Shown here piece after piece: positions 1 through 64,000 of a stretch of DNA of 64,000 nt. Below the pieces are notes generated by a model that searched no databases, had not been told where the DNA came from, and worked only from the letters and a program-made list of their open reading frames with translations. How positions within the stretch are numbered: position 1 is the stretch's first letter; each line of letters begins with the position of its first letter. Source of the DNA: Nitrospirota bacterium (GTDB lineage: Bacteria; Nitrospinota_A; UBA7883); NCBI GenBank assembly GCA_024275315.1, contig JAJRZK010000002.1, positions 1 through 64,000 on the forward strand, written 5' to 3'. Position numbers and translations under genes: made by a program.

Positions 1-226
1 AAATCAAGGTGGATTGGCTTCGGAAGAATATCTGGTATAATCAGTTGAGAAAAACAGTCCGTCATCGAACCCCCTTCCGGGTTATCAGCGTTAACATACT
101 GATATATAAAATCGAAAGTGGGGTTCGTCTGCCTTTCCGATGACCTTTTATGAATTATCCGGGCCAGGTCGAACAGAGGCGCGCGTTGAACCACAGCGGC
201 CCAATGGAGGGAGTTCGCGCCCAGGT

Positions 227-1249
227 TCAGAACGAATATGTCAGCTCGACCGCGAACACCGACAGGCTGTCCTGGGCGTCTGCGCCGCTGTCGGGAAACA
301 CTTTTTCGTTTGAAGCGGTCAACCGGTATTCCACCCGGGCCAGAAGACCATCCATCACCTGGTAGCTGGGGCTGATTGTAAACGACGTTCTCTTCTCCTT
401 CACAAAAGAGCCGAAACGCGCCCCTCCCTCGTCTTCGAACTCGTCATACCGGACTGTGACACCGAGCGTTTTTGTCCATGCGTATCTGACCATCACAAGC
501 CATCCCGACCAGTTCGCGTCATCACCCGGCGACACAAAAGATTGCCCTGCGTAGGTTCCCGAGTTGTACTCAAACCCCAGCGTGAACTTGTCGAACCTCG
601 TGATCGTGATATCCAGATCCAGCGCTGAAAGAGCGCTGGTTTCTGCGTTGGCCTGGTCGCTCCCCTCATCCCCGGAAATGTACGACAGCCCCAGGTTGAC
701 CCCATCGGCCGGGGATATCCCCACCCTCCCGCCGAAGGTTTTCTCCTTGTTGTCGTCGGATATCTGGTCCCACCCGTTGGCTATGTAGAGCGAGAAATCA
801 AACCTTCCCCTGGCTCCCGATATCATGGCGCCGGTCAGGTTCGTGGGCAGGCCGAAATCGAATACCATGGCATGTGAAAACTGGTACATGTCCACCGTGT
901 CGAGCGACTCGAACCCGATGGGGGCGTTGAACTTGCCAAAAACAAACCTCAGCTTACAAGGTATTTTAAGCCAGATATAGCCCTGCTCCAGCACGTTGTC
1001 GGTGGTTTGTTTCTGGCCGTTTACATAGTTGAAATCGACCCTGAACCCGCCTTTTCTTTCCGGGGCGCTGGTGATGTCCACTTCAACCTGGTCCAGGGAA
1101 AAAGAGTTGGATTCATCGGTCAGGTTATTGGAATAGGATGTATCGACAAACCCCGAAATGTCGAGTCCCTCGACCTGGGCCGATATGGCCGGTGAAACTC
1201 CTCCAAAAACGATCAACATGCAAATGGCGAAGAAAGCAAAACTTCTCAT
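227..1249 (-). CDS. Outer-membrane beta-barrel protein (porin-like)
   Basis: A 340-residue protein with a signal peptide (hydrophobic stretch about residues 5-22, likely cleaved after AISA). The mature part has alternating polar and aromatic strands and ends in Phe after an alternating strand (VELTYSF), the usual outer-membrane insertion signal. The pattern GFVDTSYSNNL near the mature N-terminus and FGKFNAPIGFES resemble the OmpL-like beta-barrel porin-2 family, so I infer a channel or structural barrel of unknown substrate. A good ribosome site (AGGGAG) lies just before the ATG. It stands alone: the next leftward gene upstream ends at 1426. A phosphate-selective type porin is the main alternative. 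Confidence 0.8.
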   Translation of the reverse strand: MRSFAFFAICMLIVFGGVSPAISAQVEGLDISGFVDTSYSNNLTDESNSFSLDQVEVDITSAPERKGGFRVDFNYVNGQKQTTDNVLEQGYIWLKIPCKLRFVFGKFNAPIGFESLDTVDMYQFSHAMVFDFGLPTNLTGAMISGARGRFDFSLYIANGWDQISDDNKEKTFGGRVGISPADGVNLGLSYISGDEGSDQANAETSALSALDLDITITRFDKFTLGFEYNSGTYAGQSFVSPGDDANWSGWLVMVRYAWTKTLGVTVRYDEFEDEGGARFGSFVKEKRTSFTISPSYQVMDGLLARVEYRLTASNEKVFPDSGADAQDSLSVFAVELTYSF

Positions 1250-1425
1250 ATCGCTCCCTGATGGCTGATAGTCGTAAACATCTATTCTCGTATGGCGCAG
1301 TGAATGGGGCGCAGGCGATTATAGTATATTGTGGTTATTTCTTGCCAGATTTTTCGAGTCATCGGCGCTGGTCCATTGTCGCTCTATTTTCTGGAAATTT
1401 CCACCATCCCGGCATGGTCGCTCAC

Positions 1426-2193
1426 TCAGGCCAGGGAGCCATTGTGTAAAGCGGTGGAGACTATCGCTCCGGAGTATCCGGCCTGTGAAAGTTTTTCCAG
1501 ATCATCAAGGCCCCGCACCCCGCCTCCTGCGTACCATTTCTCCGAAACACCAGGTTGCGGCAGGTTTAAAATGTCAAGGTCGCCCGTGCCAACGTTGTCC
1601 AGCCGAAGATAAATAAAACGCCTGGCGTGGGCGTTTCTGGCGCGGGCGATGGCGGATTGTATTGTCATTTCAGGATAGGGAGATAAAAGTGATCCACCTT
1701 TTACATCAATGGACAACACCATTTCACCAAGATCGACATTCTCGTTCCACCCCAGATAGGTCTCGGTGGCGACAACCGGCGTCATCCCTTGTCTTCGCGA
1801 AAACCACCCGATACGCTCATACCCCCCATCCAGCCAGAAATGGCAGCCGGTTTGGCTTATAAGCTTTTCTATGATTGCCTTGTTCGATCCGGTTTTCATG
1901 ATCGAGTCCAGGTCCGCCAGGTAGAAAAGCCTGAAACCGAAGAGTGATGACAATTTCATCACCAGGTCAACAGGGTCAGCCGAGGTGATATAGGGCGACT
2001 CCAAAGGTTTGTACTCTTCGCGCCGCCCCGCCACGGCCCGGACAACCGTCCCGTCGAGGATATCTATCGCCGGCACAACATCGACATACCATGGGAACCT
2101 GCTGTCGCTTTTTAAATTGACGCCTCTGCCCGCGACAGGATGACCAGTCTCTGGCGCGGGCGAGGCAGGGGAGTCTTTATGTTGGATATGCAA
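1426..2193 (-). CDS. HisA/HisF-family TIM-barrel protein
   Basis: The core matches the histidine-biosynthesis TIM-barrel family: PAIDILDGTVVRAV near residue 41, YLADLDSI, a second-half LRLDNVGT strand and a C-terminal phosphate-binding region GGGVRGLDDL. The sequence diverges from true HisA and no other his gene is nearby. HisA-like paralogues of this kind occur in tetrahydromethanopterin-related and other cofactor clusters, so a role outside histidine synthesis is possible but unproved. There is no in-frame ATG before the barrel. The first usable codon is TTG at 2193, ten bases after the end of the upstream TPR gene, which gives an N-terminal extension of about 35 residues. Confidence 0.75.
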   Translation of the reverse strand: MHIQHKDSPASPAPETGHPVAGRGVNLKSDSRFPWYVDVVPAIDILDGTVVRAVAGRREEYKPLESPYITSADPVDLVMKLSSLFGFRLFYLADLDSIMKTGSNKAIIEKLISQTGCHFWLDGGYERIGWFSRRQGMTPVVATETYLGWNENVDLGEMVLSIDVKGGSLLSPYPEMTIQSAIARARNAHARRFIYLRLDNVGTGDLDILNLPQPGVSEKWYAGGGVRGLDDLEKLSQAGYSGAIVSTALHNGSLA

Positions 2194-2202
2194 ACGTATA
2201 TA

Positions 2203-2769
2203 TCAATTCCCTTGGATATTATGAAGCTTGGCCTGGCTCAGTGCGCCCCTGAAGTATTTGGCGTCCGCGTCCCCTATTTGATGAGACAGGGCCTTTTCAG
2301 ATTCCAGCCTGACAAGATCGAAAGCTCCATTTTTCTGGTAGTAAGCCACCAGATCCCTGCGGGCGGCTGTATTGTCCGGGTTCCACCGCAACGCCGCCTG
2401 AAAATTTTTGGACGCGTCATCATAACGCCCCATCTTGTTCAATATTTTCCCCCGGAGAACAAAAGCCCTGTCTCTGCGAAGTGGAGAGCTGTTAGATATC
2501 ATTCGGCTGATCGACTTCAGGATCATCTCATTTGTCCGGGCTCCGGAATATTTCTGGACCGATTTTACCAATCCATCGAACGTGGAGTTGTCACTTAGCA
2601 GGTACCGTGTTATCAACCTGTCACATTGTGTTGTCAGAGCAGGATCAGGGGTGGTGTCCGACAGCTTCGGCTCGATCCATATGGCGGGCTCGGATATTGT
2701 TATCGCCAAGAGCGTAAGGCAGACAGCCAAAGTGACCACAATCGAAATGGGGACCTGAAACGATTCCAT
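2203..2769 (-). CDS. Membrane-anchored TPR protein
   Basis: 188 residues from the chosen ATG. One hydrophobic segment (about residues 6-24, IVVTLAVCLTLLAITI) anchors it in the inner membrane. A periplasmic or cytoplasmic region follows with at least one clear tetratricopeptide repeat (GRYDDASKNFQAALRWNPDN) and a weaker second. The start at 2769 is set by a textbook ribosome site, AAGGAGGTGAT, directly before ATG; an in-frame ATG 16 codons upstream lacks this. It precedes the HisA-like gene by 9 bases and is probably co-transcribed with it. Function unknown; TPRs imply protein binding. Confidence 0.7.
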   Translation of the reverse strand: MESFQVPISIVVTLAVCLTLLAITISEPAIWIEPKLSDTTPDPALTTQCDRLITRYLLSDNSTFDGLVKSVQKYSGARTNEMILKSISRMISNSSPLRRDRAFVLRGKILNKMGRYDDASKNFQAALRWNPDNTAARRDLVAYYQKNGAFDLVRLESEKALSHQIGDADAKYFRGALSQAKLHNIQGN

Positions 2770-2991
2770 ATCACCTCCTTGCACTAGCCTGCTGGTTATA
2801 GGAGAAGCAATCATCATGCCAAACAGCGCAACTGTATGCGCTGTATTATCAGTATGTTAAAATGCGCTTAAAAATGATTTTTCCCAGTGATCGGTTGTGG
2901 CTACAATTTACGAGAATTCCGCCCGCAAATTTTGTTATCACCATGTGTGTGTTTGACACTCCTACGTCTCGAAGAGCGATATAATCGAACA

Positions 2992-4818
2992 ATGAAAAAA
3001 CGATTCGAGCACCTGAAAGAAACCCTCTCACACCTGCCAGCCTATCCCGGGGTGTACATGATGAAGGACGAGAGAGGCTCGATTCTGTACATTGGAAAGG
3101 CCAAGTCCCTGCGCAACCGGGTTCGTTCTTATTTCCAGGAAAAAGCCGCCCACTCGCCAAGGATAACAGTCATGGTGGGCAAAGTGGACAAGATAGACAT
3201 GATTGTCACTTCATCGGAGATGGAAGCCCTGATACTTGAGGACAACCTTATAAAAAAGGAAGCTCCTCGATACAACGTCATGTTGCGTGATGACAAGAAC
3301 TATCCATACTTGAAGATCACGGCGTTTGAGAAATTCCCGAGGCTGGTTCTGGTCCGCAAAGTTCTCAAGGACGGCTCGATATATTTTGGGCCTTATGTGT
3401 CTACCAAGTCTGTTCGCATCACAATGCGCCTGATTCATAAAATTTTTCCCATACGGCAGAGCAAGGACGCGCTGGACGGCAAACCGCATCGCAGACCCTG
3501 CCTGAACCACCAGATGGGAAGATGTCTCGCCCCGTGCGCCGGCTATGTCACAGAGCGGGAGTACAGGGAGGTGGTAGACCAGGTAGTCATGTTTCTCAGG
3601 GGCCGCAACGAAAAACTGATAAAAACCCTTCATGACAAAATGATCGAAGCGTCTGGCGCGATGATATACGAGTTGGCGGCGCGATACAGAGACCAGATAG
3701 AAGCTGTCACAAGGATTAACGAGAGACAGACAATCACCGACACAGGGTTGGCCGACGAGGATGTCATAGCCACGTTTGCGCAAGATGGCCGGATGATTAT
3801 AAAAATCTTCCAGATACGCGGCGGGAAATTGAACGCTGAGCGATATTATAGATTCGACAAGCTGGACCTGGCCGACCGCGCCGAGGCGCTGGCGGCGTTT
3901 ATCCGGCAGTTCTATACAGGCGCCATGACTATCCCCGGAACCATTGTAGCGCAAGATGAGCCGGACAGCCGGACAGCGCTGGAGGATTTGCTGACGGCCA
4001 GGCGGAGCAAACGGGTGAGGATAATAGTTCCGCGAAGGGGCAGGAAAAAGAAACTGGTGGACATGGCCGAGGCCAACGCCAAGCTCCAGCACAGCGCCGA
4101 AACAAAAGCCGCAACGGGAGTGGAAGAGGCTGTTGATGAGATAAAGAACGCTTTTGATCTTTCCGAAAGGCCGATGACCATCGAGGCTTATGATATATCC
4201 AACACATCGGGAACTTCTTCGGTAGGGGCGGTGGTGGTTTTCCGCGATGGGGCGCCGTCCAGGGCGGATTACCGAAAGTACCGGATCAAATCTGTCGCCG
4301 GGACGGACGATTACGCTTCCATCGCCGAAGTGGTGGAGCGCAGGTACAGACGCATGGCTAGGAACAAAGAGCCGTTTCCCGATCTTATACTTATAGATGG
4401 CGGAAAGGGCCAGCTGAAGATTGTGCGGAAAAAATTTGACGAGCTGGGCCTGGTTGCTCCGCCGTTGGTGGGTATCGCAAAAGGTATGGACCGGGAAAAT
4501 CCCGAATCTGACGAGTTTTACCTCCCCGGACGGCCATCGCCGGTGTCACTTCCGCCATCATCACCCGGCAGGTTCCTTTTACAACGCGCCCGTGACGAGG
4601 CGCACCGGTTCGCCGTGTCCTACCACAAGAAGCTCAGGGACAAAGACGTGATCCGGTCGTCGCTGGATTCCATCCCCGGGGTCGGGCCCAAGCGAAAAAA
4701 AGCCTTGCTCCAACATTTCGGCTCGGTCAAAAAAATAAGGGAGGCGACTGTGGAACAGATATCCGGAGCTTTGCGCGTTTCGGAAAAAGTCGCCAGGAGT
4801 ATCTATGAAAACCTGTAG
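2992..4818 (+). CDS. uvrC: UvrABC excinuclease subunit C
   Basis: UvrC makes both incisions around DNA lesions in nucleotide excision repair. Visible domains in order: N-terminal GIY-YIG nuclease (PGVYMM...ILYIGKAKSLRNRV, about residues 17-95), the four-Cys CLNHQMGRCLAPC region, a UvrB-interacting UVR-like helix (about 200-240), the RNase H-like C-terminal nuclease (IEAYDISNTSG, LILIDGGKGQL, about 380-540) and a C-terminal helix-hairpin-helix (IPGVGPKRKKALL). The start at ATG 2992 fits the family N-terminus (KKRFEHLKETL); in-frame upstream codons add non-family sequence. No strong ribosome site is visible. It ends 3 bases before the convergent cyclase gene. Confidence 0.97.
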   Translation: MKKRFEHLKETLSHLPAYPGVYMMKDERGSILYIGKAKSLRNRVRSYFQEKAAHSPRITVMVGKVDKIDMIVTSSEMEALILEDNLIKKEAPRYNVMLRDDKNYPYLKITAFEKFPRLVLVRKVLKDGSIYFGPYVSTKSVRITMRLIHKIFPIRQSKDALDGKPHRRPCLNHQMGRCLAPCAGYVTEREYREVVDQVVMFLRGRNEKLIKTLHDKMIEASGAMIYELAARYRDQIEAVTRINERQTITDTGLADEDVIATFAQDGRMIIKIFQIRGGKLNAERYYRFDKLDLADRAEALAAFIRQFYTGAMTIPGTIVAQDEPDSRTALEDLLTARRSKRVRIIVPRRGRKKKLVDMAEANAKLQHSAETKAATGVEEAVDEIKNAFDLSERPMTIEAYDISNTSGTSSVGAVVVFRDGAPSRADYRKYRIKSVAGTDDYASIAEVVERRYRRMARNKEPFPDLILIDGGKGQLKIVRKKFDELGLVAPPLVGIAKGMDRENPESDEFYLPGRPSPVSLPPSSPGRFLLQRARDEAHRFAVSYHKKLRDKDVIRSSLDSIPGVGPKRKKALLQHFGSVKKIREATVEQISGALRVSEKVARSIYENL

Positions 4819-4821
4819 GGA

Positions 4822-6765
4822 TTATATTTTGGACTCTCGCCAGTCGACACTGTATATTTCGTAACGAAGCCCCTCAAGCCCCTTGAGCTCCGCCCATCCG
4901 ATTTTCTGGCAGACAATGTCCGGGTTGATCTTGATTGCGTTGTAAACTATGTAGGAGATGAGGATGCGATTTTTTTCTGGCAGAGTGGATTCGTCCGTGG
5001 CCCATGACTTAAAAGCGGATTTTTGCAATCCCTCGACCCGGCTGGCGGCGTTGATGGGAACCCCAAAACGGTCGTTGTCTTCCTTGACCTGGGTTTCGCC
5101 GAAATCTATGCCGATCCTGATATTTATAACCTTGTTGGGTTTGACGGACTTGTTGTAGTGTGAAAGTTTATTCAGGGTTTTAATGGACGTGGATATCGCG
5201 CCATCGTTATCCTCGAAAATGGCCATGAACCCGTCGCCAAGCCCTTTTTTATATACGCATCCATGCTGTTGCGCCATCTGGTCGAAAAATTTCTCGAGCG
5301 TGGTGAACATGGAGTGAAAATGGTATCCGCCGTAGGTGTGCATTATCTCTGTTGAACCGCACATGTCGATGAACATCGCGGATTCCGCTTTTATGTGGTT
5401 CATCGGTGTAGAGTCTATGGAAGGCGGTGGCTCCGGCAGTTTTGCCTTGGGATCCTTTGATTCCCTGGCTATCCTGTATTCCTCAAGGAACTTTTTATCC
5501 TTTTCCACGATATTGCTCATATCAGGACCTGCCAGCGCGATAAAAGTCTCGTAATCCTTTATGGCCTCCTCACCCCGGTCGAGCTCATATTTGACCTTTC
5601 CCCGGTTATGGTACGTTCCGGCGAAATGGGGATTTAACATTATCGCTTCGTTATAATCGTCCAGCGCCTCTTCCTTTCGCCCGAACTCGGACTTGATTCT
5701 GCCGCGATTGTGATAGGCCCTCGAAAGGCCGGGGTCGATAGAGATCGTTTTGTCATAATCGGAGATGGCCTCTTCGTGCAGGCCCAGGCTCGATTTGGCG
5801 TTGCCCCGGTTATAGTACGCTTTTGCCAGGTGCGGGTCGAAACGCAACGCCCGGTCATAGTCTTCTATGGCCTCTTGTTTGCGGCCCATGTCCGATTTGG
5901 CGTTGCCGCGGTTGTAATACGCCTGGGCGTACTTCTGGTCGAGACGCAACGCCTGGTCATAGTCTTCTATGGCCTCTTGTTTGCGGCCTAACGCGTCCTT
6001 TGCGTTGGCGCGGTTGTTATAGGCCATAGCGTACGCGGGATCGAGTTTTACAGCTTCGTCAAAATCCTTGATGGCCTCTTCCCTGCGTCCAAGATAAAAC
6101 TTTGCGGTGCCGGCGTTGTAATAAGCCAAGGCATAGGTGAGGTCGAGATGGATGGCCTTGGTGAAATCCATTATGGCCTCTTCCCGGAGGCCGATTTCGT
6201 CTTTTGCGCTTCCTCTGTTGTTATACGCCTGGGCGAAAGTGGGCGAAAGCTCTATTGCCGTGTCATAGTCCTCTATCGCTTCTCTCTTCATGCCCAGCGC
6301 CGATTTCGCCTTTCCCCTGTTGTGAAAAGCCACGACATGCCCCGGGTCAAAATGGATGGCCTCGTTGTAGTCTTCTATGGCTTTTTCCATTTGCCCAAGC
6401 TCGAACCAGGTGTTGCCGCGGTTGTTATAGGCGATCGCATAACCCGGGTCTATCCTGATGGCGTTGTCAAAATCGGCTATGGCTTCCCGCTTCCTGCCCA
6501 TGGCGGAAATGGCGTTGCCTCGGTTGTTGTATGAGGCCGCTTGATTGGGGTCGATATCTATGGCTTTGTCGAACGACTCTAACGCTTTTTCCCTTTGGCC
6601 CAGCGTGGACAGGACGCTTCCCTTGATGTTGTGCGCCTGCGCATGCCCCGGGTTGACATCTATCACTTTGTCAAGCAGTTCGATGGCTTTGTTGAATTCG
6701 CCTTTTCTGTATGAATCGACCGCTGTTTCAAAAAGCTCCCTGGTGTCTTCCCGTTCGCCGCTCAT
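4822..6765 (-). CDS. TPR protein with C-terminal class III adenylate cyclase domain
   Basis: 647 residues. Residues about 7-415 are twelve consecutive 34-residue tetratricopeptide repeats (typical unit AYNNRGNAKxxLGRKxEAIxDYDxAIxLDP). A class III cyclase homology domain follows (about 460-645). Catalytic elements are present: first metal Asp in FIDMCGSTE, KGLGDGFMAIF with the substrate-specifying Lys and second metal Asp, DRFGVPIN with the adenine-specifying Asp, and NAASR holding the transition-state Asn and Arg. This predicts an active adenylate cyclase whose input is protein binding to the TPR superhelix. No membrane segment or signal peptide is seen, so it is cytoplasmic. It is a tandem paralogue of the next gene. 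No clear Shine-Dalgarno sequence precedes ATG 6765. Confidence 0.92.
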   Translation of the reverse strand: MSGEREDTRELFETAVDSYRKGEFNKAIELLDKVIDVNPGHAQAHNIKGSVLSTLGQREKALESFDKAIDIDPNQAASYNNRGNAISAMGRKREAIADFDNAIRIDPGYAIAYNNRGNTWFELGQMEKAIEDYNEAIHFDPGHVVAFHNRGKAKSALGMKREAIEDYDTAIELSPTFAQAYNNRGSAKDEIGLREEAIMDFTKAIHLDLTYALAYYNAGTAKFYLGRREEAIKDFDEAVKLDPAYAMAYNNRANAKDALGRKQEAIEDYDQALRLDQKYAQAYYNRGNAKSDMGRKQEAIEDYDRALRFDPHLAKAYYNRGNAKSSLGLHEEAISDYDKTISIDPGLSRAYHNRGRIKSEFGRKEEALDDYNEAIMLNPHFAGTYHNRGKVKYELDRGEEAIKDYETFIALAGPDMSNIVEKDKKFLEEYRIARESKDPKAKLPEPPPSIDSTPMNHIKAESAMFIDMCGSTEIMHTYGGYHFHSMFTTLEKFFDQMAQQHGCVYKKGLGDGFMAIFEDNDGAISTSIKTLNKLSHYNKSVKPNKVINIRIGIDFGETQVKEDNDRFGVPINAASRVEGLQKSAFKSWATDESTLPEKNRILISYIVYNAIKINPDIVCQKIGWAELKGLEGLRYEIYSVDWRESKI

Positions 6766-6831
6766 ACTATTTATGTTTGTGGTCGATCATATTTACAGCG
6801 TTATCTGCCAACTAGCCATATCCTCGATGCG

Positions 6832-8808
6832 TCATTCCGCTTCCATGCTGTTTTCCCAATCTACCAGGAAGATATCATACCGCACACCCTCAAGCCCCTT
6901 GAATTCGGCCCAGCCTATTTCGGAATATTTTATGCCATGCTCGTCTTTCAGCGAATTGGAGACTATGTAGGTTATCAGTATGCGGTTTGACTCCGGGAAA
7001 TCCTCCTTGTCGACCGCAAGCGCCTTGAACGAATCGGGCCTGAGCTTTTCAATTCTGGAGGCGACATTGACAGGGATTCCGTAACGGTCATTATCCGGAG
7101 CCACTTTTGTCTCGCCAAAATCGATACCGATCCGGACATTGAGCTTCGATTTTTCCTCTGCGGTCTTATTGTACTTTTTCAATGAGTGCATTATGTTTAC
7201 AGCGGTTTTGACCGCGCCGACGCTTTCCAGAAACACAGTCATAAAACCGTCGCCCAACCCCTTCTGGTAAACGCATCCATTGCGTTCGGCTTCCTTTTTG
7301 AACAGCGTTTCAAGATAGCTGAACATGGCGAAAAAATGATATCCGCCATAAACGTTTATTATTTCCGTGGACCCCCGTATGTCCAAAAACAAAACCGCTT
7401 CCGATTTTGTCTCCGTGACCGCCTGCGCCGAGATCGACTCGGACGATTCCGACTGGATCGAGTCTGGCGCTTCAGGCAATGGCGTCATGGCGCCGGGGTC
7501 TGCTTTGGCTTTTTTGTATTCTTCCAGGAATTTCTTGTCTGCCGCCACTGTGGCTTTCATGGATTCGCCGGCCTGTTTTATGAAAACAAAATAGTCTTTC
7601 AAGGCCTCCTCTATAAGCCCAAGGTCATATTTCGCTTTTGCCCTGTTATGGTACGCGGTTAAAAAGTTCGGATCCAGCCGGATGGTTTCGCTGTAGCCTT
7701 TAATGGCCTCCTCCTTGCGTCCAAGGGAAGAGTATGCGACTGCCCTGTTGTTGTGCGCCTTGGCATAGTTTGGGTCCAGCGCTACAGCCTTGTCGTAATC
7801 CGCTATCGCTTCCTCCTTTAACCCGATGTCCGCTTTTGCGTTTCCACGATTAAAAAACGCCTGGATCATCGTTTCATCCAGCTCAATGGACTTGTCATAA
7901 TCTTTTATGGCTTCTTTCTTCAGGTCAATACTGCATTTGGCGTTGCCGCGGTTGTAATAGGCTGGTGAATAGTCTGGATCAAGGCGGATCGCTTTGCTCA
8001 AATCCTCGATCGCTTCCTCTTTTTTTCCAAGAGCCGATTTTGCGTTGGCGCGGTTGTTATACGCCTGGACAAGGCTGGGATAAATATTGACCGCCTTATC
8101 GTAATCACGAATCGATTTTTCAATATCCCCAAAGGAAAATTCCACGTTGGCGCGGTTATAATAAGCTATGGCATACTTCGGATCCAGCCGAAGCGCCTCG
8201 TTGTAATCTGCGAGCGCTTCGGACTTCAGCCCGAGATCCTCTTTGGCGCTCCCCCTGTTGCTATAAGACCTGGATAATGTCGGGTCCAGGCGGATGGCGC
8301 AATCGTAATCCTTGATGGCTTCTTTTTTGAGCCCAAGCGCTGATTTTGCGCTGGCCCTGTTATGAAACGCCACCGGAAACTTCGAATTGTAATATATGGC
8401 CTTGTCATAATCCTGTATCGCTTCTTTTTTTCTTCCCAATGCGAATTTTGCGTTACCACGATTGTTGTAAGCGAGGGCGTATTTGGGATCGAGTCCGATG
8501 GCTCTGCTGAAATCCTCTATGGCTTCTTCCTTGTGCCCAAGCGCCGATTTTGCGTTGCCTCGGTTGTTATAGGCGGCGGAGTCCTCAGGGTTTAGCCGGA
8601 TGGCATGGTCAAAGTCGGCTATGGCCTTTTCCCTGCGTCCCAGATTGGAATAAATACTGCCTCGAATACTGTACGCGGAAGCGTGGTCGGGGTTGGCCCG
8701 CAAAACCTCTGAAAAGCATTCAACCGCTTTTTTAAGGTGGCCCTTTTTATAAAGACTAACCCCTTCTTCGAAATATTTTTTTACATTCTTTCTGCTAGAA
8801 TGAGACAT
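6832..8808 (-). CDS. TPR protein with C-terminal class III adenylate cyclase domain (paralogue)
   Basis: 658 residues with the same plan as its downstream neighbour: twelve TPR units (about residues 8-420), an acidic/Ser-rich linker, then a class III cyclase domain (about 470-650). Conserved residues: FLDIRGSTE (metal Asp), KGLGDGFMTVF (Lys plus metal Asp), DRYGIPVN (Asp) and NVASR (Asn, Arg). All catalytic positions of an adenylate cyclase are therefore retained. The 66-base gap to the downstream paralogue and shared orientation suggest co-transcription. No ribosome site is visible before ATG 8808. Its TPR sequences differ considerably from those of the paralogue, so the gene duplication is not recent and the two may read different partners. 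Confidence 0.92.
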   Translation of the reverse strand: MSHSSRKNVKKYFEEGVSLYKKGHLKKAVECFSEVLRANPDHASAYSIRGSIYSNLGRREKAIADFDHAIRLNPEDSAAYNNRGNAKSALGHKEEAIEDFSRAIGLDPKYALAYNNRGNAKFALGRKKEAIQDYDKAIYYNSKFPVAFHNRASAKSALGLKKEAIKDYDCAIRLDPTLSRSYSNRGSAKEDLGLKSEALADYNEALRLDPKYAIAYYNRANVEFSFGDIEKSIRDYDKAVNIYPSLVQAYNNRANAKSALGKKEEAIEDLSKAIRLDPDYSPAYYNRGNAKCSIDLKKEAIKDYDKSIELDETMIQAFFNRGNAKADIGLKEEAIADYDKAVALDPNYAKAHNNRAVAYSSLGRKEEAIKGYSETIRLDPNFLTAYHNRAKAKYDLGLIEEALKDYFVFIKQAGESMKATVAADKKFLEEYKKAKADPGAMTPLPEAPDSIQSESSESISAQAVTETKSEAVLFLDIRGSTEIINVYGGYHFFAMFSYLETLFKKEAERNGCVYQKGLGDGFMTVFLESVGAVKTAVNIMHSLKKYNKTAEEKSKLNVRIGIDFGETKVAPDNDRYGIPVNVASRIEKLRPDSFKALAVDKEDFPESNRILITYIVSNSLKDEHGIKYSEIGWAEFKGLEGVRYDIFLVDWENSMEAE

Positions 8809-8886
8809 AAATCTAATGATAACAAAGAACTTGAAAAATAAGTGAAATTATAGCCTAAAATACGCCACGGGAGAAAGTGAAGCGAC

Positions 8887-9633
8887 ATGTCCGATACACG
8901 AAATCTTTTCGAGGACGCTCTCGTCAGTCAACTTGCAGAGCGTTTGGGAAAGCGGTTGCATCTTACCTTGACTGATAACACCAGGACGATGATCACCGTC
9001 CGGTCGTCCGGGGGCAAGCTTTATGTCAGGCTTTCACGGATTTTCGCCCTGGCGAGCCAGGAGCTGACAGAGGACCTGATAGATTTTGTAACCGGTAAAT
9101 CAAAGGCATTGTCGAATAATCTTAAGATATTCCTAGACACGACACCGCTCCATCCGGAAGCCCGGCGCGTAAACCGCCAAAAGTTGAAAACCGCCGGAAC
9201 CTATTTTAATTTGCGCTCCATCGCCAGCGACATAAACCGGAAGTATTTCGATCCCCCTGTCAAAGCCAGGCTCACATGGGGACGGTCCAGAAGATCCAAA
9301 CCGTCTCGCCGGCGTCACTCCATACAGTATGGCTCCTATGACGAACACGCAGACCTTATCCGGATAAATCCAGTTCTGGATTCGAGCGTTGTCCCAACGG
9401 AATTTATAGAGCTTGTCGTGTACCACGAAATGCTTCATAAAAAGCTTGGGTTCGATCGTAATTCCAATGGGCGGCGCTCGTTGCACCCCCCGGAATTCAG
9501 GCGGATGGAAAGAGAATACGAGAGATATGAGTTCGCTGTGGAGTGGGAGCGAAAGAATTTCCCCGAACTGATCCGCATGGCGAAACTATCAGCCCCGAAA
9601 ACATCCCGCCCGCCTGTCAACCTGTGGCCATGA
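8887..9633 (+). CDS. SprT-like zinc metalloprotease
   Basis: 248 residues. The C-terminal half carries VVYHEMLHKKLGF, an HExxH zinc and catalytic motif, followed about 22 residues later by HPPEFRRMEREY with a likely third zinc ligand His. This spacing resembles SprT/Spartan-type and related peptidases. No signal peptide, so cytoplasmic. The N-terminal half (about residues 1-100) is Arg/Lys-rich and unassigned. In Spartan proteins this fold degrades DNA-crosslinked proteins; with uvrC and nth close by, a repair role is plausible but only inferred from position. nth follows 37 bases downstream on the same strand. Confidence 0.75.
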   Translation: MSDTRNLFEDALVSQLAERLGKRLHLTLTDNTRTMITVRSSGGKLYVRLSRIFALASQELTEDLIDFVTGKSKALSNNLKIFLDTTPLHPEARRVNRQKLKTAGTYFNLRSIASDINRKYFDPPVKARLTWGRSRRSKPSRRRHSIQYGSYDEHADLIRINPVLDSSVVPTEFIELVVYHEMLHKKLGFDRNSNGRRSLHPPEFRRMEREYERYEFAVEWERKNFPELIRMAKLSAPKTSRPPVNLWP

Positions 9634-9670
9634 CGCTGGGGTGTCATGCGGATAATCGCATTTTCATGAG

Positions 9671-10351
9671 GTGAGTTTGAGTAAAAATGGAATAGTCGAT
9701 TTTGATATCGATCACGCGGTAAGAGTACTGCGAAAGGAGGTTAAACATTGGAAGGAGCCTGTTGTAACCACCTACAGCCGAGCGACAACCCGGCCCGCTT
9801 TTCACGTGTTGATAAGTTGTCTTCTGTCACTTCGCACAAGAGACGAGCAGACCGCCGCCGCTTCCAAACGGCTTTTCGCTGTGGCGGACACTCCGGCCAC
9901 CATCGTAGCTTTGCCGACCAAACAGGTGGAAAAGCTCATTTATCCAGTGGGGTTTTACAGGAATAAAGCCGTCACCATAAAACAGGTATGCCAAGCGCTG
10001 ATAGATCATTACAATGGCGCAACGCCCGATACCATCGAAGAGTTGACAAAACTAAATGGAGTGGGACGCAAGACCGCGAACCTTGTCGTGACGCTGGGGT
10101 ACGGAAAACCAGGGATATGTGTTGACACCCATGTCCACCGGATTTGCAACATCTGGGGCTATGTAAATGAAAAGACACCGGACAAAACCGAAATGGCGCT
10201 ACGTAAACGCCTGCCCAAAAAGTATTGGATAGAGTTTAATGATTTGTTGGTTACCTTTGGGCAAAACCTGTGCAAGCCGGTCTCGCCACTTTGCTCAAAA
10301 TGCAAACTTGAGGATTCATGCCCCCAAAATGGGGTGAGTAAATCGAGATAA
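9671..10351 (+). CDS. nth: Endonuclease III (DNA glycosylase/AP lyase)
   Basis: Base-excision repair enzyme that removes oxidised pyrimidines and cleaves the abasic site. The helix-hairpin-helix LNGVGRKTAN carries the catalytic Lys, and VDTHVHRI carries the catalytic Asp. The C-terminus has the [4Fe-4S] cluster ligands in exact family spacing C-x6-C-x2-C-x5-C (from LCKPVSPLC onward). Length 226 is slightly above the usual ~211. The start is GTG at 9671 or TTG at 9677; GAGGTGAG lies so close that it may serve either. I kept the longer form. Confidence 0.95.
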   Translation: MSLSKNGIVDFDIDHAVRVLRKEVKHWKEPVVTTYSRATTRPAFHVLISCLLSLRTRDEQTAAASKRLFAVADTPATIVALPTKQVEKLIYPVGFYRNKAVTIKQVCQALIDHYNGATPDTIEELTKLNGVGRKTANLVVTLGYGKPGICVDTHVHRICNIWGYVNEKTPDKTEMALRKRLPKKYWIEFNDLLVTFGQNLCKPVSPLCSKCKLEDSCPQNGVSKSR

Positions 10352-10493
10352 AAACCGGAAGCTCATTGTAGGGCTAGACCAGAAACTGGCCCTGGCGCCG
10401 GCCAGGCCATCCACGCAAACCGCAAATGACATTATGGTATAGTAAAAAATCCCCCTTCACTAATGATATCAAAACTGTTTTCGGTGAACTGCT

Positions 10494-10522
10494 TTGACAT
10501 CGGAGAAATAATTATATACAAT
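10494..10522 (+). promoter_or_regulatory. Sigma-70 promoter of initiator tRNA gene
   Basis: TTGACA (10494-10499), 17-base spacer, TACAAT (10517-10522). Expected transcription start about 10529, 8 bases before the mature tRNA 5' end. Confidence 0.8.
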
Positions 10523-10536
10523 TACAAATTGTCTGT

Positions 10537-10613
<77 letters not shown>

Positions 10614-10801
10614 ATTCCGCCGTGCCCCTTCGTCTATGGCGCGTCGCATCTCCCGGGATGGTATATTTTACCTGGTTCATGTTCCGGCTGGGGTGAAGCG
10701 ATCCATTAAATAAAAAATCACAATGTGATCCCGAAGTGTTTTCACAAATCATCCGAATCTGTTTGCAAAAAGAAAATTTGATTGAAAAACAGTGAATTTT
10801 C

Positions 10802-11032
10802 CTAAAATGCGACTTTTTTTTCATAGGACTCGATAGAATCCCGGCTGACACGGTAGACTCCCCTTATCTTCAGGCCTGTAAGCTGTCCTTCATCTATTAA
10901 ACGAATAACCGTCGGCGCGCTAACTCCCCATCTTCCTGCGATTTGCGATATCGTAAGATATTTTCGTTTCGCAGGTTTCAGGCTCTCTATCTGAACACTT
11001 GGCAGGATTATCGGGGCTTTTTTTTTGTACAT
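10802..11032 (-). CDS. Small HTH DNA-binding protein (excisionase/MerR-like)
   Basis: 76 residues from ATG 11032 (preceded by AAGGAG about 11 bases upstream). The C-terminal ~55 residues form a winged-helix of the excisionase/HTH_17 type: YLTISQIAGRWGVSAPTVIRLIDEGQLTG is the helix-turn-helix and GVYRVSRDSIESYEKK the wing plus last helix. Such proteins are DNA-bending excision factors or small regulators. It is transcribed divergently from the S24-family repressor at 11140, from promoters that overlap, so the two probably form one switch. No integrase is adjacent, which makes a pure excisionase role less certain. Confidence 0.8.
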   Translation of the reverse strand: MYKKKAPIILPSVQIESLKPAKRKYLTISQIAGRWGVSAPTVIRLIDEGQLTGLKIRGVYRVSRDSIESYEKKVAF

Positions 11033-11067
11033 TTCGCCAAAATCTCCTTCACATAACCAGATTACCA

Positions 11068-11096
11068 TTGCCAAATCCCACACGCACGCCTACAAT
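11068..11096 (+). promoter_or_regulatory. Rightward promoter of S24 repressor
   Basis: TTGCCA (11068-11073), 17-base spacer, TACAAT (11091-11096). Transcription would begin near 11103, at the edge of the palindromic operator. Its -10 box overlaps the -10 box of the leftward promoter by two bases. Confidence 0.75.
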
Positions 11097-11124
11097 AATA
11101 TTTAACATATATGTTCAATGTCAA
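11095..11124 (-). promoter_or_regulatory. Leftward promoter of HTH gene
   Basis: Read on the minus strand: TTGACA (11124-11119), 18-base spacer, TATTAT (11100-11095). The spacer contains the palindrome at 11104-11115, so a bound repressor would cover this promoter. Confidence 0.7.
11104..11115. promoter_or_regulatory. Candidate repressor operator (palindrome)
   Basis: AACATATATGTT is a perfect 12-base palindrome. The extended half TTTAACATAT recurs at 11132-11141, overlapping the repressor start codon. The site sits at +1 of the rightward promoter and inside the leftward promoter spacer. The repressor at 11140 is the obvious binder (inference). Confidence 0.6.
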
Positions 11125-11139
11125 GATATTATTTAACAT

Positions 11140-11862
11140 ATGAGAAAAAAAGAAACCATCGACCCGATCGCTGTCGGAAAAAGGATCAAGGATATTCGGG
11201 GCGGCAGGACATTACACGAGTTCGCAAAACTAATCGGCGTATCGCACATGTCTGTAAAGCGGTACGAGGAGGGGACCCTGCCGGACATAAACACCATGAT
11301 GGCCATAGCCAAGGTGGGCAAGGAAGATCTTGGCAGGCTCCTCCTTGGCAAGCCGCTTCCCGCGGATGTGCGGGACCAGCGTCCGCTAAAGTTCATCATA
11401 GATTCCCCGGACAAGGCCAGGTCAGGCTGGCCAAACGAGGCGGACTACATTACAGTGCCTCTCACGGCGGGAACCATAGCCGCGGGAAGCCCCAGGATAA
11501 CCGAGGATGATGTCATCGATTATTTTTTGATCCATTTGAGAGCCATAAAAAAATCCGGGGCGTCACGCAATCTTATCTCGTGCCGGCTGGAGGGGGATTC
11601 CATGCTTCCCCACCTTTGCTCCGGAGACATTGTCGTCATAGACAGGGGGATAGACAAGGAAAAGCTGGATGAAAACAAGATATACGCGATTTTTGAAGAT
11701 GGAGGAATTACCGCCAAGAAAATCCAGAAGGAGGGGTATCACCTGTACCTCATACCAACCAACCACTCCGAGCGGGTGCGGCACATAGACCTGCGGGAAA
11801 ACGACAGCCCCATTGTCGGCCTGGTGATAGGCGCCTGGAGAAATTTCGACCTGGGGGCATAG
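11140..11862 (+). CDS. XRE-family repressor with S24 (CI/LexA-like) self-cleavage domain
   Basis: 240 residues. An N-terminal XRE helix-turn-helix (about residues 10-65, TLHEFAKLIGVSHMSVKRYEEG) is followed by an S24 peptidase domain (about 105-235). The expected Ala-Gly scissile site is in GTIAAGSP, the catalytic Ser in LEGDSMLP and the catalytic Lys in ITAKKI. This is the architecture of phage CI-type repressors that cleave themselves when RecA is activated by DNA damage. The protein probably represses the divergent HTH gene and its own promoter. It may be a captured phage regulator or a host SOS-like regulator; no other phage gene is present. Confidence 0.88.
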   Translation: MRKKETIDPIAVGKRIKDIRGGRTLHEFAKLIGVSHMSVKRYEEGTLPDINTMMAIAKVGKEDLGRLLLGKPLPADVRDQRPLKFIIDSPDKARSGWPNEADYITVPLTAGTIAAGSPRITEDDVIDYFLIHLRAIKKSGASRNLISCRLEGDSMLPHLCSGDIVVIDRGIDKEKLDENKIYAIFEDGGITAKKIQKEGYHLYLIPTNHSERVRHIDLRENDSPIVGLVIGAWRNFDLGA

Positions 11863-12067
11863 CGCATGGCGCCCCCTGAGACCGTGCCGGAGTGCAGAGG
11901 ACATGGATGTTATATCCATAATTGTTTTATGTAAATCGGGCGGATCAATCACGGAGGTTTTGTCTCGCTGTTGAAATCGCATCCGACGGCTGATAGAATC
12001 AACCGCAAATTACAAACGCATGTGTCAACCGCAGGTAAAACCCCAAAAGTTATTATTCACCAATAGC

Positions 12068-13198
12068 ATGCCAAGCGTTCGTTCCGTATTTTTTACAGCC
12101 TTGTTTTGTGTTATATCGTCTATATGCGTTTCTTCACCAGCCAGCGCCGATTTTCATGGAATGATCGAGGACGGATGGGAAGCGCATGTGCGCAAGGCCA
12201 TTTTTAGAATCGCCGACACCGATTTTGACGGCGGCCTTGCAATGCTTCAGGAATATATAGATGCGCACCCCTCAAGCCCCAGCGGTTATTTTTATTACGC
12301 CGCAGGGTTGCAGGAGAAAATGCAAAAACACAACGACCTTACCCAAATCAAAAAATTCAGAAAATACGCGGACAAATGCCAATCCTTGTGCCGCGCCCGG
12401 CTCTACAGGGACCAGGAGGACACCGTAGCCCGAATTTTTCTTGGCGCCACAGATGGATATATAGGCCTGCTGGACGCCAAGCAACGACATCTGTTACGAG
12501 CTTTTAAGAACGGAGTTGAAGCCAAGTCCAACCTGGAGCAGGCGCTTTTGGAAAACCCCGATATACCGGACACCAGGTTCGGCCTGGGGATGCTCTATTA
12601 TTTTTCCAGCCGCAAAAGCGCCGAGGAGGGAGGAATGATCGCATGGATCATCCGGAACTTTATCACCCATGGCAAGGATATGCGGGCCGAAGCCATGGAG
12701 ATGCTTCGGCTTGTTGTAAAGTCCGACGCGTTGTCCAGGGACTACGCCCTTTCCGCTCTTATGTGGATATACCTGTACGAGCATAAATACAACGCCGCGG
12801 AAAACATCGCCTACCAGGTGGCGAACATATACCAGAACGACACGATTTCAAGATGGGTGCTCGGCAGGGTGGCGTTGAAGGAGAAGCGTTGCTCTGACGC
12901 CATATTCTGGTTCGGGCTGGTTAAACAGATAAACGCAGACCTGGGCCTTGCGGCGGAGGACTTTGAGGATGTCGATATCGCCGTCAAAAAAGCGGAGATT
13001 TGCCAACGGCTGAAATCGCTGGATATCGACAAAGCCAGGGAGCTCAACAACCAGGTGGGAAAGTGGCTCTACTCCAACCCGAAAATCAGCCTGGAGTATC
13101 AGGACGAAAAAAATCTGATCAGATCATGGAAAAAAGAACATAAGGCCATGAAAAAAAAACTCAGGGTATACAGAAAGCGTCCTCTTAACGGGGATTGA
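12068..13198 (+). CDS. Exported helical-repeat protein of unknown function
   Basis: 376 residues from ATG 12068, which gives a normal signal peptide (VFFTALFCVISSICVSSPASA, cleavage before DF). An in-frame ATG at 12020 would add 16 polar residues; neither start has a clear ribosome site. The mature protein is nearly all helix, with TPR-like units (FDGGLAMLQEYIDAHPSSPSGYFYYAAG near the N-terminus, a pair near residues 240-300), so it is probably a periplasmic scaffold. Four Cys occur in the mature part. I do not recognise the family. Its 3' end overlaps the convergent permease gene by 14 bases. Confidence 0.75.
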   Translation: MPSVRSVFFTALFCVISSICVSSPASADFHGMIEDGWEAHVRKAIFRIADTDFDGGLAMLQEYIDAHPSSPSGYFYYAAGLQEKMQKHNDLTQIKKFRKYADKCQSLCRARLYRDQEDTVARIFLGATDGYIGLLDAKQRHLLRAFKNGVEAKSNLEQALLENPDIPDTRFGLGMLYYFSSRKSAEEGGMIAWIIRNFITHGKDMRAEAMEMLRLVVKSDALSRDYALSALMWIYLYEHKYNAAENIAYQVANIYQNDTISRWVLGRVALKEKRCSDAIFWFGLVKQINADLGLAAEDFEDVDIAVKKAEICQRLKSLDIDKARELNNQVGKWLYSNPKISLEYQDEKNLIRSWKKEHKAMKKKLRVYRKRPLNGD

Positions 13199-14039
13199 TT
13201 TGCGCGCCTGATTTTGGGTCGAGCATGTCTCGCAACCCGTCGCCCAGAAAGTTTATACCCATCACAACAATCATGATGGCGATCCCTGGAAACGTGGTCA
13301 TGTGAGGAGCTATCAGCAGAAACTGCCGCCCCTCGGACAGCATCGCCCCCCAGCTCGGGGTTGGAGGTTGCGCCCCCAGTCCCAGAAAACTAAGGCCAGC
13401 CTCTCCTACAATAGCTCCCGCCACGCCGAATGTCGCCTCCACAATCAAGGGCGCCGCAACGTTGGGCATGAGATGAAATGATATCACCCGCGCCGGAGAG
13501 GAGCCGATGGCCTCCGCCGCGGATACGAAATCTCTCTGCTTGAGCGAAAGCACCTGCCCCCTGGTCAGCCGGGCGTAGCTGGTCCAGCCCATGATGGAAA
13601 GAGCGACAATGACATTGACAAGACCTGGGCCAAGCACGGCCATCACCGCTATGGCCATGAGAATGCCGGGGAAGGCCAGGAATATATCGCTTACGCGCAT
13701 TATAACCTCGTCGATTTTCCCGCCGTAATATCCCGCTATTGCGCCGAGAGTGGACCCGACAACCAGGGAGACCGACACAGTCACGAACCCTACAAGCAAC
13801 GAAACCCGCGCGCCAAACATTATCCGGCTGAATATATCCCTTCCCAGCCGATCCTGCCCGAACCAGTGGTCCAAGCCCGGCCCGCTCAGGCCGTTGTACA
13901 GGTCCTGCTCGAATGGGGAGTATGGAGCCAGCAACGGAGCGAGCAGCGCAACCAGTACAAATCCACAGGTTATTACAGCCCCGAAAGTAACTGAAGAGTT
14001 GCGCCCCGATCCGGATCCGGCCCCTGCCGATATTTTCAT
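13185..14039 (-). CDS. ABC transporter permease, DppC/OppC family
   Basis: Second permease of a dipeptide/oligopeptide/nickel-type importer. About six membrane segments; the N-terminal region includes LAPYSPFEQDLYNGLSGPG and DHWFGQDRLGRDIFSRIMFG, a DppC hallmark. The EAA loop, which contacts the ATPase, is SAAEAIGSSPARVISFHLMPN. Start ATG 14039 is fixed by an ATGA overlap with the stop of the upstream permease. No ATPase genes (DppD/DppF) follow; the next gene is convergent. The ATPases must be elsewhere or shared with another system. Confidence 0.93.
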   Translation of the reverse strand: MKISAGAGSGSGRNSSVTFGAVITCGFVLVALLAPLLAPYSPFEQDLYNGLSGPGLDHWFGQDRLGRDIFSRIMFGARVSLLVGFVTVSVSLVVGSTLGAIAGYYGGKIDEVIMRVSDIFLAFPGILMAIAVMAVLGPGLVNVIVALSIMGWTSYARLTRGQVLSLKQRDFVSAAEAIGSSPARVISFHLMPNVAAPLIVEATFGVAGAIVGEAGLSFLGLGAQPPTPSWGAMLSEGRQFLLIAPHMTTFPGIAIMIVVMGINFLGDGLRDMLDPKSGAQINPR

Positions 14040-14956
14040 TTGTAGCGTATCCTCGGGTCTATAATCGCGTATACAATATCCACCAGCAGGTTCACAAACA
14101 CGTATGACAACGCGATGGTCAAAACACACCCCTGCGCCAGGGGATAGTCACGGGCGTTGATGGCCTGAATCGTCAACCGTCCAACGCCGGGCCAGGCGAA
14201 GATGGTCTCGGTGATGATAGCCCCGGCCAATAGCGATCCAAGTTGCAACCCCGCCACGGTCACCACCGGGAGAAGCGCGTTTGAAAGGGCGTGCTTGTAG
14301 AGCACTATGGCTCCCCTGGCCCCCTTGGCCCTGGCGGTGGTGATGTAGTCTTCGCCCAAAGTCTCTATCATCGTGGATCGTGTCAGCCGCGACAGGATCG
14401 CGGCCATGGCTGTGCCAAGGGTTATCGACGGCAGAACCAGGCTTTCCACACCACCCCGGCCTGAAACCGGGAACCAGCCCAGGTCGATGGCAAAAACCAT
14501 TATCAGCAACGGGCCTATCCAGAAACTGGGCATGGAGACTCCCACAAGGGAAAGAGCCATCGACACCCGGTCGACGGAAGTGTCCTTTCTTGACGCGGCG
14601 ATCACGCCCAATGGTATCGCCAGTATCAGGGCCAGGGCCATCGATGTAAGCGCAAGCTCAACCGTGGCGCCGTACCGCTCCATAATGGATTCAAACACAC
14701 CTTTTTTGGTGAACAGCGACCTGCCCAGGTCGCCTGTTGCGACTTCGCCGATAAACCCCAGGTACTGCGACAATATCGACTTGTCGAGCCCCAACTCTTT
14801 CCGGAGAGACTCCATATCAGCCTTCGAGGCGGTCTCTCCGAGCATAATTTCCACCGGGTCTCCGGGTGTGAGGTGGATGATAAAGAAAACAAGGGACACC
14901 ACACCCCATACGACAGGAACCAGGGTAAGCAGTCTTCTTGCCAGGAAATACTTCAT
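14036..14956 (-). CDS. ABC transporter permease, DppB/OppB family
   Basis: First permease of the peptide-type importer, 306 residues. The N-terminus RRLLTLVPVVWGVVSLVFF followed by HLTPGDPVEIMLGE is the DppB signature. Six membrane segments are visible, and the EAA loop YITTARAKGARGAIVLYKHALSNALLPV lies about residue 210. It overlaps the binding-protein gene upstream and the second permease downstream by ATGA, so translation is coupled. Confidence 0.95.
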   Translation of the reverse strand: MKYFLARRLLTLVPVVWGVVSLVFFIIHLTPGDPVEIMLGETASKADMESLRKELGLDKSILSQYLGFIGEVATGDLGRSLFTKKGVFESIMERYGATVELALTSMALALILAIPLGVIAASRKDTSVDRVSMALSLVGVSMPSFWIGPLLIMVFAIDLGWFPVSGRGGVESLVLPSITLGTAMAAILSRLTRSTMIETLGEDYITTARAKGARGAIVLYKHALSNALLPVVTVAGLQLGSLLAGAIITETIFAWPGVGRLTIQAINARDYPLAQGCVLTIALSYVFVNLLVDIVYAIIDPRIRYK

Positions 14957-16512
14957 GTTTTCACCTTGGGGGGGATTATGCGCACATCTTTTATCGATTT
15001 CAGGTTTTCATCCGGGGCCACAACAAACCCCTTTACGCGCCTGTTCATAACCGCCACGTTGACCGAATGCCACAGGGAAATATAGGGCAGATCGTTGGCG
15101 AGGATTTTTTGCGCCTCGGAATAAATCCTTTTCCTCTCCGCCCCGAAGCTTATCCTGCCCAGCCTTGTAAGCTCGTCTATTCTTGCGTTTACATATCGAC
15201 CCCGGTTGGCCCCATTAGGCGGCATCGACTCCGAATTGAAAATGTAGTGCATTATATCCGGGTCCGCTATGCCTACCCATGTCAGGGAATATACCTGGAA
15301 ATTGCCTTTTTTTATATCCGAGTAAAACGCCCCCCATTCATATGACCGGATATCCAAACCGATCCCCACTTTTGCCAACTGCCACTGGAAAACTTCGGCG
15401 ATCCGTTTGCGAAGCTCGTTTTGGGAAGTGCTGTATTTTAACGTGAACCTGACTTTTGGACCATCGCCGTCAGGGTCTGTAAACCCCGCATTGTCGAGAA
15501 TGTTTTTGGCCCTTTCCGGGTCGTAGCTGTATTTGGCCAGCTCACTTTCGAAATATTCGGACGCTTTTGTGATCAGCCCAGCCGCCGGAGTCGCCAGGCC
15601 CTTGAGAATGTAGGTGATGATGCTCTTCCTGTCGATGGCGTACGCTATGGCTCTGCGCACCTCGATGTTTCCCGCTATCGGATCCTCCAGATTAAACCCG
15701 AGATATGAATAGTTGGTCCCAAGCCCGGTAACAACTTTCAAGTCTGGTTTTGACCTCAGGCGAGACAGGATATCCGGCGTGATAGGGTTCATAACCAGGT
15801 GTAAAGAGCCTTTTTCAAGCTCTAAAACTCGCACCGTCTCGTCCGGAACAATCTTGAAAACCACACCGGCCAATGATGGAGCTCCGTCAAAATAGCCGTC
15901 ATTACGGGCGAGCGTCAGCCGTTCCTCCGTTTTATAATCAACAAATCTGAAAGGACCGGTTCCTATCGGGCGGGCGGCCATGTCCGTGTCCATGCCCGCC
16001 GGTGTGACGCCAACCGTCAACGAGCCCAGAAAAGGCGCCGACGGCTCTTTAAGGTTGAAAACAATTGTACTGTCGTCCGGTGTCTCCATGGAATCGATCG
16101 CCAGCAGGGAGCTTCGCCACGGTGACTTGTTTTTTTCATCCAGTATGAAATCGAACGTTTCCTTCACGTCTTTCGATGTAAGCTTCCGGCCGTTGTGAAA
16201 CACGACACCAGCCCTGATGTGAAAAATATATTTCCTCCTGTCAGGCGTATCCCAGGATTCGGCGAGATCCGGAGCGATCGAAAAATCGTCTCGACGCTTG
16301 ACAAGACCATTGAACAAAAGATCACCCACTTTTGACGCGGCCGCGTCTGTGGACAGGCGGGGGTCGAACATCCTGGGACCGGATTCAATTCCGATAAAAA
16401 GGGTGTTAGAGGGAATCGGTTCTGATTTCAGGCAGGAAAGAAACGTAACCAGCGCAAAACCCAGCCAGACCAAGCACATGGCCGACCCGCCCCACGCCCG
16501 TGGATTAATCAT
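14953..16512 (-). CDS. ABC transporter substrate-binding lipoprotein, SBP family 5
   Basis: 519 residues. A hydrophobic leader ends at FLSC, a probable though imperfect lipobox, so the protein is likely a lipoprotein. The rest matches the extracellular solute-binding family 5: FDPRLSTDAAASKVGDLLFNGLVK, LAESWDTPDRRKYIFHIRAGVVFHNG, TSKDVKETFDFIL, and IGTGPFRFVDY. Family substrates are peptides, nickel or sugars; the sequence alone does not decide. It starts within the last codons of purD by a 4-base ATGA overlap and is followed by two permeases in the same operon. Confidence 0.93.
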   Translation of the reverse strand: MINPRAWGGSAMCLVWLGFALVTFLSCLKSEPIPSNTLFIGIESGPRMFDPRLSTDAAASKVGDLLFNGLVKRRDDFSIAPDLAESWDTPDRRKYIFHIRAGVVFHNGRKLTSKDVKETFDFILDEKNKSPWRSSLLAIDSMETPDDSTIVFNLKEPSAPFLGSLTVGVTPAGMDTDMAARPIGTGPFRFVDYKTEERLTLARNDGYFDGAPSLAGVVFKIVPDETVRVLELEKGSLHLVMNPITPDILSRLRSKPDLKVVTGLGTNYSYLGFNLEDPIAGNIEVRRAIAYAIDRKSIITYILKGLATPAAGLITKASEYFESELAKYSYDPERAKNILDNAGFTDPDGDGPKVRFTLKYSTSQNELRKRIAEVFQWQLAKVGIGLDIRSYEWGAFYSDIKKGNFQVYSLTWVGIADPDIMHYIFNSESMPPNGANRGRYVNARIDELTRLGRISFGAERKRIYSEAQKILANDLPYISLWHSVNVAVMNRRVKGFVVAPDENLKSIKDVRIIPPKVKT

Positions 16513-17789
16513 CTGGCGACTGCCTTGCGGCCAATATCCTTTCTGTATATCGCCCCCTTGAAGCTTATCTTCGACACCGCCGCGTACGCGGTTTCAATGG
16601 CCTCCTCCACCGACCCGCCGGTGGCCGTAACCCCCAGAACTCGGCCGCCTGATGTCACAACGCCATCCCCGGCGAGCTTCGCCCCGGCGTGGAACACAAT
16701 TACATTGTCCATCGCCTCGGCGTCGTCCAGGCCGCTAATCGGCGATCCTTTTTCGTATGGCCCCGGGTACCCTCCGGACGCCATCACCACGCATACAGAA
16801 GCCTGTTCAGACCATCCGATGGAGCCCCTGCCCAGGTTGCCATCTATGCAGGCCATAAGGACAGGAACAATGTCACCTTCCATTCGCGCCATTATGGGCT
16901 GGCACTCCGGGTCGCCGAACCGGCAGTTGAATTCCAGCACCTTTGGGCCCTGGGCCGTCATCATCAATCCCGCGTAGAGAATACCTTTATACGGAGCTCC
17001 GGCGGCGCTCATGGATTCGGCGACCCGGCGGATTATTTTTTCCTCGATCTCATCGGCCAGATTCTCCGTTATCACCGGAGCGGGCGAATACGCCCCCATC
17101 CCGCCCGTGTTCGGGCCGGTGTCGCCGTCTCCTATTCTCTTGTGATCCTGGGACGAAGGCATCATCAAAATATTTTCCCCGTCGCAAAACGCAAGAATAG
17201 AGGCCTCCTCCCCCTCAAGAGCCTCCTCTATGACAACGGCCGATCCGGAATCGCCAAACTGGCGCCGGACCATCATCGAGTCTATAGCCCGTTCAGCCTC
17301 CATTTTAGACTGGCACACCACAACACCCTTGCCAGCCGCCAGGCCGTCCGCTTTTATAACAACACGATCGCCAAACCTTTCAAGCGCATCAATGGCGCAG
17401 TCACGGTTTTCATGTTTTTCGTATCTTGCCGTGGGGATACCGGCCCTGGCGAGTATCTCTTTCATGAACCCCTTGCTACCTTCAAGTTGCGCCGCTTGCC
17501 TGTTCGGGCCGAACGCCTTAAGACCCGCCGCTTCGAATGCGTCGACAACACCGGCGCAAAGGGGCGCCTCGGGGCCGATAACGGCCAATCCAACATCGTT
17601 TCGCCTGGCGAAATTCACAAGCTCTTCAATGTTGTCAGCTCCGATATCGAGGTTTTGCGCCAGCTTGGCCGTGCCGGAATTGCCGGGGGCGCAATATATT
17701 CTATTTACCTCACGGCTCTGGCTGATCTTCCAGACCAGCGCGTGCTCTCTCCCCCCTCCTCCGACAACCATCACATTAATACCGGCCAC
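16509..17789 (-). CDS. purD: Phosphoribosylamine-glycine ligase
   Basis: Second step of purine synthesis: ATP-dependent ligation of glycine to phosphoribosylamine. The N-terminus MVVGGGGREHALVWKI is the family signature, followed by APGNSGT, GPEAPLCAG, the ATP-grasp region (VIKADGLAAGKGVVV, EEALEGEEAS, MMPSSQDHKR) and LEFNCRFGDPECQ. Length about 426 is normal. GTG at 17789 is chosen because AAGGGAG lies 9 bases upstream; a TTG three codons earlier overlaps that ribosome site. Downstream the gene overlaps the ABC binding-protein gene by ATGA, so a purine gene is coupled to a transporter. Confidence 0.97.
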   Translation of the reverse strand: MAGINVMVVGGGGREHALVWKISQSREVNRIYCAPGNSGTAKLAQNLDIGADNIEELVNFARRNDVGLAVIGPEAPLCAGVVDAFEAAGLKAFGPNRQAAQLEGSKGFMKEILARAGIPTARYEKHENRDCAIDALERFGDRVVIKADGLAAGKGVVVCQSKMEAERAIDSMMVRRQFGDSGSAVVIEEALEGEEASILAFCDGENILMMPSSQDHKRIGDGDTGPNTGGMGAYSPAPVITENLADEIEEKIIRRVAESMSAAGAPYKGILYAGLMMTAQGPKVLEFNCRFGDPECQPIMARMEGDIVPVLMACIDGNLGRGSIGWSEQASVCVVMASGGYPGPYEKGSPISGLDDAEAMDNVIVFHAGAKLAGDGVVTSGGRVLGVTATGGSVEEAIETAYAAVSKISFKGAIYRKDIGRKAVAR

Positions 17790-17875
17790 TAAAATCAACT
17801 CCCTTGCAGTTTAATAATTACGATAATATCCATACGCAAGATCGATACGCATCCCGGAGCAGGTAAACATCCCGC

Positions 17876-18919
17876 CTAAAGCTTTTCCGCTTCTTCCATC
17901 AAGGCGTCGCGCAACTGATCCTCCGGAGCCTTGCGAATGATCTTGCCCTTTCTGAAAATCAGCCCCTCCCCTTTGCCTCCGGCTATTCCGATATCCGCCT
18001 CCCTCGCCTCTCCGGGGCCATTTACCACGCACCCCATCACCGCCACTTTAAGTGGCTTGCCGATGGCGCGCAAAGATTCTTCCACGTCCTTCGCCAGATC
18101 GATAAGGTTTATCTGAGTTCGACCGCATGAGGGGCAGGAGATCAGCTCTGGGCCAACCTGCCGTATACCCAGTACCTTCAGGATTTCGAAAGCGACTTTC
18201 ACCTCTTCCACCGGATCGTCCGTCAGTGACACCCTGATGGTATCGCCTATGCCTTCGTGGAGCAGTATCCCCACCCCCACCGCCGATTTGATGGTTCCGC
18301 TCCACCTGGTTCCCGCTTCGGAGATTCCCACATGGAACGGATAATCAACTTTTTCCGCCAGGCGCTGATAAGCTTCGACGGTCATAGCGACATTTGAAGA
18401 CTTCATGGATACCTTTATGGCGCAAAAGTTCAAATCCTCCAGGACGCCAATATGTTCGGTGGCGGATTCCACCATCGCCTCGGCTGACGGGGCGCCATAT
18501 TTTTTCCACAATTTTTTTTCGAGAGACCCTGCGTTGACACCGATACGGATGGGAGCGCCCCGCTCTTTCGCGGCTTTTGTAACTTCCTCAACTTTCCATC
18601 TCGCCCCAATGTTTCCAGGGTTGATCCGAAGACAGTCCGCTCCATTCTCCAGGGATTTCAGGGCCAGGCGATAATCAAAATGGATATCGGCTATCAAGGG
18701 AACCGAAATTTCCTCTTTGATCGCTAGGAGACTCGAGGCCGCAAGATCGTCTGGCACCGCCACACGGACAAGCTCTACGCCCGCCTCCTGCAATCGTTTT
18801 ATCTGGTCGATGACCGCCGGCGTGTCCCGTGTGTCCACGTTAGTCATTGACTGGACAGATATGGGCGCACCGCCGCCTATTTTCACCTTGCCAATATCAA
18901 TCCGCCTGGTTTGTCTCAT
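17876..18919 (-). CDS. ispG: 4-hydroxy-3-methylbut-2-enyl diphosphate synthase
   Basis: Iron-sulfur enzyme of the MEP pathway that converts methylerythritol cyclodiphosphate to HMBPP. Family motifs: the N-terminal GGAPISVQSMTNVDTRD, ADIHFDYRLAL, LRINPGNIG and the [4Fe-4S] ligands CPSC (about residue 264) with GCVVNGPGE (about 300). Length 347 is that of the short bacterial form without the inserted domain. purD starts 86 bases downstream on the same strand and may share the transcript. Cyclophilin is divergent upstream. Confidence 0.97.
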   Translation of the reverse strand: MRQTRRIDIGKVKIGGGAPISVQSMTNVDTRDTPAVIDQIKRLQEAGVELVRVAVPDDLAASSLLAIKEEISVPLIADIHFDYRLALKSLENGADCLRINPGNIGARWKVEEVTKAAKERGAPIRIGVNAGSLEKKLWKKYGAPSAEAMVESATEHIGVLEDLNFCAIKVSMKSSNVAMTVEAYQRLAEKVDYPFHVGISEAGTRWSGTIKSAVGVGILLHEGIGDTIRVSLTDDPVEEVKVAFEILKVLGIRQVGPELISCPSCGRTQINLIDLAKDVEESLRAIGKPLKVAVMGCVVNGPGEAREADIGIAGGKGEGLIFRKGKIIRKAPEDQLRDALMEEAEKL

Positions 18920-19032
18920 TGGCTCATTCTAATGTCGCATCTGGGTGAAAACAACCTTCATGATAGACAATGCCGCTCGCTTCTGATATCTTTGGTCTTT
19001 TTTTGTTAGGCAGACCATGGAGGTACCATAAG

Positions 19033-19656
19033 GTGTTTATCAAGATAATCGCATCTTTCTTCGCGTTGGCGCTTACCGCATCGGGGGCGAACCCTGCTGA
19101 CAAGGTACCATCAGAGGCCGATTCCGGCAAACATACAACACAACAAAAGGGGGACAACGATAAAGTGGCCGTTATAGAGACCAAGTTTGGAAGGATGGTC
19201 ATCGAGTTTTTTCCGGATATTGCGCCGGGCCATGTCAGTAATTTCAAAAAGCTCGCCAAAGAGGGGTTTTACGATGGTACGACGTTTCATCGTGTTATAC
19301 CCGGATTTATGATACAGGGCGGCGATCCGATATCCAAGGACCCCAATGTCCGCCACCTGTACGGAACCGGCGGGCCAGGCTATACGATCAAAGCGGAATT
19401 CAGCCAGAAACATCACGAACGTGGCATAGTTTCCATGGCCAGGGCCATGGACCCGGACAGCGCCGGCTCCCAGTTTTTCATATGTGTGGCGGATTCTTTT
19501 TACCTGGACGAACAGTATACGGTGTTCGGAAAGGTGATCGAGGGGATGGATGTGGCCGACAAAATCGTCGCCGCACCGCGCGACCGGAAGGACAACCCAC
19601 TGGAGCGAATCGAGATCAAAGTTGAAATAATCGACAAGGACAAGCTCAAACGTTAG
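19033..19656 (+). CDS. Exported cyclophilin-type peptidyl-prolyl isomerase
   Basis: PPIase that speeds proline isomerisation during folding. GTG at 19033 is the chosen start because GGAGGT lies 8 bases upstream; it gives a clean signal peptide ([17 protein letters not shown]), whereas the longer reading from ATG 18970 has an interrupted leader. The cyclophilin domain (about residues 45-200) shows [14 protein letters not shown], the SQFFI element (GSQFFICV) and [11 protein letters not shown]. Expected location is the periplasm. The stop overlaps the stop of convergent secA by 4 bases. Confidence 0.92.
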
Positions 19657-22328
19657 CCACGCCCGTGGCACTTTTTATATTTCTTACCAGAGCCGCAGGG
19701 ACACGGGGCGTTGCGCCCCACTTTTTTGGCTGACCGCCTTACGGTCTCCACTTTCTGATCCGCGTCGCCACGGTGTTCGATCATGCGGCTTTTTTCCACT
19801 TTCCGGGTAAGTGCGCCCCGCTCTTTCCTGGCCTCCTCCTCCGACTGGATTCTTACACGGAAAAGAGAGCTTACAACATCTTCCCGTATCCGCTCGATCA
19901 TGTCCAGGAACATTCCGCTCCCTTCCCGCTTGTATTCGTGGAGCGGATTTTTCTGCGCGTAACTGCGGAGCCCGATACCCTCTTTGAGCGTATCCATGGA
20001 GAGAAGATGGTCTTTCCAGTTATTGTCCAGGATATTCAGCGTTATGTATTTCTCGATCTCACTCCAATGCTCTTCCCCCACAACTTCGATCTTGCCCTGA
20101 AAACCTGAATGTATTTCCGATCTCAACAGGTCGGCCAGGGTTTCATAGGTAACTGTTTCAAAGTCGAGTTTGTTGCCGGCAATGGTGATATTTTTTTCTT
20201 CATCGACTTCCATATCGATCAGAAAATGACGCATCATCGCGTCCCGTAAACCCTCGATGTCCCATTCTTCGGGGGTCTGGCTTTCCGGAGTGTGTTTTTC
20301 CAGGTCATTTTCCATCACTTCCTGGGCCATGTCCAAAACCGTCTCGTGCAACTCGTCGCCGGAGAGGATCATCCTGCGTTGTTCGTAAATGACTTCACGT
20401 TGCTTGTTCATCACGTCGTCATATTCAAGGAGGTGTTTGCGAATGTCAAAATTGTGGCCTTCGACCTTTTTCTGGGCGCCCTCAATGGCTTTGGTCACCA
20501 TTTTGGCCTCGATCGGCTCTCCTTCTTCCATCCCCAACTTTTCCATGAGACCCGATATCCTGTCAGACCCGAAGATCCTGAGAAGGTCATCTTCCAGCGA
20601 CAGGAAAAACCTGGAAGAACCGGGGTCGCCCTGCCTGCCGGACCGGCCCCTTAGCTGGTTGTCAATGCGGCGTGATTCGTGGCGTTCGGTTCCCACGATA
20701 TGGAGCCCCCCCGCTTCGAGCACCATTTTTTTCTCTTCCTCGCAGATCTTCCTTAGTTCCTCGAGGCTGCTTTCGTAATCCTCGTCATCCTCTTCGAGCC
20801 CGCGGGATTGGGCCAGCATCTCCGGGTTGCCTCCCAGTATGATATCCGTTCCCCTCCCCGCCATGTTTGTCGCGATGGTCACAGCCCCTTTGCGTCCCGC
20901 CTGGGCGACTATCTCGGCCTCTTTTTCATGATGCTTGGCGTTTAAAACGTTGTGTTTTATGCCCTTGCGCTTAAGAAGTTTCGACAGGGTTTCGGATTTT
21001 TCTATGGATATGGTACCCACCAGAGTGGGTTGACCCTTTTCATGTCTTTCGATTATCTCTTCTATAATCGCGATGTCCTTTTCTCTCATCGTGCGATATA
21101 CAACATCCGGATAATCCTTGCGGATCATCTTTTTGTTCGGCGGCATGGCCAGCACTTCCATATCATACGTGCTGGCGAATTCCGCGGATTCCGTATCGGC
21201 TGTCCCTGTCATACCGGCAAGCTTGTCATACAACCGGAAATAGTTCTGGAACGTTATGGTCGCCAGGGTCTGGTTTTCGTTCTCGATTGGCACGCCTTCT
21301 TTTGCTTCTATGGCCTGGTGCAACCCGTCGGACCAGCGCCTGCCGGGCATAAGGCGTCCGGTGAACTCGTCCACTATTACGACCTTGTTATCATTTATCA
21401 TGTAATCCACGTCCTTGCTGTACATTGTGTGCGCCCGAAGCGCCTGCTGGACGTGATGGAGTATCTCCATGTTCTGGGGGTCATAAAGGTTGTCCACACC
21501 AAGAGCTTTTTCAGCCACGGCTATGCCTTCTTCGGTGAGCATGACCGCTTTGGCTTTCTCGTCTACCGTGTACAGCTCGTCTTTTTTCAACAACAAAGGC
21601 GCGATGCGGTTTATGGTGAAATACTTGTCCGTGGATTCTTCTGATGGGCCGGATATTATAAGGGGTGTTCTGGCCTCGTCTATGAGAATAGAGTCGACCT
21701 CGTCTACGATGGCGAAATGGAGCTCTCGCTGGACGCAGTCTTCCAGGGAGAACTTCATGTTGTCCCGAAGATAGTCGAACCCGAATTCGTTGTTCGTCCC
21801 ATATGTGATGTCTGCGTTATACGCTTGCTTGCGCTCCCTGTCTGTCAGGCCATGCTTTACAACCCCCACCGACATGCCGAGAAAGCCATATATGGCGCCC
21901 ATCCATTCGCTGTCACGTGTGGCCAGATAATCGTTTACCGTCACCAAGTGGGCGCCTTTGCCGGTCAACGCGTTAAGATAAATAGGCAAGGTGGCCACCA
22001 GGGTCTTGCCTTCACCGGTTTTCATCTCCGAGATTTTGCCTTCATGCAACGCGGCGCCACCCAACAGCTGCACATCGAAATGACGCATCTTAAGGGTCCG
22101 CCATGACGCCTCCCGCACCACGGCGAAAGCCTCGGCCAGAATATCGTCCAACGGCTCACCATTATCCAGCCGATGTTTAAACTCGGCGGTTTTGCCTCGC
22201 AGTTGGTCGTCGGAAAGTTTTTGCACGGATGGTTCTAGCGCGTTTATGGCGTCCACATGCGCCTGGAGCCTTTTTAGCTCTCGGTCATTACGGGAGCCGA
22301 ATATCTTTTTAACAACACTGCCGATCAT
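19653..22328 (-). CDS. secA: Preprotein translocase ATPase SecA
   Basis: Motor of Sec protein export. Start ATG 22328 (GAGG 7 bases upstream) gives the normal N-terminus [20 protein letters not shown]; a longer reading adds 36 non-family residues. Visible: Walker A MKTGEGKT (about residue 105), the VNDYLATRD helicase motif, [19 protein letters not shown], the preprotein crosslinking region, [20 protein letters not shown], the helical scaffold, and a C-terminal zinc-binding tail [13 protein letters not shown] that contacts SecB and lipid. About 891 residues, normal length. Confidence 0.98.
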
Positions 22329-22352
22329 TGATATCCTCGCGCCAAATTTTTT

Positions 22353-22381
22353 ATTATGAAGTGTATTGATTGACGTTACAA
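22353..22381 (-). promoter_or_regulatory. Possible secA promoter
   Basis: On the minus strand TTGTAA (22381-22376), 17-base spacer, CATAAT (22358-22353), about 25 bases before the secA start. The boxes are moderate matches only. Confidence 0.4.
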
Positions 22382-22528
22382 TCTGATTTTTACCTGACAA
22401 ATGATATATTATTGTATTGTCATGCAAAAAAGTCACGCAACCGATGGATTTGCGGCGCCTGCCAACCTGTTGCGGAGACGAAAACTTTCATTAATGCGTC
22501 CTGTTAAATTTGTCAGCTGGTGACCTGA

Positions 22529-24217
22529 ATGTTCCATTACCTATTGCTCCTGCAAAAAACCAGGAAACGATTGTGGGTAAACTCCTTTTTTCGTTTCGAC
22601 TCCAAAAGCTTGGCGAAAATAGGGTTTCTCGGCGCGTTAAGCTTTGTGTTCGTGGTTGGCGACTACTGGTTTTTTCGGAGGATTCTGTTCTATTTCAACG
22701 AACTTCCAGCCAACGTGGGCGAAATACTGATTATCCAGATGCTCAATCTGCTATGTCTCACATTTTTCTCCATGCTGGTTTTTTCAAACGTCATAACGTC
22801 CATTTCGGCCATGTACATGTCACGCGACCTCGACTTGCTTATCTCGTCCCCCATTCCTATTGTCGACGTGTTCATATCCAAGCTTATACTGACCCTGATA
22901 AACTCGTCCTGGATGGCCGTGCTGTTCAGCCTGCCGGTGTTTATCGCGTACGGCCAGGTATATTACGCGCCGTGGCAATATTATGCGGTTACTCCTGTAT
23001 TGTTGATACCGTTTCTTTTGATTCCCTGTTGTCTGGGGGTTTTAATCACCATGTCGCTGATGCGGTTTTTTCCGGCGCGCAGAACCTACCAGATTCTCTC
23101 CTTCGTAGGGTTGATATTCATAGCCGGCCTGGTAATGTATTTCAGGTTTCTAGAGCCCGAAAAGTTCCTGGGCAAAGATGTGCCGGACGAAATGATCATA
23201 GAATTTGTAGAAAAACTAAAAGCGCCGGATTACGAATGGCTGCCTTCCAGCATGATGGCGAATTCGTTGCAATACGCGGCGTTCGGCGACTGGGAACGGT
23301 TCACCGGCAGTTTTTTTTGGTTCGGCGCGATGGCTGTCGCAGTGGCGGTGATCACAATTTTGTTCGCATATAAAATATATTACCATGGATGGACATCGTC
23401 TTATGGCTCTTCCAGGCTCAGTTTCGCGCCGAAAAAAGAGAGGTTGCTGTACAGGGCCACGCGGGTTTGCCTGTCAAAGGCAAGCCCTGACATAAGAGCC
23501 ATGGTTCTTAAGGACATCAAGCTTTTCTGGAGGGACCCGGGCCAATGGTCACAGCTTTTCATGCTCGGGGCGCTAGTTATCGTATATATTTTCAACATTC
23601 GTAACCTGCCCCTTAACACGCTATACTTGAAAAGCGTGGTTTCCGTTATGAACATTGGCCTTGCCGGAGTTGTGCTTGCGGCTGTGGCGGCCCGTTTCGT
23701 GTTCGCCTCGACGAGCGTGGAGGGGGCCAGCTTTTGGGCGATTAAAGTGGCCCCTGTAGGTTTCGGCAGGTATTTATGGGGTAAATTCTTTCTGTATCTC
23801 GCGCCGCAACTGGTTCTTGCGGAAACACTGGTTGTCGTGTCTAACATACTCCTGGGTGTGGATAGCTATGTCATGTCGGTTTCTGCGGGGGCTATCGCCC
23901 TTATGACCGTCGGGCTTACAGGGCTCGGGGTGGGCATGGGCGCCATATACCCGAAGTTCGACTATGAAAACGTGGCGCAAATCGGCGTCACCAGCGGAGC
24001 CATTATCTATATGATTATCTCCATGGCGTACGCCGGCGTCACAGTGATGTTGTGCGCCCGGCCGGTTTACACTCATCTTTACAAGTTATTTCTTGGGCGT
24101 GATATCGCAGGTCCGGAGGTGTGGCTGTCTTATTTAATGATGTTTGTGTTGATGGCTTTGTTTACATATATTCCCATGAAAAAGGGTGTGGGGGCCCTGG
24201 AAAATATCGAACTCTGA
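22529..24217 (+). CDS. ABC-2-type multi-pass membrane protein (putative exporter permease)
   Basis: 562 residues with about 12 hydrophobic segments in two halves separated by a cytoplasmic stretch (about residues 285-335, containing KDIKLFWRDPGQW). The layout resembles the putative ABC exporter family (ABC_tran_2): RDLDLLISSPIP in the first cytoplasmic loop is characteristic. Such proteins act with a separate ATP-binding subunit, which is not encoded nearby. Divergent from secA; the cNMP-binding gene follows 36 bases downstream, possibly in the same operon. Substrate unknown. Confidence 0.75.
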   Translation: MFHYLLLLQKTRKRLWVNSFFRFDSKSLAKIGFLGALSFVFVVGDYWFFRRILFYFNELPANVGEILIIQMLNLLCLTFFSMLVFSNVITSISAMYMSRDLDLLISSPIPIVDVFISKLILTLINSSWMAVLFSLPVFIAYGQVYYAPWQYYAVTPVLLIPFLLIPCCLGVLITMSLMRFFPARRTYQILSFVGLIFIAGLVMYFRFLEPEKFLGKDVPDEMIIEFVEKLKAPDYEWLPSSMMANSLQYAAFGDWERFTGSFFWFGAMAVAVAVITILFAYKIYYHGWTSSYGSSRLSFAPKKERLLYRATRVCLSKASPDIRAMVLKDIKLFWRDPGQWSQLFMLGALVIVYIFNIRNLPLNTLYLKSVVSVMNIGLAGVVLAAVAARFVFASTSVEGASFWAIKVAPVGFGRYLWGKFFLYLAPQLVLAETLVVVSNILLGVDSYVMSVSAGAIALMTVGLTGLGVGMGAIYPKFDYENVAQIGVTSGAIIYMIISMAYAGVTVMLCARPVYTHLYKLFLGRDIAGPEVWLSYLMMFVLMALFTYIPMKKGVGALENIEL

Positions 24218-24253
24218 TCCACGTCTAATCATGAAATCACGACCGGGGAACGC

Positions 24254-24718
24254 ATGAAAGTTGGCGACGAGGATAAATCCAAGTGGTTGGCGTTGTTAAG
24301 AGGTGTGAAATTCTTTAACGAGTTTGACAACGCAGACCTCGACAGCCTGCTTAGCTCCGGAGAGATCGCCCATTACAAGTTCCACGATTACGTGGTAAAG
24401 GAAAACGATGTGGATTTCTCTTTCTTCGTCATTCTCAAAGGGTCGGTAAAAATAATCAAGTTCGGGCCGTTGCGCGAAAGAAAAGAGATCGGAAGCCTGA
24501 ACAACGGAGACTGTTTCGGAGAGATGGGGCTCTTGTTGCGCCACGGCAGAACAGCAAGTATTCTGGCTTCCGGTGATTGTTATATCTTCAAGCTGAACGT
24601 ACAGGATTTAGACTCCATGGAGCTGTCCACCCAGGTCAAGCTATACAGAAAATTCGCGGAGGAACTGGCGGAAAAGCTGAAACTCACCACCGACCAGATA
24701 ATCCGCCCTACTCTTTAA
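24254..24718 (+). CDS. Cyclic nucleotide-binding domain protein (single CAP_ED domain)
   Basis: 154 residues, all one CRP-type cyclic nucleotide-binding domain (about residues 15-135) with no DNA-binding domain. FFVILKGSVKI is the beta-roll core, and the phosphate-binding cassette is FGEMGLLLRHGRTASILAS, with Gly-Glu and the Arg that contacts the cyclic phosphate. It could sense cAMP or cGMP, for example from the two cyclases at 4.8-8.8 kb, and signal by protein contact; that link is inference. Its 3' end overlaps convergent tilS by 11 bases. Confidence 0.85.
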   Translation: MKVGDEDKSKWLALLRGVKFFNEFDNADLDSLLSSGEIAHYKFHDYVVKENDVDFSFFVILKGSVKIIKFGPLRERKEIGSLNNGDCFGEMGLLLRHGRTASILASGDCYIFKLNVQDLDSMELSTQVKLYRKFAEELAEKLKLTTDQIIRPTL

Positions 24719-26042
24719 CCCACTGGAGTCGAGCCGTGTTCTCGACATCTGCGGTGACTGCGATCGATGGGGCCAGATAAAGACCGGGAACCCATAATAT
24801 CTCGGAGCCATCCGCCAGCAACGGCATCTGGTTTCTTGTACCAGATGGCGTTTTTCTGTCGATCAAAAACGATTTCAGCTTCTTGCGGCCGGCAGTGTTG
24901 GAGAGCCGTAAATAATCACCAGGCCGTCTGGTTCGGAACAGGGCTCCATCCGGGACTTTTTGTATAAATACAGTTTCCCCTTTTCCACCCGTACCATCTG
25001 CGACACTCACCTTTAGAACATGGCCGCTGGCATGGCGCTCGAAAGGGCACGTGAAAGGCGCATCTTCAAAATGATCTTCCGGTCTTTTCCTGGCCAGAGT
25101 CAGGCCGGCATGGTCGATGCGGGCCGTGAAACCGTATGGCAGGTTTACACTCTTCCCCAGGGTGGAGCGTGTGACAAGGTGGTCCACCGCGTCGGCGTGT
25201 TTCATGGTCATACGGGACAGGTCCAACCCTATGGATCCCAATGCCGCGCGATACATGAGCTTGCGGACACTTTCGGGGCTTGATCGAACAATCGCCGGAT
25301 CGATCACCGCCGATTCTCCGGATGATTCGATCATGGCGGATTCCAGGTTTCGCCGCGCAATCTGGCCTACGACCACGCCCTGGTCCTTAACCATCCCCGC
25401 CAACCTGGAGATGGCCTCCACCGCTTCGGGGGCTTCTCTTTCAAGCGCCGGAATTACATTGCGCCGTATCCTGTTTCTTAAATACTTGTCGGTATCATTG
25501 CTTTTGTCGTGAACATGGCCAATCCCCTGCCCTTCAAGCCAGGTAACCACATCTTTTTTCCTGGTTTCGATAAGAGGCCTTATATACACGCCCCGAACCG
25601 GAGGCGTCCCTCCAAAAGCCGAAGGTCCCGCGCCCCTGAGCATCCACATGATCGAAGTTTCCACGCTGTCATCCATAGTGTGCGCTGTGGCGACAAGGTC
25701 AGCGTAACCTGATTTCACCAACCTTTCAAAAAAAGAATAACGCCGCTCCCTGGCCAGGGCCTGGATAGACCTTTCGGGAGGGCATGGGTCACGCTCGCTG
25801 ATTAATTCCAGCCCCAGGGTTTTGGCGGCGGAGTTTACAAACTCCGAGTCAGAGGCCGATTCGGGCCTGATGGCATGGTCGAAATGGCATACGTTGATTT
25901 TGATGGAAAGTTCCGGGGCTATTTTGATCATCGCATGGAGCAGGGCTGTGGAATCGGGGCCGCCTGAAACCGCTACGCAAACCCTCTGGCCCGGTTTGAT
26001 CATCCGGTATTTGCAGATGGTGGATTTGACAGAGGCCGGCAA
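24708..26042 (-). CDS. tilS: tRNA(Ile)-lysidine synthase
   Basis: Attaches lysine to C34 of the AUA-reading tRNA-Ile. The N-terminal PP-loop is VAVSGGPDSTALLHAM (about residue 23); TAHTMDDSVET and MLRGAGPSAFGGTPPVRG (about residues 135-150) continue the catalytic domain. The C-terminal part holds the TilS substrate-binding domains (RTRRPGDYLRL, KKLKSFLIDRKTP). Length 444 is typical of the long form. The start is TTG at 26042; an internal ATG at 26003 would leave only 11 residues before the PP-loop. The upstream HD-GYP gene ends 38 bases away on the same strand. Confidence 0.95.
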   Translation of the reverse strand: MPASVKSTICKYRMIKPGQRVCVAVSGGPDSTALLHAMIKIAPELSIKINVCHFDHAIRPESASDSEFVNSAAKTLGLELISERDPCPPERSIQALARERRYSFFERLVKSGYADLVATAHTMDDSVETSIMWMLRGAGPSAFGGTPPVRGVYIRPLIETRKKDVVTWLEGQGIGHVHDKSNDTDKYLRNRIRRNVIPALEREAPEAVEAISRLAGMVKDQGVVVGQIARRNLESAMIESSGESAVIDPAIVRSSPESVRKLMYRAALGSIGLDLSRMTMKHADAVDHLVTRSTLGKSVNLPYGFTARIDHAGLTLARKRPEDHFEDAPFTCPFERHASGHVLKVSVADGTGGKGETVFIQKVPDGALFRTRRPGDYLRLSNTAGRKKLKSFLIDRKTPSGTRNQMPLLADGSEILWVPGLYLAPSIAVTADVENTARLQWVKE

Positions 26043-26080
26043 AGAGCCTGGCTTGCATGAACTGGACGGATTTCGCGTTT

Positions 26081-27202
26081 TTACTTGTCCTCTTCGTACT
26101 TCATCTGTATTGCCTCAAAGGCTTCTTCTACATTAAGAAAAGCCTTCACCACATCAGGATCAAAATGCCGACCTTCCCCTTCCAATATGATATCGCGGGC
26201 CTGTTTGTTGTCCATCGCTTTTTTATACACCCTTTTGCTCACTAGGGCGTCGAAAACATCCGCCAGCGCCATGATACGCGCCGAAAGGGGTATCTCATCC
26301 GCTTTTATACCGTGTGGATAGCCCGACCCGTCCCATTTCTCGTGATGGCTGTACGCAACATCCCTCCCCATGGACAAAAAGCTCGAACCGTCAAATAAAC
26401 GCTCCGACGAGGTCAACGCGTCACCTCCAATCGTTGCGTGAGTTTTCATCCTTTCAAACTCATCGTCGGTAAGCCGGCCAGGCTTGAGCAGTATGCTGTC
26501 CGGAACACCTACCTTGCCTATATCATGGAGCGGGCTGGATTGATAAATCATCGTAATAAATTCGTTGTCTATCTCATCTTTGAACCGCGTAAATTTCTGT
26601 AGCTCTGTAGCAAGGATTTTGGTGTAGTTGCGGATTCTCTCCAGGTGTCCACCGGTTTCCGGGTTCCGGTATTCGGCAAGCTTTGCAAACCCGAATATCG
26701 CGGCGTCCCGGGTCAGCATGATTTCTACCGTTTTCTCCTCGACGATCTGCTCCAGGTTATCATTTATCTTGGACAGCTCGTCCCGGAGCGATTTGGTGCG
26801 CAACGCCGAACGTATCCTTGCAAGTAATTCCAGGGAATCCACCGGCTTGCTCAAGTAGTCATCAGCGCCCATATCAAGGCCTTTTGCCACATCCCCCTGC
26901 TCCCGATGTTTGGCTGTCAGCAGGATAATCGGGATGTGACGGGTGCGCCTGTCTTGCTTTATTATTTTTGTCACCTCAAGGCCGTCCATATCCAGCATCA
27001 TGACATCCAGGATTACCAGGTCGATAATGTGACGGTTCTTTTTTACCAGGTCGATAGCTTCCTGGCCGCAGCTTGCCGACATTACACCGTAACCATACGT
27101 GGTGACAATTGTTTCGAGGAGAAAGATGCTGTCCTCGTTGTCATCGACCACGAGAATGGTGTTGACTTTACCGTCTTCCTTCTTTGCCTGACTGTAGGCC
27201 AT
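26081..27202 (-). CDS. Response regulator with HD-GYP domain (c-di-GMP phosphodiesterase, RpfG-type)
   Basis: 373 residues. N-terminal receiver (about 14-130) with the acidic pair VVDDNED, phospho-Asp in LVILDVMM and Lys in LSKPVD. A short coiled coil (LSKINDNLEQIVEEKTVEI) leads to an HD-GYP domain with HDIGKVGVPD and HHEKWDGSGYPHG; the metal ligands and GYP triplet are present, so activity is expected. The ATG at 27202 fits the GGAAAG ribosome site better than the TTG four codons upstream. No sensor kinase lies beside it. It may be co-transcribed with tilS. Confidence 0.95.
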   Translation of the reverse strand: MAYSQAKKEDGKVNTILVVDDNEDSIFLLETIVTTYGYGVMSASCGQEAIDLVKKNRHIIDLVILDVMMLDMDGLEVTKIIKQDRRTRHIPIILLTAKHREQGDVAKGLDMGADDYLSKPVDSLELLARIRSALRTKSLRDELSKINDNLEQIVEEKTVEIMLTRDAAIFGFAKLAEYRNPETGGHLERIRNYTKILATELQKFTRFKDEIDNEFITMIYQSSPLHDIGKVGVPDSILLKPGRLTDDEFERMKTHATIGGDALTSSERLFDGSSFLSMGRDVAYSHHEKWDGSGYPHGIKADEIPLSARIMALADVFDALVSKRVYKKAMDNKQARDIILEGEGRHFDPDVVKAFLNVEEAFEAIQMKYEEDK

Positions 27203-27428
27203 ATTACTTTCCAACCCTGCGGCGTTGGTTGCGCCGGTTAATTTGTTTGCAGGCTGTCTCCATGCTTTTCAAATTATCGACGCATGTTTTAGGATAATTT
27301 TACGCTATCTGTTTTAATTTATATGTTTTTGCATTTCAACGCAATCACCAGCGTCATTGATAATGCGCCTGTTTTTTCCCTGCCAGGATGAAAATCGACC
27401 AAAACGGACATGATCAGAAATTTAACAG

Positions 27429-27457
27429 TTGATTTTCGTTTTATTTTTGCTTATAGT
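27429..27457 (+). promoter_or_regulatory. Probable dinB promoter
   Basis: TTGATT (27429-27434), 17-base spacer, TATAGT (27452-27457), about 30 bases before the dinB ATG. I see no E. coli-type or Gram-positive-type LexA box here. Confidence 0.55.
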
Positions 27458-27487
27458 TGTATATAGCGAACATAATACAAAAATTAC

Positions 27488-28792
27488 ATGAAACACACGG
27501 TGCGTTACGATGATCGGCAGTCGACAGTTATGCATGTCGACATGGACGCCTTTTTTGTGTCGGTAGAAGAAATATTAAACCCCACACTCAGGGGCAAACC
27601 GGTGATAGTCGGTGGTGACCCTAACCGCCGTGGCGTGGTCAGCGCCGCTTCATACAGGGCCAGGGAGTATGGTGTAAAATCGGGTATGTCAGCGGCCGAA
27701 GCCAGAAGATTGTGCCCGAAAGCCATATTTTTGCGCGGCTCACATCATATCTACGCTGAATATTCCGGCAGGGTGATGGACATACTGGGGAGATACACTC
27801 CCGTTGTCGAGCAGGTCAGCGTGGATGAGGCGTACCTGGACCTTACCGGATGCCAGCGCATGCACAAGGCCGATCCGATGACCATCGCCCAGCGTATCCA
27901 TGGAGCGATCCGAAACGATGTCGGGCTTCCGGCTTCTATAGGCATAGGCTCCAGCAGACTGATAGCCAAGATCGCCACAAACACCGCCAAACCGAGTGGG
28001 ATCATGCTGGTCCGCCCGGGTTATGAGGCCAGCTTTCTCGCTCCATTGCCAATCGCTGAAATTCCGGGTATCGGTCCGGCGACTGAGAAAATCTACAGAA
28101 AAATGGGAATCCGGTTCATTGGTGATTTGCTACGCTTCGAGCCCAGGTTGCTTAAACAGGCTTTTGGGAAGCGTGGCGGTGTCATGGCTGTCAGAGCGAG
28201 AGGCGTGGACACTCGCTCTGTCGGCGGCTACGGCGCACACGGTGGAAAAACAACGCCATACAGTCATAAATCTCCAAAAGGTCTCATGGGAACAATGCAA
28301 GGCGGCGAAGTAGCCCAGGGGACAGGACGACAGGGGCGCAGTGTAAGCAGGGAGATTACCTACGCTACAGACACAGAAGATCCGAACCGGTTGAGGGCTA
28401 CCCTGTCATACCTCGCCGAAAGTGTGGGCAGACGCGTCCGCAAATCCGGGCTTGTCTTTAAAACCGTATCGGTAAAGTTGCGCCATTCGGATTTTAAGAC
28501 ATTCACATGTTCCAGGGCTCTCGCCAGGCCGTGCGACGACACCAGCGTGATTTTCAAAACGGCAGACGAGTTGCTGGAAAGGCTTTTGACAAAAGGGGCG
28601 CGGATCAGGTTGGTGGGGGTGGCCGTTTCCACGACAGACCAGATGACGCAACTGGACCTGTTTGACAGCCAGGCAAAGTCGGCGTCGGCTCTCCTGCACA
28701 GGAATATGGACATCGTGCGGGACCGTTTCGGATTTGAATCGGTGCTGATGGCCCGGTCCTGTCTTCACTCCTTTTCAAGTAGAGCAAGGTAG
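27488..28792 (+). CDS. dinB: DNA polymerase IV (Y family, translesion)
   Basis: 434 residues. Palm motifs HVDMDAFFVSVEE and SVDEAYLDLTG carry the three catalytic acids; CPKAIFLRGSHHIYAEYS is the fingers region; EIPGIGPATEKIYRKMGI is the helix-hairpin-helix thumb. A C-terminal-region QLDLFD matches the beta-clamp-binding consensus. Unusually, about 35 extra Gly-rich residues sit between RGVDTR and SVSREITYAT, at the thumb-to-little-finger linker. ATG 27488 is used; the gene reads away from the HD-GYP gene. Confidence 0.95.
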   Translation: MKHTVRYDDRQSTVMHVDMDAFFVSVEEILNPTLRGKPVIVGGDPNRRGVVSAASYRAREYGVKSGMSAAEARRLCPKAIFLRGSHHIYAEYSGRVMDILGRYTPVVEQVSVDEAYLDLTGCQRMHKADPMTIAQRIHGAIRNDVGLPASIGIGSSRLIAKIATNTAKPSGIMLVRPGYEASFLAPLPIAEIPGIGPATEKIYRKMGIRFIGDLLRFEPRLLKQAFGKRGGVMAVRARGVDTRSVGGYGAHGGKTTPYSHKSPKGLMGTMQGGEVAQGTGRQGRSVSREITYATDTEDPNRLRATLSYLAESVGRRVRKSGLVFKTVSVKLRHSDFKTFTCSRALARPCDDTSVIFKTADELLERLLTKGARIRLVGVAVSTTDQMTQLDLFDSQAKSASALLHRNMDIVRDRFGFESVLMARSCLHSFSSRAR

Positions 28793-28805
28793 CTCGATCA
28801 TTTAC

Positions 28806-30656
28806 CTACCGCCCTGATTCCGGGCCGCTCCACCCGGATTTTGCAAAATAGTATTGCGCCTTGTCCTCGTCACCTTTTGCGCGATAGACCGAGCCCAGGT
28901 TGTAATTCGCCTCTTTGTTGCGAAGGTTAAGGTCCAGAAGATTTTTATATATTCTTATCGCGTCATCAAGCCTGCCTGAATAGACCAGGACCGCACCAAG
29001 CTTCAAATAGGCCTCCGCATAGTCGGGTTGCAGGTTTATCGCCATCACAAAATAGGGCCCGGCCGGCCTGTACATCTTTTTTTGAAGATACACCTTGCCT
29101 GCGGCATAGTGGGCCATGGCGAAAAACGGGTCCAGTCTGGTCGCCTTGCGATATCTTTCCAGGGCTTTGTTGAGATCGCCTCTTTTCTCCTCTACCAGGC
29201 CCAGGTGATAATGGGCATACGAAGATTCGTTATCAATCTCAACGGCTTGCTTGAACTGCTCCTCGGCTTTGTCAATCTGCCCATGGGAAATATAAAAAAC
29301 CCCCAGATTTAAATGCCCCCTGGTTTTGCCCGGTGATTTTTCCACCACGTCCAGCCAAAGCGCTTTTTGGGATTTCGACACATAATTACGGTTTTTCGCA
29401 ATCACTGCCAGGGGAATGGAGATAATCAGCAATATCGCAAGTAGTGTCTTGCATGACCCATATCCAGCTTTTTTCCCGAAAAACGCAAACAAAAGCGCGG
29501 CGAAGGAAATGAAGAGCCCCACCGACGGCAAATACATCCTGTGCTCGAAGGACAGGTCTTCCAATGGAAAGAAAGAAGACTCAACCGACAGGGCAAGGAA
29601 CATGAATATGATTCCGAAACTGGCCATCCTGTTTCTATTGAACAGCCAGACGGAAAAACCGAGCAACGATATCAGAATAGCGAATGAACCGGCGGAGTCT
29701 GCAAAGGATCTGGCCACGGTAATATCGTGGTCAATACATTGCCCCACAGGCGCCATCATCAGGCGCAGGTACATCACGACAACATCGAACTGGGTGAGGA
29801 GATATTCGTAGCTAGATAAAATATTGCCGCCCCTTGCGCCTATATGGTTCAGCTCGCTATTTTTGTCCAGAGCGGTCAACGCAGGAATAATCATCATAAC
29901 GGGGAGGAAAACGGACAGCCTGTACGCTTTTTCACGCAACGCCCTGAAAGAGCCGCAGATAAAAAAATATTCTATCAGTAAAATGGCGACCGGCAAAGTG
30001 ACGCAGTTTTGCTTGGTGAACATCGCGGCTATGGCGATAATTACGGAACCAGTCAGATAGCGATTGGACAGGGTCAACGAGCCATCATCCCGACTCTGGT
30101 ATGCCAGCGACGATTTTATGTAGAGTATCATAGACAGGATATAGAACATGGCCGCCAGAGAGGTGGTCCGTTGCCAGATATATGTAACCGCCTGCGTCTG
30201 GATAGGGTGGACAGCAAAAATCAGCGCGACAAACAGGGGAAAAAGAGAATAAATCCCGGCGCGACTCTCCGGCAAGCCCAAGCCGGGAATTCCGGTTCTG
30301 CGCCCTGCCATGACAAGCGACGCCGAAAGCCAGTATACAAGCAGACCGTTTATGAAATGAATGGCGAAATTGAATACATGATATCCGTAAACATCAAGAC
30401 CCCCGAGCCGATAATTTACCGCCAGGCTGAAAAACGTGAGAAACCTGGCCGGGTTGGTTGACCAGATCGCAGGGATGTCGGAAATATCCCTGATATCCCT
30501 GTTTTGCTCGATGGTCCACTGATCGTCGAACTGGAACGGATAGCTGAAGGTGTCTGAATAAATAAATAAAGGAGCCAGAAAAATAATTAACAGAACAAAA
30601 GCAACCTTGCCGCCGTAAGCAATGGACGCGCTTATTCTATGTGCCGGTTTTAACAT
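28806..30656 (-). CDS. GT-C-type membrane protein with C-terminal TPRs (putative pilin/protein O-glycosyltransferase)
   Basis: 616 residues. The N-terminal two thirds have about 10-11 membrane segments; the first periplasmic loop contains FQFDDQWTIEQN, an acidic pair where GT-C glycosyltransferases keep their catalytic Asp. HPIQTQAVTYIWQR and LEDLSFEHRMYLPSVGL resemble bacterial relatives of the TMTC/PMT type. Residues about 450-605 are four to five TPRs. It lies directly downstream of pilA on the same strand, separated by the pilA terminator, so glycosylation of the pilin is an attractive guess. Substrate and activity are unproved. Confidence 0.75.
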   Translation of the reverse strand: MLKPAHRISASIAYGGKVAFVLLIIFLAPLFIYSDTFSYPFQFDDQWTIEQNRDIRDISDIPAIWSTNPARFLTFFSLAVNYRLGGLDVYGYHVFNFAIHFINGLLVYWLSASLVMAGRRTGIPGLGLPESRAGIYSLFPLFVALIFAVHPIQTQAVTYIWQRTTSLAAMFYILSMILYIKSSLAYQSRDDGSLTLSNRYLTGSVIIAIAAMFTKQNCVTLPVAILLIEYFFICGSFRALREKAYRLSVFLPVMMIIPALTALDKNSELNHIGARGGNILSSYEYLLTQFDVVVMYLRLMMAPVGQCIDHDITVARSFADSAGSFAILISLLGFSVWLFNRNRMASFGIIFMFLALSVESSFFPLEDLSFEHRMYLPSVGLFISFAALLFAFFGKKAGYGSCKTLLAILLIISIPLAVIAKNRNYVSKSQKALWLDVVEKSPGKTRGHLNLGVFYISHGQIDKAEEQFKQAVEIDNESSYAHYHLGLVEEKRGDLNKALERYRKATRLDPFFAMAHYAAGKVYLQKKMYRPAGPYFVMAINLQPDYAEAYLKLGAVLVYSGRLDDAIRIYKNLLDLNLRNKEANYNLGSVYRAKGDEDKAQYYFAKSGWSGPESGR

Positions 30657-30725
30657 AACGTTGGATACTTTGACGTGGCCTGTTTGATCAAACCTGAAAA
30701 TCAGATGATTTTACAGGATTCGGGC

Positions 30726-30759
30726 AAAAAAAAACATGGCGCCCTAAAGGGGCGCCATG
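30726..30759 (-). terminator. Rho-independent terminator of pilA
   Basis: Stem CATGGCGCCC/GGGCGCCATG (30735-30744 with 30750-30759), 5-base loop, then nine T residues on the minus strand (30734-30726). It lies about 35 bases after the pilA stop, separating pilA from the gene below. Confidence 0.92.
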
Positions 30760-30793
30760 CCTTCCAAGTCCGAAGATACCTTCGGTTAAATTA

Positions 30794-31174
30794 TTACTGG
30801 AGACCGCCAGCCGCGGAGTTCCATGTGTAAACCGTGCTACCACCGTTGCAGTTCGGATGGGTGCCGGTCGCGCTCCAGTCAACAGTCGCGTCACTGGACG
30901 GGCTACCAAGAGCCAGCGTAACGTTGCTGGTCGCGGCGAAGCCGGTTACAGTTGTGCCATTACCGGTGATGATGTATTTATCGTTGTCGGTAAAATAGGC
31001 TTCTTCAGAGATAGCCAGGTTGGCCAGGTCGGACTTGATGGCCGAACAGTAGGCCTTTTCACGATAGGCGGCGAACTGAGGAATGGCGATAGCGGCCAGG
31101 ATGCCGATGATCGCCACGACGATCAGAAGCTCTACCAATGTGAAACCTTCTTTTTTGCTAAGTGCGCGTAACAT
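30794..31174 (-). CDS. pilA: Type IV major pilin
   Basis: 126 residues. A short positive leader (LRALSKKEG) ends at the prepilin peptidase site G|FTLVELLIVVAIIGILAAI, with Glu5 of the mature protein present. A hydrophobic helix and a small globular head of about 80 residues follow. Two Cys (YCSAIK and HPNCNGG) could form a disulfide. GGAGGT precedes the ATG. A strong sigma-54 promoter lies upstream and a strong terminator downstream, which suggests a high-level monocistronic message. No assembly genes (pilB, C, D, T, Q) occur in the window. Confidence 0.95.
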   Translation of the reverse strand: MLRALSKKEGFTLVELLIVVAIIGILAAIAIPQFAAYREKAYCSAIKSDLANLAISEEAYFTDNDKYIITGNGTTVTGFAATSNVTLALGSPSSDATVDWSATGTHPNCNGGSTVYTWNSAAGGLQ

Positions 31175-31244
31175 ATCAAAACCTCCAAAAAATTAATGGT
31201 GATCGAACCATACCGATCATTTTTCATGCTCGGTCTTTTACGTA

Positions 31245-31260
31245 AGCAATGTGTGTGCCA
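31245..31260 (-). promoter_or_regulatory. Sigma-54 promoter of pilA
   Basis: On the minus strand TGGCACACACATTGCT: -24 element TGGCAC and -12 element TTGCT with the exact GG-to-GC spacing. Predicted start about 31235, giving a leader near 60 bases before the pilA ATG at 31174. Confidence 0.88.
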
Positions 31261-31662
31261 CGATTCGATGGCAAGATATGGCAATATATAACATATATAT
31301 ACAATAACTTAACTCCATCAATTCGATTGCTGGCATATCCTGTGTCATGAAGCGCACAAAAAATGACCCAATATCCCGCCAGAAATTGACAATTAATGTC
31401 AGCACGAGTTCGCCACGCCAGATGAATCAATGAAATACTTTGAATTATTGTATCTTAGATATGAACGCCAGGATCACCAAAGGAGACGATTATTGTCAAC
31501 ACCAACCGGCTCAACCTGTAACCCATTAATATTCATAGATATACAATTACAGAAAAACCGTTTCGCTGAGCCGTTCCAGCGGGTATGGCTTATCTTGATC
31601 TAGTGCAGGCAACTATCAATAGCAATTCGACGTTTTTTCCCGCCACCAACGAATCGAATATG
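31261..31662. other. AT-rich non-coding region between pilA and the small membrane gene
   Basis: No coding sequence is supported here. It holds the candidate PilR site, runs of ATATAT near 31285-31300, and a 10-base inverted pair GCAAGATATG (31271-31280) and CATATCTTGC (31676-31685), the latter inside the spacer of the rightward promoter. Confidence 0.6.
31387..31401. promoter_or_regulatory. Candidate PilR enhancer site
   Basis: TGACA-ATTAA-TGTCA, a perfect 5-base inverted repeat with a 5-base spacer, about 140 bases upstream of the pilA -12 element, where sigma-54 activators bind. Further TGTC half-sites occur at 31343-31346 and 31494-31497. PilR of Pseudomonas binds TGTC-containing sites (established); use of this site is inference. 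Confidence 0.5.
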
Positions 31663-31691
31663 TTGACATATGTAACATATCTTGCTATTGT
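31663..31691 (+). promoter_or_regulatory. Promoter of the small membrane protein gene
   Basis: TTGACA (31663-31668), 17-base spacer, TATTGT (31686-31691). The start codon at 31697 is so close that the message would be leaderless or nearly so. Confidence 0.6.
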
Positions 31692-31696
31692 TAGGC

Positions 31697-32098
31697 ATGA
31701 AAACTATTGAAAGCATTATGTTTTTCACTTTTTTGGTTAGCTATTCTTACGTAGCGCTAAGGTCGATCTTTTGGCCAGAGGTCGCCCGTGTAAACGAAAT
31801 ACGCTTTTTCAGCTCACCGGGTCTGGACCCATCAGACATTATCCCACACGGTCTGGCCGCCATATCAGCCATAGCCATGGTGGCGCATTTGACATTGGAG
31901 GGTTTTGTCGCCGGGCAGATTGTTCTTTACGTAAATGTGATTTTGTTTATTATATTTTCTCTGGCGCACTGGACGCACACATACCGAACAAAAATGCTGG
32001 AGCGGGTCAGGGCCACACGTCCATCCGGCTATCAGGCCGCAGGGATAAGGAAGCTTGCTTTAATAGTAATTATGGTCGCCCTACCCATCACATTATAG
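31697..32098 (+). CDS. Small integral membrane protein, unknown
   Basis: 133 residues with about four hydrophobic segments: near residues 8-25 (FFTFLVSYSYVALRSIF), 48-68 (IIPHGLAAISAIAMVAHL), 70-92 (VAGQIVLYVNVILFIIF) and 115-132. A basic loop (YRTKMLERVRATRPSGY) precedes the last. I do not recognise the family. It is divergent from pilA and convergent with the lipoprotein gene. ATG 31697 is the start; a TTG at 31682 lies inside the promoter. It has no clear ribosome site, consistent with leaderless translation. Confidence 0.6.
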   Translation: MKTIESIMFFTFLVSYSYVALRSIFWPEVARVNEIRFFSSPGLDPSDIIPHGLAAISAIAMVAHLTLEGFVAGQIVLYVNVILFIIFSLAHWTHTYRTKMLERVRATRPSGYQAAGIRKLALIVIMVALPITL

Positions 32099-32139
32099 CG
32101 GCTGGCATGTAGCAGGCGTGACATCAGGTTGTTCATTTG

Positions 32140-32161
32140 CACTTTGCATATATGCAAAGTG
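32140..32161. repeat. 22-base perfect palindrome
   Basis: The half-site CACTTTGCATA is followed immediately by its exact reverse complement. It lies between the convergent genes ending at 32098 and 32222. No T-run follows on either strand, so it is not a classic terminator. It could be a protein-binding site or an RNA hairpin. Confidence 0.8.
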
Positions 32162-32221
32162 TGGCTTGGACATTTTTAAAAAATTTCAGGGAACCTGTCA
32201 TGACCAGCGAATGCGCTGTCG

Positions 32222-34330
32222 CTATTTGGGTACGCGTTGATCAGGTGGTATGTACCTGACAATTTTTCCATTATCCACTGTTAGAAATGTGACGCTTTTA
32301 ACAGCGTCACCGTCCGGGTTCATGCTTGTCTCCCCGGTCAAACCCTCGAAAAATCTCAGCATTTGCAGATATTTTTTCATCTCCCTCCTGGACCCGGCCC
32401 CATGGGCTATGGCAGAAAGAGCTATCCTGACAGCGTCATACGCCTGGGCCGCAAGGATCGTGGGATCGGAGTGGAAATACAGATTGTAATCCCGCACAAA
32501 ACTTTGCACAGCAGGGGAATCGCTATCCTTGAAAAAACCATCAAGGAATATCACATCCCGGCTATACTGCTCTCCTATTTTTATAAAATCAGGATGATTG
32601 ACACCCTTCCCGGACAGCCTCGTTATCCCTTTGATATTATAAAATTCCAGCTCCGGCATGATTAGGCCCACCTTGTCATACAAGCCCGGTATGAATATAG
32701 CGTCATACTTGACCTGAAGCCCCGGCAGAAAATTTTTCCTGGTCAGGGGAAGCTTTCCATAATTAATTATCTGTGGCGTGGATATTTTGTCGCTATACCT
32801 GTTCATCAGTATGGAATTAAGCGTTTCCGGGCCCGCTCCGGGATTTTCCCTGGCGACTTTCATGATAATTTTTCTCAGCTCGCTATCGGTCATGCCTCCT
32901 ATTGCCACGATCTGCTTTCCGAAATCGGTCTGGTCCGGGCTATACGTTTGAACAGCGAGCACCTCTGCGCCACGTCGTTCAACCGAATCGGTGAAAAACT
33001 TCCCGACCTCCCACCCATACTTGTCCTCCGGATGGATCACCACGAATTTCCTGAGCCCCAACGTGTCTACCGCAAGTTCCGCTATTTTAGCGGCCTCCAC
33101 GCTGTTGGTGAGGGTGTTGCGATAAAGATAATCGCTAAGCGAAGCCGCTCCCTCGGCAGTGGCCGACGGGCTGAAAACGGGTATACGGTATCTTTCCGCC
33201 ACCGCGGCGGAGTTTTCGAATTCGCTGCTGAACACTGGCCCTATAACCAGGATTGTATCCCGGTCCTGGGCTATCCGTTCAACCACGTCACTCGCGCCGC
33301 CCGGGTCTGAACCGGAGTCTTTTATTACGAGATGTATTCCCCTGTCCCGAACCAGCTTTTGAAAAGAGTTGAAGGCCAGTTGCATACCCTGAACGATCTC
33401 TCGCCCCGTTTTTGCGTTGGGACCGGACAAGGGAAGAACCGCCCCGATCTTGATCCTTGAAGGTGTAAACGTATCGTCGCCGATCGTCTGCCCAACATGG
33501 CCCTTGGGGGGTGTCGACAAGGCGAACTGGCTCTCATACGTTTTCTTTGTTCTCGCCAGAGCGGCGGCGTCTCCGTTTTGCCTGTATATTCTTATCAGCT
33601 CTTCAAAAGCCAGCTTGGCCGGCCAGCGGGAGCTATACTTTTTGGTCACTGAGACAAGCTCCCCCTCGCCAAGAAAATTGTGCAGAATTCTTCCGATCTT
33701 TGATTTGGAAATCACTACAAGCTCGGTGCTCTGCGCCAGTTTCTCCGCTTCTACATAAAACTTTATCGCTTCTGTAAAGTCTGATTTTTTCTCCGACAGG
33801 CTCCCGAGGAAAAAGTATATATACGCTTTGTTGCCTGGCCTTACGTTCCTGGTCAAAACTATGTTAAACGTGTTCTCCGCTTTTTCGAACTCGTTCAAAT
33901 GGTACCGGCATATGCCGGAGTTGATAAGTGACTCTTCATACACCTCCGAGTTGCGAAACCGGTCGATTATCACGTCGAAAAAATAGAGCGCGTCCCTGTA
34001 CCGGCCCATCTCGAACCAGGACATGCCTATCTTGAAATAGGCGTTGTCGATAAGGTCGCTTTGTGGCGACGATTCTGTTATGAATCTTTTGTATGTCTGG
34101 ACGGCCTCGGAATAATGCCTCCTGGCGTAAAGGTTTTCAGCTTTTCTATATATCGAGTTCGCCTGGCCGAGGGGAAACTTTGCAGAGGATACTATCAGAC
34201 GGTCGGTTCTGACCGGCGGCTCTGAATAGGATCCCGGTCTTTCACCCTTGCCGCGGGAGGCGCAGGCGGTGACCAGCAACGAAATCACCATCCCCAGGGC
34301 AAGAAGCTTACTATTCATCCTCCCCATCAC
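32222..34330 (-). CDS. LpoA-like lipoprotein: TPRs plus LivJ-type ligand-binding domain
   Basis: 702 residues. A signal peptide ends at the lipobox VTAC (about residue 23). Residues about 55-270 hold TPR-like helical repeats, and about 290-690 a type I periplasmic-binding domain (IKIGAVLPLSGPNAKTGREIVQGMQLA; ILVIGPVFSSEFENSAAVAERYRIPVFSPSAT). The same order, helical repeats then LivJ-like domain, is found in LpoA, the outer-membrane activator of PBP1a, so a peptidoglycan-synthesis role is possible. GTG 34330 is chosen because AGGAGG lies 8 bases upstream. The gene starts inside the 3' end of the PilR-type gene (20-base overlap), so the two are coupled. Confidence 0.85.
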   Translation of the reverse strand: MMGRMNSKLLALGMVISLLVTACASRGKGERPGSYSEPPVRTDRLIVSSAKFPLGQANSIYRKAENLYARRHYSEAVQTYKRFITESSPQSDLIDNAYFKIGMSWFEMGRYRDALYFFDVIIDRFRNSEVYEESLINSGICRYHLNEFEKAENTFNIVLTRNVRPGNKAYIYFFLGSLSEKKSDFTEAIKFYVEAEKLAQSTELVVISKSKIGRILHNFLGEGELVSVTKKYSSRWPAKLAFEELIRIYRQNGDAAALARTKKTYESQFALSTPPKGHVGQTIGDDTFTPSRIKIGAVLPLSGPNAKTGREIVQGMQLAFNSFQKLVRDRGIHLVIKDSGSDPGGASDVVERIAQDRDTILVIGPVFSSEFENSAAVAERYRIPVFSPSATAEGAASLSDYLYRNTLTNSVEAAKIAELAVDTLGLRKFVVIHPEDKYGWEVGKFFTDSVERRGAEVLAVQTYSPDQTDFGKQIVAIGGMTDSELRKIIMKVARENPGAGPETLNSILMNRYSDKISTPQIINYGKLPLTRKNFLPGLQVKYDAIFIPGLYDKVGLIMPELEFYNIKGITRLSGKGVNHPDFIKIGEQYSRDVIFLDGFFKDSDSPAVQSFVRDYNLYFHSDPTILAAQAYDAVRIALSAIAHGAGSRREMKKYLQMLRFFEGLTGETSMNPDGDAVKSVTFLTVDNGKIVRYIPPDQRVPK

Positions 34331-35705
34331 CTGAAGAGCCTCCTATACCATATTTCGCCAGCTTATACCGGAAAGACCTGAATGACAGTTTCACAAGTTT
34401 CGCCGCTTGTTTCTTTTTACCTCCAGCCGCCTCCAGCGCCTTGGTGAGATACTCCTTTTCAAGACCGCTTAACATCTCCTCTAAATCCACGCCTTCATCC
34501 GGAATCGTCATGGTCCCATTACGGATATCCACGCCGGAGAGCTTGATTTCGTCAGGCAGGTTTTCCGGCTCGATGCGTGTTCCAGTGGCCAGGACTATGG
34601 CTCTTTCAATTACGTTTTCCAACTCGCGGACGTTTCCACGCCAGTGGTAATTTTCAAGCAGTCTCATCGCATCATTGGATATTGACATCCCCGCCTTCGC
34701 GTTGGACACGACGAACTTTTCCACAAACCGGTTTACCAGCAGGGGGATGTCCTCCCTGCGCTCCCTTAAGGGCGGTATGTGTATCGGTATTATGTTCAAA
34801 CGGTAATACAAGTCCTCGCGAAACAGGCCATCTTCGATAAGCTTCTCGAGATTCTGGTTTGTCGCGGCTATCACTCTTATGTCAACCTTGATGTCCTTTA
34901 CGCCGCCCACACGCTTGAACTCCCGCTCCTGCAACACACGCAACATTTTCACCTGGACAGAAATAGGGGCTTCGCCAACTTCATCAAAAAAAAACGTACC
35001 GCCGTCGGAAACTTCCAGCAATCCTTTTTTGTCCGCATTGGCCCCGGTAAACGCGCCTTTCTGATATCCAAACATCTCACTTTCCAATAGCTGTTCGGGC
35101 ATGGCGCCACAGTTAATGGAGATGATCGGTCTGTCTTTTCTGTTCGACAGGTAATGAATGGCTTTGGCCACCAGCTCTTTTCCAGTTCCGGATTCCCCTG
35201 TAATCAGCACGGTGGAGTTCGACACGGCCACTTTTTTAATCAGGCGAAAAATGTTCACCATTTGCTCGGACCTGCCAAGCAGATCACCAAGGCTGTAAGA
35301 CTGTACCACCTCTTCCTTGAGCCGCCTTATCTCCTCCTTGTCCCGGCGCCGCTCCAGCGCCTTGGATACGACAAGCTTGATCTCGTCCACCTTGAAAGGC
35401 TTTGTAATGTAGTCATACGCGCCCATCTTCATCGCTTCAACCGCGGTGTCGGCGGAGCCAAAGGCCGTTATCATGATCACCGGCACTTCCGGATCGAATT
35501 CCATGGAGCTTTTGAGCACAGCCATGCCGGTGGCCTTGGGCATGTTTATATCCGTGATTACAAGATCGATCGAACGGCTGGTTACAACTTCGATGGCTTC
35601 TTCGGCGGAGGCGGTGGTTACAACATCGTATCCTTCTCTTGACAGCATGATCTCCAGGAATTCCCTCATGCTTTTTTCGTCATCGGCTACCAAAACTGTT
35701 AACAT
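34311..35705 (-). CDS. pilR: Sigma-54-dependent response regulator, PilR/NtrC type
   Basis: 464 residues. Receiver (about 1-120) with VADDE, phospho-Asp in LVITDINMP and Lys in ITKPF. AAA+ domain (about 140-380) with Walker A GESGTGKE, the sigma-54-contacting loop GAFTGA, Walker B GGTFFFDEVGEAP and the R-finger region LFREDLYYRLN. The C-terminal Fis-type HTH reads KKKQAAKLVKLSFRSFRYKLAKYG; the SFRSFRY segment is characteristic of PilR. ATG 35705 (AGGA 6 bases upstream) gives the normal N-terminus. The likely target is the sigma-54 promoter of pilA, 3 kb away. No PilS-like kinase is adjacent. Confidence 0.93.
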   Translation of the reverse strand: MLTVLVADDEKSMREFLEIMLSREGYDVVTTASAEEAIEVVTSRSIDLVITDINMPKATGMAVLKSSMEFDPEVPVIMITAFGSADTAVEAMKMGAYDYITKPFKVDEIKLVVSKALERRRDKEEIRRLKEEVVQSYSLGDLLGRSEQMVNIFRLIKKVAVSNSTVLITGESGTGKELVAKAIHYLSNRKDRPIISINCGAMPEQLLESEMFGYQKGAFTGANADKKGLLEVSDGGTFFFDEVGEAPISVQVKMLRVLQEREFKRVGGVKDIKVDIRVIAATNQNLEKLIEDGLFREDLYYRLNIIPIHIPPLRERREDIPLLVNRFVEKFVVSNAKAGMSISNDAMRLLENYHWRGNVRELENVIERAIVLATGTRIEPENLPDEIKLSGVDIRNGTMTIPDEGVDLEEMLSGLEKEYLTKALEAAGGKKKQAAKLVKLSFRSFRYKLAKYGIGGSSGDGEDE

Positions 35706-35827
35706 GGCAATCCTGATGTGTAAACGTAAAATAACCCTTGCGCCCAAACGACGCGGCCGGTGTCACTGAACCCGGAGGGGAATGATAACCTACTTTAACC
35801 AACTCCCGCAAATATCATAACAGTCCG

Positions 35828-36976
35828 TCATATCGTCTCAAGAAGCCTGTCGATATCCTCCGGCGTATTGTAATAATGGGGTGAAACCCGTATTCCCGAT
35901 CCCCGCTTCATCACGATAATTCCCTCTTTGCCAAATCTTTCCATCAGCCTTTCGACCCCATCCGGCTCGCGGGGGGCAAAATTGACAATCCCGGATTTTT
36001 CACCGTCACCCCTGGGTGAAAGTATTTTGCACCCCTTGCCGAGCAACCCATCAACCAGCATGTCCGTAAGCCCGATCACATGAGCCCTGTTGCGATCGAC
36101 CCCGGCCGACATGACCAGTTTCAGGGATTCGAGCAAGCCGCATATCCCCACCAGATTCGGAGACCCTTCCTCAAAACGTTGCGCGTCATCCCTGATGGTA
36201 TAATCTATGGTCGAGTAGTCGAAACTGTCCTGAACGGTGTTCCAGCCAACTCTCGTCAGGTCCAGCTCGTCGAGCCGGTTCACGTCGCAGAAAAATATCC
36301 CTGTCCCCAGGGGACCACAAAGCCATTTGAAACCACCGGAGGATAGAAAATCAACGCCACAACCCTTTGCGTCCATGGGAATAACACCCAGGGACTGAAT
36401 AGCGTCGACAAACAGCCTGAAACCTCGCTCTCTGGCCATCTGCCCCAGAGAGGATAAATCGGCCATGTATCCGGAAAGATATTGCACCGAGGAAATGGCG
36501 ACCAAACGTGTCCTGCGGGTGACCGCGGCGCGTATGGAATCGACCGTCACCCGCCCACCTTCGCTTTTAATCGTACGGACTTCCACACCAAGCCGCCTCA
36601 GGTTAAGCCATGGGTAGACGTTGGACGGAAACTCCAGATCGCTGATTATAATCTCGTCCCCCTCCGACCATCTCATGCCCGACGCCACGATGGAAACCCC
36701 TTCGGATGTGTTGCGCACAAAAGCGATTTCCCTTTCCGAGGCGCCGACTATCTCTGCCGACAACCGCCTGGCAGTGGTGATTTTTTCCCCCCATAGCTTC
36801 ATGTTCAGATAGGCTGACCGATTTAAATCATCCAGTAGCGAAGACATCGCTTCGCAAGATTCCGCCGGCAGGGGAGCCATCCCGGCTGTGTTGAGAAATG
36901 TACAATTATCAAGTGCTTTATAACTGTCACGAATTGACACGGACTCTTTCGCGGTGAAAAGACCAGGCTCTCTCAT
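35828..36976 (-). CDS. Class V aminotransferase / cysteine desulfurase-like PLP enzyme
   Basis: 382 residues of fold-type I PLP enzyme. FLNTAGMAPLP at the N-terminus, FVRNTSEGVSIVASG (phosphate binding), DAIQSLGVIPMD (Asp to the PLP ring) and SSGGFKWLCGPLGTG with the Schiff-base Lys. The active-site Cys loop of typical NifS/IscS enzymes is not evident. This fits the isopenicillin N epimerase/selenocysteine lyase branch; the reaction cannot be set from sequence. Stands alone, leftward. Confidence 0.88.
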   Translation of the reverse strand: MREPGLFTAKESVSIRDSYKALDNCTFLNTAGMAPLPAESCEAMSSLLDDLNRSAYLNMKLWGEKITTARRLSAEIVGASEREIAFVRNTSEGVSIVASGMRWSEGDEIIISDLEFPSNVYPWLNLRRLGVEVRTIKSEGGRVTVDSIRAAVTRRTRLVAISSVQYLSGYMADLSSLGQMARERGFRLFVDAIQSLGVIPMDAKGCGVDFLSSGGFKWLCGPLGTGIFFCDVNRLDELDLTRVGWNTVQDSFDYSTIDYTIRDDAQRFEEGSPNLVGICGLLESLKLVMSAGVDRNRAHVIGLTDMLVDGLLGKGCKILSPRGDGEKSGIVNFAPREPDGVERLMERFGKEGIIVMKRGSGIRVSPHYYNTPEDIDRLLETI

Positions 36977-37109
36977 ATAAACCCTCTTAACTCCCTGTCA
37001 TGGGGCGGGTGCGCCAGATTTTGTTAAAACATATTTGTTAAAAGCGGTTTACATACGCTTTGTGTATAGTTTAACATACAGGATTAAAGTAATAATTGGT
37101 AATTTACGG

Positions 37110-37955
37110 ATGAACAAAACCGGATACGCGGATCTGCACCTGCATACGACCCACTCTGATGGAGCCGAAACTCCCGAAAAAGTCGTCTCTATGGCCAAAC
37201 GGGCAGGTCTTTCTATTGTTTCCATTACGGACCACGACACATGTTCCGGACTTGGTTTTGCTTCGCAGGCGGCCAGGGAACTGGGGATGGAGCTTATTCC
37301 AGGAATAGAAATATCCACCTGTCATCATGGTAAATCGGTACATATATTAGGGTACATGATAGATATCAACAGTGAACCGTTAAAAAAAATAGTCTCCCGC
37401 AACAAAGCGGGACGGTTTGAAAGAATGGAAAGGATCGTCTCCAGGCTGAACAAATCGGGGTACACTATCGATTTTGACGATCTGGTCGAATATGCCGGTT
37501 CGTCCACGCTGGGCCGCGCCGTTCTCGCCAAATATCTGGTTCTTACAGGATATTTCACTAATATGGACGAGGTGTTTGAAAAATGCCTGGGAGACGGCAA
37601 ACCGGCGTTCGAGCCGGTACCAAGCCTTTCTCCCGAAGAAGCGATAGAGCTTGTAGCCGCATCTGGTGGCGTTTCATCCCTTGCGCATCCAGCGTGCTCT
37701 GAAATATACAGGGACATCGAAAGCTTTGCTGAAGCGGGCCTGGACGGGATAGAGGTTTTCAGCCCTCGCCACTGCCCTGAGCTGGAGCGCAAGTTCAGGC
37801 AGCTGTCTAATAATTTCGACCTTCTGATAACCGGTGGTTCAGACTTTCATGGAGGATCGATGGGTGGTGGCCAAATAGGTTCCACCAGGCTTCATGGCTC
37901 GTTGGTTGACCGGCTCAGGGAAAGAACCTTCGCCACGATCACCCAAGGTGGATGA
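37110..37955 (+). CDS. PHP-domain metal-dependent phosphoesterase
   Basis: 281 residues. Metal-binding motifs of the PHP fold in order: DLHLHTTHSDG, SITDHDT, PGIEIS, SLAHPA and GSDFHGG. It belongs to the TrpH/YciV group, whose characterised members hydrolyse 3',5'-nucleoside bisphosphates or trim RNA ends; the exact substrate here is inferred only. ATG 37110 gives the family N-terminus; a longer reading from 37035 adds 25 residues without similarity to it. Two DUF507 genes follow 18 bases downstream in the same direction. Confidence 0.9.
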   Translation: MNKTGYADLHLHTTHSDGAETPEKVVSMAKRAGLSIVSITDHDTCSGLGFASQAARELGMELIPGIEISTCHHGKSVHILGYMIDINSEPLKKIVSRNKAGRFERMERIVSRLNKSGYTIDFDDLVEYAGSSTLGRAVLAKYLVLTGYFTNMDEVFEKCLGDGKPAFEPVPSLSPEEAIELVAASGGVSSLAHPACSEIYRDIESFAEAGLDGIEVFSPRHCPELERKFRQLSNNFDLLITGGSDFHGGSMGGGQIGSTRLHGSLVDRLRERTFATITQGG

Positions 37956-37973
37956 CTTAACAAGAGGCGTTTT

Positions 37974-38255
37974 ATGAAACTTCGTAAGGAAATGGTCGAT
38001 TATTTGTCCCGGCAAATTGTGTCTGGCCTGGAGGAGAAGGAACTTATAGACACTGGGAATGAAAGTGAAAATATAGCTGAATCTGTTTCAGGGATTATCG
38101 TTAATGACCTTCAGGTTGAAGATGAGTTGAACGACGAGGTGAAAGTCATCTTGGAAAAAATGGGCGATGAGATAGATAGCGCAAATATAAACTATCGGAA
38201 AATGTTCCAGATGGTAAAGCAAAAGCTTGCCAGGGAAAGAGGACTGATCCTTTGA
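37974..38255 (+). CDS. DUF507 family protein (first copy)
   Basis: 93 residues, acidic, predicted all-helical. The pattern LRKEMVDYLSRQIVSGL near the N-terminus, DELNDEVKVILEKMGDEI in the middle and YRKMFQMVKQKLARERGLIL at the end match DUF507. Function unknown. It is the first of a tandem pair and probably forms an operon with the PHP gene. Confidence 0.88.
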   Translation: MKLRKEMVDYLSRQIVSGLEEKELIDTGNESENIAESVSGIIVNDLQVEDELNDEVKVILEKMGDEIDSANINYRKMFQMVKQKLARERGLIL

Positions 38256-38267
38256 TTGGAGATATAA

Positions 38268-38552
38268 GTGAAACTTAGCCGTGAAAAGATCAATCATCTG
38301 TCGAAACTTATTCTTCACGGATTTCTGGAGGACGACAGGTTGGAGTTTTTTTGCGAAGAGAATGATCTTCGACTGGAAATCGTCAACATTCTCAGGATGG
38401 AGCTGGAAATCGAGGAGGATATAGATGATACCGTGCGCAAGGCGATAGAGTCGTATTCCAAAGATATTCGCGAGGGAACCGACGAATGGGATATTCTGTA
38501 TCACAAGCATTATAACGAGGAAACCAAAAAGCGCAGAGGGGTTTCGTTGTAG
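38268..38552 (+). CDS. DUF507 family protein (second copy)
   Basis: 94 residues, start GTG 38268 with GGAG 7 bases upstream. Same plan as the preceding gene: LSREKINHLSKLILHGFL, EIEEDIDDTVRKAIESY, and a C-terminal YHKHYNEETKKRRGVSL. The two copies are clearly homologous but diverged, which suggests an old duplication and perhaps a heterodimer. A terminator follows. Confidence 0.88.
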   Translation: MKLSREKINHLSKLILHGFLEDDRLEFFCEENDLRLEIVNILRMELEIEEDIDDTVRKAIESYSKDIREGTDEWDILYHKHYNEETKKRRGVSL

Positions 38553-38582
38553 CAAGTCCGTTAAGTGGCGCCTGCGCTTACC

Positions 38583-38612
38583 AGCCCGTTTTCTTTTGAA
38601 AGCGGGCTTTTT
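38583..38612 (+). terminator. Rho-independent terminator of the DUF507 operon
   Basis: Stem AGCCCGTTTTC/GAAAGCGGGCT (one G-T pair), loop TTTT, then a run of T. Confidence 0.9.
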
Positions 38613-38642
38613 AGTGCGCCGTGATCGTCAACTATGAATCGC

Positions 38643-38678
38643 AAAAAAACCGACCGAAGCTTGCAAGCCCCGGTCGGT
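38643..38678 (-). terminator. Rho-independent terminator of the H1-like gene
   Basis: On the minus strand ACCGACCG, 14-base loop (itself able to pair as GCTTGCAAGC), CGGTCGGT, then seven T residues ending at 38643. Confidence 0.88.
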
Positions 38679-38715
38679 ATAAAACCTGCGCAAGAAAAGG
38701 TACTCTGGCGTAACC

Positions 38716-39297
38716 TTATTTTCTTTTGGCGGCGGATTTTTTCTTTGCCGCCGTTTTTTTCTTGGCGGCGGGTTTCTTCTTCGCCGCAGTCTTTTTCTTT
38801 GCTGCAGTCTTTTTCTTGGCGGCGGGTTTCTTCTTCGCCGCCGTTTTTTTCTTGGCGGCGGGTTTTTTCTTTGCTACAGTCTTTTTCTTCGCTACGGCCT
38901 TTTTCTTGGCGGCAGGTTTTTTCTTTGCTGCAGTCTTTTTCTTAGCGGCCATTATTTTCTCCTTTTCTTTTTTGATGGCTCCCTTTTTGGACTTTGCTTT
39001 TTTTATTTCCAAAATTTTAATATCCCATGTGGAAAACACGGGATACATCTTGACTAGTTGGCTAATCAGCGTAGCGGTTTTGTAATTCGTTTCAAGAACC
39101 AGCTTCCCGCCATGATACTCCTCCAACCCTTCATGACCATGTACAAGCTTCGCCTCTGAAATCGCTTTGGGAAAATTTGCAAGGTCAATGCCGGAATATC
39201 TGGAGTAGTAAATAAGCTCTGTCAATTGGTCTCTCAACTCCCAATCGGAATACCTGGAGTTTTTCAGTTCCATCCTTACAGGAGTGGATTGCCTCAA
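38716..39297 (-). CDS. Histone H1-like Lys/Ala-rich protein with N-terminal domain
   Basis: 193 residues. Residues about 1-95 form a mixed globular region (SRYSDWELRDQLTELIYYSRYSG...STWDIKILEI) that I do not recognise. The C-terminal ~78 residues are near-perfect AAKKK(T/P/S) repeats like the tail of histone H1 and bacterial HctB/AlgP-type nucleoid proteins, which bind DNA by charge. An in-frame ATG at 38952 with a very good ribosome site could produce the tail alone. The full-length start is TTG 39297 (GGGGGA upstream) or ATG 39273; both are uncertain. The gene has a strong promoter and terminator of its own. Confidence 0.85.
   Translation of the reverse strand: MRQSTPVRMELKNSRYSDWELRDQLTELIYYSRYSGIDLANFPKAISEAKLVHGHEGLEEYHGGKLVLETNYKTATLISQLVKMYPVFSTWDIKILEIKKAKSKKGAIKKEKEKIMAAKKKTAAKKKPAAKKKAVAKKKTVAKKKPAAKKKTAAKKKPAAKKKTAAKKKTAAKKKPAAKKKTAAKKKSAAKRK
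38950..38964 (-). promoter_or_regulatory. Internal ribosome site and start codon in H1-like gene
   Basis: Minus strand AAGGAGA, 6-base spacer, ATG at 38952, in frame with the long gene. The ribosome site is better than that of either upstream start and would give a 78-residue protein made only of the Lys/Ala tail. Confidence 0.65.
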
Positions 39298-39364
39298 AAA
39301 TTCCCCCCTTTACCAGCAATTAACATTATGCGTTTATAAGTCAGAATATTCTAATAGCAACAGG

Positions 39365-39393
39365 ATTTTACTTAATGTCATACAAGTTGTCAA
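39365..39393 (-). promoter_or_regulatory. Sigma-70 promoter of the H1-like gene
   Basis: Minus strand TTGACA (39393-39388), 17-base spacer, TAAAAT (39370-39365). Predicted leader about 60 bases. Confidence 0.8.
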
Positions 39394-40060
39394 CATTATA
39401 AATACATTTATAGGTAATTACAACTAATTTTTTAAAATAGAATGTCGGCCAGGGGATGGCTGGATTTTTTCTAAATCTTGGATTACACAAAAAATGACCC
39501 TTCACAAAAACTATTCCAACATATTTCGATTTATGAAATGGAAACAAATTTCGTCAGTATTAATTATTATGAATATAGTTGGGGTTTTTTGTAGGCCAAC
39601 GAAAAAAGCCCGGATCGACCGCAAGCTTACCTCCCAGGAATAATAATACTTCAGGAATAAATTATCATATAATATGATAGCGCAACAATCCTGTCTGCGC
39701 CCCCGGCGCGAGCGATAATATGGCTATGCAAAAATGTTTACGTTAGGAATCTGCGGCTTTAGCTGGAATTTCGAGTTGCCCGCCGCTTTCGGCGGGGAAT
39801 CAAACAGGTTCATCCCCTCTCCGAGAGAAGACAACGAGCGAAAGGACATCTTGACTCTCAGCAGTGTTGTTAACATATTCGGCGTTGTTGTGACGCTGGA
39901 CATTTCAAACAACCCTCCATGAACGGCCTCTACCCGCACTCCCTCGCAGGTTTTTACACTCTTGCCTGTAATATCGGATCGGATTCATTTTGACATTAGG
40001 GTATAGTTGTAATCGATAATGCCATTATAAATTGCAAACCCCGACTTGCAAAACACAAAG
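39394..40060. other. Non-coding region, no supported gene
   Basis: AT-rich to about 39690. Small open frames on both strands at 39724-39939 have no recognisable features. A GC-rich hairpin CCCGCCG-CTTT-CGGCGGG lies at 39779-39796 without a T-run; it might be part of an RNA, but nothing else supports one. Confidence 0.5.
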
Positions 40061-40705
40061 ATGAACCGTTCCACGAAGCCATGTTCCCGACCAAACAAGA
40101 AACCGGAACCTATGTCGGCCGATAGCGCCCTTTCGGACTTTAGGTACAAATCCGCCACAACCATCTCCACCATCGTCCGCTCGGCCCCCGACATGGTATG
40201 GCCATGGTTGACACAGATCGGCCGGGGGGGCGGATATTACACTTTCGATTTTATTACTAACTCCCGCTGTCCTTCGGCCGATTATTTGCTGGATATACCC
40301 AAGCCTCGCACCGGGGACAAGTGCGGTTTGCTGGGAGAGATACACAGCGTAGACCCGGGGGTCGGTCTGGCGTGGAAAAATATCCATACACATATGTTTC
40401 AACATAGGTCTGGACGAGTTGTATCATACAAAGTAGCTTCCTCTGGCTCCGGGTCCGTTATAACGGCTCGGTTTATAAGCGGAACCGATTGTTTCGTCGG
40501 CCGAGTGGGAGCGAGAGTCGCCATTCTTGTCGCCAAAATCCTTCTTCAACGCCAGTTAAACACGTTGCGGCAAATGATAAACAGCTACCCTGTCCGAAAA
40601 GCCACCGGAAACATCAACCGCTCTATATCACCACAAGGGCACCAGCGGGACACCGTTGTATTTTCACAAACCGCAAAGCCTATTCCCTCCGCCAGGCGAA
40701 GTTAA
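40061..40705 (+). CDS. SRPBCC (START-like) ligand-binding domain protein
   Basis: About 214 residues. After a polar N-terminus the sequence STIVRSAPDMVWPWLTQIGRGGGYYTFD matches the first strand and helix of the SRPBCC/polyketide-cyclase fold, with VVSYKVASSGSGSVITARF as a later strand and a long C-terminal helix (VAILVAKILLQRQLNTLRQMI). Such proteins bind hydrophobic ligands; the ligand is unknown. Possible starts are TTG 40046, ATG 40061 and ATG 40112, none with a clear ribosome site. The last ~35 residues are basic and look disordered. Confidence 0.7.
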   Translation: MNRSTKPCSRPNKKPEPMSADSALSDFRYKSATTISTIVRSAPDMVWPWLTQIGRGGGYYTFDFITNSRCPSADYLLDIPKPRTGDKCGLLGEIHSVDPGVGLAWKNIHTHMFQHRSGRVVSYKVASSGSGSVITARFISGTDCFVGRVGARVAILVAKILLQRQLNTLRQMINSYPVRKATGNINRSISPQGHQRDTVVFSQTAKPIPSARRS

Positions 40706-40770
40706 AATCATTCTTGCGACTCGATAATGTGTATAATCGACCTTATAAGGACCACAACGCCAGGGGATTA

Positions 40771-42495
40771 ATGATGAGCCATTACAAAGTCAAATATGAT
40801 AGTGATAACAACCCGTACCTCGAAGTGGACCAGTCAGGCTCTGATCTTTTACATAACCCGCTGTTGAGCAAAGGCACCGCATTTTCTGAACGGGAGCGCC
40901 ACGAATTCGGCCTAATGGGGCTGATTCCTCCGCATATTTCCACAATGGAAGAACAGCTCGGCAGAGTATATGAAAACTTCAATTCCAAAAGCAACAATAT
41001 AGAGCGTTACATCCATCTAAGAGCCCTGCAAGACAGGAATGAAACTCTTTTTTATGCGTTGCTAAACGATCATGTCCAGGAGATGATCCCCATAATTTAT
41101 ACGCCAACGGTCGGCGAAGCGGTCCAGAAAGGAAGTCACATATATCGTCATTCACGCGGGTTGTATATATCCCCCAGCAACATAGAATCCTTTGAGGAGA
41201 TGGTGGACAATCTTCCATCGCAGAATATAGATGTCATTGTCGTAACTGACAACCAGGGGATACTGGGGATCGGTGACCAGGGAATAGGCGGCATGGGAAT
41301 CCCCATTGGCAAGCTGTCGCTGTACACTCTTGGGGCGGGTATAAACCCATCCGCATGTTTGCCCATATGCCTTGATGTCGGTACGGACAACGAAGCCCTG
41401 CTCGACGACCCACTCTACCTTGGCCACAAGCACAGACGGTACACAGGAGAGGCGTATGACCGGTTCATAGACCGGTTCGTGGAAAAGATTACGAAAAACT
41501 ATCCGGGCGCAATCCTTCAATGGGAGGATTTTTCCAAGCAAAACGCGTTTTCCAACCTTGACAGATACCGCGACAAGTGCCTCTCGTTTAACGATGATAT
41601 CCAGGGAACCGGCGCGGTGGTCATAGCCGGTGTCATGGGGGGCATGAAAATTATAGACGAGCCGCTGGAAGAACAGAGGTTTTTGGTTTTCGGAGCCGGC
41701 GCCGGTGGTATTGGCGTCGCCAGGCAGATAGTGAACAGCCTGGCGGCCCGCGGTGTAAGTGAGCCTGAAGCGCGTTCGCTTATCTACACCGTGGACAGCA
41801 AAGGGCTCATCATGGCTGGCCGGGCCGGACTGGAAAACTACAAGACCGGCCTGGCCAGGAACCCGGAATCTGTCGACGGCTGGAATGTTCGCGACAAACA
41901 GAAGATCACTTTAGAAGAGGTGGTGGAAAACGCGAAGATAACCGTTTTGCTGGGCACATCGGGCCAGCCTGGCGCGTTTACAAAATCGATAGTGGAGAAG
42001 ATGTGCGACAATACCCACTCGCCCCTGATTTTCCCGTTGAGCAATCCCACGTCCAAAGCCGAGGCGATACCGGCTGACATTTACAAATGGTCCAGGGGAA
42101 GGGCCATCGTAACCACCGGAAGCCCTTTTGACGATGTAGAGCTTGATGGAAAAACATACCGTATAGGCCAGGGAAATAATGTTTTTATCTTCCCCGGGGT
42201 GGGTCTTGGGGCGCTGGCGGCAAAAGCGTCTTCTATAACCAACGAAATGTTTACAGCCGCGGCCAATAGGCTGGCGGACATGATGCCACCGGACGCCAGA
42301 GAGTCGCATTGTGTTTATCCGCAGATATCCGACCTGTGCAAGGTGAGCGAACATATCGCCGTCGCTGTATATAACATGGCCGTCAAACAGGGAGTAGCGA
42401 CACCGCCACCAGACGTTAATCCCCTGTCTGTAATAAGAAAGAGGAAATGGAAGCCTGTTTATCTTCCGTTTCGAAAGCCCAAATCAGACGGCTAA
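40771..42495 (+). CDS. NAD-type malic enzyme (malate dehydrogenase, decarboxylating)
   Basis: 574 residues. Converts malate to pyruvate and CO2. Motifs of the long SfcA/MaeA-type family: IIYTPTVGEAVQKGS (Tyr catalytic), GILGIGDQGIGGMGIPIGKL, LDVGTDNEALL, QWEDFSKQNAF, SFNDDIQGTGAVV with metal ligands, FGAGAGGIGVARQI (nucleotide binding) and FPLSNPTSKAEA. The start ATG 40771 has AGGGG 5 bases upstream and begins the family sequence; an upstream reading overlaps the SRPBCC gene and is unlikely. A TATAAT at 40732 may be its -10 box, without a good -35. Confidence 0.95.
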   Translation: MMSHYKVKYDSDNNPYLEVDQSGSDLLHNPLLSKGTAFSERERHEFGLMGLIPPHISTMEEQLGRVYENFNSKSNNIERYIHLRALQDRNETLFYALLNDHVQEMIPIIYTPTVGEAVQKGSHIYRHSRGLYISPSNIESFEEMVDNLPSQNIDVIVVTDNQGILGIGDQGIGGMGIPIGKLSLYTLGAGINPSACLPICLDVGTDNEALLDDPLYLGHKHRRYTGEAYDRFIDRFVEKITKNYPGAILQWEDFSKQNAFSNLDRYRDKCLSFNDDIQGTGAVVIAGVMGGMKIIDEPLEEQRFLVFGAGAGGIGVARQIVNSLAARGVSEPEARSLIYTVDSKGLIMAGRAGLENYKTGLARNPESVDGWNVRDKQKITLEEVVENAKITVLLGTSGQPGAFTKSIVEKMCDNTHSPLIFPLSNPTSKAEAIPADIYKWSRGRAIVTTGSPFDDVELDGKTYRIGQGNNVFIFPGVGLGALAAKASSITNEMFTAAANRLADMMPPDARESHCVYPQISDLCKVSEHIAVAVYNMAVKQGVATPPPDVNPLSVIRKRKWKPVYLPFRKPKSDG

Positions 42496-42525
42496 ACCAA
42501 CCATCACCAGACCGGGAAAATCGTC

Positions 42526-43344
42526 ATGACCAGTAATCATGTCCTGGCCGGCATTCTCGAGTTCAAACATCTTGAGATAGAAAAACTCAAGCGGGTTTTC
42601 CCCAGAGACACGCTCCTGAAATCCGCCGAAATGACCGGGCCGAAAAGATCGCTTCGGCAAGCCCTTCTCAGGCAAGACCCGGCAATCAAGGTTATCGCCG
42701 AGATCAAGCGCTCCTCTCCTTCAAAGTCGTTCAAAGCAATCGGGTTTGACCCTGTTCAAATAGCCAGATCGTATGAAGCCGCTGGCGCCGTGGCCCTGTC
42801 TGTTCTTACCGACGCCCGGTTTTTTTCCGGACACCAGGTCTATGTGCCCCTGGTGCGGGAATTTGTGGAGCTTCCTATTCTCAGGAAGGATTTTATTGTC
42901 GACCTCTGGCAAATTGCAGAAACCGCGGCGCTGGGAGCGGACGCTGTCTTGCTGATGGCTTGCAATTTTGATTCTACCGATTCGTTGTCGATTTTATATC
43001 AGGAAGCTGTCCGCCTGGGACTCGAACCTCTCATCGAGATCCATTCGGAGGCCGAATGGGAGATGGTAAAACCTATAAATCCTGGATTGATCGGCGTCAA
43101 CAACCGGGATTTCAATTCTCCCGATCTTGCCATAGACATTCAGACGACAGCAAGGCTAGCCCCTTCGCTCCCGAAAGACGCGGCGGTAATAAGTGAAAGC
43201 GGGCTACGTCACCGCGAAGACCTGCTGACTCTCCTTGACTGTAATGTTGACGGATTCCTGGTAGGCTCGTCGCTGATGAACTCGGACGATCCCGGAGAGG
43301 CGCTTAAAAACTTGATCGGAGATGGGTGGCTGGACAGGGTGTGA
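42526..43344 (+). CDS. trpC: Indole-3-glycerol phosphate synthase
   Basis: 272 residues, TIM barrel of tryptophan synthesis. IAEIKRSSPSKS carries the catalytic Lys and phosphate contacts, then SVLTDARFFSG, LRKDFIVD (catalytic Lys), GADAVLLMA, LIEIHSEAE (Glu), GVNNRDF (Asn), ISESGLRHREDL and FLVGSSLM. All expected residues are present. It lies 30 bases after the malic enzyme and no other trp gene is in the window, so it is an isolated trp gene. Confidence 0.96.
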   Translation: MTSNHVLAGILEFKHLEIEKLKRVFPRDTLLKSAEMTGPKRSLRQALLRQDPAIKVIAEIKRSSPSKSFKAIGFDPVQIARSYEAAGAVALSVLTDARFFSGHQVYVPLVREFVELPILRKDFIVDLWQIAETAALGADAVLLMACNFDSTDSLSILYQEAVRLGLEPLIEIHSEAEWEMVKPINPGLIGVNNRDFNSPDLAIDIQTTARLAPSLPKDAAVISESGLRHREDLLTLLDCNVDGFLVGSSLMNSDDPGEALKNLIGDGWLDRV

Positions 43345-43361
43345 GACCACCGGCTACAGGA

Positions 43362-43748
43362 TCATCCACCCAGGAGCGTTGTGGCCGAAACGATACCTAT
43401 GGGTTTGTTCCCATCGACAACTATCAGATGCTTCACTCCCAGATCGCTCATAAGCTGACGCGCTTCGAAAATGGAGCTATCACAATCTATTTTCTGCACC
43501 TCGCTACTCATGATAGAGCCAGCTTTAACGGCGGCCGGGTTTTTTGATTCGGCCACTACCTTCACCACGATGTCCCGGAGTGTAAGAATGCCGGATATAT
43601 GGCCGCTGTCGTCTGTCAGCACAATACTGCCAATCTCTTTTTCGGTAAGGATTTTCGAAGTTTCAAGAACACTAATACAGTCAGGCGCGGTGATGATACT
43701 TGGGGTCATTAGATCCTTGACAGCTAGAAGCGTATTGAAATCAGACAT
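43362..43748 (-). CDS. Tandem CBS-domain protein
   Basis: 128 residues consisting of two CBS motifs (about residues 9-62 and 75-126): VKDLMTPSIITAPDCISV...GSIVLTDDSGHISGILTLRDI and AGSIMSSEVQKIDCDSS...KHLIVVDGNKPIGIVSATTL. Such pairs bind adenine nucleotides and sense energy state. AAGGTG precedes the ATG. Convergent with trpC. Confidence 0.92.
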   Translation of the reverse strand: MSDFNTLLAVKDLMTPSIITAPDCISVLETSKILTEKEIGSIVLTDDSGHISGILTLRDIVVKVVAESKNPAAVKAGSIMSSEVQKIDCDSSIFEARQLMSDLGVKHLIVVDGNKPIGIVSATTLLGG

Positions 43749-43882
43749 GAGAACACCTTTCGGTCTAATGATCCTTTCAGATCAACGACACTTTTCGGTT
43801 AACAGATTCGACCAACCTATCCGTGGCATAATTCTATCATGCTCCGGTATTGTCGACAAGCTCATTACGGCGAGGAACCGCG

Positions 43883-45472
43883 CTATATCTCTGCGTATAC
43901 ACGATAATCCATATCTTTAAAAATGTTGTCCCTGGATTCAACATTAGCTAAGAACCTTTCATCGATGCGACCGATTTCGATTCCTTCGTAGAGGCTGTTG
44001 AATCTCGCCAGGTGGTCTTTCACGCGCTTTATGGCGTAATGAGTCATGGTACCGGACTTCATGATGAACGCCCAGTCACTGCTCTGCGCCAGCATAAGCT
44101 CCTTTGCGGCCTGGTTCAGAGCCCTTCGCTCCAGACCACCTGCGTGTGGGCGCCCGGCGGCCAGCTTAACCATTCTCTCTGCGGCTTTATCGAGATGCCG
44201 GTAAATCCAGTCATTGCTCCGGTCAAGCCATACATCGGAATATCCTGTGCGCCCCCAGGAAGACGCGGCCGGCGAGACTGGCTGGTTGCGAGGGTACTTT
44301 TCCAGATACTCCGAGGGAGTAGTCAGCGCAAGGGTGTTTTTGCAGGAATGCATATTTCGAAATAACGATTCGAGAAACTGCGGGCCCTCGTACCACCAAT
44401 GTCCAAAAAGCTCCGCGTCATATGGAGCCATGATCAATGGCGGTCTGTCTATCAGGGAGCCGAGGCGCCCGGCCTGTTTTACACGGCTGTTCATGAAATC
44501 CTCCGCGTGCATGGCAACCCGCTCGGTCGCCATGCCGGGGTTGTACACATCTTTGCGATCAGAGCTATCTGTAATTCTGTGATACTTGATCCCGGTCATC
44601 TTCCTGTGGCCGTTGGGCTGAATGTATGGCCGGATATAATCGAAATCAAGATCAAACCCTATGTCCCTGTAGAAATCACGATAGAGCGGATCGCCAGGAT
44701 ACCCAACCCTGGAGCTCCACACCTGCGCGCTCGATTCCAGGTCTCTCCCGAACGCCGATATATCATGGTTCTCCAAACGCACAGGGGCGAAGACACCATA
44801 TCGTGGGCGCGGTTCGGCGTGCATTATGCCGTGCGCGTCCAGAAAGAAATATTTGAGCCCCTCCCTCGCCAGCAGGTCCTCCAGCCCGGGTGCATAGCCC
44901 AATTCCGGCAACCAAATACCGTTTGGTCGTCTACCAAATATACGCTCATAATGATCGCAGGCCACCTTGATCTGGGCGCAGGCGGCTTGTCTGTTTCGCA
45001 TAATGAGCGGGAGATAGGCGTGGGTGGCGGCGCACGTGATAATCTCCACCAGTCTGCGGCGCATAAAACCTCCGAAAACGGAGACCAGGTCGCATTGATA
45101 TTGATCCACAAATTTCCGAAGCGCCCAGGAAAATTTTGTGTTGTACATTACGGCAAGTTCCTGAAAACTTTTGTCTGTCCTTGTGCGATGGATTTCACGG
45201 GCGGAAAGATCGATAAGTTTGCGCAGATATCGCAAATATCTGCCTTGCAGAAACTTGTCGTTCAGCATTTCTATAAGCGTGGGTGACAAGGATATTGTCA
45301 ACCGGAAATCCACGCCATCCTTCTCGAGCTTTTCGAACATATCCAGCAGAGGGATATAGGTCTCTGTGATCGCCTCGAACAGCCAGTCTTCCTCCAGGGC
45401 CTGGTCATGCTCCGGGTGACGTACGAACGGGAGATGGGCGTGAAGAACCAGCGCCAGATAACCAGTTTCCAT
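43883..45472 (-). CDS. GH57 1,4-alpha-glucan branching enzyme (DUF1957 family)
   Basis: 529 residues. GH57 landmarks in order: LHAHLPFVRHPE at the N-terminus, GIWLPELGYAPGLEDLL with the nucleophile Glu (about residue 190), and APYDAELFGHWWYEGPQFL with the acid/base Asp (about 350). The C-terminal helical region (SSDWAFIMKSGTMTHYA) matches DUF1957. Members make alpha-1,6 branches in glycogen. The next gene upstream on the same strand encodes a DUF4912 protein, a common neighbour of this family. No strong ribosome site precedes ATG 45472. Confidence 0.92.
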   Translation of the reverse strand: METGYLALVLHAHLPFVRHPEHDQALEEDWLFEAITETYIPLLDMFEKLEKDGVDFRLTISLSPTLIEMLNDKFLQGRYLRYLRKLIDLSAREIHRTRTDKSFQELAVMYNTKFSWALRKFVDQYQCDLVSVFGGFMRRRLVEIITCAATHAYLPLIMRNRQAACAQIKVACDHYERIFGRRPNGIWLPELGYAPGLEDLLAREGLKYFFLDAHGIMHAEPRPRYGVFAPVRLENHDISAFGRDLESSAQVWSSRVGYPGDPLYRDFYRDIGFDLDFDYIRPYIQPNGHRKMTGIKYHRITDSSDRKDVYNPGMATERVAMHAEDFMNSRVKQAGRLGSLIDRPPLIMAPYDAELFGHWWYEGPQFLESLFRNMHSCKNTLALTTPSEYLEKYPRNQPVSPAASSWGRTGYSDVWLDRSNDWIYRHLDKAAERMVKLAAGRPHAGGLERRALNQAAKELMLAQSSDWAFIMKSGTMTHYAIKRVKDHLARFNSLYEGIEIGRIDERFLANVESRDNIFKDMDYRVYAEI

Positions 45473-45577
45473 TTGCTAACTTAACCTGTTTGTTGATGAC
45501 AGCCGCAAACTAACCGTCGCTTGGCGTCAGGCTTGATCGATATCGTGCCACGGGATGAACAACCCGAGCCTGGTCTG

Positions 45578-45619
45578 CGGGAATATCCTCGGTATATTCG
45601 GGAATATCCGCGGTATATT
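45578..45619. repeat. Two tandem copies of a 21-base repeat
   Basis: Each copy has the form CGGGAATATCCKCGGTATATT, differing at one base (T then G). The pair lies between the DUF4912 stop and the GH57 start, about 105-145 bases upstream of the GH57 ATG. Confidence 0.85.
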
Positions 45620-45628
45620 ATAGTGGTG

Positions 45629-47077
45629 TTATTTGACGATTCGTATCGAACGCGTGACCAGATTTGTGATTTCTTTCGAATCGCTTTCATCCCGGGACAC
45701 CGCGCGGACAGGAATATCCAACGCTCCTTCCGGGAGCATGAACCGCACAGAAAACGTCCCGTCCGGCTTTAAACCAACTTTTTGGCCCTGGAGCGTAAGG
45801 CTGGCGTCTGGATGTGTTCCACCATATATGACCAGCTCCGCGTTCAGCCACAGGAAAAACTCCCTGGTGTCGGGCGTTCCCGGCGCATTCTCTGACGCGC
45901 CAAGGCTTGATACGCCAAATGACGATATCCCCTCTCCCATCATCGACCCCGCCAAATGGGACGCCGAGGAGCTGTGCAATTCGTTGAAATCCTCGTCTGA
46001 TATATCCCATTGACTGTCTCTGGATTCAGAAACGGCTCCTTTAGGAGTTCGCACCCTGTTGGAATAGCAGACAGGAGCAAACCGGCGGTCATCGCTCATT
46101 AAGCCTATGGCGATCACATATTCGCAGTCGTCCCGGTTCACTCTCAAATATGTGTTTTTCGAACCCACATCCACGGGAACGTCGAAATACCGGCCAGACT
46201 TGTCTCCGACAGGTCCAGGTCCGGTTACTTCGTATACACGTAAGACACATGTAAGCGAAGCCGTATCCGCGTCAAGGACGCCTCTGGCCTGTTCCAGCTT
46301 GTCCTCGTCAAGCTCCCAGTAAATATAAATGGCATGGGGATCCTTCACCAGAGCGACTATACGGTTGTCGCCATAGCTTTCCGGCAATCCCGCCGACAGG
46401 CCATCTATATAATCCGCCTGCTCATCGGCTGTAAAAAACTTCTTGGCGTCTAGTTGTATGTCCAGCTCCCGCCGCCGCTGGCCCGCACTGGGCAAAACCC
46501 CGGAGCCCGCGTCAACCATTAACGCTGGGGTATCCTTGGCTGTTGAAGTTTCGGTTAATCTTTTTGGTTTCGCACGGCGTGTTGACTTTTTTTTCGCAGA
46601 TATTTGGGCTTTTTTTAACACGGTTTTTTTTGCCGCCACCGGCTTGCTTGAAGACGCGGTTTTCGCCTTTTTAGCCACGGGCCCGGTTTTTTTCAACGTG
46701 GCTTTTTTTACCGGCGCAGATTTGCTTGAAGACACTACTATAGCTTTCTTTTTTGCAACTGCTTTTTTTTTCGTTTTGGATTTCGCCGCCGCCTTTGCCG
46801 GTTTTGTCTTGGCGGCGCTTTTAGCGGATGGCGCTTTTATTTTCACCGCTGGAGCCTTGGCCGGTTTAGCTTTTTTCGATACCGTTTTTTTTGTTTTGGT
46901 TTTGGCGGCGGGTTTGGCGGCTACGCTCTTTTTTTTGGCCGCTTTGGTTTTATCTGCTCTCTTTATCACTTTGATAATCTCATCTTTTTTCATAGACGAG
47001 GTCACATTCGCTTTTTTTCGTCTGGCTAGCTGGATCAATTCAGGTTTGGTCAGTTTCGAGTAATCCTGTAAAGCCAT
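45629..47077 (-). CDS. DUF4912 protein with Lys/Ala-rich histone-like arm
   Basis: 482 residues from ATG 47077 (AAGGGG 7 bases upstream). Residues about 5-40 (LTKPELIQLARRKKANVTSSMKKDE style) resemble the SAP/Rho N-terminal helix-extension fold. About 40-170 is a Lys/Ala/Pro/Ser-rich tract like histone H1 tails. About 225-345 is a DUF4912 domain (GDNRIVALVKDPHAIYIYWEL). The end (LWLNAELVIYGGTHPDASLTLQGQKVGL) adds an immunoglobulin-like strand set. DUF4912 genes commonly neighbour GH57 branching enzymes, as here. Function unknown; the basic arm suggests nucleic-acid or polyanion binding. Confidence 0.87.
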   Translation of the reverse strand: MALQDYSKLTKPELIQLARRKKANVTSSMKKDEIIKVIKRADKTKAAKKKSVAAKPAAKTKTKKTVSKKAKPAKAPAVKIKAPSAKSAAKTKPAKAAAKSKTKKKAVAKKKAIVVSSSKSAPVKKATLKKTGPVAKKAKTASSSKPVAAKKTVLKKAQISAKKKSTRRAKPKRLTETSTAKDTPALMVDAGSGVLPSAGQRRRELDIQLDAKKFFTADEQADYIDGLSAGLPESYGDNRIVALVKDPHAIYIYWELDEDKLEQARGVLDADTASLTCVLRVYEVTGPGPVGDKSGRYFDVPVDVGSKNTYLRVNRDDCEYVIAIGLMSDDRRFAPVCYSNRVRTPKGAVSESRDSQWDISDEDFNELHSSSASHLAGSMMGEGISSFGVSSLGASENAPGTPDTREFFLWLNAELVIYGGTHPDASLTLQGQKVGLKPDGTFSVRFMLPEGALDIPVRAVSRDESDSKEITNLVTRSIRIVK

Positions 47078-47252
47078 TTTCCTGCCCCTTCCATTCATCT
47101 TAGATATCGCGCCAAGGTTTAATATACAATATGTTACGGTCTTCTATAATTTCATTTAACAACGAGGAATGATTGATCGCCACCACCTGTCCCTACAGCG
47201 CATCAATCCACCTTCCGCTTATTATTTCACACATAAACGAAGATGTAGACAG

Positions 47253-47858
47253 TTATCTCCGGCCAGGGCGGATTTTCGCCCAAACGGTTTTCACCTGTTC
47301 CAACGTCTGCTCAGGTGAGCCGGAGTTGTCGATAATATAATCTGCCAGTTCTGCTTTTTTAGACAGGGGCCACTGGGCGTTTATCCGCTTATCTATTTGC
47401 GCGACCGACAGGTCACCACGGGCTATCGCTCTTTGTTTCCGGATTTTTTCTTCACAGACTACAACGACGCTTTCCTCCATCATCCGATTAAGGCCAGACT
47501 CGAAAAGCGCGATGGCGTCTACCAGCACAACCGCCCCCGGATCACGATCGACTATCTTGCCGGAGCGTGTTTTTATGATTTTCCTGATCAGCGGATGAAG
47601 TATGGATTCCAGTTTTTTTCTCTTGGCAGGATCATCGAACACTATTTCCCCAAGCGTCGCGCGATCCAGCGTCCCGTCAGGTTTAAGCGCCAGCCCGCCG
47701 AATTCCCTGATGACCATATCCTGCCCTTTTGTTCCAGGCTCGACAACCTCTCTGGCAAGAATGTCGCAATCCAGTAAATAGGCCCCAAGATCGACGAACA
47801 TTGATGAAACCATGCTCTTGCCTGTCGCCAGACCACCTGTAAGGCCTATCATGGGCAT
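47253..47858 (-). CDS. coaE: Dephospho-CoA kinase
   Basis: 201 residues; last step of coenzyme A synthesis. P-loop GLTGGLATGKSMVS at the N-terminus, LDCDILAREVVEPG (substrate Asp), HPLIRKIIK and VLVDAIALFESG match the family. The ATG lies 4 bases after the maf stop, so the pair is an operon. Confidence 0.96.
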   Translation of the reverse strand: MPMIGLTGGLATGKSMVSSMFVDLGAYLLDCDILAREVVEPGTKGQDMVIREFGGLALKPDGTLDRATLGEIVFDDPAKRKKLESILHPLIRKIIKTRSGKIVDRDPGAVVLVDAIALFESGLNRMMEESVVVVCEEKIRKQRAIARGDLSVAQIDKRINAQWPLSKKAELADYIIDNSGSPEQTLEQVKTVWAKIRPGRR

Positions 47859-47862
47859 TGTC

Positions 47863-48444
47863 TCATTTTTCCTCGCTTGACATGTAGCCGATATTTTCGA
47901 GAGTTTCTACAAGCGTTTCCATGGGAAGCCCGATAATGTTTGAATAGCTACCTCTGTATGAGACGACCCACTCGCCGGCCCTGCCCTGGATCGCGTATGC
48001 GCCGGCCTTGTCGAGGGGTTCAGAGCCTGCCACATATTCGGCTATTGCGTCATCGCTGATTTTTCCAAACCGGACTCTTGACACCTCCGTAGTGGAAAAG
48101 TTGTATCCGTCGGACACATGGGCGAGAGCCAGGCCAGTGACAACCTCATGCTCCTTTCCGGACAGCATCGCCAACATACGCCTTGCATCCTCCCGGTCCA
48201 TCGGCTTTCCGATGATCAAACCATCAAGGACAACCATGGTGTCCGCCGCGACGACCAGCTTTCCCGGATTGTCGCAAGATACATGTCTTGCCTTTTGCAC
48301 AGCTATCCGCCTGGCGTTTTCATAAGGGCTATGATTCGGGTCGACCTTCTCCTCGATTGCAGAGGGGACAACCGTAAAGTCTATCCCCTGTTTTTTGAGA
48401 AGCTCCGCCCTCCTCGGCGACGCCGACGCCAATATAATGTTCAA
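47863..48444 (-). CDS. maf: Maf-family nucleoside triphosphate pyrophosphatase
   Basis: 193 residues. N-terminal LASASPRRAELL, the VVAADTMVVLDG core with catalytic Asp, IIGKPMDREDARRMLAMLSGKEHEVVTG and DKAGAYAIQGRAGEWV are diagnostic. Maf proteins hydrolyse non-canonical or pyrimidine nucleotides and affect septation. Followed directly by coaE. Confidence 0.96.
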   Translation of the reverse strand: MNIILASASPRRAELLKKQGIDFTVVPSAIEEKVDPNHSPYENARRIAVQKARHVSCDNPGKLVVAADTMVVLDGLIIGKPMDREDARRMLAMLSGKEHEVVTGLALAHVSDGYNFSTTEVSRVRFGKISDDAIAEYVAGSEPLDKAGAYAIQGRAGEWVVSYRGSYSNIIGLPMETLVETLENIGYMSSEEK

Positions 48445-48637
48445 CCTGTCTCTCCTATGGCTGTAAACCGGGGGCTGTTTTCATAAGACGCTTTGACCAT
48501 ATTTCCCGCTTATACCGGACCGTAACAAAGAGAGCGCCGGATTGAAATTCAAGCCTGGCGCAAGTATAACTCCGGCAGGAGCGATTCCAGTAGCGATAAA
48601 GCATTGTCGTTAATTATACCACTGTCAGATGGCGCCA

Positions 48638-48930
48638 TCACGCAACCTGGTAAAGGAAATATGGGCAGGTTTTGTACAGAGCCCGGTCGGCCTTCTCGAC
48701 AAGCAAATGAGCTTTCATGAACTGGTCCCATTCCACCACACCCATGCTCGACATCGCAAGGCTGATTATACCAGGCCAAACTCGCTTCTCACCACCATAT
48801 CCAGCCCCTCTTCGGGAGTAGCCTCCGATTCCACCTGATACCCATAGTCTCTTAGGGACTGAACCATCAGTTCGGAAAATGATGCGTTACTATCGACTAT
48901 CGCTATCTTTCTTTTATTTTTTTCGTTCAT
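48638..48930 (-). pseudogene. Decayed response regulator-GGDEF (diguanylate cyclase) gene
   Basis: From ATG 48930 the minus strand encodes 54 residues that resemble the first half of a receiver domain (KRKIAIVDSNASFSELMVQS, then YGYQVESEATPEEGLDMVV), ending at TAA (48768-48766). In another frame, directly after this, come about 43 codons that look like the last part of a GGDEF domain (ISLAMSSMGVV, then KADRALYKT), ending at TGA 48638. The middle of the receiver and most of the cyclase are missing. I infer an internal deletion with loss of frame. A short functional 54-residue protein cannot be excluded. Confidence 0.65.
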
Positions 48931-49178
48931 GTATCACGTATACCGCAAAACTTGGCTATCACAATTATTTGATATCGGACTGGCTTTTATAACAGGTTTT
49001 AAGTAGCTCGATTGACCTGCGTTGGCAATTGTTTGCACATCTTCGGCGCGCCAACTTTTATGTCACCGTGTCTGTGTTCATTTACATTAAATTGATGTTT
49101 GTATAATGTTGAAAATTGCTTTCAAATCAATTACTCCGATTTGCTAAGCATGTAAATTACACATTTTCGGGAAGTATA

Positions 49179-49571
49179 ATGTCTTTAATCGACACGAAAA
49201 AAATCAGGAATCTCATATCGTTTCACGAAAAGCAGATATCCATACTCAACAGCTTGATTGAAATATCTTCCGCCATCGAAAAGGCAAAGCCTCTTTCTGC
49301 AAAAATGATATCTGATATTTCCTCATCCGGATTAAAAGCCGCCGCTCCCGCTCGCAAACCCAGCAAAAAGCGGGGCAAGGTTTCACAATCCGTGCTCGAA
49401 ATGTTATCAGACTCCAAGAAGGCCCTGTCCTCCGGAGAGATAAAATCCAAACTCGTCAAAAAGGGTCTGGCCAAAAAAGAATCATCTTCAGTTTACACGC
49501 TTCTTTTGCAGATGTTCAATCGCGGCGCCATAAAAAAGTTAAACTTTCAAAGGGGATGGGTTATACGCTGA
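49179..49571 (+). CDS. Small protein with C-terminal winged-helix-like domain
   Basis: 130 residues from ATG 49179 (weak GGGAAG upstream). The N-terminal part (about 1-40) is a helix rich in Ile/Leu heptads (IRNLISFHEKQISILNSLIEI). A basic Pro/Lys linker follows (about 60-72), then a likely winged helix: VSQSVLEMLSDSKKALSSGEI, SSSVYTLLLQMFNRGAIKKL and RGWVIR. This suggests a DNA-binding dimer; I do not recognise the family. It stands alone in an AT-rich gap downstream of the decayed regulator. Confidence 0.65.
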   Translation: MSLIDTKKIRNLISFHEKQISILNSLIEISSAIEKAKPLSAKMISDISSSGLKAAAPARKPSKKRGKVSQSVLEMLSDSKKALSSGEIKSKLVKKGLAKKESSSVYTLLLQMFNRGAIKKLNFQRGWVIR

Positions 49572-49797
49572 CAGACGACACGACCCCCGGGCGCGCCAAA
49601 CGCTCTTCAACCAGAAAAAAATCAAAGAAAAAGTCGTAGCCTTGGCGGCGGGGCGCCTGATATTTATTATCACACCATCGTTAATTTTATGGCGCCTCAG
49701 CCAGCGTCCGCGTCAAATCCCTATAATGATTTGATGTAGTCGATCTCCCTGCTTGTGGGGTAAAATCGGCCAGACAGAGGGGTGGCGGCCTATTTTA

Positions 49798-51060
49798 TTA
49801 AAGAGACTTGATCTGTTCTATTGTTTTTTTGACCAAATCTTCGGCTACACCCAGGGTGGCTTCCTTGGCCACTTTGCTGAACTCGGCCAGAAATTTGGGT
49901 TTTAAATCTTCCATGACATCACCTGCCACTTTCTCGATTATCCTTTCGATTTTTTCATCGCTTATTAATTCAAGAATCGCCTTGTTGATCAAATCCTCCA
50001 GTTCCGTAATCCGCAGGCTGTCCTCCAGGTGTTTTTCATCAGTGGTAAAGCCTTGTGTATCGTTTGCGTCATCGACGGACTCAACGCCTGTATTGGTCGT
50101 TTCGGCAACCTCATAATCCTGCGTTTCGGCATCTATTTCCGTCCCCACTGTTGAATAGTCCAACTCCTCGTCAATATCCTGAAGCATTCTCCTGCTTTCC
50201 TCTGAAAGCGAATCCGCATCAACATTATCCAGATCATCACGCTCTTCGATATAGACCGTATCGCGCGTCACACCTTCATTATCATGCCCGGTATCGACAG
50301 ATAGGGCGTCTGAATAGTCATTATCCAGGAGAACTTCCTGTTCAGAAGCGATCTCGTCGTCCCCCAGATCGTCTTCATCAAGACCGCCCGCCTGGCCGGA
50401 AATTATCTCCACAGCCAAGTCATCTTCCTCATCATCCGTTTCCCCGGTTTGCTCGTCGATCATGGTTTCAGGGTCGAGCTCAAGTATATCCGTCCCGGCC
50501 GGTTCATCCTCTTCCTCAGGCTCAACCGGAGCCGTAACATCATCACGAACGTCCGCTCCTTCCCCAATCACGCCTAAACCTGCCATCGGCTCGGTCTCTG
50601 CAAATTCATCGACAGATTCCATCAGGCTGTCCAGGCTCACATCCACGTCTTCGAAAGTATCCTCCTCAACCTCCTCGCCAGACGTTTTCTCCATCATCAG
50701 CGATGAGGTGACGGCTTTGACTTTGCTCACCATCTCCTCGGAGCGAAACGGCTTTTCAAACCTGCCCGCGGCGCCGGTTTCCAAATACCTGGTTTCGTCA
50801 AATTCGTCGAGTGCGCTGGACATGAGGTAAACCGGGATGGAACTGGTGCTACTGTTACTTTTAAGGGCGCGACAAAGCTCAAACCCGTCCATCTCCGGCA
50901 TATTCACATCGGCTATAATCATGGACGGAGACAGCCTGGTGGCCATATCCATAGCTTCGGCGCCATCGCTGGCTATGACAACTTCTATGTCTTCATTTTC
51001 AAACGCAAGCTCGAAAACTTTCTGAATGGTCGCGCTGTCATCTGCTACAAGGATTCGCAT
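49798..51060 (-). CDS. Response regulator with long acidic linker and C-terminal helical domain
   Basis: 420 residues from ATG 51060 (AAGAG upstream). Receiver about 1-120: LVADDSATIQKV, phospho-Asp in IIADVNMPEMDG, and Lys in RFEKPF. Residues about 130-350 are strongly acidic and low-complexity (EEDEPAG, DDEEDDL, DEDDLGDDE). The last ~70 residues are amphipathic helix (LEDLINKAILELISDEKIERII), ending KKTIEQIKSL. No enzymatic or DNA-binding output is seen. Similar plans occur in deltaproteobacterial motility/polarity regulators such as FrzS-type proteins, but the relation is only by layout. Confidence 0.85.
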   Translation of the reverse strand: MRILVADDSATIQKVFELAFENEDIEVVIASDGAEAMDMATRLSPSMIIADVNMPEMDGFELCRALKSNSSTSSIPVYLMSSALDEFDETRYLETGAAGRFEKPFRSEEMVSKVKAVTSSLMMEKTSGEEVEEDTFEDVDVSLDSLMESVDEFAETEPMAGLGVIGEGADVRDDVTAPVEPEEEDEPAGTDILELDPETMIDEQTGETDDEEDDLAVEIISGQAGGLDEDDLGDDEIASEQEVLLDNDYSDALSVDTGHDNEGVTRDTVYIEERDDLDNVDADSLSEESRRMLQDIDEELDYSTVGTEIDAETQDYEVAETTNTGVESVDDANDTQGFTTDEKHLEDSLRITELEDLINKAILELISDEKIERIIEKVAGDVMEDLKPKFLAEFSKVAKEATLGVAEDLVKKTIEQIKSL

Positions 51061-51221
51061 TTGGCTCTTCACACGGTTAGGGTGGTGTTATTATGAATAA
51101 TTTCGAAAGATTACACAGTCATTATCCAGGTGTCAAACTGTTCCAATCAGATTTCAGCCTTTTCTCGCCATGGTCTGGCGCACGGCGTAACGCATGGAAA
51201 ACCGCATGCGAGTTGATGATC

Positions 51222-51251
51222 TTGACGAAACCGCCATATGGTTTCTATTAT
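51222..51251 (+). promoter_or_regulatory. Probable promoter of tRNA-Sec
   Basis: TTGACG (51222-51227), 18-base spacer, TATTAT (51246-51251); predicted start near 51258, 20 bases before the tRNA. Confidence 0.6.
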
Positions 51252-51277
51252 GATCTCATTTGCGCCATTTACGCAAC

Positions 51278-51372
51278 GGAAGATGAACGCGCCCGGTGGC
51301 GCGGCTGGACTTCAAATCCAGACAGGGGCTTGATAAGTCCCGGGAGGGTTCGACTCCCTTCATCTTCCGCCA
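51278..51372 (+). tRNA. selC: tRNA-Sec (TCA), selenocysteine
   Basis: 95 bases with encoded CCA. The acceptor stem has 8 pairs (GGAAGATG/CATCTTCC) and the discriminator is G73. Anticodon loop CTTCAAA with anticodon TCA; long variable arm (GGGGCTTGATAAGTCCC); T-arm GGGTTCGACTCCC. The anticodon arm GGCTGGACTTCAAATCCAG and overall length equal those of the E. coli selC product. Reads UGA as selenocysteine with SelA, SelB and SelD. Confidence 0.97.
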
Positions 51373-51426
51373 TTTTGACCCTGTCAACATATATTCATCG
51401 AAACCGTGTTCGGCTCATCGAGCGGT

Positions 51427-53805
51427 TTAACAACTTTGCAACATGACAAACGTAGCGCCTTCACCACCTCGCCCGGGCGACGCCGACTTGTAATCGCTTA
51501 CATACGGAGATGAGGACAAATAGTCGCGCACAGCTTCGCGCAAAGCTCCTGTTCCCTTCCCATGAATTATGAGAAGCCTGGTTTCCTGGCCGCAAAAAGC
51601 CGTATCCAGGAATTTTTCAACAGCGTCCAGCGCCGCGTCGACCCTCATACCCAAAATGTTAAGCTCCCTGGTTTCGCCACGCCCATCGAGAGTCTCTTCA
51701 TGAAACACGGTTGATTCAATTTTCTTCAAACGCGCCGGTTTCACATCATTACCGATTCCCACGACATCCTTGACGGCGACACTCATCCGGATAGACCCCA
51801 TCGTCACATTAACCTTGCCCCCCTCAGGGGCCGAATCCAAGACACCTCGCTGTTCCAGTGGAATGATATATACACGATCACCCGCCTTAAGTTTTTCCCT
51901 TGAGATTTTCTCTTCAGGTATCGCCGCATCGCGGGTCTCGGCGGCTATGGATTCGAGCTGTCCTATCGATTGTTTGATTACATCCCTGGAAGCCTCCTGC
52001 GCCTTGGCTTTTTCCAGCAAATCGTTGAGAGCGCGGCGAGTGGACAGGATATGGCCGGACAGCTTGCGTTTAGCGTTTTTCGCCATCTCGTCCCGTTGTC
52101 TTGCCAGCTCTTGGCGCGCTCTGCCGGCCTCTGCGCGCATTCTCTCGGCCTGCGCCAGGGCTTCAGCGGTTTTTCGCCTGGCCAGCTCCATTTGTGTCTG
52201 TTGATCACGCAATTCGGCCAGGACTTGCTCTATCTTCCTGTCTCCGCCAAGCAACCTGGCCTTGGCCGACGAAATAACAGCCTCGTCCATCAGAAGCTTT
52301 TCGGCCACCGCGATGGCGGAGCTTTCACCGGGAACGCCCACGATCATCCTGTACGTGGGCGCGGCCTCCTTAACGTCAAACTCCATCGACACGTTGTGGA
52401 ACATGGGCTCTGTTTGAGCGAGAGTCTTAAGCTCATGGAAATGGGTCGTCACCACCACATCCGCACCATGTTCGGTCAACCTGTCCACGACCGCCGCGGC
52501 AAGGGCGCTACCCTCTTTCGGGTCCGTATTTATCATCAGTTCGTCGAGCAGGACAAGTGATGACGCTCCCGCGTTGTTCATTATTTCGTTGATCGAAACA
52601 AGATGCCCGGAAAACGTGGACAGATCGTCTGTTATGGACTGGCTGTCTCCTATATCCGCGTATATATCCCTGTAAAACGGGATACCCGATCCCTCCTGCG
52701 CCGGTATGAAAAGCCCCATCCTGGCCATAACGGCCACAAGACCTGTGGTGGACAAAGCCACGGTTTTTCCACCGGTGTTGGGACCGGATATTATCAGGGC
52801 GCAGGCTCCCTCCGGCATAACAATATCGTTGCCAATGATGTTTTTCCCTTCAATTGTCATCACCGGATGCGCCACATTTTTCAAGCTGATCCTGGTTGTA
52901 AAACTTGGACGGACACAATTGTAATCCAACGCGAACCGCGCTCTTGCGGATATCATATCCAGCTTGCACAGGGCCTGATATACAGCTCCGATGGTTTGCG
53001 CCTCTTCCGCCACCATCGCCGTAAGGTCGGACAACAGCTTGTCTATCTCGTCGGAAAGCTCCATTTCCACTGTTCGCATCCTGTTGTTAAGCTCGACCAG
53101 GGCTTTAGGTTCTATATAAAATGTCTGGCCGGAATTAGACGAATCGTGGATTATCCCTTCCACGTGGTGTTTATGCTCGGCCTTTATCGGTAATACAAAC
53201 CGGTTGTCGCGCAAAGTGACGTAATCGTCCTGGAGCATCGGTTCAAATCGGGCGTCTTTCAATATGCCGCTGGCCTTTGCCTGTATGGAGCGTCTTAGGG
53301 AGTTCAAGGTTTTGTGGAGGCGCTCAATTCCCGGGGTCGCGTCAGCTCTGACCTGGCCGTCTTCATCGATTGATTCGACGATAAGCTCTGCCATACCATG
53401 AACGTCTGGTATATCGACCCGAATAGGATCTATTTCCACGCTGTCATTTTCTCCGATAATGACGGCGAGCCTCGCTCCTGTTTTAAGCACTGGAACAAGG
53501 AGCCGGAGATCGGCTCCGCTAAGGGTTACGGCTTTTACGGCCTGTCGCAAAAGCCTGGTCACGTCTTCGCACGGTTCTATGTCAAAATCCGGCCTCGCCT
53601 CCATCAACGCCAGCATGGCGGCGGTTTCGTCGAGCCACTGTTCGGCCGTTTTCCTGTCCTGGGCCATTGACCTCGCGACGGACACCGTTTTCCCACCCGG
53701 AGTGTTGGCGCGGGAAGCCACCGCTTTTTCCACATCGTGTATACCCAGGGCCGCTAATGAGCGGTCACGAACCTTGCTGTCCACCATTTTCGCGTTTGTC
53801 GTCAT
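51427..53805 (-). CDS. mutS2: MutS2 family ATPase/endonuclease
   Basis: 792 residues. Core clamp region (about 1-330), ATPase domain with Walker A SGPNTGGKT (about 345), DIGDSQSITDDLSTFSGHL and Walker B LVLLDELMINTDPKEGSALA. A long coiled coil (about 520-640) is followed by the KOW-like linker and C-terminal Smr nuclease domain (LNILGMRVDAALDAVEKFLD, IIHGKGTGALREAV). MutS2 acts in recombination suppression and ribosome collision rescue. The usual DELGAGTDP is DELMINTDP here. ATG 53805 overlaps the small membrane gene upstream by 41 bases; ATG 53787 is an alternative. Confidence 0.96.
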   Translation of the reverse strand: MTTNAKMVDSKVRDRSLAALGIHDVEKAVASRANTPGGKTVSVARSMAQDRKTAEQWLDETAAMLALMEARPDFDIEPCEDVTRLLRQAVKAVTLSGADLRLLVPVLKTGARLAVIIGENDSVEIDPIRVDIPDVHGMAELIVESIDEDGQVRADATPGIERLHKTLNSLRRSIQAKASGILKDARFEPMLQDDYVTLRDNRFVLPIKAEHKHHVEGIIHDSSNSGQTFYIEPKALVELNNRMRTVEMELSDEIDKLLSDLTAMVAEEAQTIGAVYQALCKLDMISARARFALDYNCVRPSFTTRISLKNVAHPVMTIEGKNIIGNDIVMPEGACALIISGPNTGGKTVALSTTGLVAVMARMGLFIPAQEGSGIPFYRDIYADIGDSQSITDDLSTFSGHLVSINEIMNNAGASSLVLLDELMINTDPKEGSALAAAVVDRLTEHGADVVVTTHFHELKTLAQTEPMFHNVSMEFDVKEAAPTYRMIVGVPGESSAIAVAEKLLMDEAVISSAKARLLGGDRKIEQVLAELRDQQTQMELARRKTAEALAQAERMRAEAGRARQELARQRDEMAKNAKRKLSGHILSTRRALNDLLEKAKAQEASRDVIKQSIGQLESIAAETRDAAIPEEKISREKLKAGDRVYIIPLEQRGVLDSAPEGGKVNVTMGSIRMSVAVKDVVGIGNDVKPARLKKIESTVFHEETLDGRGETRELNILGMRVDAALDAVEKFLDTAFCGQETRLLIIHGKGTGALREAVRDYLSSSPYVSDYKSASPGRGGEGATFVMLQSC

Positions 53806-53950
53806 TTTCCAATCTTGCCCTTCGCCTGGCTTGGGCGATCTTTTTTCTGCGTTGTCTTTGCCCCCAGGCGAGCCAATTGAACCAGCGGGTCAGTATCATG
53901 GCGAGAACCAGCCCCAGGACAAGATATATCAGAGTCAGGTATTGTTCCAT
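53765..53950 (-). CDS. Small membrane protein with polybasic tail
   Basis: 61 residues: one membrane helix (about 6-24, LTLIYLVLGLVLAMIL), an aromatic interface (TRWFNWLAW), then an Arg/Lys-rich cytoplasmic tail (GQRQRRKKIAQARRRARLEN). The 3' end overlaps the start of mutS2 on the same strand, which favours coupling. No good ribosome site is visible and no family is recognised, so it is a tentative gene. Confidence 0.5.
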   Translation of the reverse strand: MEQYLTLIYLVLGLVLAMILTRWFNWLAWGQRQRRKKIAQARRRARLENDDKRENGGQQGS

Positions 53951-54096
53951 AAGTGTTATGACTTACCGGATCAGTCCGGCAAAAACTTGTATGAGATATT
54001 ATATGATTATTCCGGTTTCAAGGATAATACTCTGATTCGCAGGGGTTGATCCGGACAATGAATGGATAGTCCAGAAGTGGCGTGTCGTCAACCGGG

Positions 54097-55386
54097 TTAT
54101 ATTTTCAGTTCCTTGTTTATCCCGCTGTCAGGTTTTCTGGGTTCCCTGATCAGGTATACCTTTCCCCTGTCCACCAACACCTCCGCCGGTGACGTGTGGG
54201 AAAGAAAATAAATCATTCCGGCTGTATAACCGTAAGCTCCGGAATTGAATATGCCCAATATATCGCCAATTCCAGGTTCTGCCAACAATACTTTCCTGGA
54301 ATACTGGTCCGGTGTGGCGCACAACGGGCCTGCGACTATGTATTTACGTTTCCTGACAGCTGTCATCTTGTTGACAACCGCCGTGGGATAATTTTTGTTC
54401 AGCGCTATCGGGATCAGAGCGTGATGTATTCCTCCGTTCGTAATTACATAGCGAGTATTGCCGGAGGTTTTAAGGTCGGTCACTTCACTCAGATAAACAC
54501 CCGACGGACCGACAAGATACCTACCAGGCTCCATCAATATTTTTACTTTTCCCTGTCCGTTGATCTTTTCCAGTTCGGCTTTGATTTTTTCCAGTGTTTT
54601 ACCGACACGGTTTAAATCCAGCTCCGGCTCGCCTTCCTGGTAGGGGATACCGAGCCCGCCACCGAAATTCAGCGTTTTCAGGTTGAAACCTTTCTTTACG
54701 GAAAACCCGATGGCCCACCTGGCAAAAGCTTTATAAGCCGATGTCAGAGCTTTCGCCGCAATAAACTGTGTCCCTGCAAAACAATGAAACCCGGTTAATT
54801 CAACCCGTGAGTCACTCATGGCTTTTTCAAACAGACAGTCGACATATTTTTCATCAACCCCAAACTTCCTGGAGCCGCCCACCATCACTTCACCACCGGT
54901 TTGTAAGCCAAAATCAAGATTCACCCGCAAGGCTATCCGTTGTGGTTTGCGCCGGTAACTCAGGAGACCAGAAACGTTTATAACCCGGTCAAGCTCCGTT
55001 TCCGATTCTATGTTGATCGAGCCGATGGAGTTTTTAACGGCCAGCTCTATTTCATCAACCCCCTTTCCCGGACCGGCGAAAATGATCTTGGACGGGGCGA
55101 ATCCCGCTTCCAGCGCCATCGAAAGCTCAGCGGCGGAGGCGACTTCCGCTCCGGACCCCGCACGGCGAAATACGTTTGCCACGGACCGGTTGGGGTTTGC
55201 CTTTACCGAATAATATATTTGCACCCCGTCGGGAATGGACGATTTCAAGGCTGCGTATTGCTGACGCATCACTCCTGCGTCATACACGTAAGCTGGGGTT
55301 CCGACGGCCTCAACAATTTTATCGACAGGAGCGCCGCCAACCAGCAACAGTCCTTTTCTGGCTTTAAACCTGGATATTATATCCAT
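54097..55386 (-). CDS. PLP-dependent decarboxylase, LysA/BtrK-like (fold type III)
   Basis: 429 residues. Alanine-racemase-fold decarboxylase: YYSVKANPN with the PLP Lys (about residue 61), NFGGGLGIPY phosphate loop, EPGRYLVG (Arg contact) and, near the C-terminus, GPLCATPDQY. True diaminopimelate decarboxylases have CES after GPxC and HIGSQ in the middle; here the corresponding segments are CATPD and FAGTQ. These changes resemble BtrK-type and exosortase-associated decarboxylases that act on carrier-protein-bound or other substrates. It may still serve lysine synthesis if no other lysA exists. It ends the run downstream of ftsZ. Confidence 0.85.
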   Translation of the reverse strand: MDIISRFKARKGLLLVGGAPVDKIVEAVGTPAYVYDAGVMRQQYAALKSSIPDGVQIYYSVKANPNRSVANVFRRAGSGAEVASAAELSMALEAGFAPSKIIFAGPGKGVDEIELAVKNSIGSINIESETELDRVINVSGLLSYRRKPQRIALRVNLDFGLQTGGEVMVGGSRKFGVDEKYVDCLFEKAMSDSRVELTGFHCFAGTQFIAAKALTSAYKAFARWAIGFSVKKGFNLKTLNFGGGLGIPYQEGEPELDLNRVGKTLEKIKAELEKINGQGKVKILMEPGRYLVGPSGVYLSEVTDLKTSGNTRYVITNGGIHHALIPIALNKNYPTAVVNKMTAVRKRKYIVAGPLCATPDQYSRKVLLAEPGIGDILGIFNSGAYGYTAGMIYFLSHTSPAEVLVDRGKVYLIREPRKPDSGINKELKI

Positions 55387-55395
55387 ACCACGAAA

Positions 55396-56037
55396 CTAGT
55401 TTCCATCGGTCACGTTTTGCCGTGACTGTCTTAGCGCGAGAAACAGCTCTACTTTCAGCACTATCAGTCTTGTCATGCGCTTTAGAAATCTCGATCCGTA
55501 GCCTTCCATGAAACGTGACGGCGCCTGGCTTCCAAACGCAATTGCTCCGAAAAGGCGGCCTTCGAACGCCATGGGCGTTATAGCTTCGGAACGGACCCGT
55601 CTGCTTTTGCCGTTGGGAAAAAACCGTTCCGTTCCAGAACGCAGATTGCCACGTAGCACCGGTTCATCTTTATCGGTAAAACAACTCGACAGATCCTCCG
55701 GGTCCAGGAATATGACGTGATCCGACTCCAGGTATACGCTTTTGTCTGTCTTCTTGTAATCAGCCGGATAAAACTCCAGCATCTCCGGCTCCAGACACAC
55801 GGTTATCAACTCTATCTTGAAAATCCTGCGTCCCTGTATCAATATGGTATCGAACATTTCCTTGAACGTTGGAGCGGCGAAAATAAGTTTTTCAACCTCG
55901 TCCATGCGCTCCTGAATTTCTTCGTTATCCGTAGAACAGCTAACCACACGTTGCAGGTTTTTTCGCAACAGCGAGTTGTGCTGGCGAAGCTGGATGTTGG
56001 TCATTTTAACCGCCCTGGAGGCGAGCTCTTTTCTCAT
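55396..56037 (-). CDS. DUF484 family (GAF-like) protein
   Basis: 213 residues. An N-terminal helix (IQLRQHNSLLRKNLQRVV) and coiled coil lead into a GAF-like fold (about 60-205): DEVEKLIFAAPTFKEMFDTILIQG, ITPMAFEGRLFGAIAFGSQ and a final helix ending FLALRQS. The pattern fits DUF484. GAF-like domains bind small ligands; none is predicted. It begins 15 bases after the ftsZ stop and ends 9 bases before the decarboxylase start, so all three are likely co-transcribed. Confidence 0.8.
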   Translation of the reverse strand: MRKELASRAVKMTNIQLRQHNSLLRKNLQRVVSCSTDNEEIQERMDEVEKLIFAAPTFKEMFDTILIQGRRIFKIELITVCLEPEMLEFYPADYKKTDKSVYLESDHVIFLDPEDLSSCFTDKDEPVLRGNLRSGTERFFPNGKSRRVRSEAITPMAFEGRLFGAIAFGSQAPSRFMEGYGSRFLKRMTRLIVLKVELFLALRQSRQNVTDGN

Positions 56038-56052
56038 GGTACCCGCCCCCGG

Positions 56053-57306
56053 TCAATCGACGTGCCTGCGAATGAATGTTGGTATATCCAGGTCCTCGTC
56101 AAAACCGGTTGTGTCCATACGCACCGATCTCAGGTTCGGGCGGTTGGGCTTGGTCTCTGTTTTGTGGAACTTGGGCTGATCCAAAGCGTCATCCGCGCTA
56201 TTGAGACGTTCCTTGACGATCGTCTTGATCTTGTCCCGCCGGCCCGGATCCATCTTCATCTCATTTCGGCGGAAGTCGTCGGCGCGCTGAATCTCCCTTG
56301 CGCTTTTAAACCCGGTCGCTATGACGGTGACCGTCACGGTGTCTTTTTTGCTCTCGTCGATTACGGTTCCAAATATCACTTCTGCGTCCTCATCCGCGGA
56401 TTCTGTTATCAGAGAGGCCGCTTCGTCTATTTCGAACAGCGACAGATCAGATCCGCCGGTTATGTTTATGAGAATACCTTTGGCTCCTTCTATGGATGAG
56501 TCTTCCAGCAGAGGACTGTTTATCGCCGCGTGAGCCGCTTCTACCGCCCGATCATCTCCTACGCCCACTCCTGTGCCCATCAGAGCCATTCCCCTGGCGC
56601 TCATAATGGTTTGGACATCGGCGAAATCCAGGTTGACCATGCCGCCAACGGTAATCAGTTCCGAGATACCTTTCACCGCCTTGCACAATATGCCGTCCGC
56701 GATGGCGAACGCCTCCGTCGCCGGCATCTTTTTCGCCACAAAGCTCAGAAGCTGCTGGTTTGGAATCGTAATCAGCGTATCGACGTTCTTGCGAAACTCC
56801 ATCAACCCTTCTTCGGCGAACTGGGCGCGTCGCCTCCCTTCAAAGCCGAAAGGCTTGGTTACGACGCCAACGGTCAACGCGCCCATTTCCTTGGCGATCG
56901 AAGCGATGACAGGGGCGGCCCCGGTGCCGGTTCCACCTCCCATCCCCGCTGTGATAAACACCATGTCGGAGCCGTCCAGCAGGGCATGGATGGATTCGTG
57001 GTCTTCCTCGGCCGCCGCCCGGCCCACCTTCGGCCTGCCTCCGGCGCCTAATCCTTTGGTGATCTGCTTGCCAATCTGTAGCCGGTTTGGAACAGGCGAG
57101 CTTTTCAGAGCCTGGGCGTCCGTGTTGGCGACGATGAACTCCACGCCGGTAACGCCTTCTCTGAACATGGTAGCGACTGCGTTCCCGCCACCACCACCTG
57201 CCCCTATGACCTTTATGGTTGCCATATAGCTTTTTTGATCGTCTTCGTCGGTGTAATCAAAATACACCTGACCTTCATCCTGGTCTATGAAATCAGAGTC
57301 ATGCAT
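56053..57306 (-). CDS. ftsZ: Cell division protein FtsZ
   Basis: 417 residues, tubulin-like GTPase that forms the Z ring. GAGGGGGNAV (nucleotide contact), the tubulin signature GMGGGTGTGAAP, NVDTLITIPNQQLL and the T7-loop region NLDFADVQTIM. A variable linker (about 335-400) ends in the conserved tail LDIPTFIRRHVD that binds FtsA. GGGGAG lies 7 bases before the ATG. It follows ftsA by 53 bases. Confidence 0.99.
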   Translation of the reverse strand: MHDSDFIDQDEGQVYFDYTDEDDQKSYMATIKVIGAGGGGGNAVATMFREGVTGVEFIVANTDAQALKSSPVPNRLQIGKQITKGLGAGGRPKVGRAAAEEDHESIHALLDGSDMVFITAGMGGGTGTGAAPVIASIAKEMGALTVGVVTKPFGFEGRRRAQFAEEGLMEFRKNVDTLITIPNQQLLSFVAKKMPATEAFAIADGILCKAVKGISELITVGGMVNLDFADVQTIMSARGMALMGTGVGVGDDRAVEAAHAAINSPLLEDSSIEGAKGILINITGGSDLSLFEIDEAASLITESADEDAEVIFGTVIDESKKDTVTVTVIATGFKSAREIQRADDFRRNEMKMDPGRRDKIKTIVKERLNSADDALDQPKFHKTETKPNRPNLRSVRMDTTGFDEDLDIPTFIRRHVD

Positions 57307-57359
57307 TTTCCATCTCCCCTATGTATATGTCTAAAACATTTTCCTTTTGTTATTGTTCG

Positions 57360-58595
57360 TTAGAAAAACTCGGTCACCCACTCTTTCATCCTGGATAAAA
57401 CCCTGTCGAACATGTTTCTTCCTCGCAGTCTGTGTCTCTTTCCGGACAGGTGGTCGTTGTATCCGTAAAGAACCAGCCCCACCGCCGTGGCGTAAAGCGG
57501 GCTTTTAATCAAATCCACCAACCCTCCAACCCCCTTGGGCACACCGCGCCTTATAGGGATCTCAAAAACAGCCTCGGCCATCTCCGGCATTCCCTCCATA
57601 ATGGAAGCACCGCCAGTCAACACCAGGCCGGAGGCTATTTTCTTGTTCTCGATAAACCCGTTCAACTCAAACTCCTGCTTTATCAAAGCAAATATCTCCG
57701 CTACCCGCGGTTCTATAATGTCCGCCAGAACCCTGCGCGAAAGTTGACGAGGTTCGCGCCCTCCGACGCCGGGCACTTCAATTACTTCATTCTCGGCCAC
57801 CATGGCGGTCGTGGCGCATCCATACATTCTTTTGATTTTTTCCGCTTCATGGTTCGGAGTTCTCAATCCAATCGCCACATCAGACGTTAAATGGTTTCCC
57901 CCAATCGCCACAACCGATGTGGTTTTTATCGATCCGTTCATGAAAATGGCGATGTCGCAGGTGCCTCCCCCCATATCAATCAACCCCACGCCAAGCTCTT
58001 TTTCATCGTCATCGAGCACCGCTTGGGCCGAGGCAAGCTGTTCTACGGCAATATCGTTAACTTCCAGGCCGGCCCTGTTTACCGATCGGATGATATTCTG
58101 GGCAGAAGTGACGGCGCCGGTGATGATATGCACTTTCGCTTCCAGCCTGACTCCGTTCATCCCGACTGGTTTTAATATCCCGTCCTGGTCGTCTACTATG
58201 AATTCCTGTTCGAGTGTGTGGATCACCTCCCTGTCCATGGGAATATTCACCGCCTTGGCCTGTTCTATGACTCGCTCCACATCTTGATCTGTAACTTCAG
58301 AACTTTTTACGGCGACCACACCGTGGCTGTTAAACCCCTTGATATGCCCTCCTGCGATACCGACATACACCGATTCTATTTCCATTCCGGCCATCAGTTC
58401 GGCCTCTTCCACCGCGTGTTTTATCGACTCTACGGTAGCTTCAATGTTAACGACCACACCTTTGCGCAAACCTCGTGACGGATGGGTTCCAAGACCTATT
58501 ATCTCTATGTTGTCTTCACGAACCTCCGATACAACACAGCATATTTTGGTTGTTCCAATATCCAGTCCGACAATAATCTGCTTATCCTTAGCCAT
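57360..58595 (-). CDS. ftsA: Cell division protein FtsA
   Basis: 411 residues, actin-like membrane tether of FtsZ. IIVGLDIGTTKICCVVSE (phosphate 1), IDMGGGTCDIAIF (phosphate 2), LTGGASIMEGM (adenosine). The last 15 residues (DRVLSRMKEWVTEFF) form the amphipathic membrane-targeting helix. ATG 58595 overlaps the ftsQ stop; an upstream in-frame start at 58640 adds 15 residues not seen in the family. Confidence 0.98.
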   Translation of the reverse strand: MAKDKQIIVGLDIGTTKICCVVSEVREDNIEIIGLGTHPSRGLRKGVVVNIEATVESIKHAVEEAELMAGMEIESVYVGIAGGHIKGFNSHGVVAVKSSEVTDQDVERVIEQAKAVNIPMDREVIHTLEQEFIVDDQDGILKPVGMNGVRLEAKVHIITGAVTSAQNIIRSVNRAGLEVNDIAVEQLASAQAVLDDDEKELGVGLIDMGGGTCDIAIFMNGSIKTTSVVAIGGNHLTSDVAIGLRTPNHEAEKIKRMYGCATTAMVAENEVIEVPGVGGREPRQLSRRVLADIIEPRVAEIFALIKQEFELNGFIENKKIASGLVLTGGASIMEGMPEMAEAVFEIPIRRGVPKGVGGLVDLIKSPLYATAVGLVLYGYNDHLSGKRHRLRGRNMFDRVLSRMKEWVTEFF

Positions 58596-59445
58596 GAGCC
58601 CTGCCCTTATCATCCGAAATAGTCGTTTTGTATTTGACAATCACTTTGTCGGAAAAAGTTAAATCTATTGATTCCACGGAACCCTCCTTCCCCCGAATAA
58701 TATAATCCACGGTGCGCAGCCTCTCGGCCTCATCTGTCCACACCCGCTTCGGGGCGAACACAGATACGTCAGAACCGGCGAACCGCAATTCGACACGACC
58801 GCTTTCGGACATGTCTATCTTTGCAAGTGCGCTTCGACCAAACAGCATGTACCCTGACAATCTTTGAATCGCCAATATCCCTCCTTCTATCAGGCGGGTA
58901 TCAATCCTGGCTCCCGGTTTCAATTCCGACACGCTGGTGTTTATTCCATAAATGACTGGAAACGGGTTTTTTTCGGCGTCCCCGAAATCTTTCAATAAAT
59001 ATCCATACTCATCCACGAGCCACAGCCGCCCCGCCATAACCGTGGCCACCGGTGTCCGTTCTGTTACGGCCACCACCAGGCTTGAGGGTAACTGTCTGTG
59101 AAGCTTTACAGAGGAGATCCAGGGCAGGGATTCCAACCGTTTTCCGGCTTGCCGTATGTCAAACTCGAATATGTTCTCGCCCCGAGCATCTCCAAGCGTT
59201 TTTTCTATTTCAGATTTGCTTACAATTCTGTTTCCGGTTATTTCGATCCGCTCGATTTGAAAATATCCGTACGTGATCGAGGTTTCGTATATAAATTTAA
59301 CCGTTATCGCAAGAGAAACAGCAAAAACCGCCATTAGTGTTATCTTTCCCGCAATGAGCAACGGCGCGGCCAGACGCTCTTTTGTTTTCTTGTGTTCGGC
59401 GTTGTTTCTATTACGCCGACCTGGCCTTGTCTTAATTTTTATCAT
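58588..59445 (-). CDS. ftsQ: Cell division protein FtsQ
   Basis: 285 residues, bitopic divisome protein. Basic cytoplasmic tail (TRPGRRNRNN), one membrane helix (about 36-55, ITLMAVFAVSLAITVKF), a POTRA domain (FQIERIEITGNRIVSKSEIEKTL; LPSSLVVAVTERTPVA) and the FtsQ C-terminal beta domain (LWLVDEYGYLL). ATG 59445 lies inside the ddl 3' end (14-base overlap). Confidence 0.93.
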   Translation of the reverse strand: MIKIKTRPGRRNRNNAEHKKTKERLAAPLLIAGKITLMAVFAVSLAITVKFIYETSITYGYFQIERIEITGNRIVSKSEIEKTLGDARGENIFEFDIRQAGKRLESLPWISSVKLHRQLPSSLVVAVTERTPVATVMAGRLWLVDEYGYLLKDFGDAEKNPFPVIYGINTSVSELKPGARIDTRLIEGGILAIQRLSGYMLFGRSALAKIDMSESGRVELRFAGSDVSVFAPKRVWTDEAERLRTVDYIIRGKEGSVESIDLTFSDKVIVKYKTTISDDKGRAHG

Positions 59446-60373
59446 GTTCGATCGCATCTTCCAGCATTGCCAACACCAGGTCATCAAAGGATATACCCAC
59501 GGCGCCCGCCGCTTTTGGCAACAGGCTTGTCTCTGTCATTCCTGGAATGGTGTTGAGCTCTATGAACCAGACAGTTCCGGACCTGTCCACAATAAGCTCC
59601 GACCTGGACGCCCCCCTACACCGAAGCGCTTCGTGCATCCGCTTTGTTATCTGTTCGGCCTGTTCCAGCGTTTGCTTGTACAGCCTGGCGGGGATGTGAT
59701 AAATTGTTTCCCCTGGCGTATATTTGCTCTTGTAATCATAAAACCCTTGCGCCGCTTCAATCTCGATTGCAGGGAGGGTCTGGCGGCCCACTATACCTAC
59801 AGTAATTAAAGTTCCATCTATATAATCTTCTACCAGGGCTTCGTCATCGTTGGTAAAAACCGCCTCGATGGCGGGTATGATTTCATTTTCCCGAGCGCAT
59901 ATCGACACGTTAAGCGAGGAACCTCCGTTCGCAGGCTTAACGACCACGGGAGTTTTCAAATCCGTTTTTTCAGGATCGAAGTTGCGTCTGAAATATACCC
60001 GGCCGGCGGGGGTCGTTATCCCCTCGGATTTGCATATCAGTTTCGTAAGTGTTTTGCTCATGGCCATTGCGCTTGAAGCCACCCCCGACCCTGTGTATGG
60101 CACACCGGCTATTTCGAGAGCTCCCTGCACGCACCCGTCTTCTCCATACTTTCCATGTAACGCCAAAACGGCCACATCCAGATCATCTGATGTCATGCGA
60201 CTGAGTGCATGCGCCCCAAAATCGATCTTAGCAGCCTTGATTCCCATACGTGCAAGAGAGTCGATTATCGCCTGACCGGTGGCAAGGCTCACCTCCCTTT
60301 CGTTGGATACACCTCCCATAAAAACGGCTATCCTTTTTTCTCTTAAAATTTCCTTGAGCTTTTGCTTATCCAT
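59432..60373 (-). CDS. ddl: D-alanine-D-alanine ligase
   Basis: 313 residues, ATP-grasp enzyme making D-Ala-D-Ala for peptidoglycan. VFMGGVSNEREVSLATG (substrate loop), ALHGKYGEDGCVQG, PYTGSGVASSAMAMSK, VVKPANGGSSLNVSI and IELNTIPGMTE. ATG 60373 overlaps the murB stop; a longer reading from 60400 lacks support. Confidence 0.97.
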   Translation of the reverse strand: MDKQKLKEILREKRIAVFMGGVSNEREVSLATGQAIIDSLARMGIKAAKIDFGAHALSRMTSDDLDVAVLALHGKYGEDGCVQGALEIAGVPYTGSGVASSAMAMSKTLTKLICKSEGITTPAGRVYFRRNFDPEKTDLKTPVVVKPANGGSSLNVSICARENEIIPAIEAVFTNDDEALVEDYIDGTLITVGIVGRQTLPAIEIEAAQGFYDYKSKYTPGETIYHIPARLYKQTLEQAEQITKRMHEALRCRGASRSELIVDRSGTVWFIELNTIPGMTETSLLPKAAGAVGISFDDLVLAMLEDAIEHDKN

Positions 60374-61241
60374 CGAATTCGCCCACAAGCCTGATTTCAC
60401 GCTCTAGAGTCACGTTAAATTTTTCCTCAACCGTATCCTCGATTATCTTCATCAGTCTAAGCGTGTCCCTGGCTGTCGCCCGGCCTCGATTAATGATAAA
60501 ATTAGCGTGCTTTCCGGAAACCTCCGCGTCTCCCACGGCGACTCCTTTAAGGCCAGCCCGCTCGATAAGCCTTCCGGCGGCCTGCCCTTCCGGATTTTTG
60601 TATACGGACCCTGCGCTGGGATATTTCAACGGTTGCCTGGCTTTCCTTTCAGCCTGGTTGGCTCTCATGATTTTGTTAATCGTCTTTTTTTCCCCCTCTT
60701 TCAATATCATCTTCACATCACAGACAACCGCCCCTTCAGGAAAGCTCGATGATCGGTAAGAAAAACCGCACTCATCTCCTGTCAATGTTCTTTGTTCACC
60801 TTCGAAAGTCATAACCGTCACCGCATCTACGACATGCTTCATCTCACCATCCATGGCTCCGGCGTTCATAACCAGAGCCCCTCCCAGCAGGCCCGGAATA
60901 CCATAAGCAAACTCCAATCCCGACACCGATTCTTTCATCAGCAACCCTGAAAGACCTGTAAGAGATACACCAGCTCCGGCAAAGACAACCACGCTCCCGT
61001 CTCCCGGCTTTTCGATGGACACATCACGAAAACCGCAACCCATATGGATAACGACGCCCCGGACACCGGCATCGGACACCAGCAAGTTCGATCCGCCTCC
61101 CATAACACATGTGACCTCGCCCGATCTGAGCCACTGTCCCAGCTCCTTGTTTGTCCCGGGATAAACCAGCTTGTCCGCCGGTCCCCCGATCCTGAATGTT
61201 GTTTTATTCCATAACGGCTCATTTGTCAGGATTTTTCCCAT
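60366..61241 (-). CDS. murB: UDP-N-acetylenolpyruvoylglucosamine reductase
   Basis: 291 residues, FAD enzyme of muramic acid synthesis. NKTTFRIGGPADKLVYP, FAD-binding VMGGGSNLLVSDAGVRGVVI, GIPGLLGGALVMNAGA and PSAGSVYKNPEG with the catalytic Ser, then GDAEVSGKHANFIIN. ATG 61241 gives the normal N-terminus and overlaps the murC 3' end by 23 bases; the longer reading from 61289 would lie further into murC. Confidence 0.97.
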   Translation of the reverse strand: MGKILTNEPLWNKTTFRIGGPADKLVYPGTNKELGQWLRSGEVTCVMGGGSNLLVSDAGVRGVVIHMGCGFRDVSIEKPGDGSVVVFAGAGVSLTGLSGLLMKESVSGLEFAYGIPGLLGGALVMNAGAMDGEMKHVVDAVTVMTFEGEQRTLTGDECGFSYRSSSFPEGAVVCDVKMILKEGEKKTINKIMRANQAERKARQPLKYPSAGSVYKNPEGQAAGRLIERAGLKGVAVGDAEVSGKHANFIINRGRATARDTLRLMKIIEDTVEEKFNVTLEREIRLVGEFDG

Positions 61242-62607
61242 ATTTTTCCAGAAACCATTCGCCGGCCTTAAGAATATCGCCGGCGCCAAGGGTCAAAATA
61301 ATATCACCTTTGCGGCTTGAATTAACGAGACGGCTGGCGGCATCCGCGACCGATTCGACAAACGTGACAGATTTCATGCCATGCCTGGAAGCCATGCCAA
61401 CGACAGACTCTCCCGTGACATCTTCTATTTTTTCTTCACCTGCGGCGTATATTTCCGTGACAATCAGCTCGTCCGCGTCATAAAACGCCTTTCCAAACTC
61501 GTCCAAATGGTCCCTCGTCCTGGTATACCTGTGCGGCTGAAACACCACGACCAGGCGCCGTCCGACGAACCCTTCTTTCAGCGCCCGAAGGGTGGCGCGG
61601 ATTTCGTTTGGATGATGGCCATAGTCGTCGACCACCATGACTCCGCCGGTCTCACCCTTGAACTGGCATCTGCGCTGAATTCCCGCAAAACCCTCCAGCG
61701 CCCCCAGAACATTGTCGGTGTCCATCTCCAGCTCGAATCCGACGGTAAGCGCGGCCAAGGCATTGTATACGTTGTGCAGTCCCGGCATTCCAATGTTAAG
61801 CCTTCCAACATCCTCGCCACGAAGCCGTACAGTGAAAGATGATCTGAAATTTTCGAATTTTATTTCGCTGGCGGTGACATCCGCGGCGGACTGGATACCA
61901 TAAGTCCAGAATCTTTTTTCCACTTTTGGAATAATCTCCTGCACCGCCATGTCGTCAAGGCACAGTATTGAAGCTCCGTAAAACGGCGTCTTGTTCACAA
62001 ACTCCACGAAAGCTTCCTTGACATTTTCGAAGGTGGAATAGTAATCCAGATGCTCGGCGTCGATGTTTGTAACGACTGCTATCGTCGGGTAGAGTTTCAA
62101 AAACGACCCGTCGGATTCGTCAGCTTCCGCGATCAGAAACTCACCCTTGCCAAGCTTGGCCCCGGAGCCAAACCGATCCACCCTTCCACCAATGATTATT
62201 GTCGGGTCGAGCCCTCCTTTGGCCAGCACCACAGCGGTCATGGATGTCGCCGTTGTTTTTCCATGAGACCCGGCGATGGCCACCGCGTATTTCATTCGCA
62301 TCAGTTCCGCCAGCATTTGCGCTCGCGGGATCACGGGGATAAAACGCGCCTTAGCCTCGACGACTTCTGGGTTGTCCTGTTTAATCGCGGTTGAAACTAT
62401 GACCACTTCGGTGTCTCCGACATTTTCCGCCCGGTGGCCTATATTTATCTCCGCTCCCGATTTGCGCAGGTATGCCACAGCTTCCGACTCGGCCATGTCA
62501 GACCCCGTGACCGTGTATCCAATGTTCAACAATATTTCCGCTATGCCACTCATTCCTGAACCGCCGATTCCGACGAAATGGAGCCTTTTGGTCCTTCGAA
62601 ACCTCAT
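61219..62607 (-). CDS. murC: UDP-N-acetylmuramate-L-alanine ligase
   Basis: 462 residues. N-terminal Rossmann FVGIGGSGMSGIAEIL binds the UDP-sugar; the P-loop is IAGSHGKTTATSM (about residue 113); EADESDGSFLKL and DDYGHHPNEIRATL carry metal and domain-interface residues. Adds L-Ala to UDP-MurNAc. Starts by ATGA overlap with the murG stop. Confidence 0.98.
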   Translation of the reverse strand: MRFRRTKRLHFVGIGGSGMSGIAEILLNIGYTVTGSDMAESEAVAYLRKSGAEINIGHRAENVGDTEVVIVSTAIKQDNPEVVEAKARFIPVIPRAQMLAELMRMKYAVAIAGSHGKTTATSMTAVVLAKGGLDPTIIIGGRVDRFGSGAKLGKGEFLIAEADESDGSFLKLYPTIAVVTNIDAEHLDYYSTFENVKEAFVEFVNKTPFYGASILCLDDMAVQEIIPKVEKRFWTYGIQSAADVTASEIKFENFRSSFTVRLRGEDVGRLNIGMPGLHNVYNALAALTVGFELEMDTDNVLGALEGFAGIQRRCQFKGETGGVMVVDDYGHHPNEIRATLRALKEGFVGRRLVVVFQPHRYTRTRDHLDEFGKAFYDADELIVTEIYAAGEEKIEDVTGESVVGMASRHGMKSVTFVESVADAASRLVNSSRKGDIILTLGAGDILKAGEWFLEKYGKNPDK

Positions 62608-63704
62608 ACCGCCTCCCCCGCCAGCGCCAGGAGCTCGTCCACGATCCTCGCCGCGGAGTCCGGTTTCGCAAGTTTTTTCGCACGCCGACCCATATCTTTC
62701 AGGCGTTGTCTTGAATCGATGAACTTTTTTATTATTCCGGCGGCTTTTTTGCCATCAACAGAGGAATCATCCACCATGATCGCCGCATCGGATTTCACAA
62801 TTGACATTGCGTTTTTTGTCTGGTGATCATCTGCGGCGTGGGGATAGGGGACATAAACGGCCGCCCGGCCCACGGCGCATATTTCGGCCACCGCTCCCGC
62901 TCCCGCCCTGGAGAAAACCAGGTCCGCATCCGCGATTCTTTGAGGCATATCATAAAAATAACTTTCCGCCTCCCACTTGAACCTGGCGTTGTTATATATG
63001 GTTTTCATCATTTCAAGATCTGTCCGCCCTGTCTGGTGGACTATGGAAATCCTGTCGGCCACTTCGTCCAGCAACGGCGCCGCTTCGGCCATCGCCCTGT
63101 TCAGCGTGGCCGCTCCCTGGCTACCACCTATTACGAGTATGTTCAGCAGGTTGTCACCTGTTCTGCGTTTTGTGTTAAAAAACGCGGGGATCACGGGGTT
63201 GCCCACCAGTTTTCCCCGTCCTTCCGGAAACATGGTTTCCGAACCTGCCCATGTTACGAATACTGTTTTGGCAAACCGTCCCAGCCAACGATTGGTCAGG
63301 CCGGGCGCTGCGTTTTGCTCCGCCAGCGCCAGGGGCCGACGAGCCGCTATGGCCGCCAGGGACATGGGACCAGAGGCGTAGCCGCCCACTCCCAGGACCA
63401 CGTCTGGTCTGTCCTTTTTTATCAAGATGTACGACTTGACAAACGCCGCCAGCAGGTAAAACAGTGAGGTAGCTTTGTGGATTGGCGTCTTCCCCTTCAG
63501 GCCCGTCACCCTCAGCGACGTAAAAGCAAACCCCTCCCTGTGCACAATATCTTTTTCCATTCCCCTCTCACCTCCGACGAACAGTATCGTGTGGTCGCCA
63601 CGCCTCGCTTTCAATTCGCGAGCCACAGCAAGCCCCGGATATATGTGTCCACCCGTTCCGCCGCCAGTGATTACAAGTTTCATTTCATGTTGTTCCAGGT
63701 TCAT
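62604..63704 (-). CDS. murG: UDP-GlcNAc:lipid I N-acetylglucosaminyltransferase
   Basis: 366 residues, makes lipid II at the inner face of the membrane. Glycine loops VITGGGTGGHIYPGLAVA and VIGGSQGAATLNRAM, then FSRAGAGAVAEICAVGRAAVYVPYPHA, which binds UDP-GlcNAc. The start at 63704 shares ATGA with the ftsW stop. An ATG eight codons in would match the shortest family N-terminus but lacks a ribosome site. Confidence 0.97.
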   Translation of the reverse strand: MNLEQHEMKLVITGGGTGGHIYPGLAVARELKARRGDHTILFVGGERGMEKDIVHREGFAFTSLRVTGLKGKTPIHKATSLFYLLAAFVKSYILIKKDRPDVVLGVGGYASGPMSLAAIAARRPLALAEQNAAPGLTNRWLGRFAKTVFVTWAGSETMFPEGRGKLVGNPVIPAFFNTKRRTGDNLLNILVIGGSQGAATLNRAMAEAAPLLDEVADRISIVHQTGRTDLEMMKTIYNNARFKWEAESYFYDMPQRIADADLVFSRAGAGAVAEICAVGRAAVYVPYPHAADDHQTKNAMSIVKSDAAIMVDDSSVDGKKAAGIIKKFIDSRQRLKDMGRRAKKLAKPDSAARIVDELLALAGEAV

Positions 63705-64000
63705 TTCGCGTGTTCCGATATGTTGGTCAAAATCCCTACGCTAACCATCCATATCACAAGAGCGGACCCCCCGAGGCTGATGAAGGGAAGGGGTATCCCC
63801 TTAGTTGGAAGCAGGCCCAGTGTCACCGCGATGTTGATGATGGCCTGCGCCGATATGGCGAAGGTTATTCCCAGGGCCAGCAGACTGCCGAACCTGTCTG
63901 TCACTTTCAGGCCCACGCGGAAACCGCGAAACGTCAGTGTCGCGAACAGGCCAAGCACTAGTAGGGCTCCGGCGAATCCCAGTTCCTCTCCAATTATGGA
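63701..64000 (-). CDS. ftsW: FtsW, C-terminal part (gene continues beyond the window)
   Basis: The window holds the last ~99 codons. SIIGEELGFAGALLVLGLF is the conserved periplasmic-loop/TM8 region of SEDS glycosyltransferases, followed by AQAIINIAVTLGLLPTKGIPLPFISLGGSAL, the TM9-TM10 signature. The stop overlaps murG by ATGA. It is the divisome peptidoglycan polymerase; the start is outside the window. Confidence 0.96.
   Translation of the reverse strand, partial: SIIGEELGFAGALLVLGLFATLTFRGFRVGLKVTDRFGSLLALGITFAISAQAIINIAVTLGLLPTKGIPLPFISLGGSALVIWMVSVGILTNISEHAK

Follow-up and report, generated by a model that had tools for sequence, protein, structure and literature searches.

The combination of a class III cyclase domain and TPRs in one protein is already known. 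XC_0250 from Xanthomonas campestris has an N-terminal class III cyclase domain together with three stretches annotated as TPRs. Its product is cGMP, and it is linked to an effector with a cNMP-binding domain (PMC3770947). The two proteins described here are encoded by adjacent genes, A and B, in a stretch of 64,000 nucleotides (the window), and they also join a class III cyclase domain to TPRs. However, neither follows the XC_0250 type, an N-terminal cyclase followed by TPRs with GTP specificity, being the cyclase domain C-terminal, the repeats twelve in number, and the purine-specifying residues a Lys/Asp pair of the adenylate type. Their design thus differs in domain order, substrate residues, and number of repeats. 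A candidate from S. meliloti proved not to be a TPR cyclase, and no mention of TPRs was found in the accessible part of an actinobacterial survey.

A second comparison is offered by cyclases with HEAT repeats, which belong to the same clade of cyclase domains, recognizable by the Arg that follows the specificity Asp (D-R-x-G), and also have an N-terminal alpha-solenoid. In this case, the solenoid is formed by HEAT repeats and not by TPRs, the identity with A and B is ~30-35%, and the genes stand at another locus; no family name was found for these HEAT-repeat cyclases. Within the D-R-x-G clade, HEAT repeats occur in Nitrospinota, Nitrospirota, Desulfobacterota, and others, diverged TPRs in Scalindua and its relatives, and FHA domains in Spirochaetales. 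The window's own genome encodes one HEAT-repeat cyclase of this clade (G000:C17:78311-78847; L008, L056), whose relatives from several phyla have HEAT, diverged TPR, FHA, or kinase plus FHA partners.

For the separate parts of A and B, other likenesses are available. By profile and fold, the mycobacterial class III adenylyl cyclases Ma1120 and Rv1900c are among the closest solved cyclase domains and share a short arm with A and B, although the identity is 22-24% and neither matches the TPR superhelix. On the other hand, the predicted superhelix of the arm and its asparagine ladder resemble those of O-GlcNAc transferase (OGT), an enzyme with a different catalytic domain and no common function, so that only the arm is alike. 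We consider it probable that A and B are soluble adenylate cyclases of the class IIIc type, in which the cAMP output is controlled by a protein or peptide bound to the TPR superhelix. If active, they would be soluble, protein-binding-controlled sources of cAMP in an environmental phylum whose genomes in this analysis come mostly from metagenomes.

The gene pair and its cyclase domains

Table 1. Position of the features considered in the window.
Feature	Position	Strand	Description
uvrC (presumed; named from sequence)	2887-4818	+	convergent with gene B
Gene B (P0001)	4822-6765	-	647 aa; twelve TPRs (residues 8-415), capping helix (414-435), linker (436-458), class III cyclase domain (459-640)
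Cyclase domain stretch of gene B	4825-5415	-	AlphaFold pLDDT 94.7, pTM 0.90; top PDB match 1ybt (Rv1900c cyclase domain)
Gap between A and B	6766-6831	-	66 bp
Gene A (P0002)	6832-8808	-	658 aa; twelve TPRs (residues 9-416), linker, class III cyclase domain (~464-655)
Cyclase domain stretch of gene A	6835-7437	-	aligned with the family; contains D, K, D, D, N, R
SprT-like protein gene	8887-9633	+	divergent, conserved neighbour; Pfam match slightly under the cut-off
nth-like (HhH-GPD) DNA glycosylase gene	9671-10351	+	conserved neighbour
tRNA-Met, excisionase-like ORF, LexA-like repressor ORF	10537-11862		excisionase-like ORF short and on the minus strand
ORF with cNMP-binding domain	24371-24619		166-aa open frame
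tRNA-SeC	51278-51372		ARAGORN prediction

Both open reading frames lie exactly at the span (4822-8808) where a preliminary description, made from the sequence alone, had placed a tandem pair of cyclase genes. Gene A is upstream of gene B in transcription order, and no minus-strand terminator-like site was found in the gap between them; therefore, co-transcription of A and then B is likely. A promoter scan gave no site 5' of gene A, and the total for the region was not above that of the shuffles.

The Pfam profile PF00211 matches each protein with 36.4 bits (E ~5e-9), above its gathering cut-off of 21.9 bits and well outside chance, which assigns both to class III. The match ends at position 138 of the 183 of the profile, being the C-terminal part divergent, yet folded in the model. 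The catalytic motifs read FLDIR, QKGLGD, and NDRYG...VNVASR in A and FIDMC, KKGLGD, and NDRFG...INAASR in B, and in the alignment with relatives the six catalytic positions of both proteins are D, K, D, D, N, and R, including the two metal Asp and the transition-state Asn and Arg that define the class. The claim that every catalytic residue is intact is thus confirmed in A and B. According to the adenylate specificity rule, a Lys/Asp pair occupies the purine-specifying positions (PMC4215837), and this pair is found in both proteins. Sequence and model then favor the earlier assignment to adenylate and not guanylate cyclases, and A and B would produce cAMP.

In a profile search, the crystallised adenylyl cyclase Ma1120, which has the same Lys/Asp pair, ranks first (E 2.5e-19). 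The confident model of the B cyclase domain, a monomer built on 46 relatives, finds Rv1900c, a rhodopsin-guanylyl cyclase core, CyaC, and Ma1120 as its top PDB matches; for the domains of Rv1900c and Ma1120, the probability of the match is 1.00 and the TM score is ~0.74 when normalised to the length of the query and 0.86-0.89 when normalised to that of the target. Regarding the subclass, class IIIc is defined by a 7-residue arm (M. phlei paper, PMC4626032). The distance from the strand Gly to the specificity Asp in A and B is ~1 residue longer than in Ma1120 in the profile alignment, and this short arm, counted by eye and with no subclass model, suggests the class IIIc type.

An alternative reading of these domains is that A and B are TPR scaffold proteins, in which the cyclase domain acts as a nucleotide sensor or structural element with little catalysis. 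TPR arrays often serve as scaffolds, and changes of the Asn (to Thr or Val) or of the Asp are seen in some relatives. However, the six positions are intact not only in A and B but also in most TPR-type relatives, and every relative scored over the whole domain keeps both metal Asp, the Lys, and the Arg. Moreover, Ma1120, with Ala where A and B have Asn, is still an active cyclase (PMC4215837), so the loss of the Asn alone need not mean inactivity. A mainly structural role of the cyclase domain is therefore very unlikely.

No membrane segment is predicted in A or B with 19-residue Kyte-Doolittle windows, being the highest means 1.27 and 1.29 in the two proteins. This part of the preliminary description holds, but the contrast that it drew with many other class III cyclases is not special here. 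For example, of the eight PF00211 matches in the genome, three are combined with CHASE2 and the others with a receiver domain (REC, one), FHA (one), HEAT (one), and TPRs (two). Only the CHASE2 cyclases are of the membrane type; with five of the eight lacking this domain, a soluble cyclase is not unusual in this genome.

The TPR arm

Pfam TPR families match both proteins with E-values down to 1e-91 and 4e-89, and the repeats start exactly 34 residues apart (residues 8 to 382 in B and 9 to 383 in A), in full agreement with the twelve TPRs per protein counted beforehand. The AlphaFold model of full-length B, a monomer built on 15 aligned relatives and confident overall (mean pLDDT 91.1, pTM 0.75), comprises 24 TPR helices and the capping helix, followed by the linker and the cyclase fold; given the pTM, the orientation of the TPR part relative to the cyclase domain is uncertain. 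All full-length relatives of the twelve-repeat type have exactly twelve repeats, and same-numbered repeats from different proteins are 51% alike as compared with 41% for other repeats. This indicates that, as judged from these sequences, both repeat number and register are fixed in the twelve-TPR type.

The top match of the TPR model is the superhelix of OGT (PDB code: 1w3b; E 6e-22, TM 0.84 by target length), where an N6 asparagine ladder binds the backbone of the substrate or peptide (PMC5967971). The same ladder on helix A is present in A and B alike, with Asn at position 6 in 10 of the 12 repeats (repeats 3-12), and six relatives have kept it almost unaltered. TPRs that are rich in Asn and follow this consensus are widespread in bacteria, so the ladder may reflect the repeat family rather than peptide binding. 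Among the NCBIfam models, TIGR04510 (putative peptide modification system cyclase) matches both proteins, but the match is confined to the TPR part and reaches 65-67 of 400 bits, far under the cut-off. TPR_END_plus passes its cut-off and LcrH_SycD does so marginally in B, both on the repeats alone, whereas TOM70, MamA, PilW, and most other matches were discarded as generic TPR hits far under the cut-off.

In the mechanism that we propose, the N-terminal twelve-TPR superhelix would be the input arm, and an extended peptide or protein partner would bind along an asparagine-lined groove resembling that of OGT. Binding would alter the pairing of two C-terminal cyclase domains and in this way set the rate of conversion of ATP to cAMP, which the CRP/cNMP-domain proteins of the genome would then read.

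Relatives and divergence of the pair

A and B are 52% identical in the cyclase domain, and the value for the whole alignment is the same, as expected for the diverged paralogues that they had been taken to be. Named matches place this cyclase family in Nitrospinota, the phylum of the source genome. A domain of this cyclase clade is found in 20 of the 24 genomes of the phylum (the window's own included), some of them having the HEAT type only, and the twelve-repeat type occurs in G000 (the window's genome), G001, G008, G009, and G010. Orthologues of A and B in unchanged order are present in G001, which belongs to the same family but to another genus. The search for further genomes with the tandem pair, proposed in the preliminary description, gave adjacent pairs in three of the 24 genomes of the phylum, some of which are incomplete; the duplication is therefore not essential. 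Another family has mostly relatives with eight or nine TPRs and one with fourteen repeats.

The pair would derive from a tandem duplication in an ancestor of at least two genera, after which the copies diverged, possibly for different partners. The A clade has a tree support of 99/99 but the position of B is poorly resolved, and the overall support for the timing of duplications is moderate. In G010, from another family, two adjacent copies both group with the single gene of G009 (support 91/92), so this pair looks like a separate duplication. In the second G010 copy (L040:5086-7086), Glu stands in place of the specificity Asp and Val in place of the Asn, a possible case of one-sided decay.

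The fixed order of adjacent paralogues in two genera could also mean that the two proteins assemble into a heterodimeric cyclase, as the mammalian C1/C2 halves do, each one needing the other. Class III enzymes require a dimer, and the G010 copy that lost the Asp and the Asn kept both metal Asp, the Lys, and the Arg, as if one site were dispensable. Nonetheless, A and B have all six residues each, and either one could homodimerise with two sites. Also, an A-type gene stands alone in G003, where it is cut by the contig start and followed directly by uvrC without B, and G002, G005, and G006 have alone a B-like gene, a six-TPR relative on the B side of the domain tree. An obligate heterodimer is thus unlikely.

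As for the proposed control by protein binding, A and B had been suggested to couple possibly different protein partners to cAMP. Between orthologues from the two genera, 67-70% of the TPR residues lining the groove are identical; between paralogues, the value is 45-50%. The remaining repeat positions show a similar but smaller drop, from 48-57% to 38-45%, so general divergence could explain the difference in the groove. Different partners for A and B are plausible from these sequences, the data being only consistent with them. Among close relatives, the conserved locus holds the pair, one copy, or none, a natural series that would allow the division of work between duplicated cyclases to be studied.

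Neighbouring genes and possible cAMP signalling

The twelve-TPR and six-TPR genes adjoin a divergent SprT-like gene with nth nearby, and this cyclase - sprT - nth order recurs across several families of the order. In the window (G000), G003, and G010, uvrC is found downstream. This arrangement could indicate that the cyclases work with their SprT-like, Nth, and UvrC neighbours and that cAMP is tied to DNA damage or DNA-protein crosslinks. However, sprT and nth remain together in G007 and G011, which lack the TPR cyclase; in G007 (four contigs), its place is taken by an ORF that, from the start of its sequence, we take to be UvrA-like. Moreover, eight-TPR relatives of another family occupy other neighbourhoods, and a retained chromosomal position suffices as an explanation, which makes a functional link with repair extremely improbable. 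A combined version, where A and B would be a regulated heterodimer whose two OGT-like superhelices with asparagine ladders clamp the same or two different unfolded polypeptides and whose cAMP reports a specific client, perhaps linked to SprT, Nth, or UvrC, is highly improbable.

Other genes were noted around these loci. In three relatives (L041, L043, and L046), a gene for a GAF and sigma-54 activator is found a few genes away from that of the cyclase. In the window, the tRNA-Met, the excisionase-like ORF, and the LexA-like ORF (Table 1) may be, in a reading by eye, the remnant of an integrated element.

With its eight PF00211 matches and 21 matches to cNMP-binding domains, cAMP signalling is plausible in this genome. 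The ORF with a cNMP-binding domain within the window is a possible reader of cAMP. Finally, the predicted tRNA-SeC makes selenoproteins possible in this genome.
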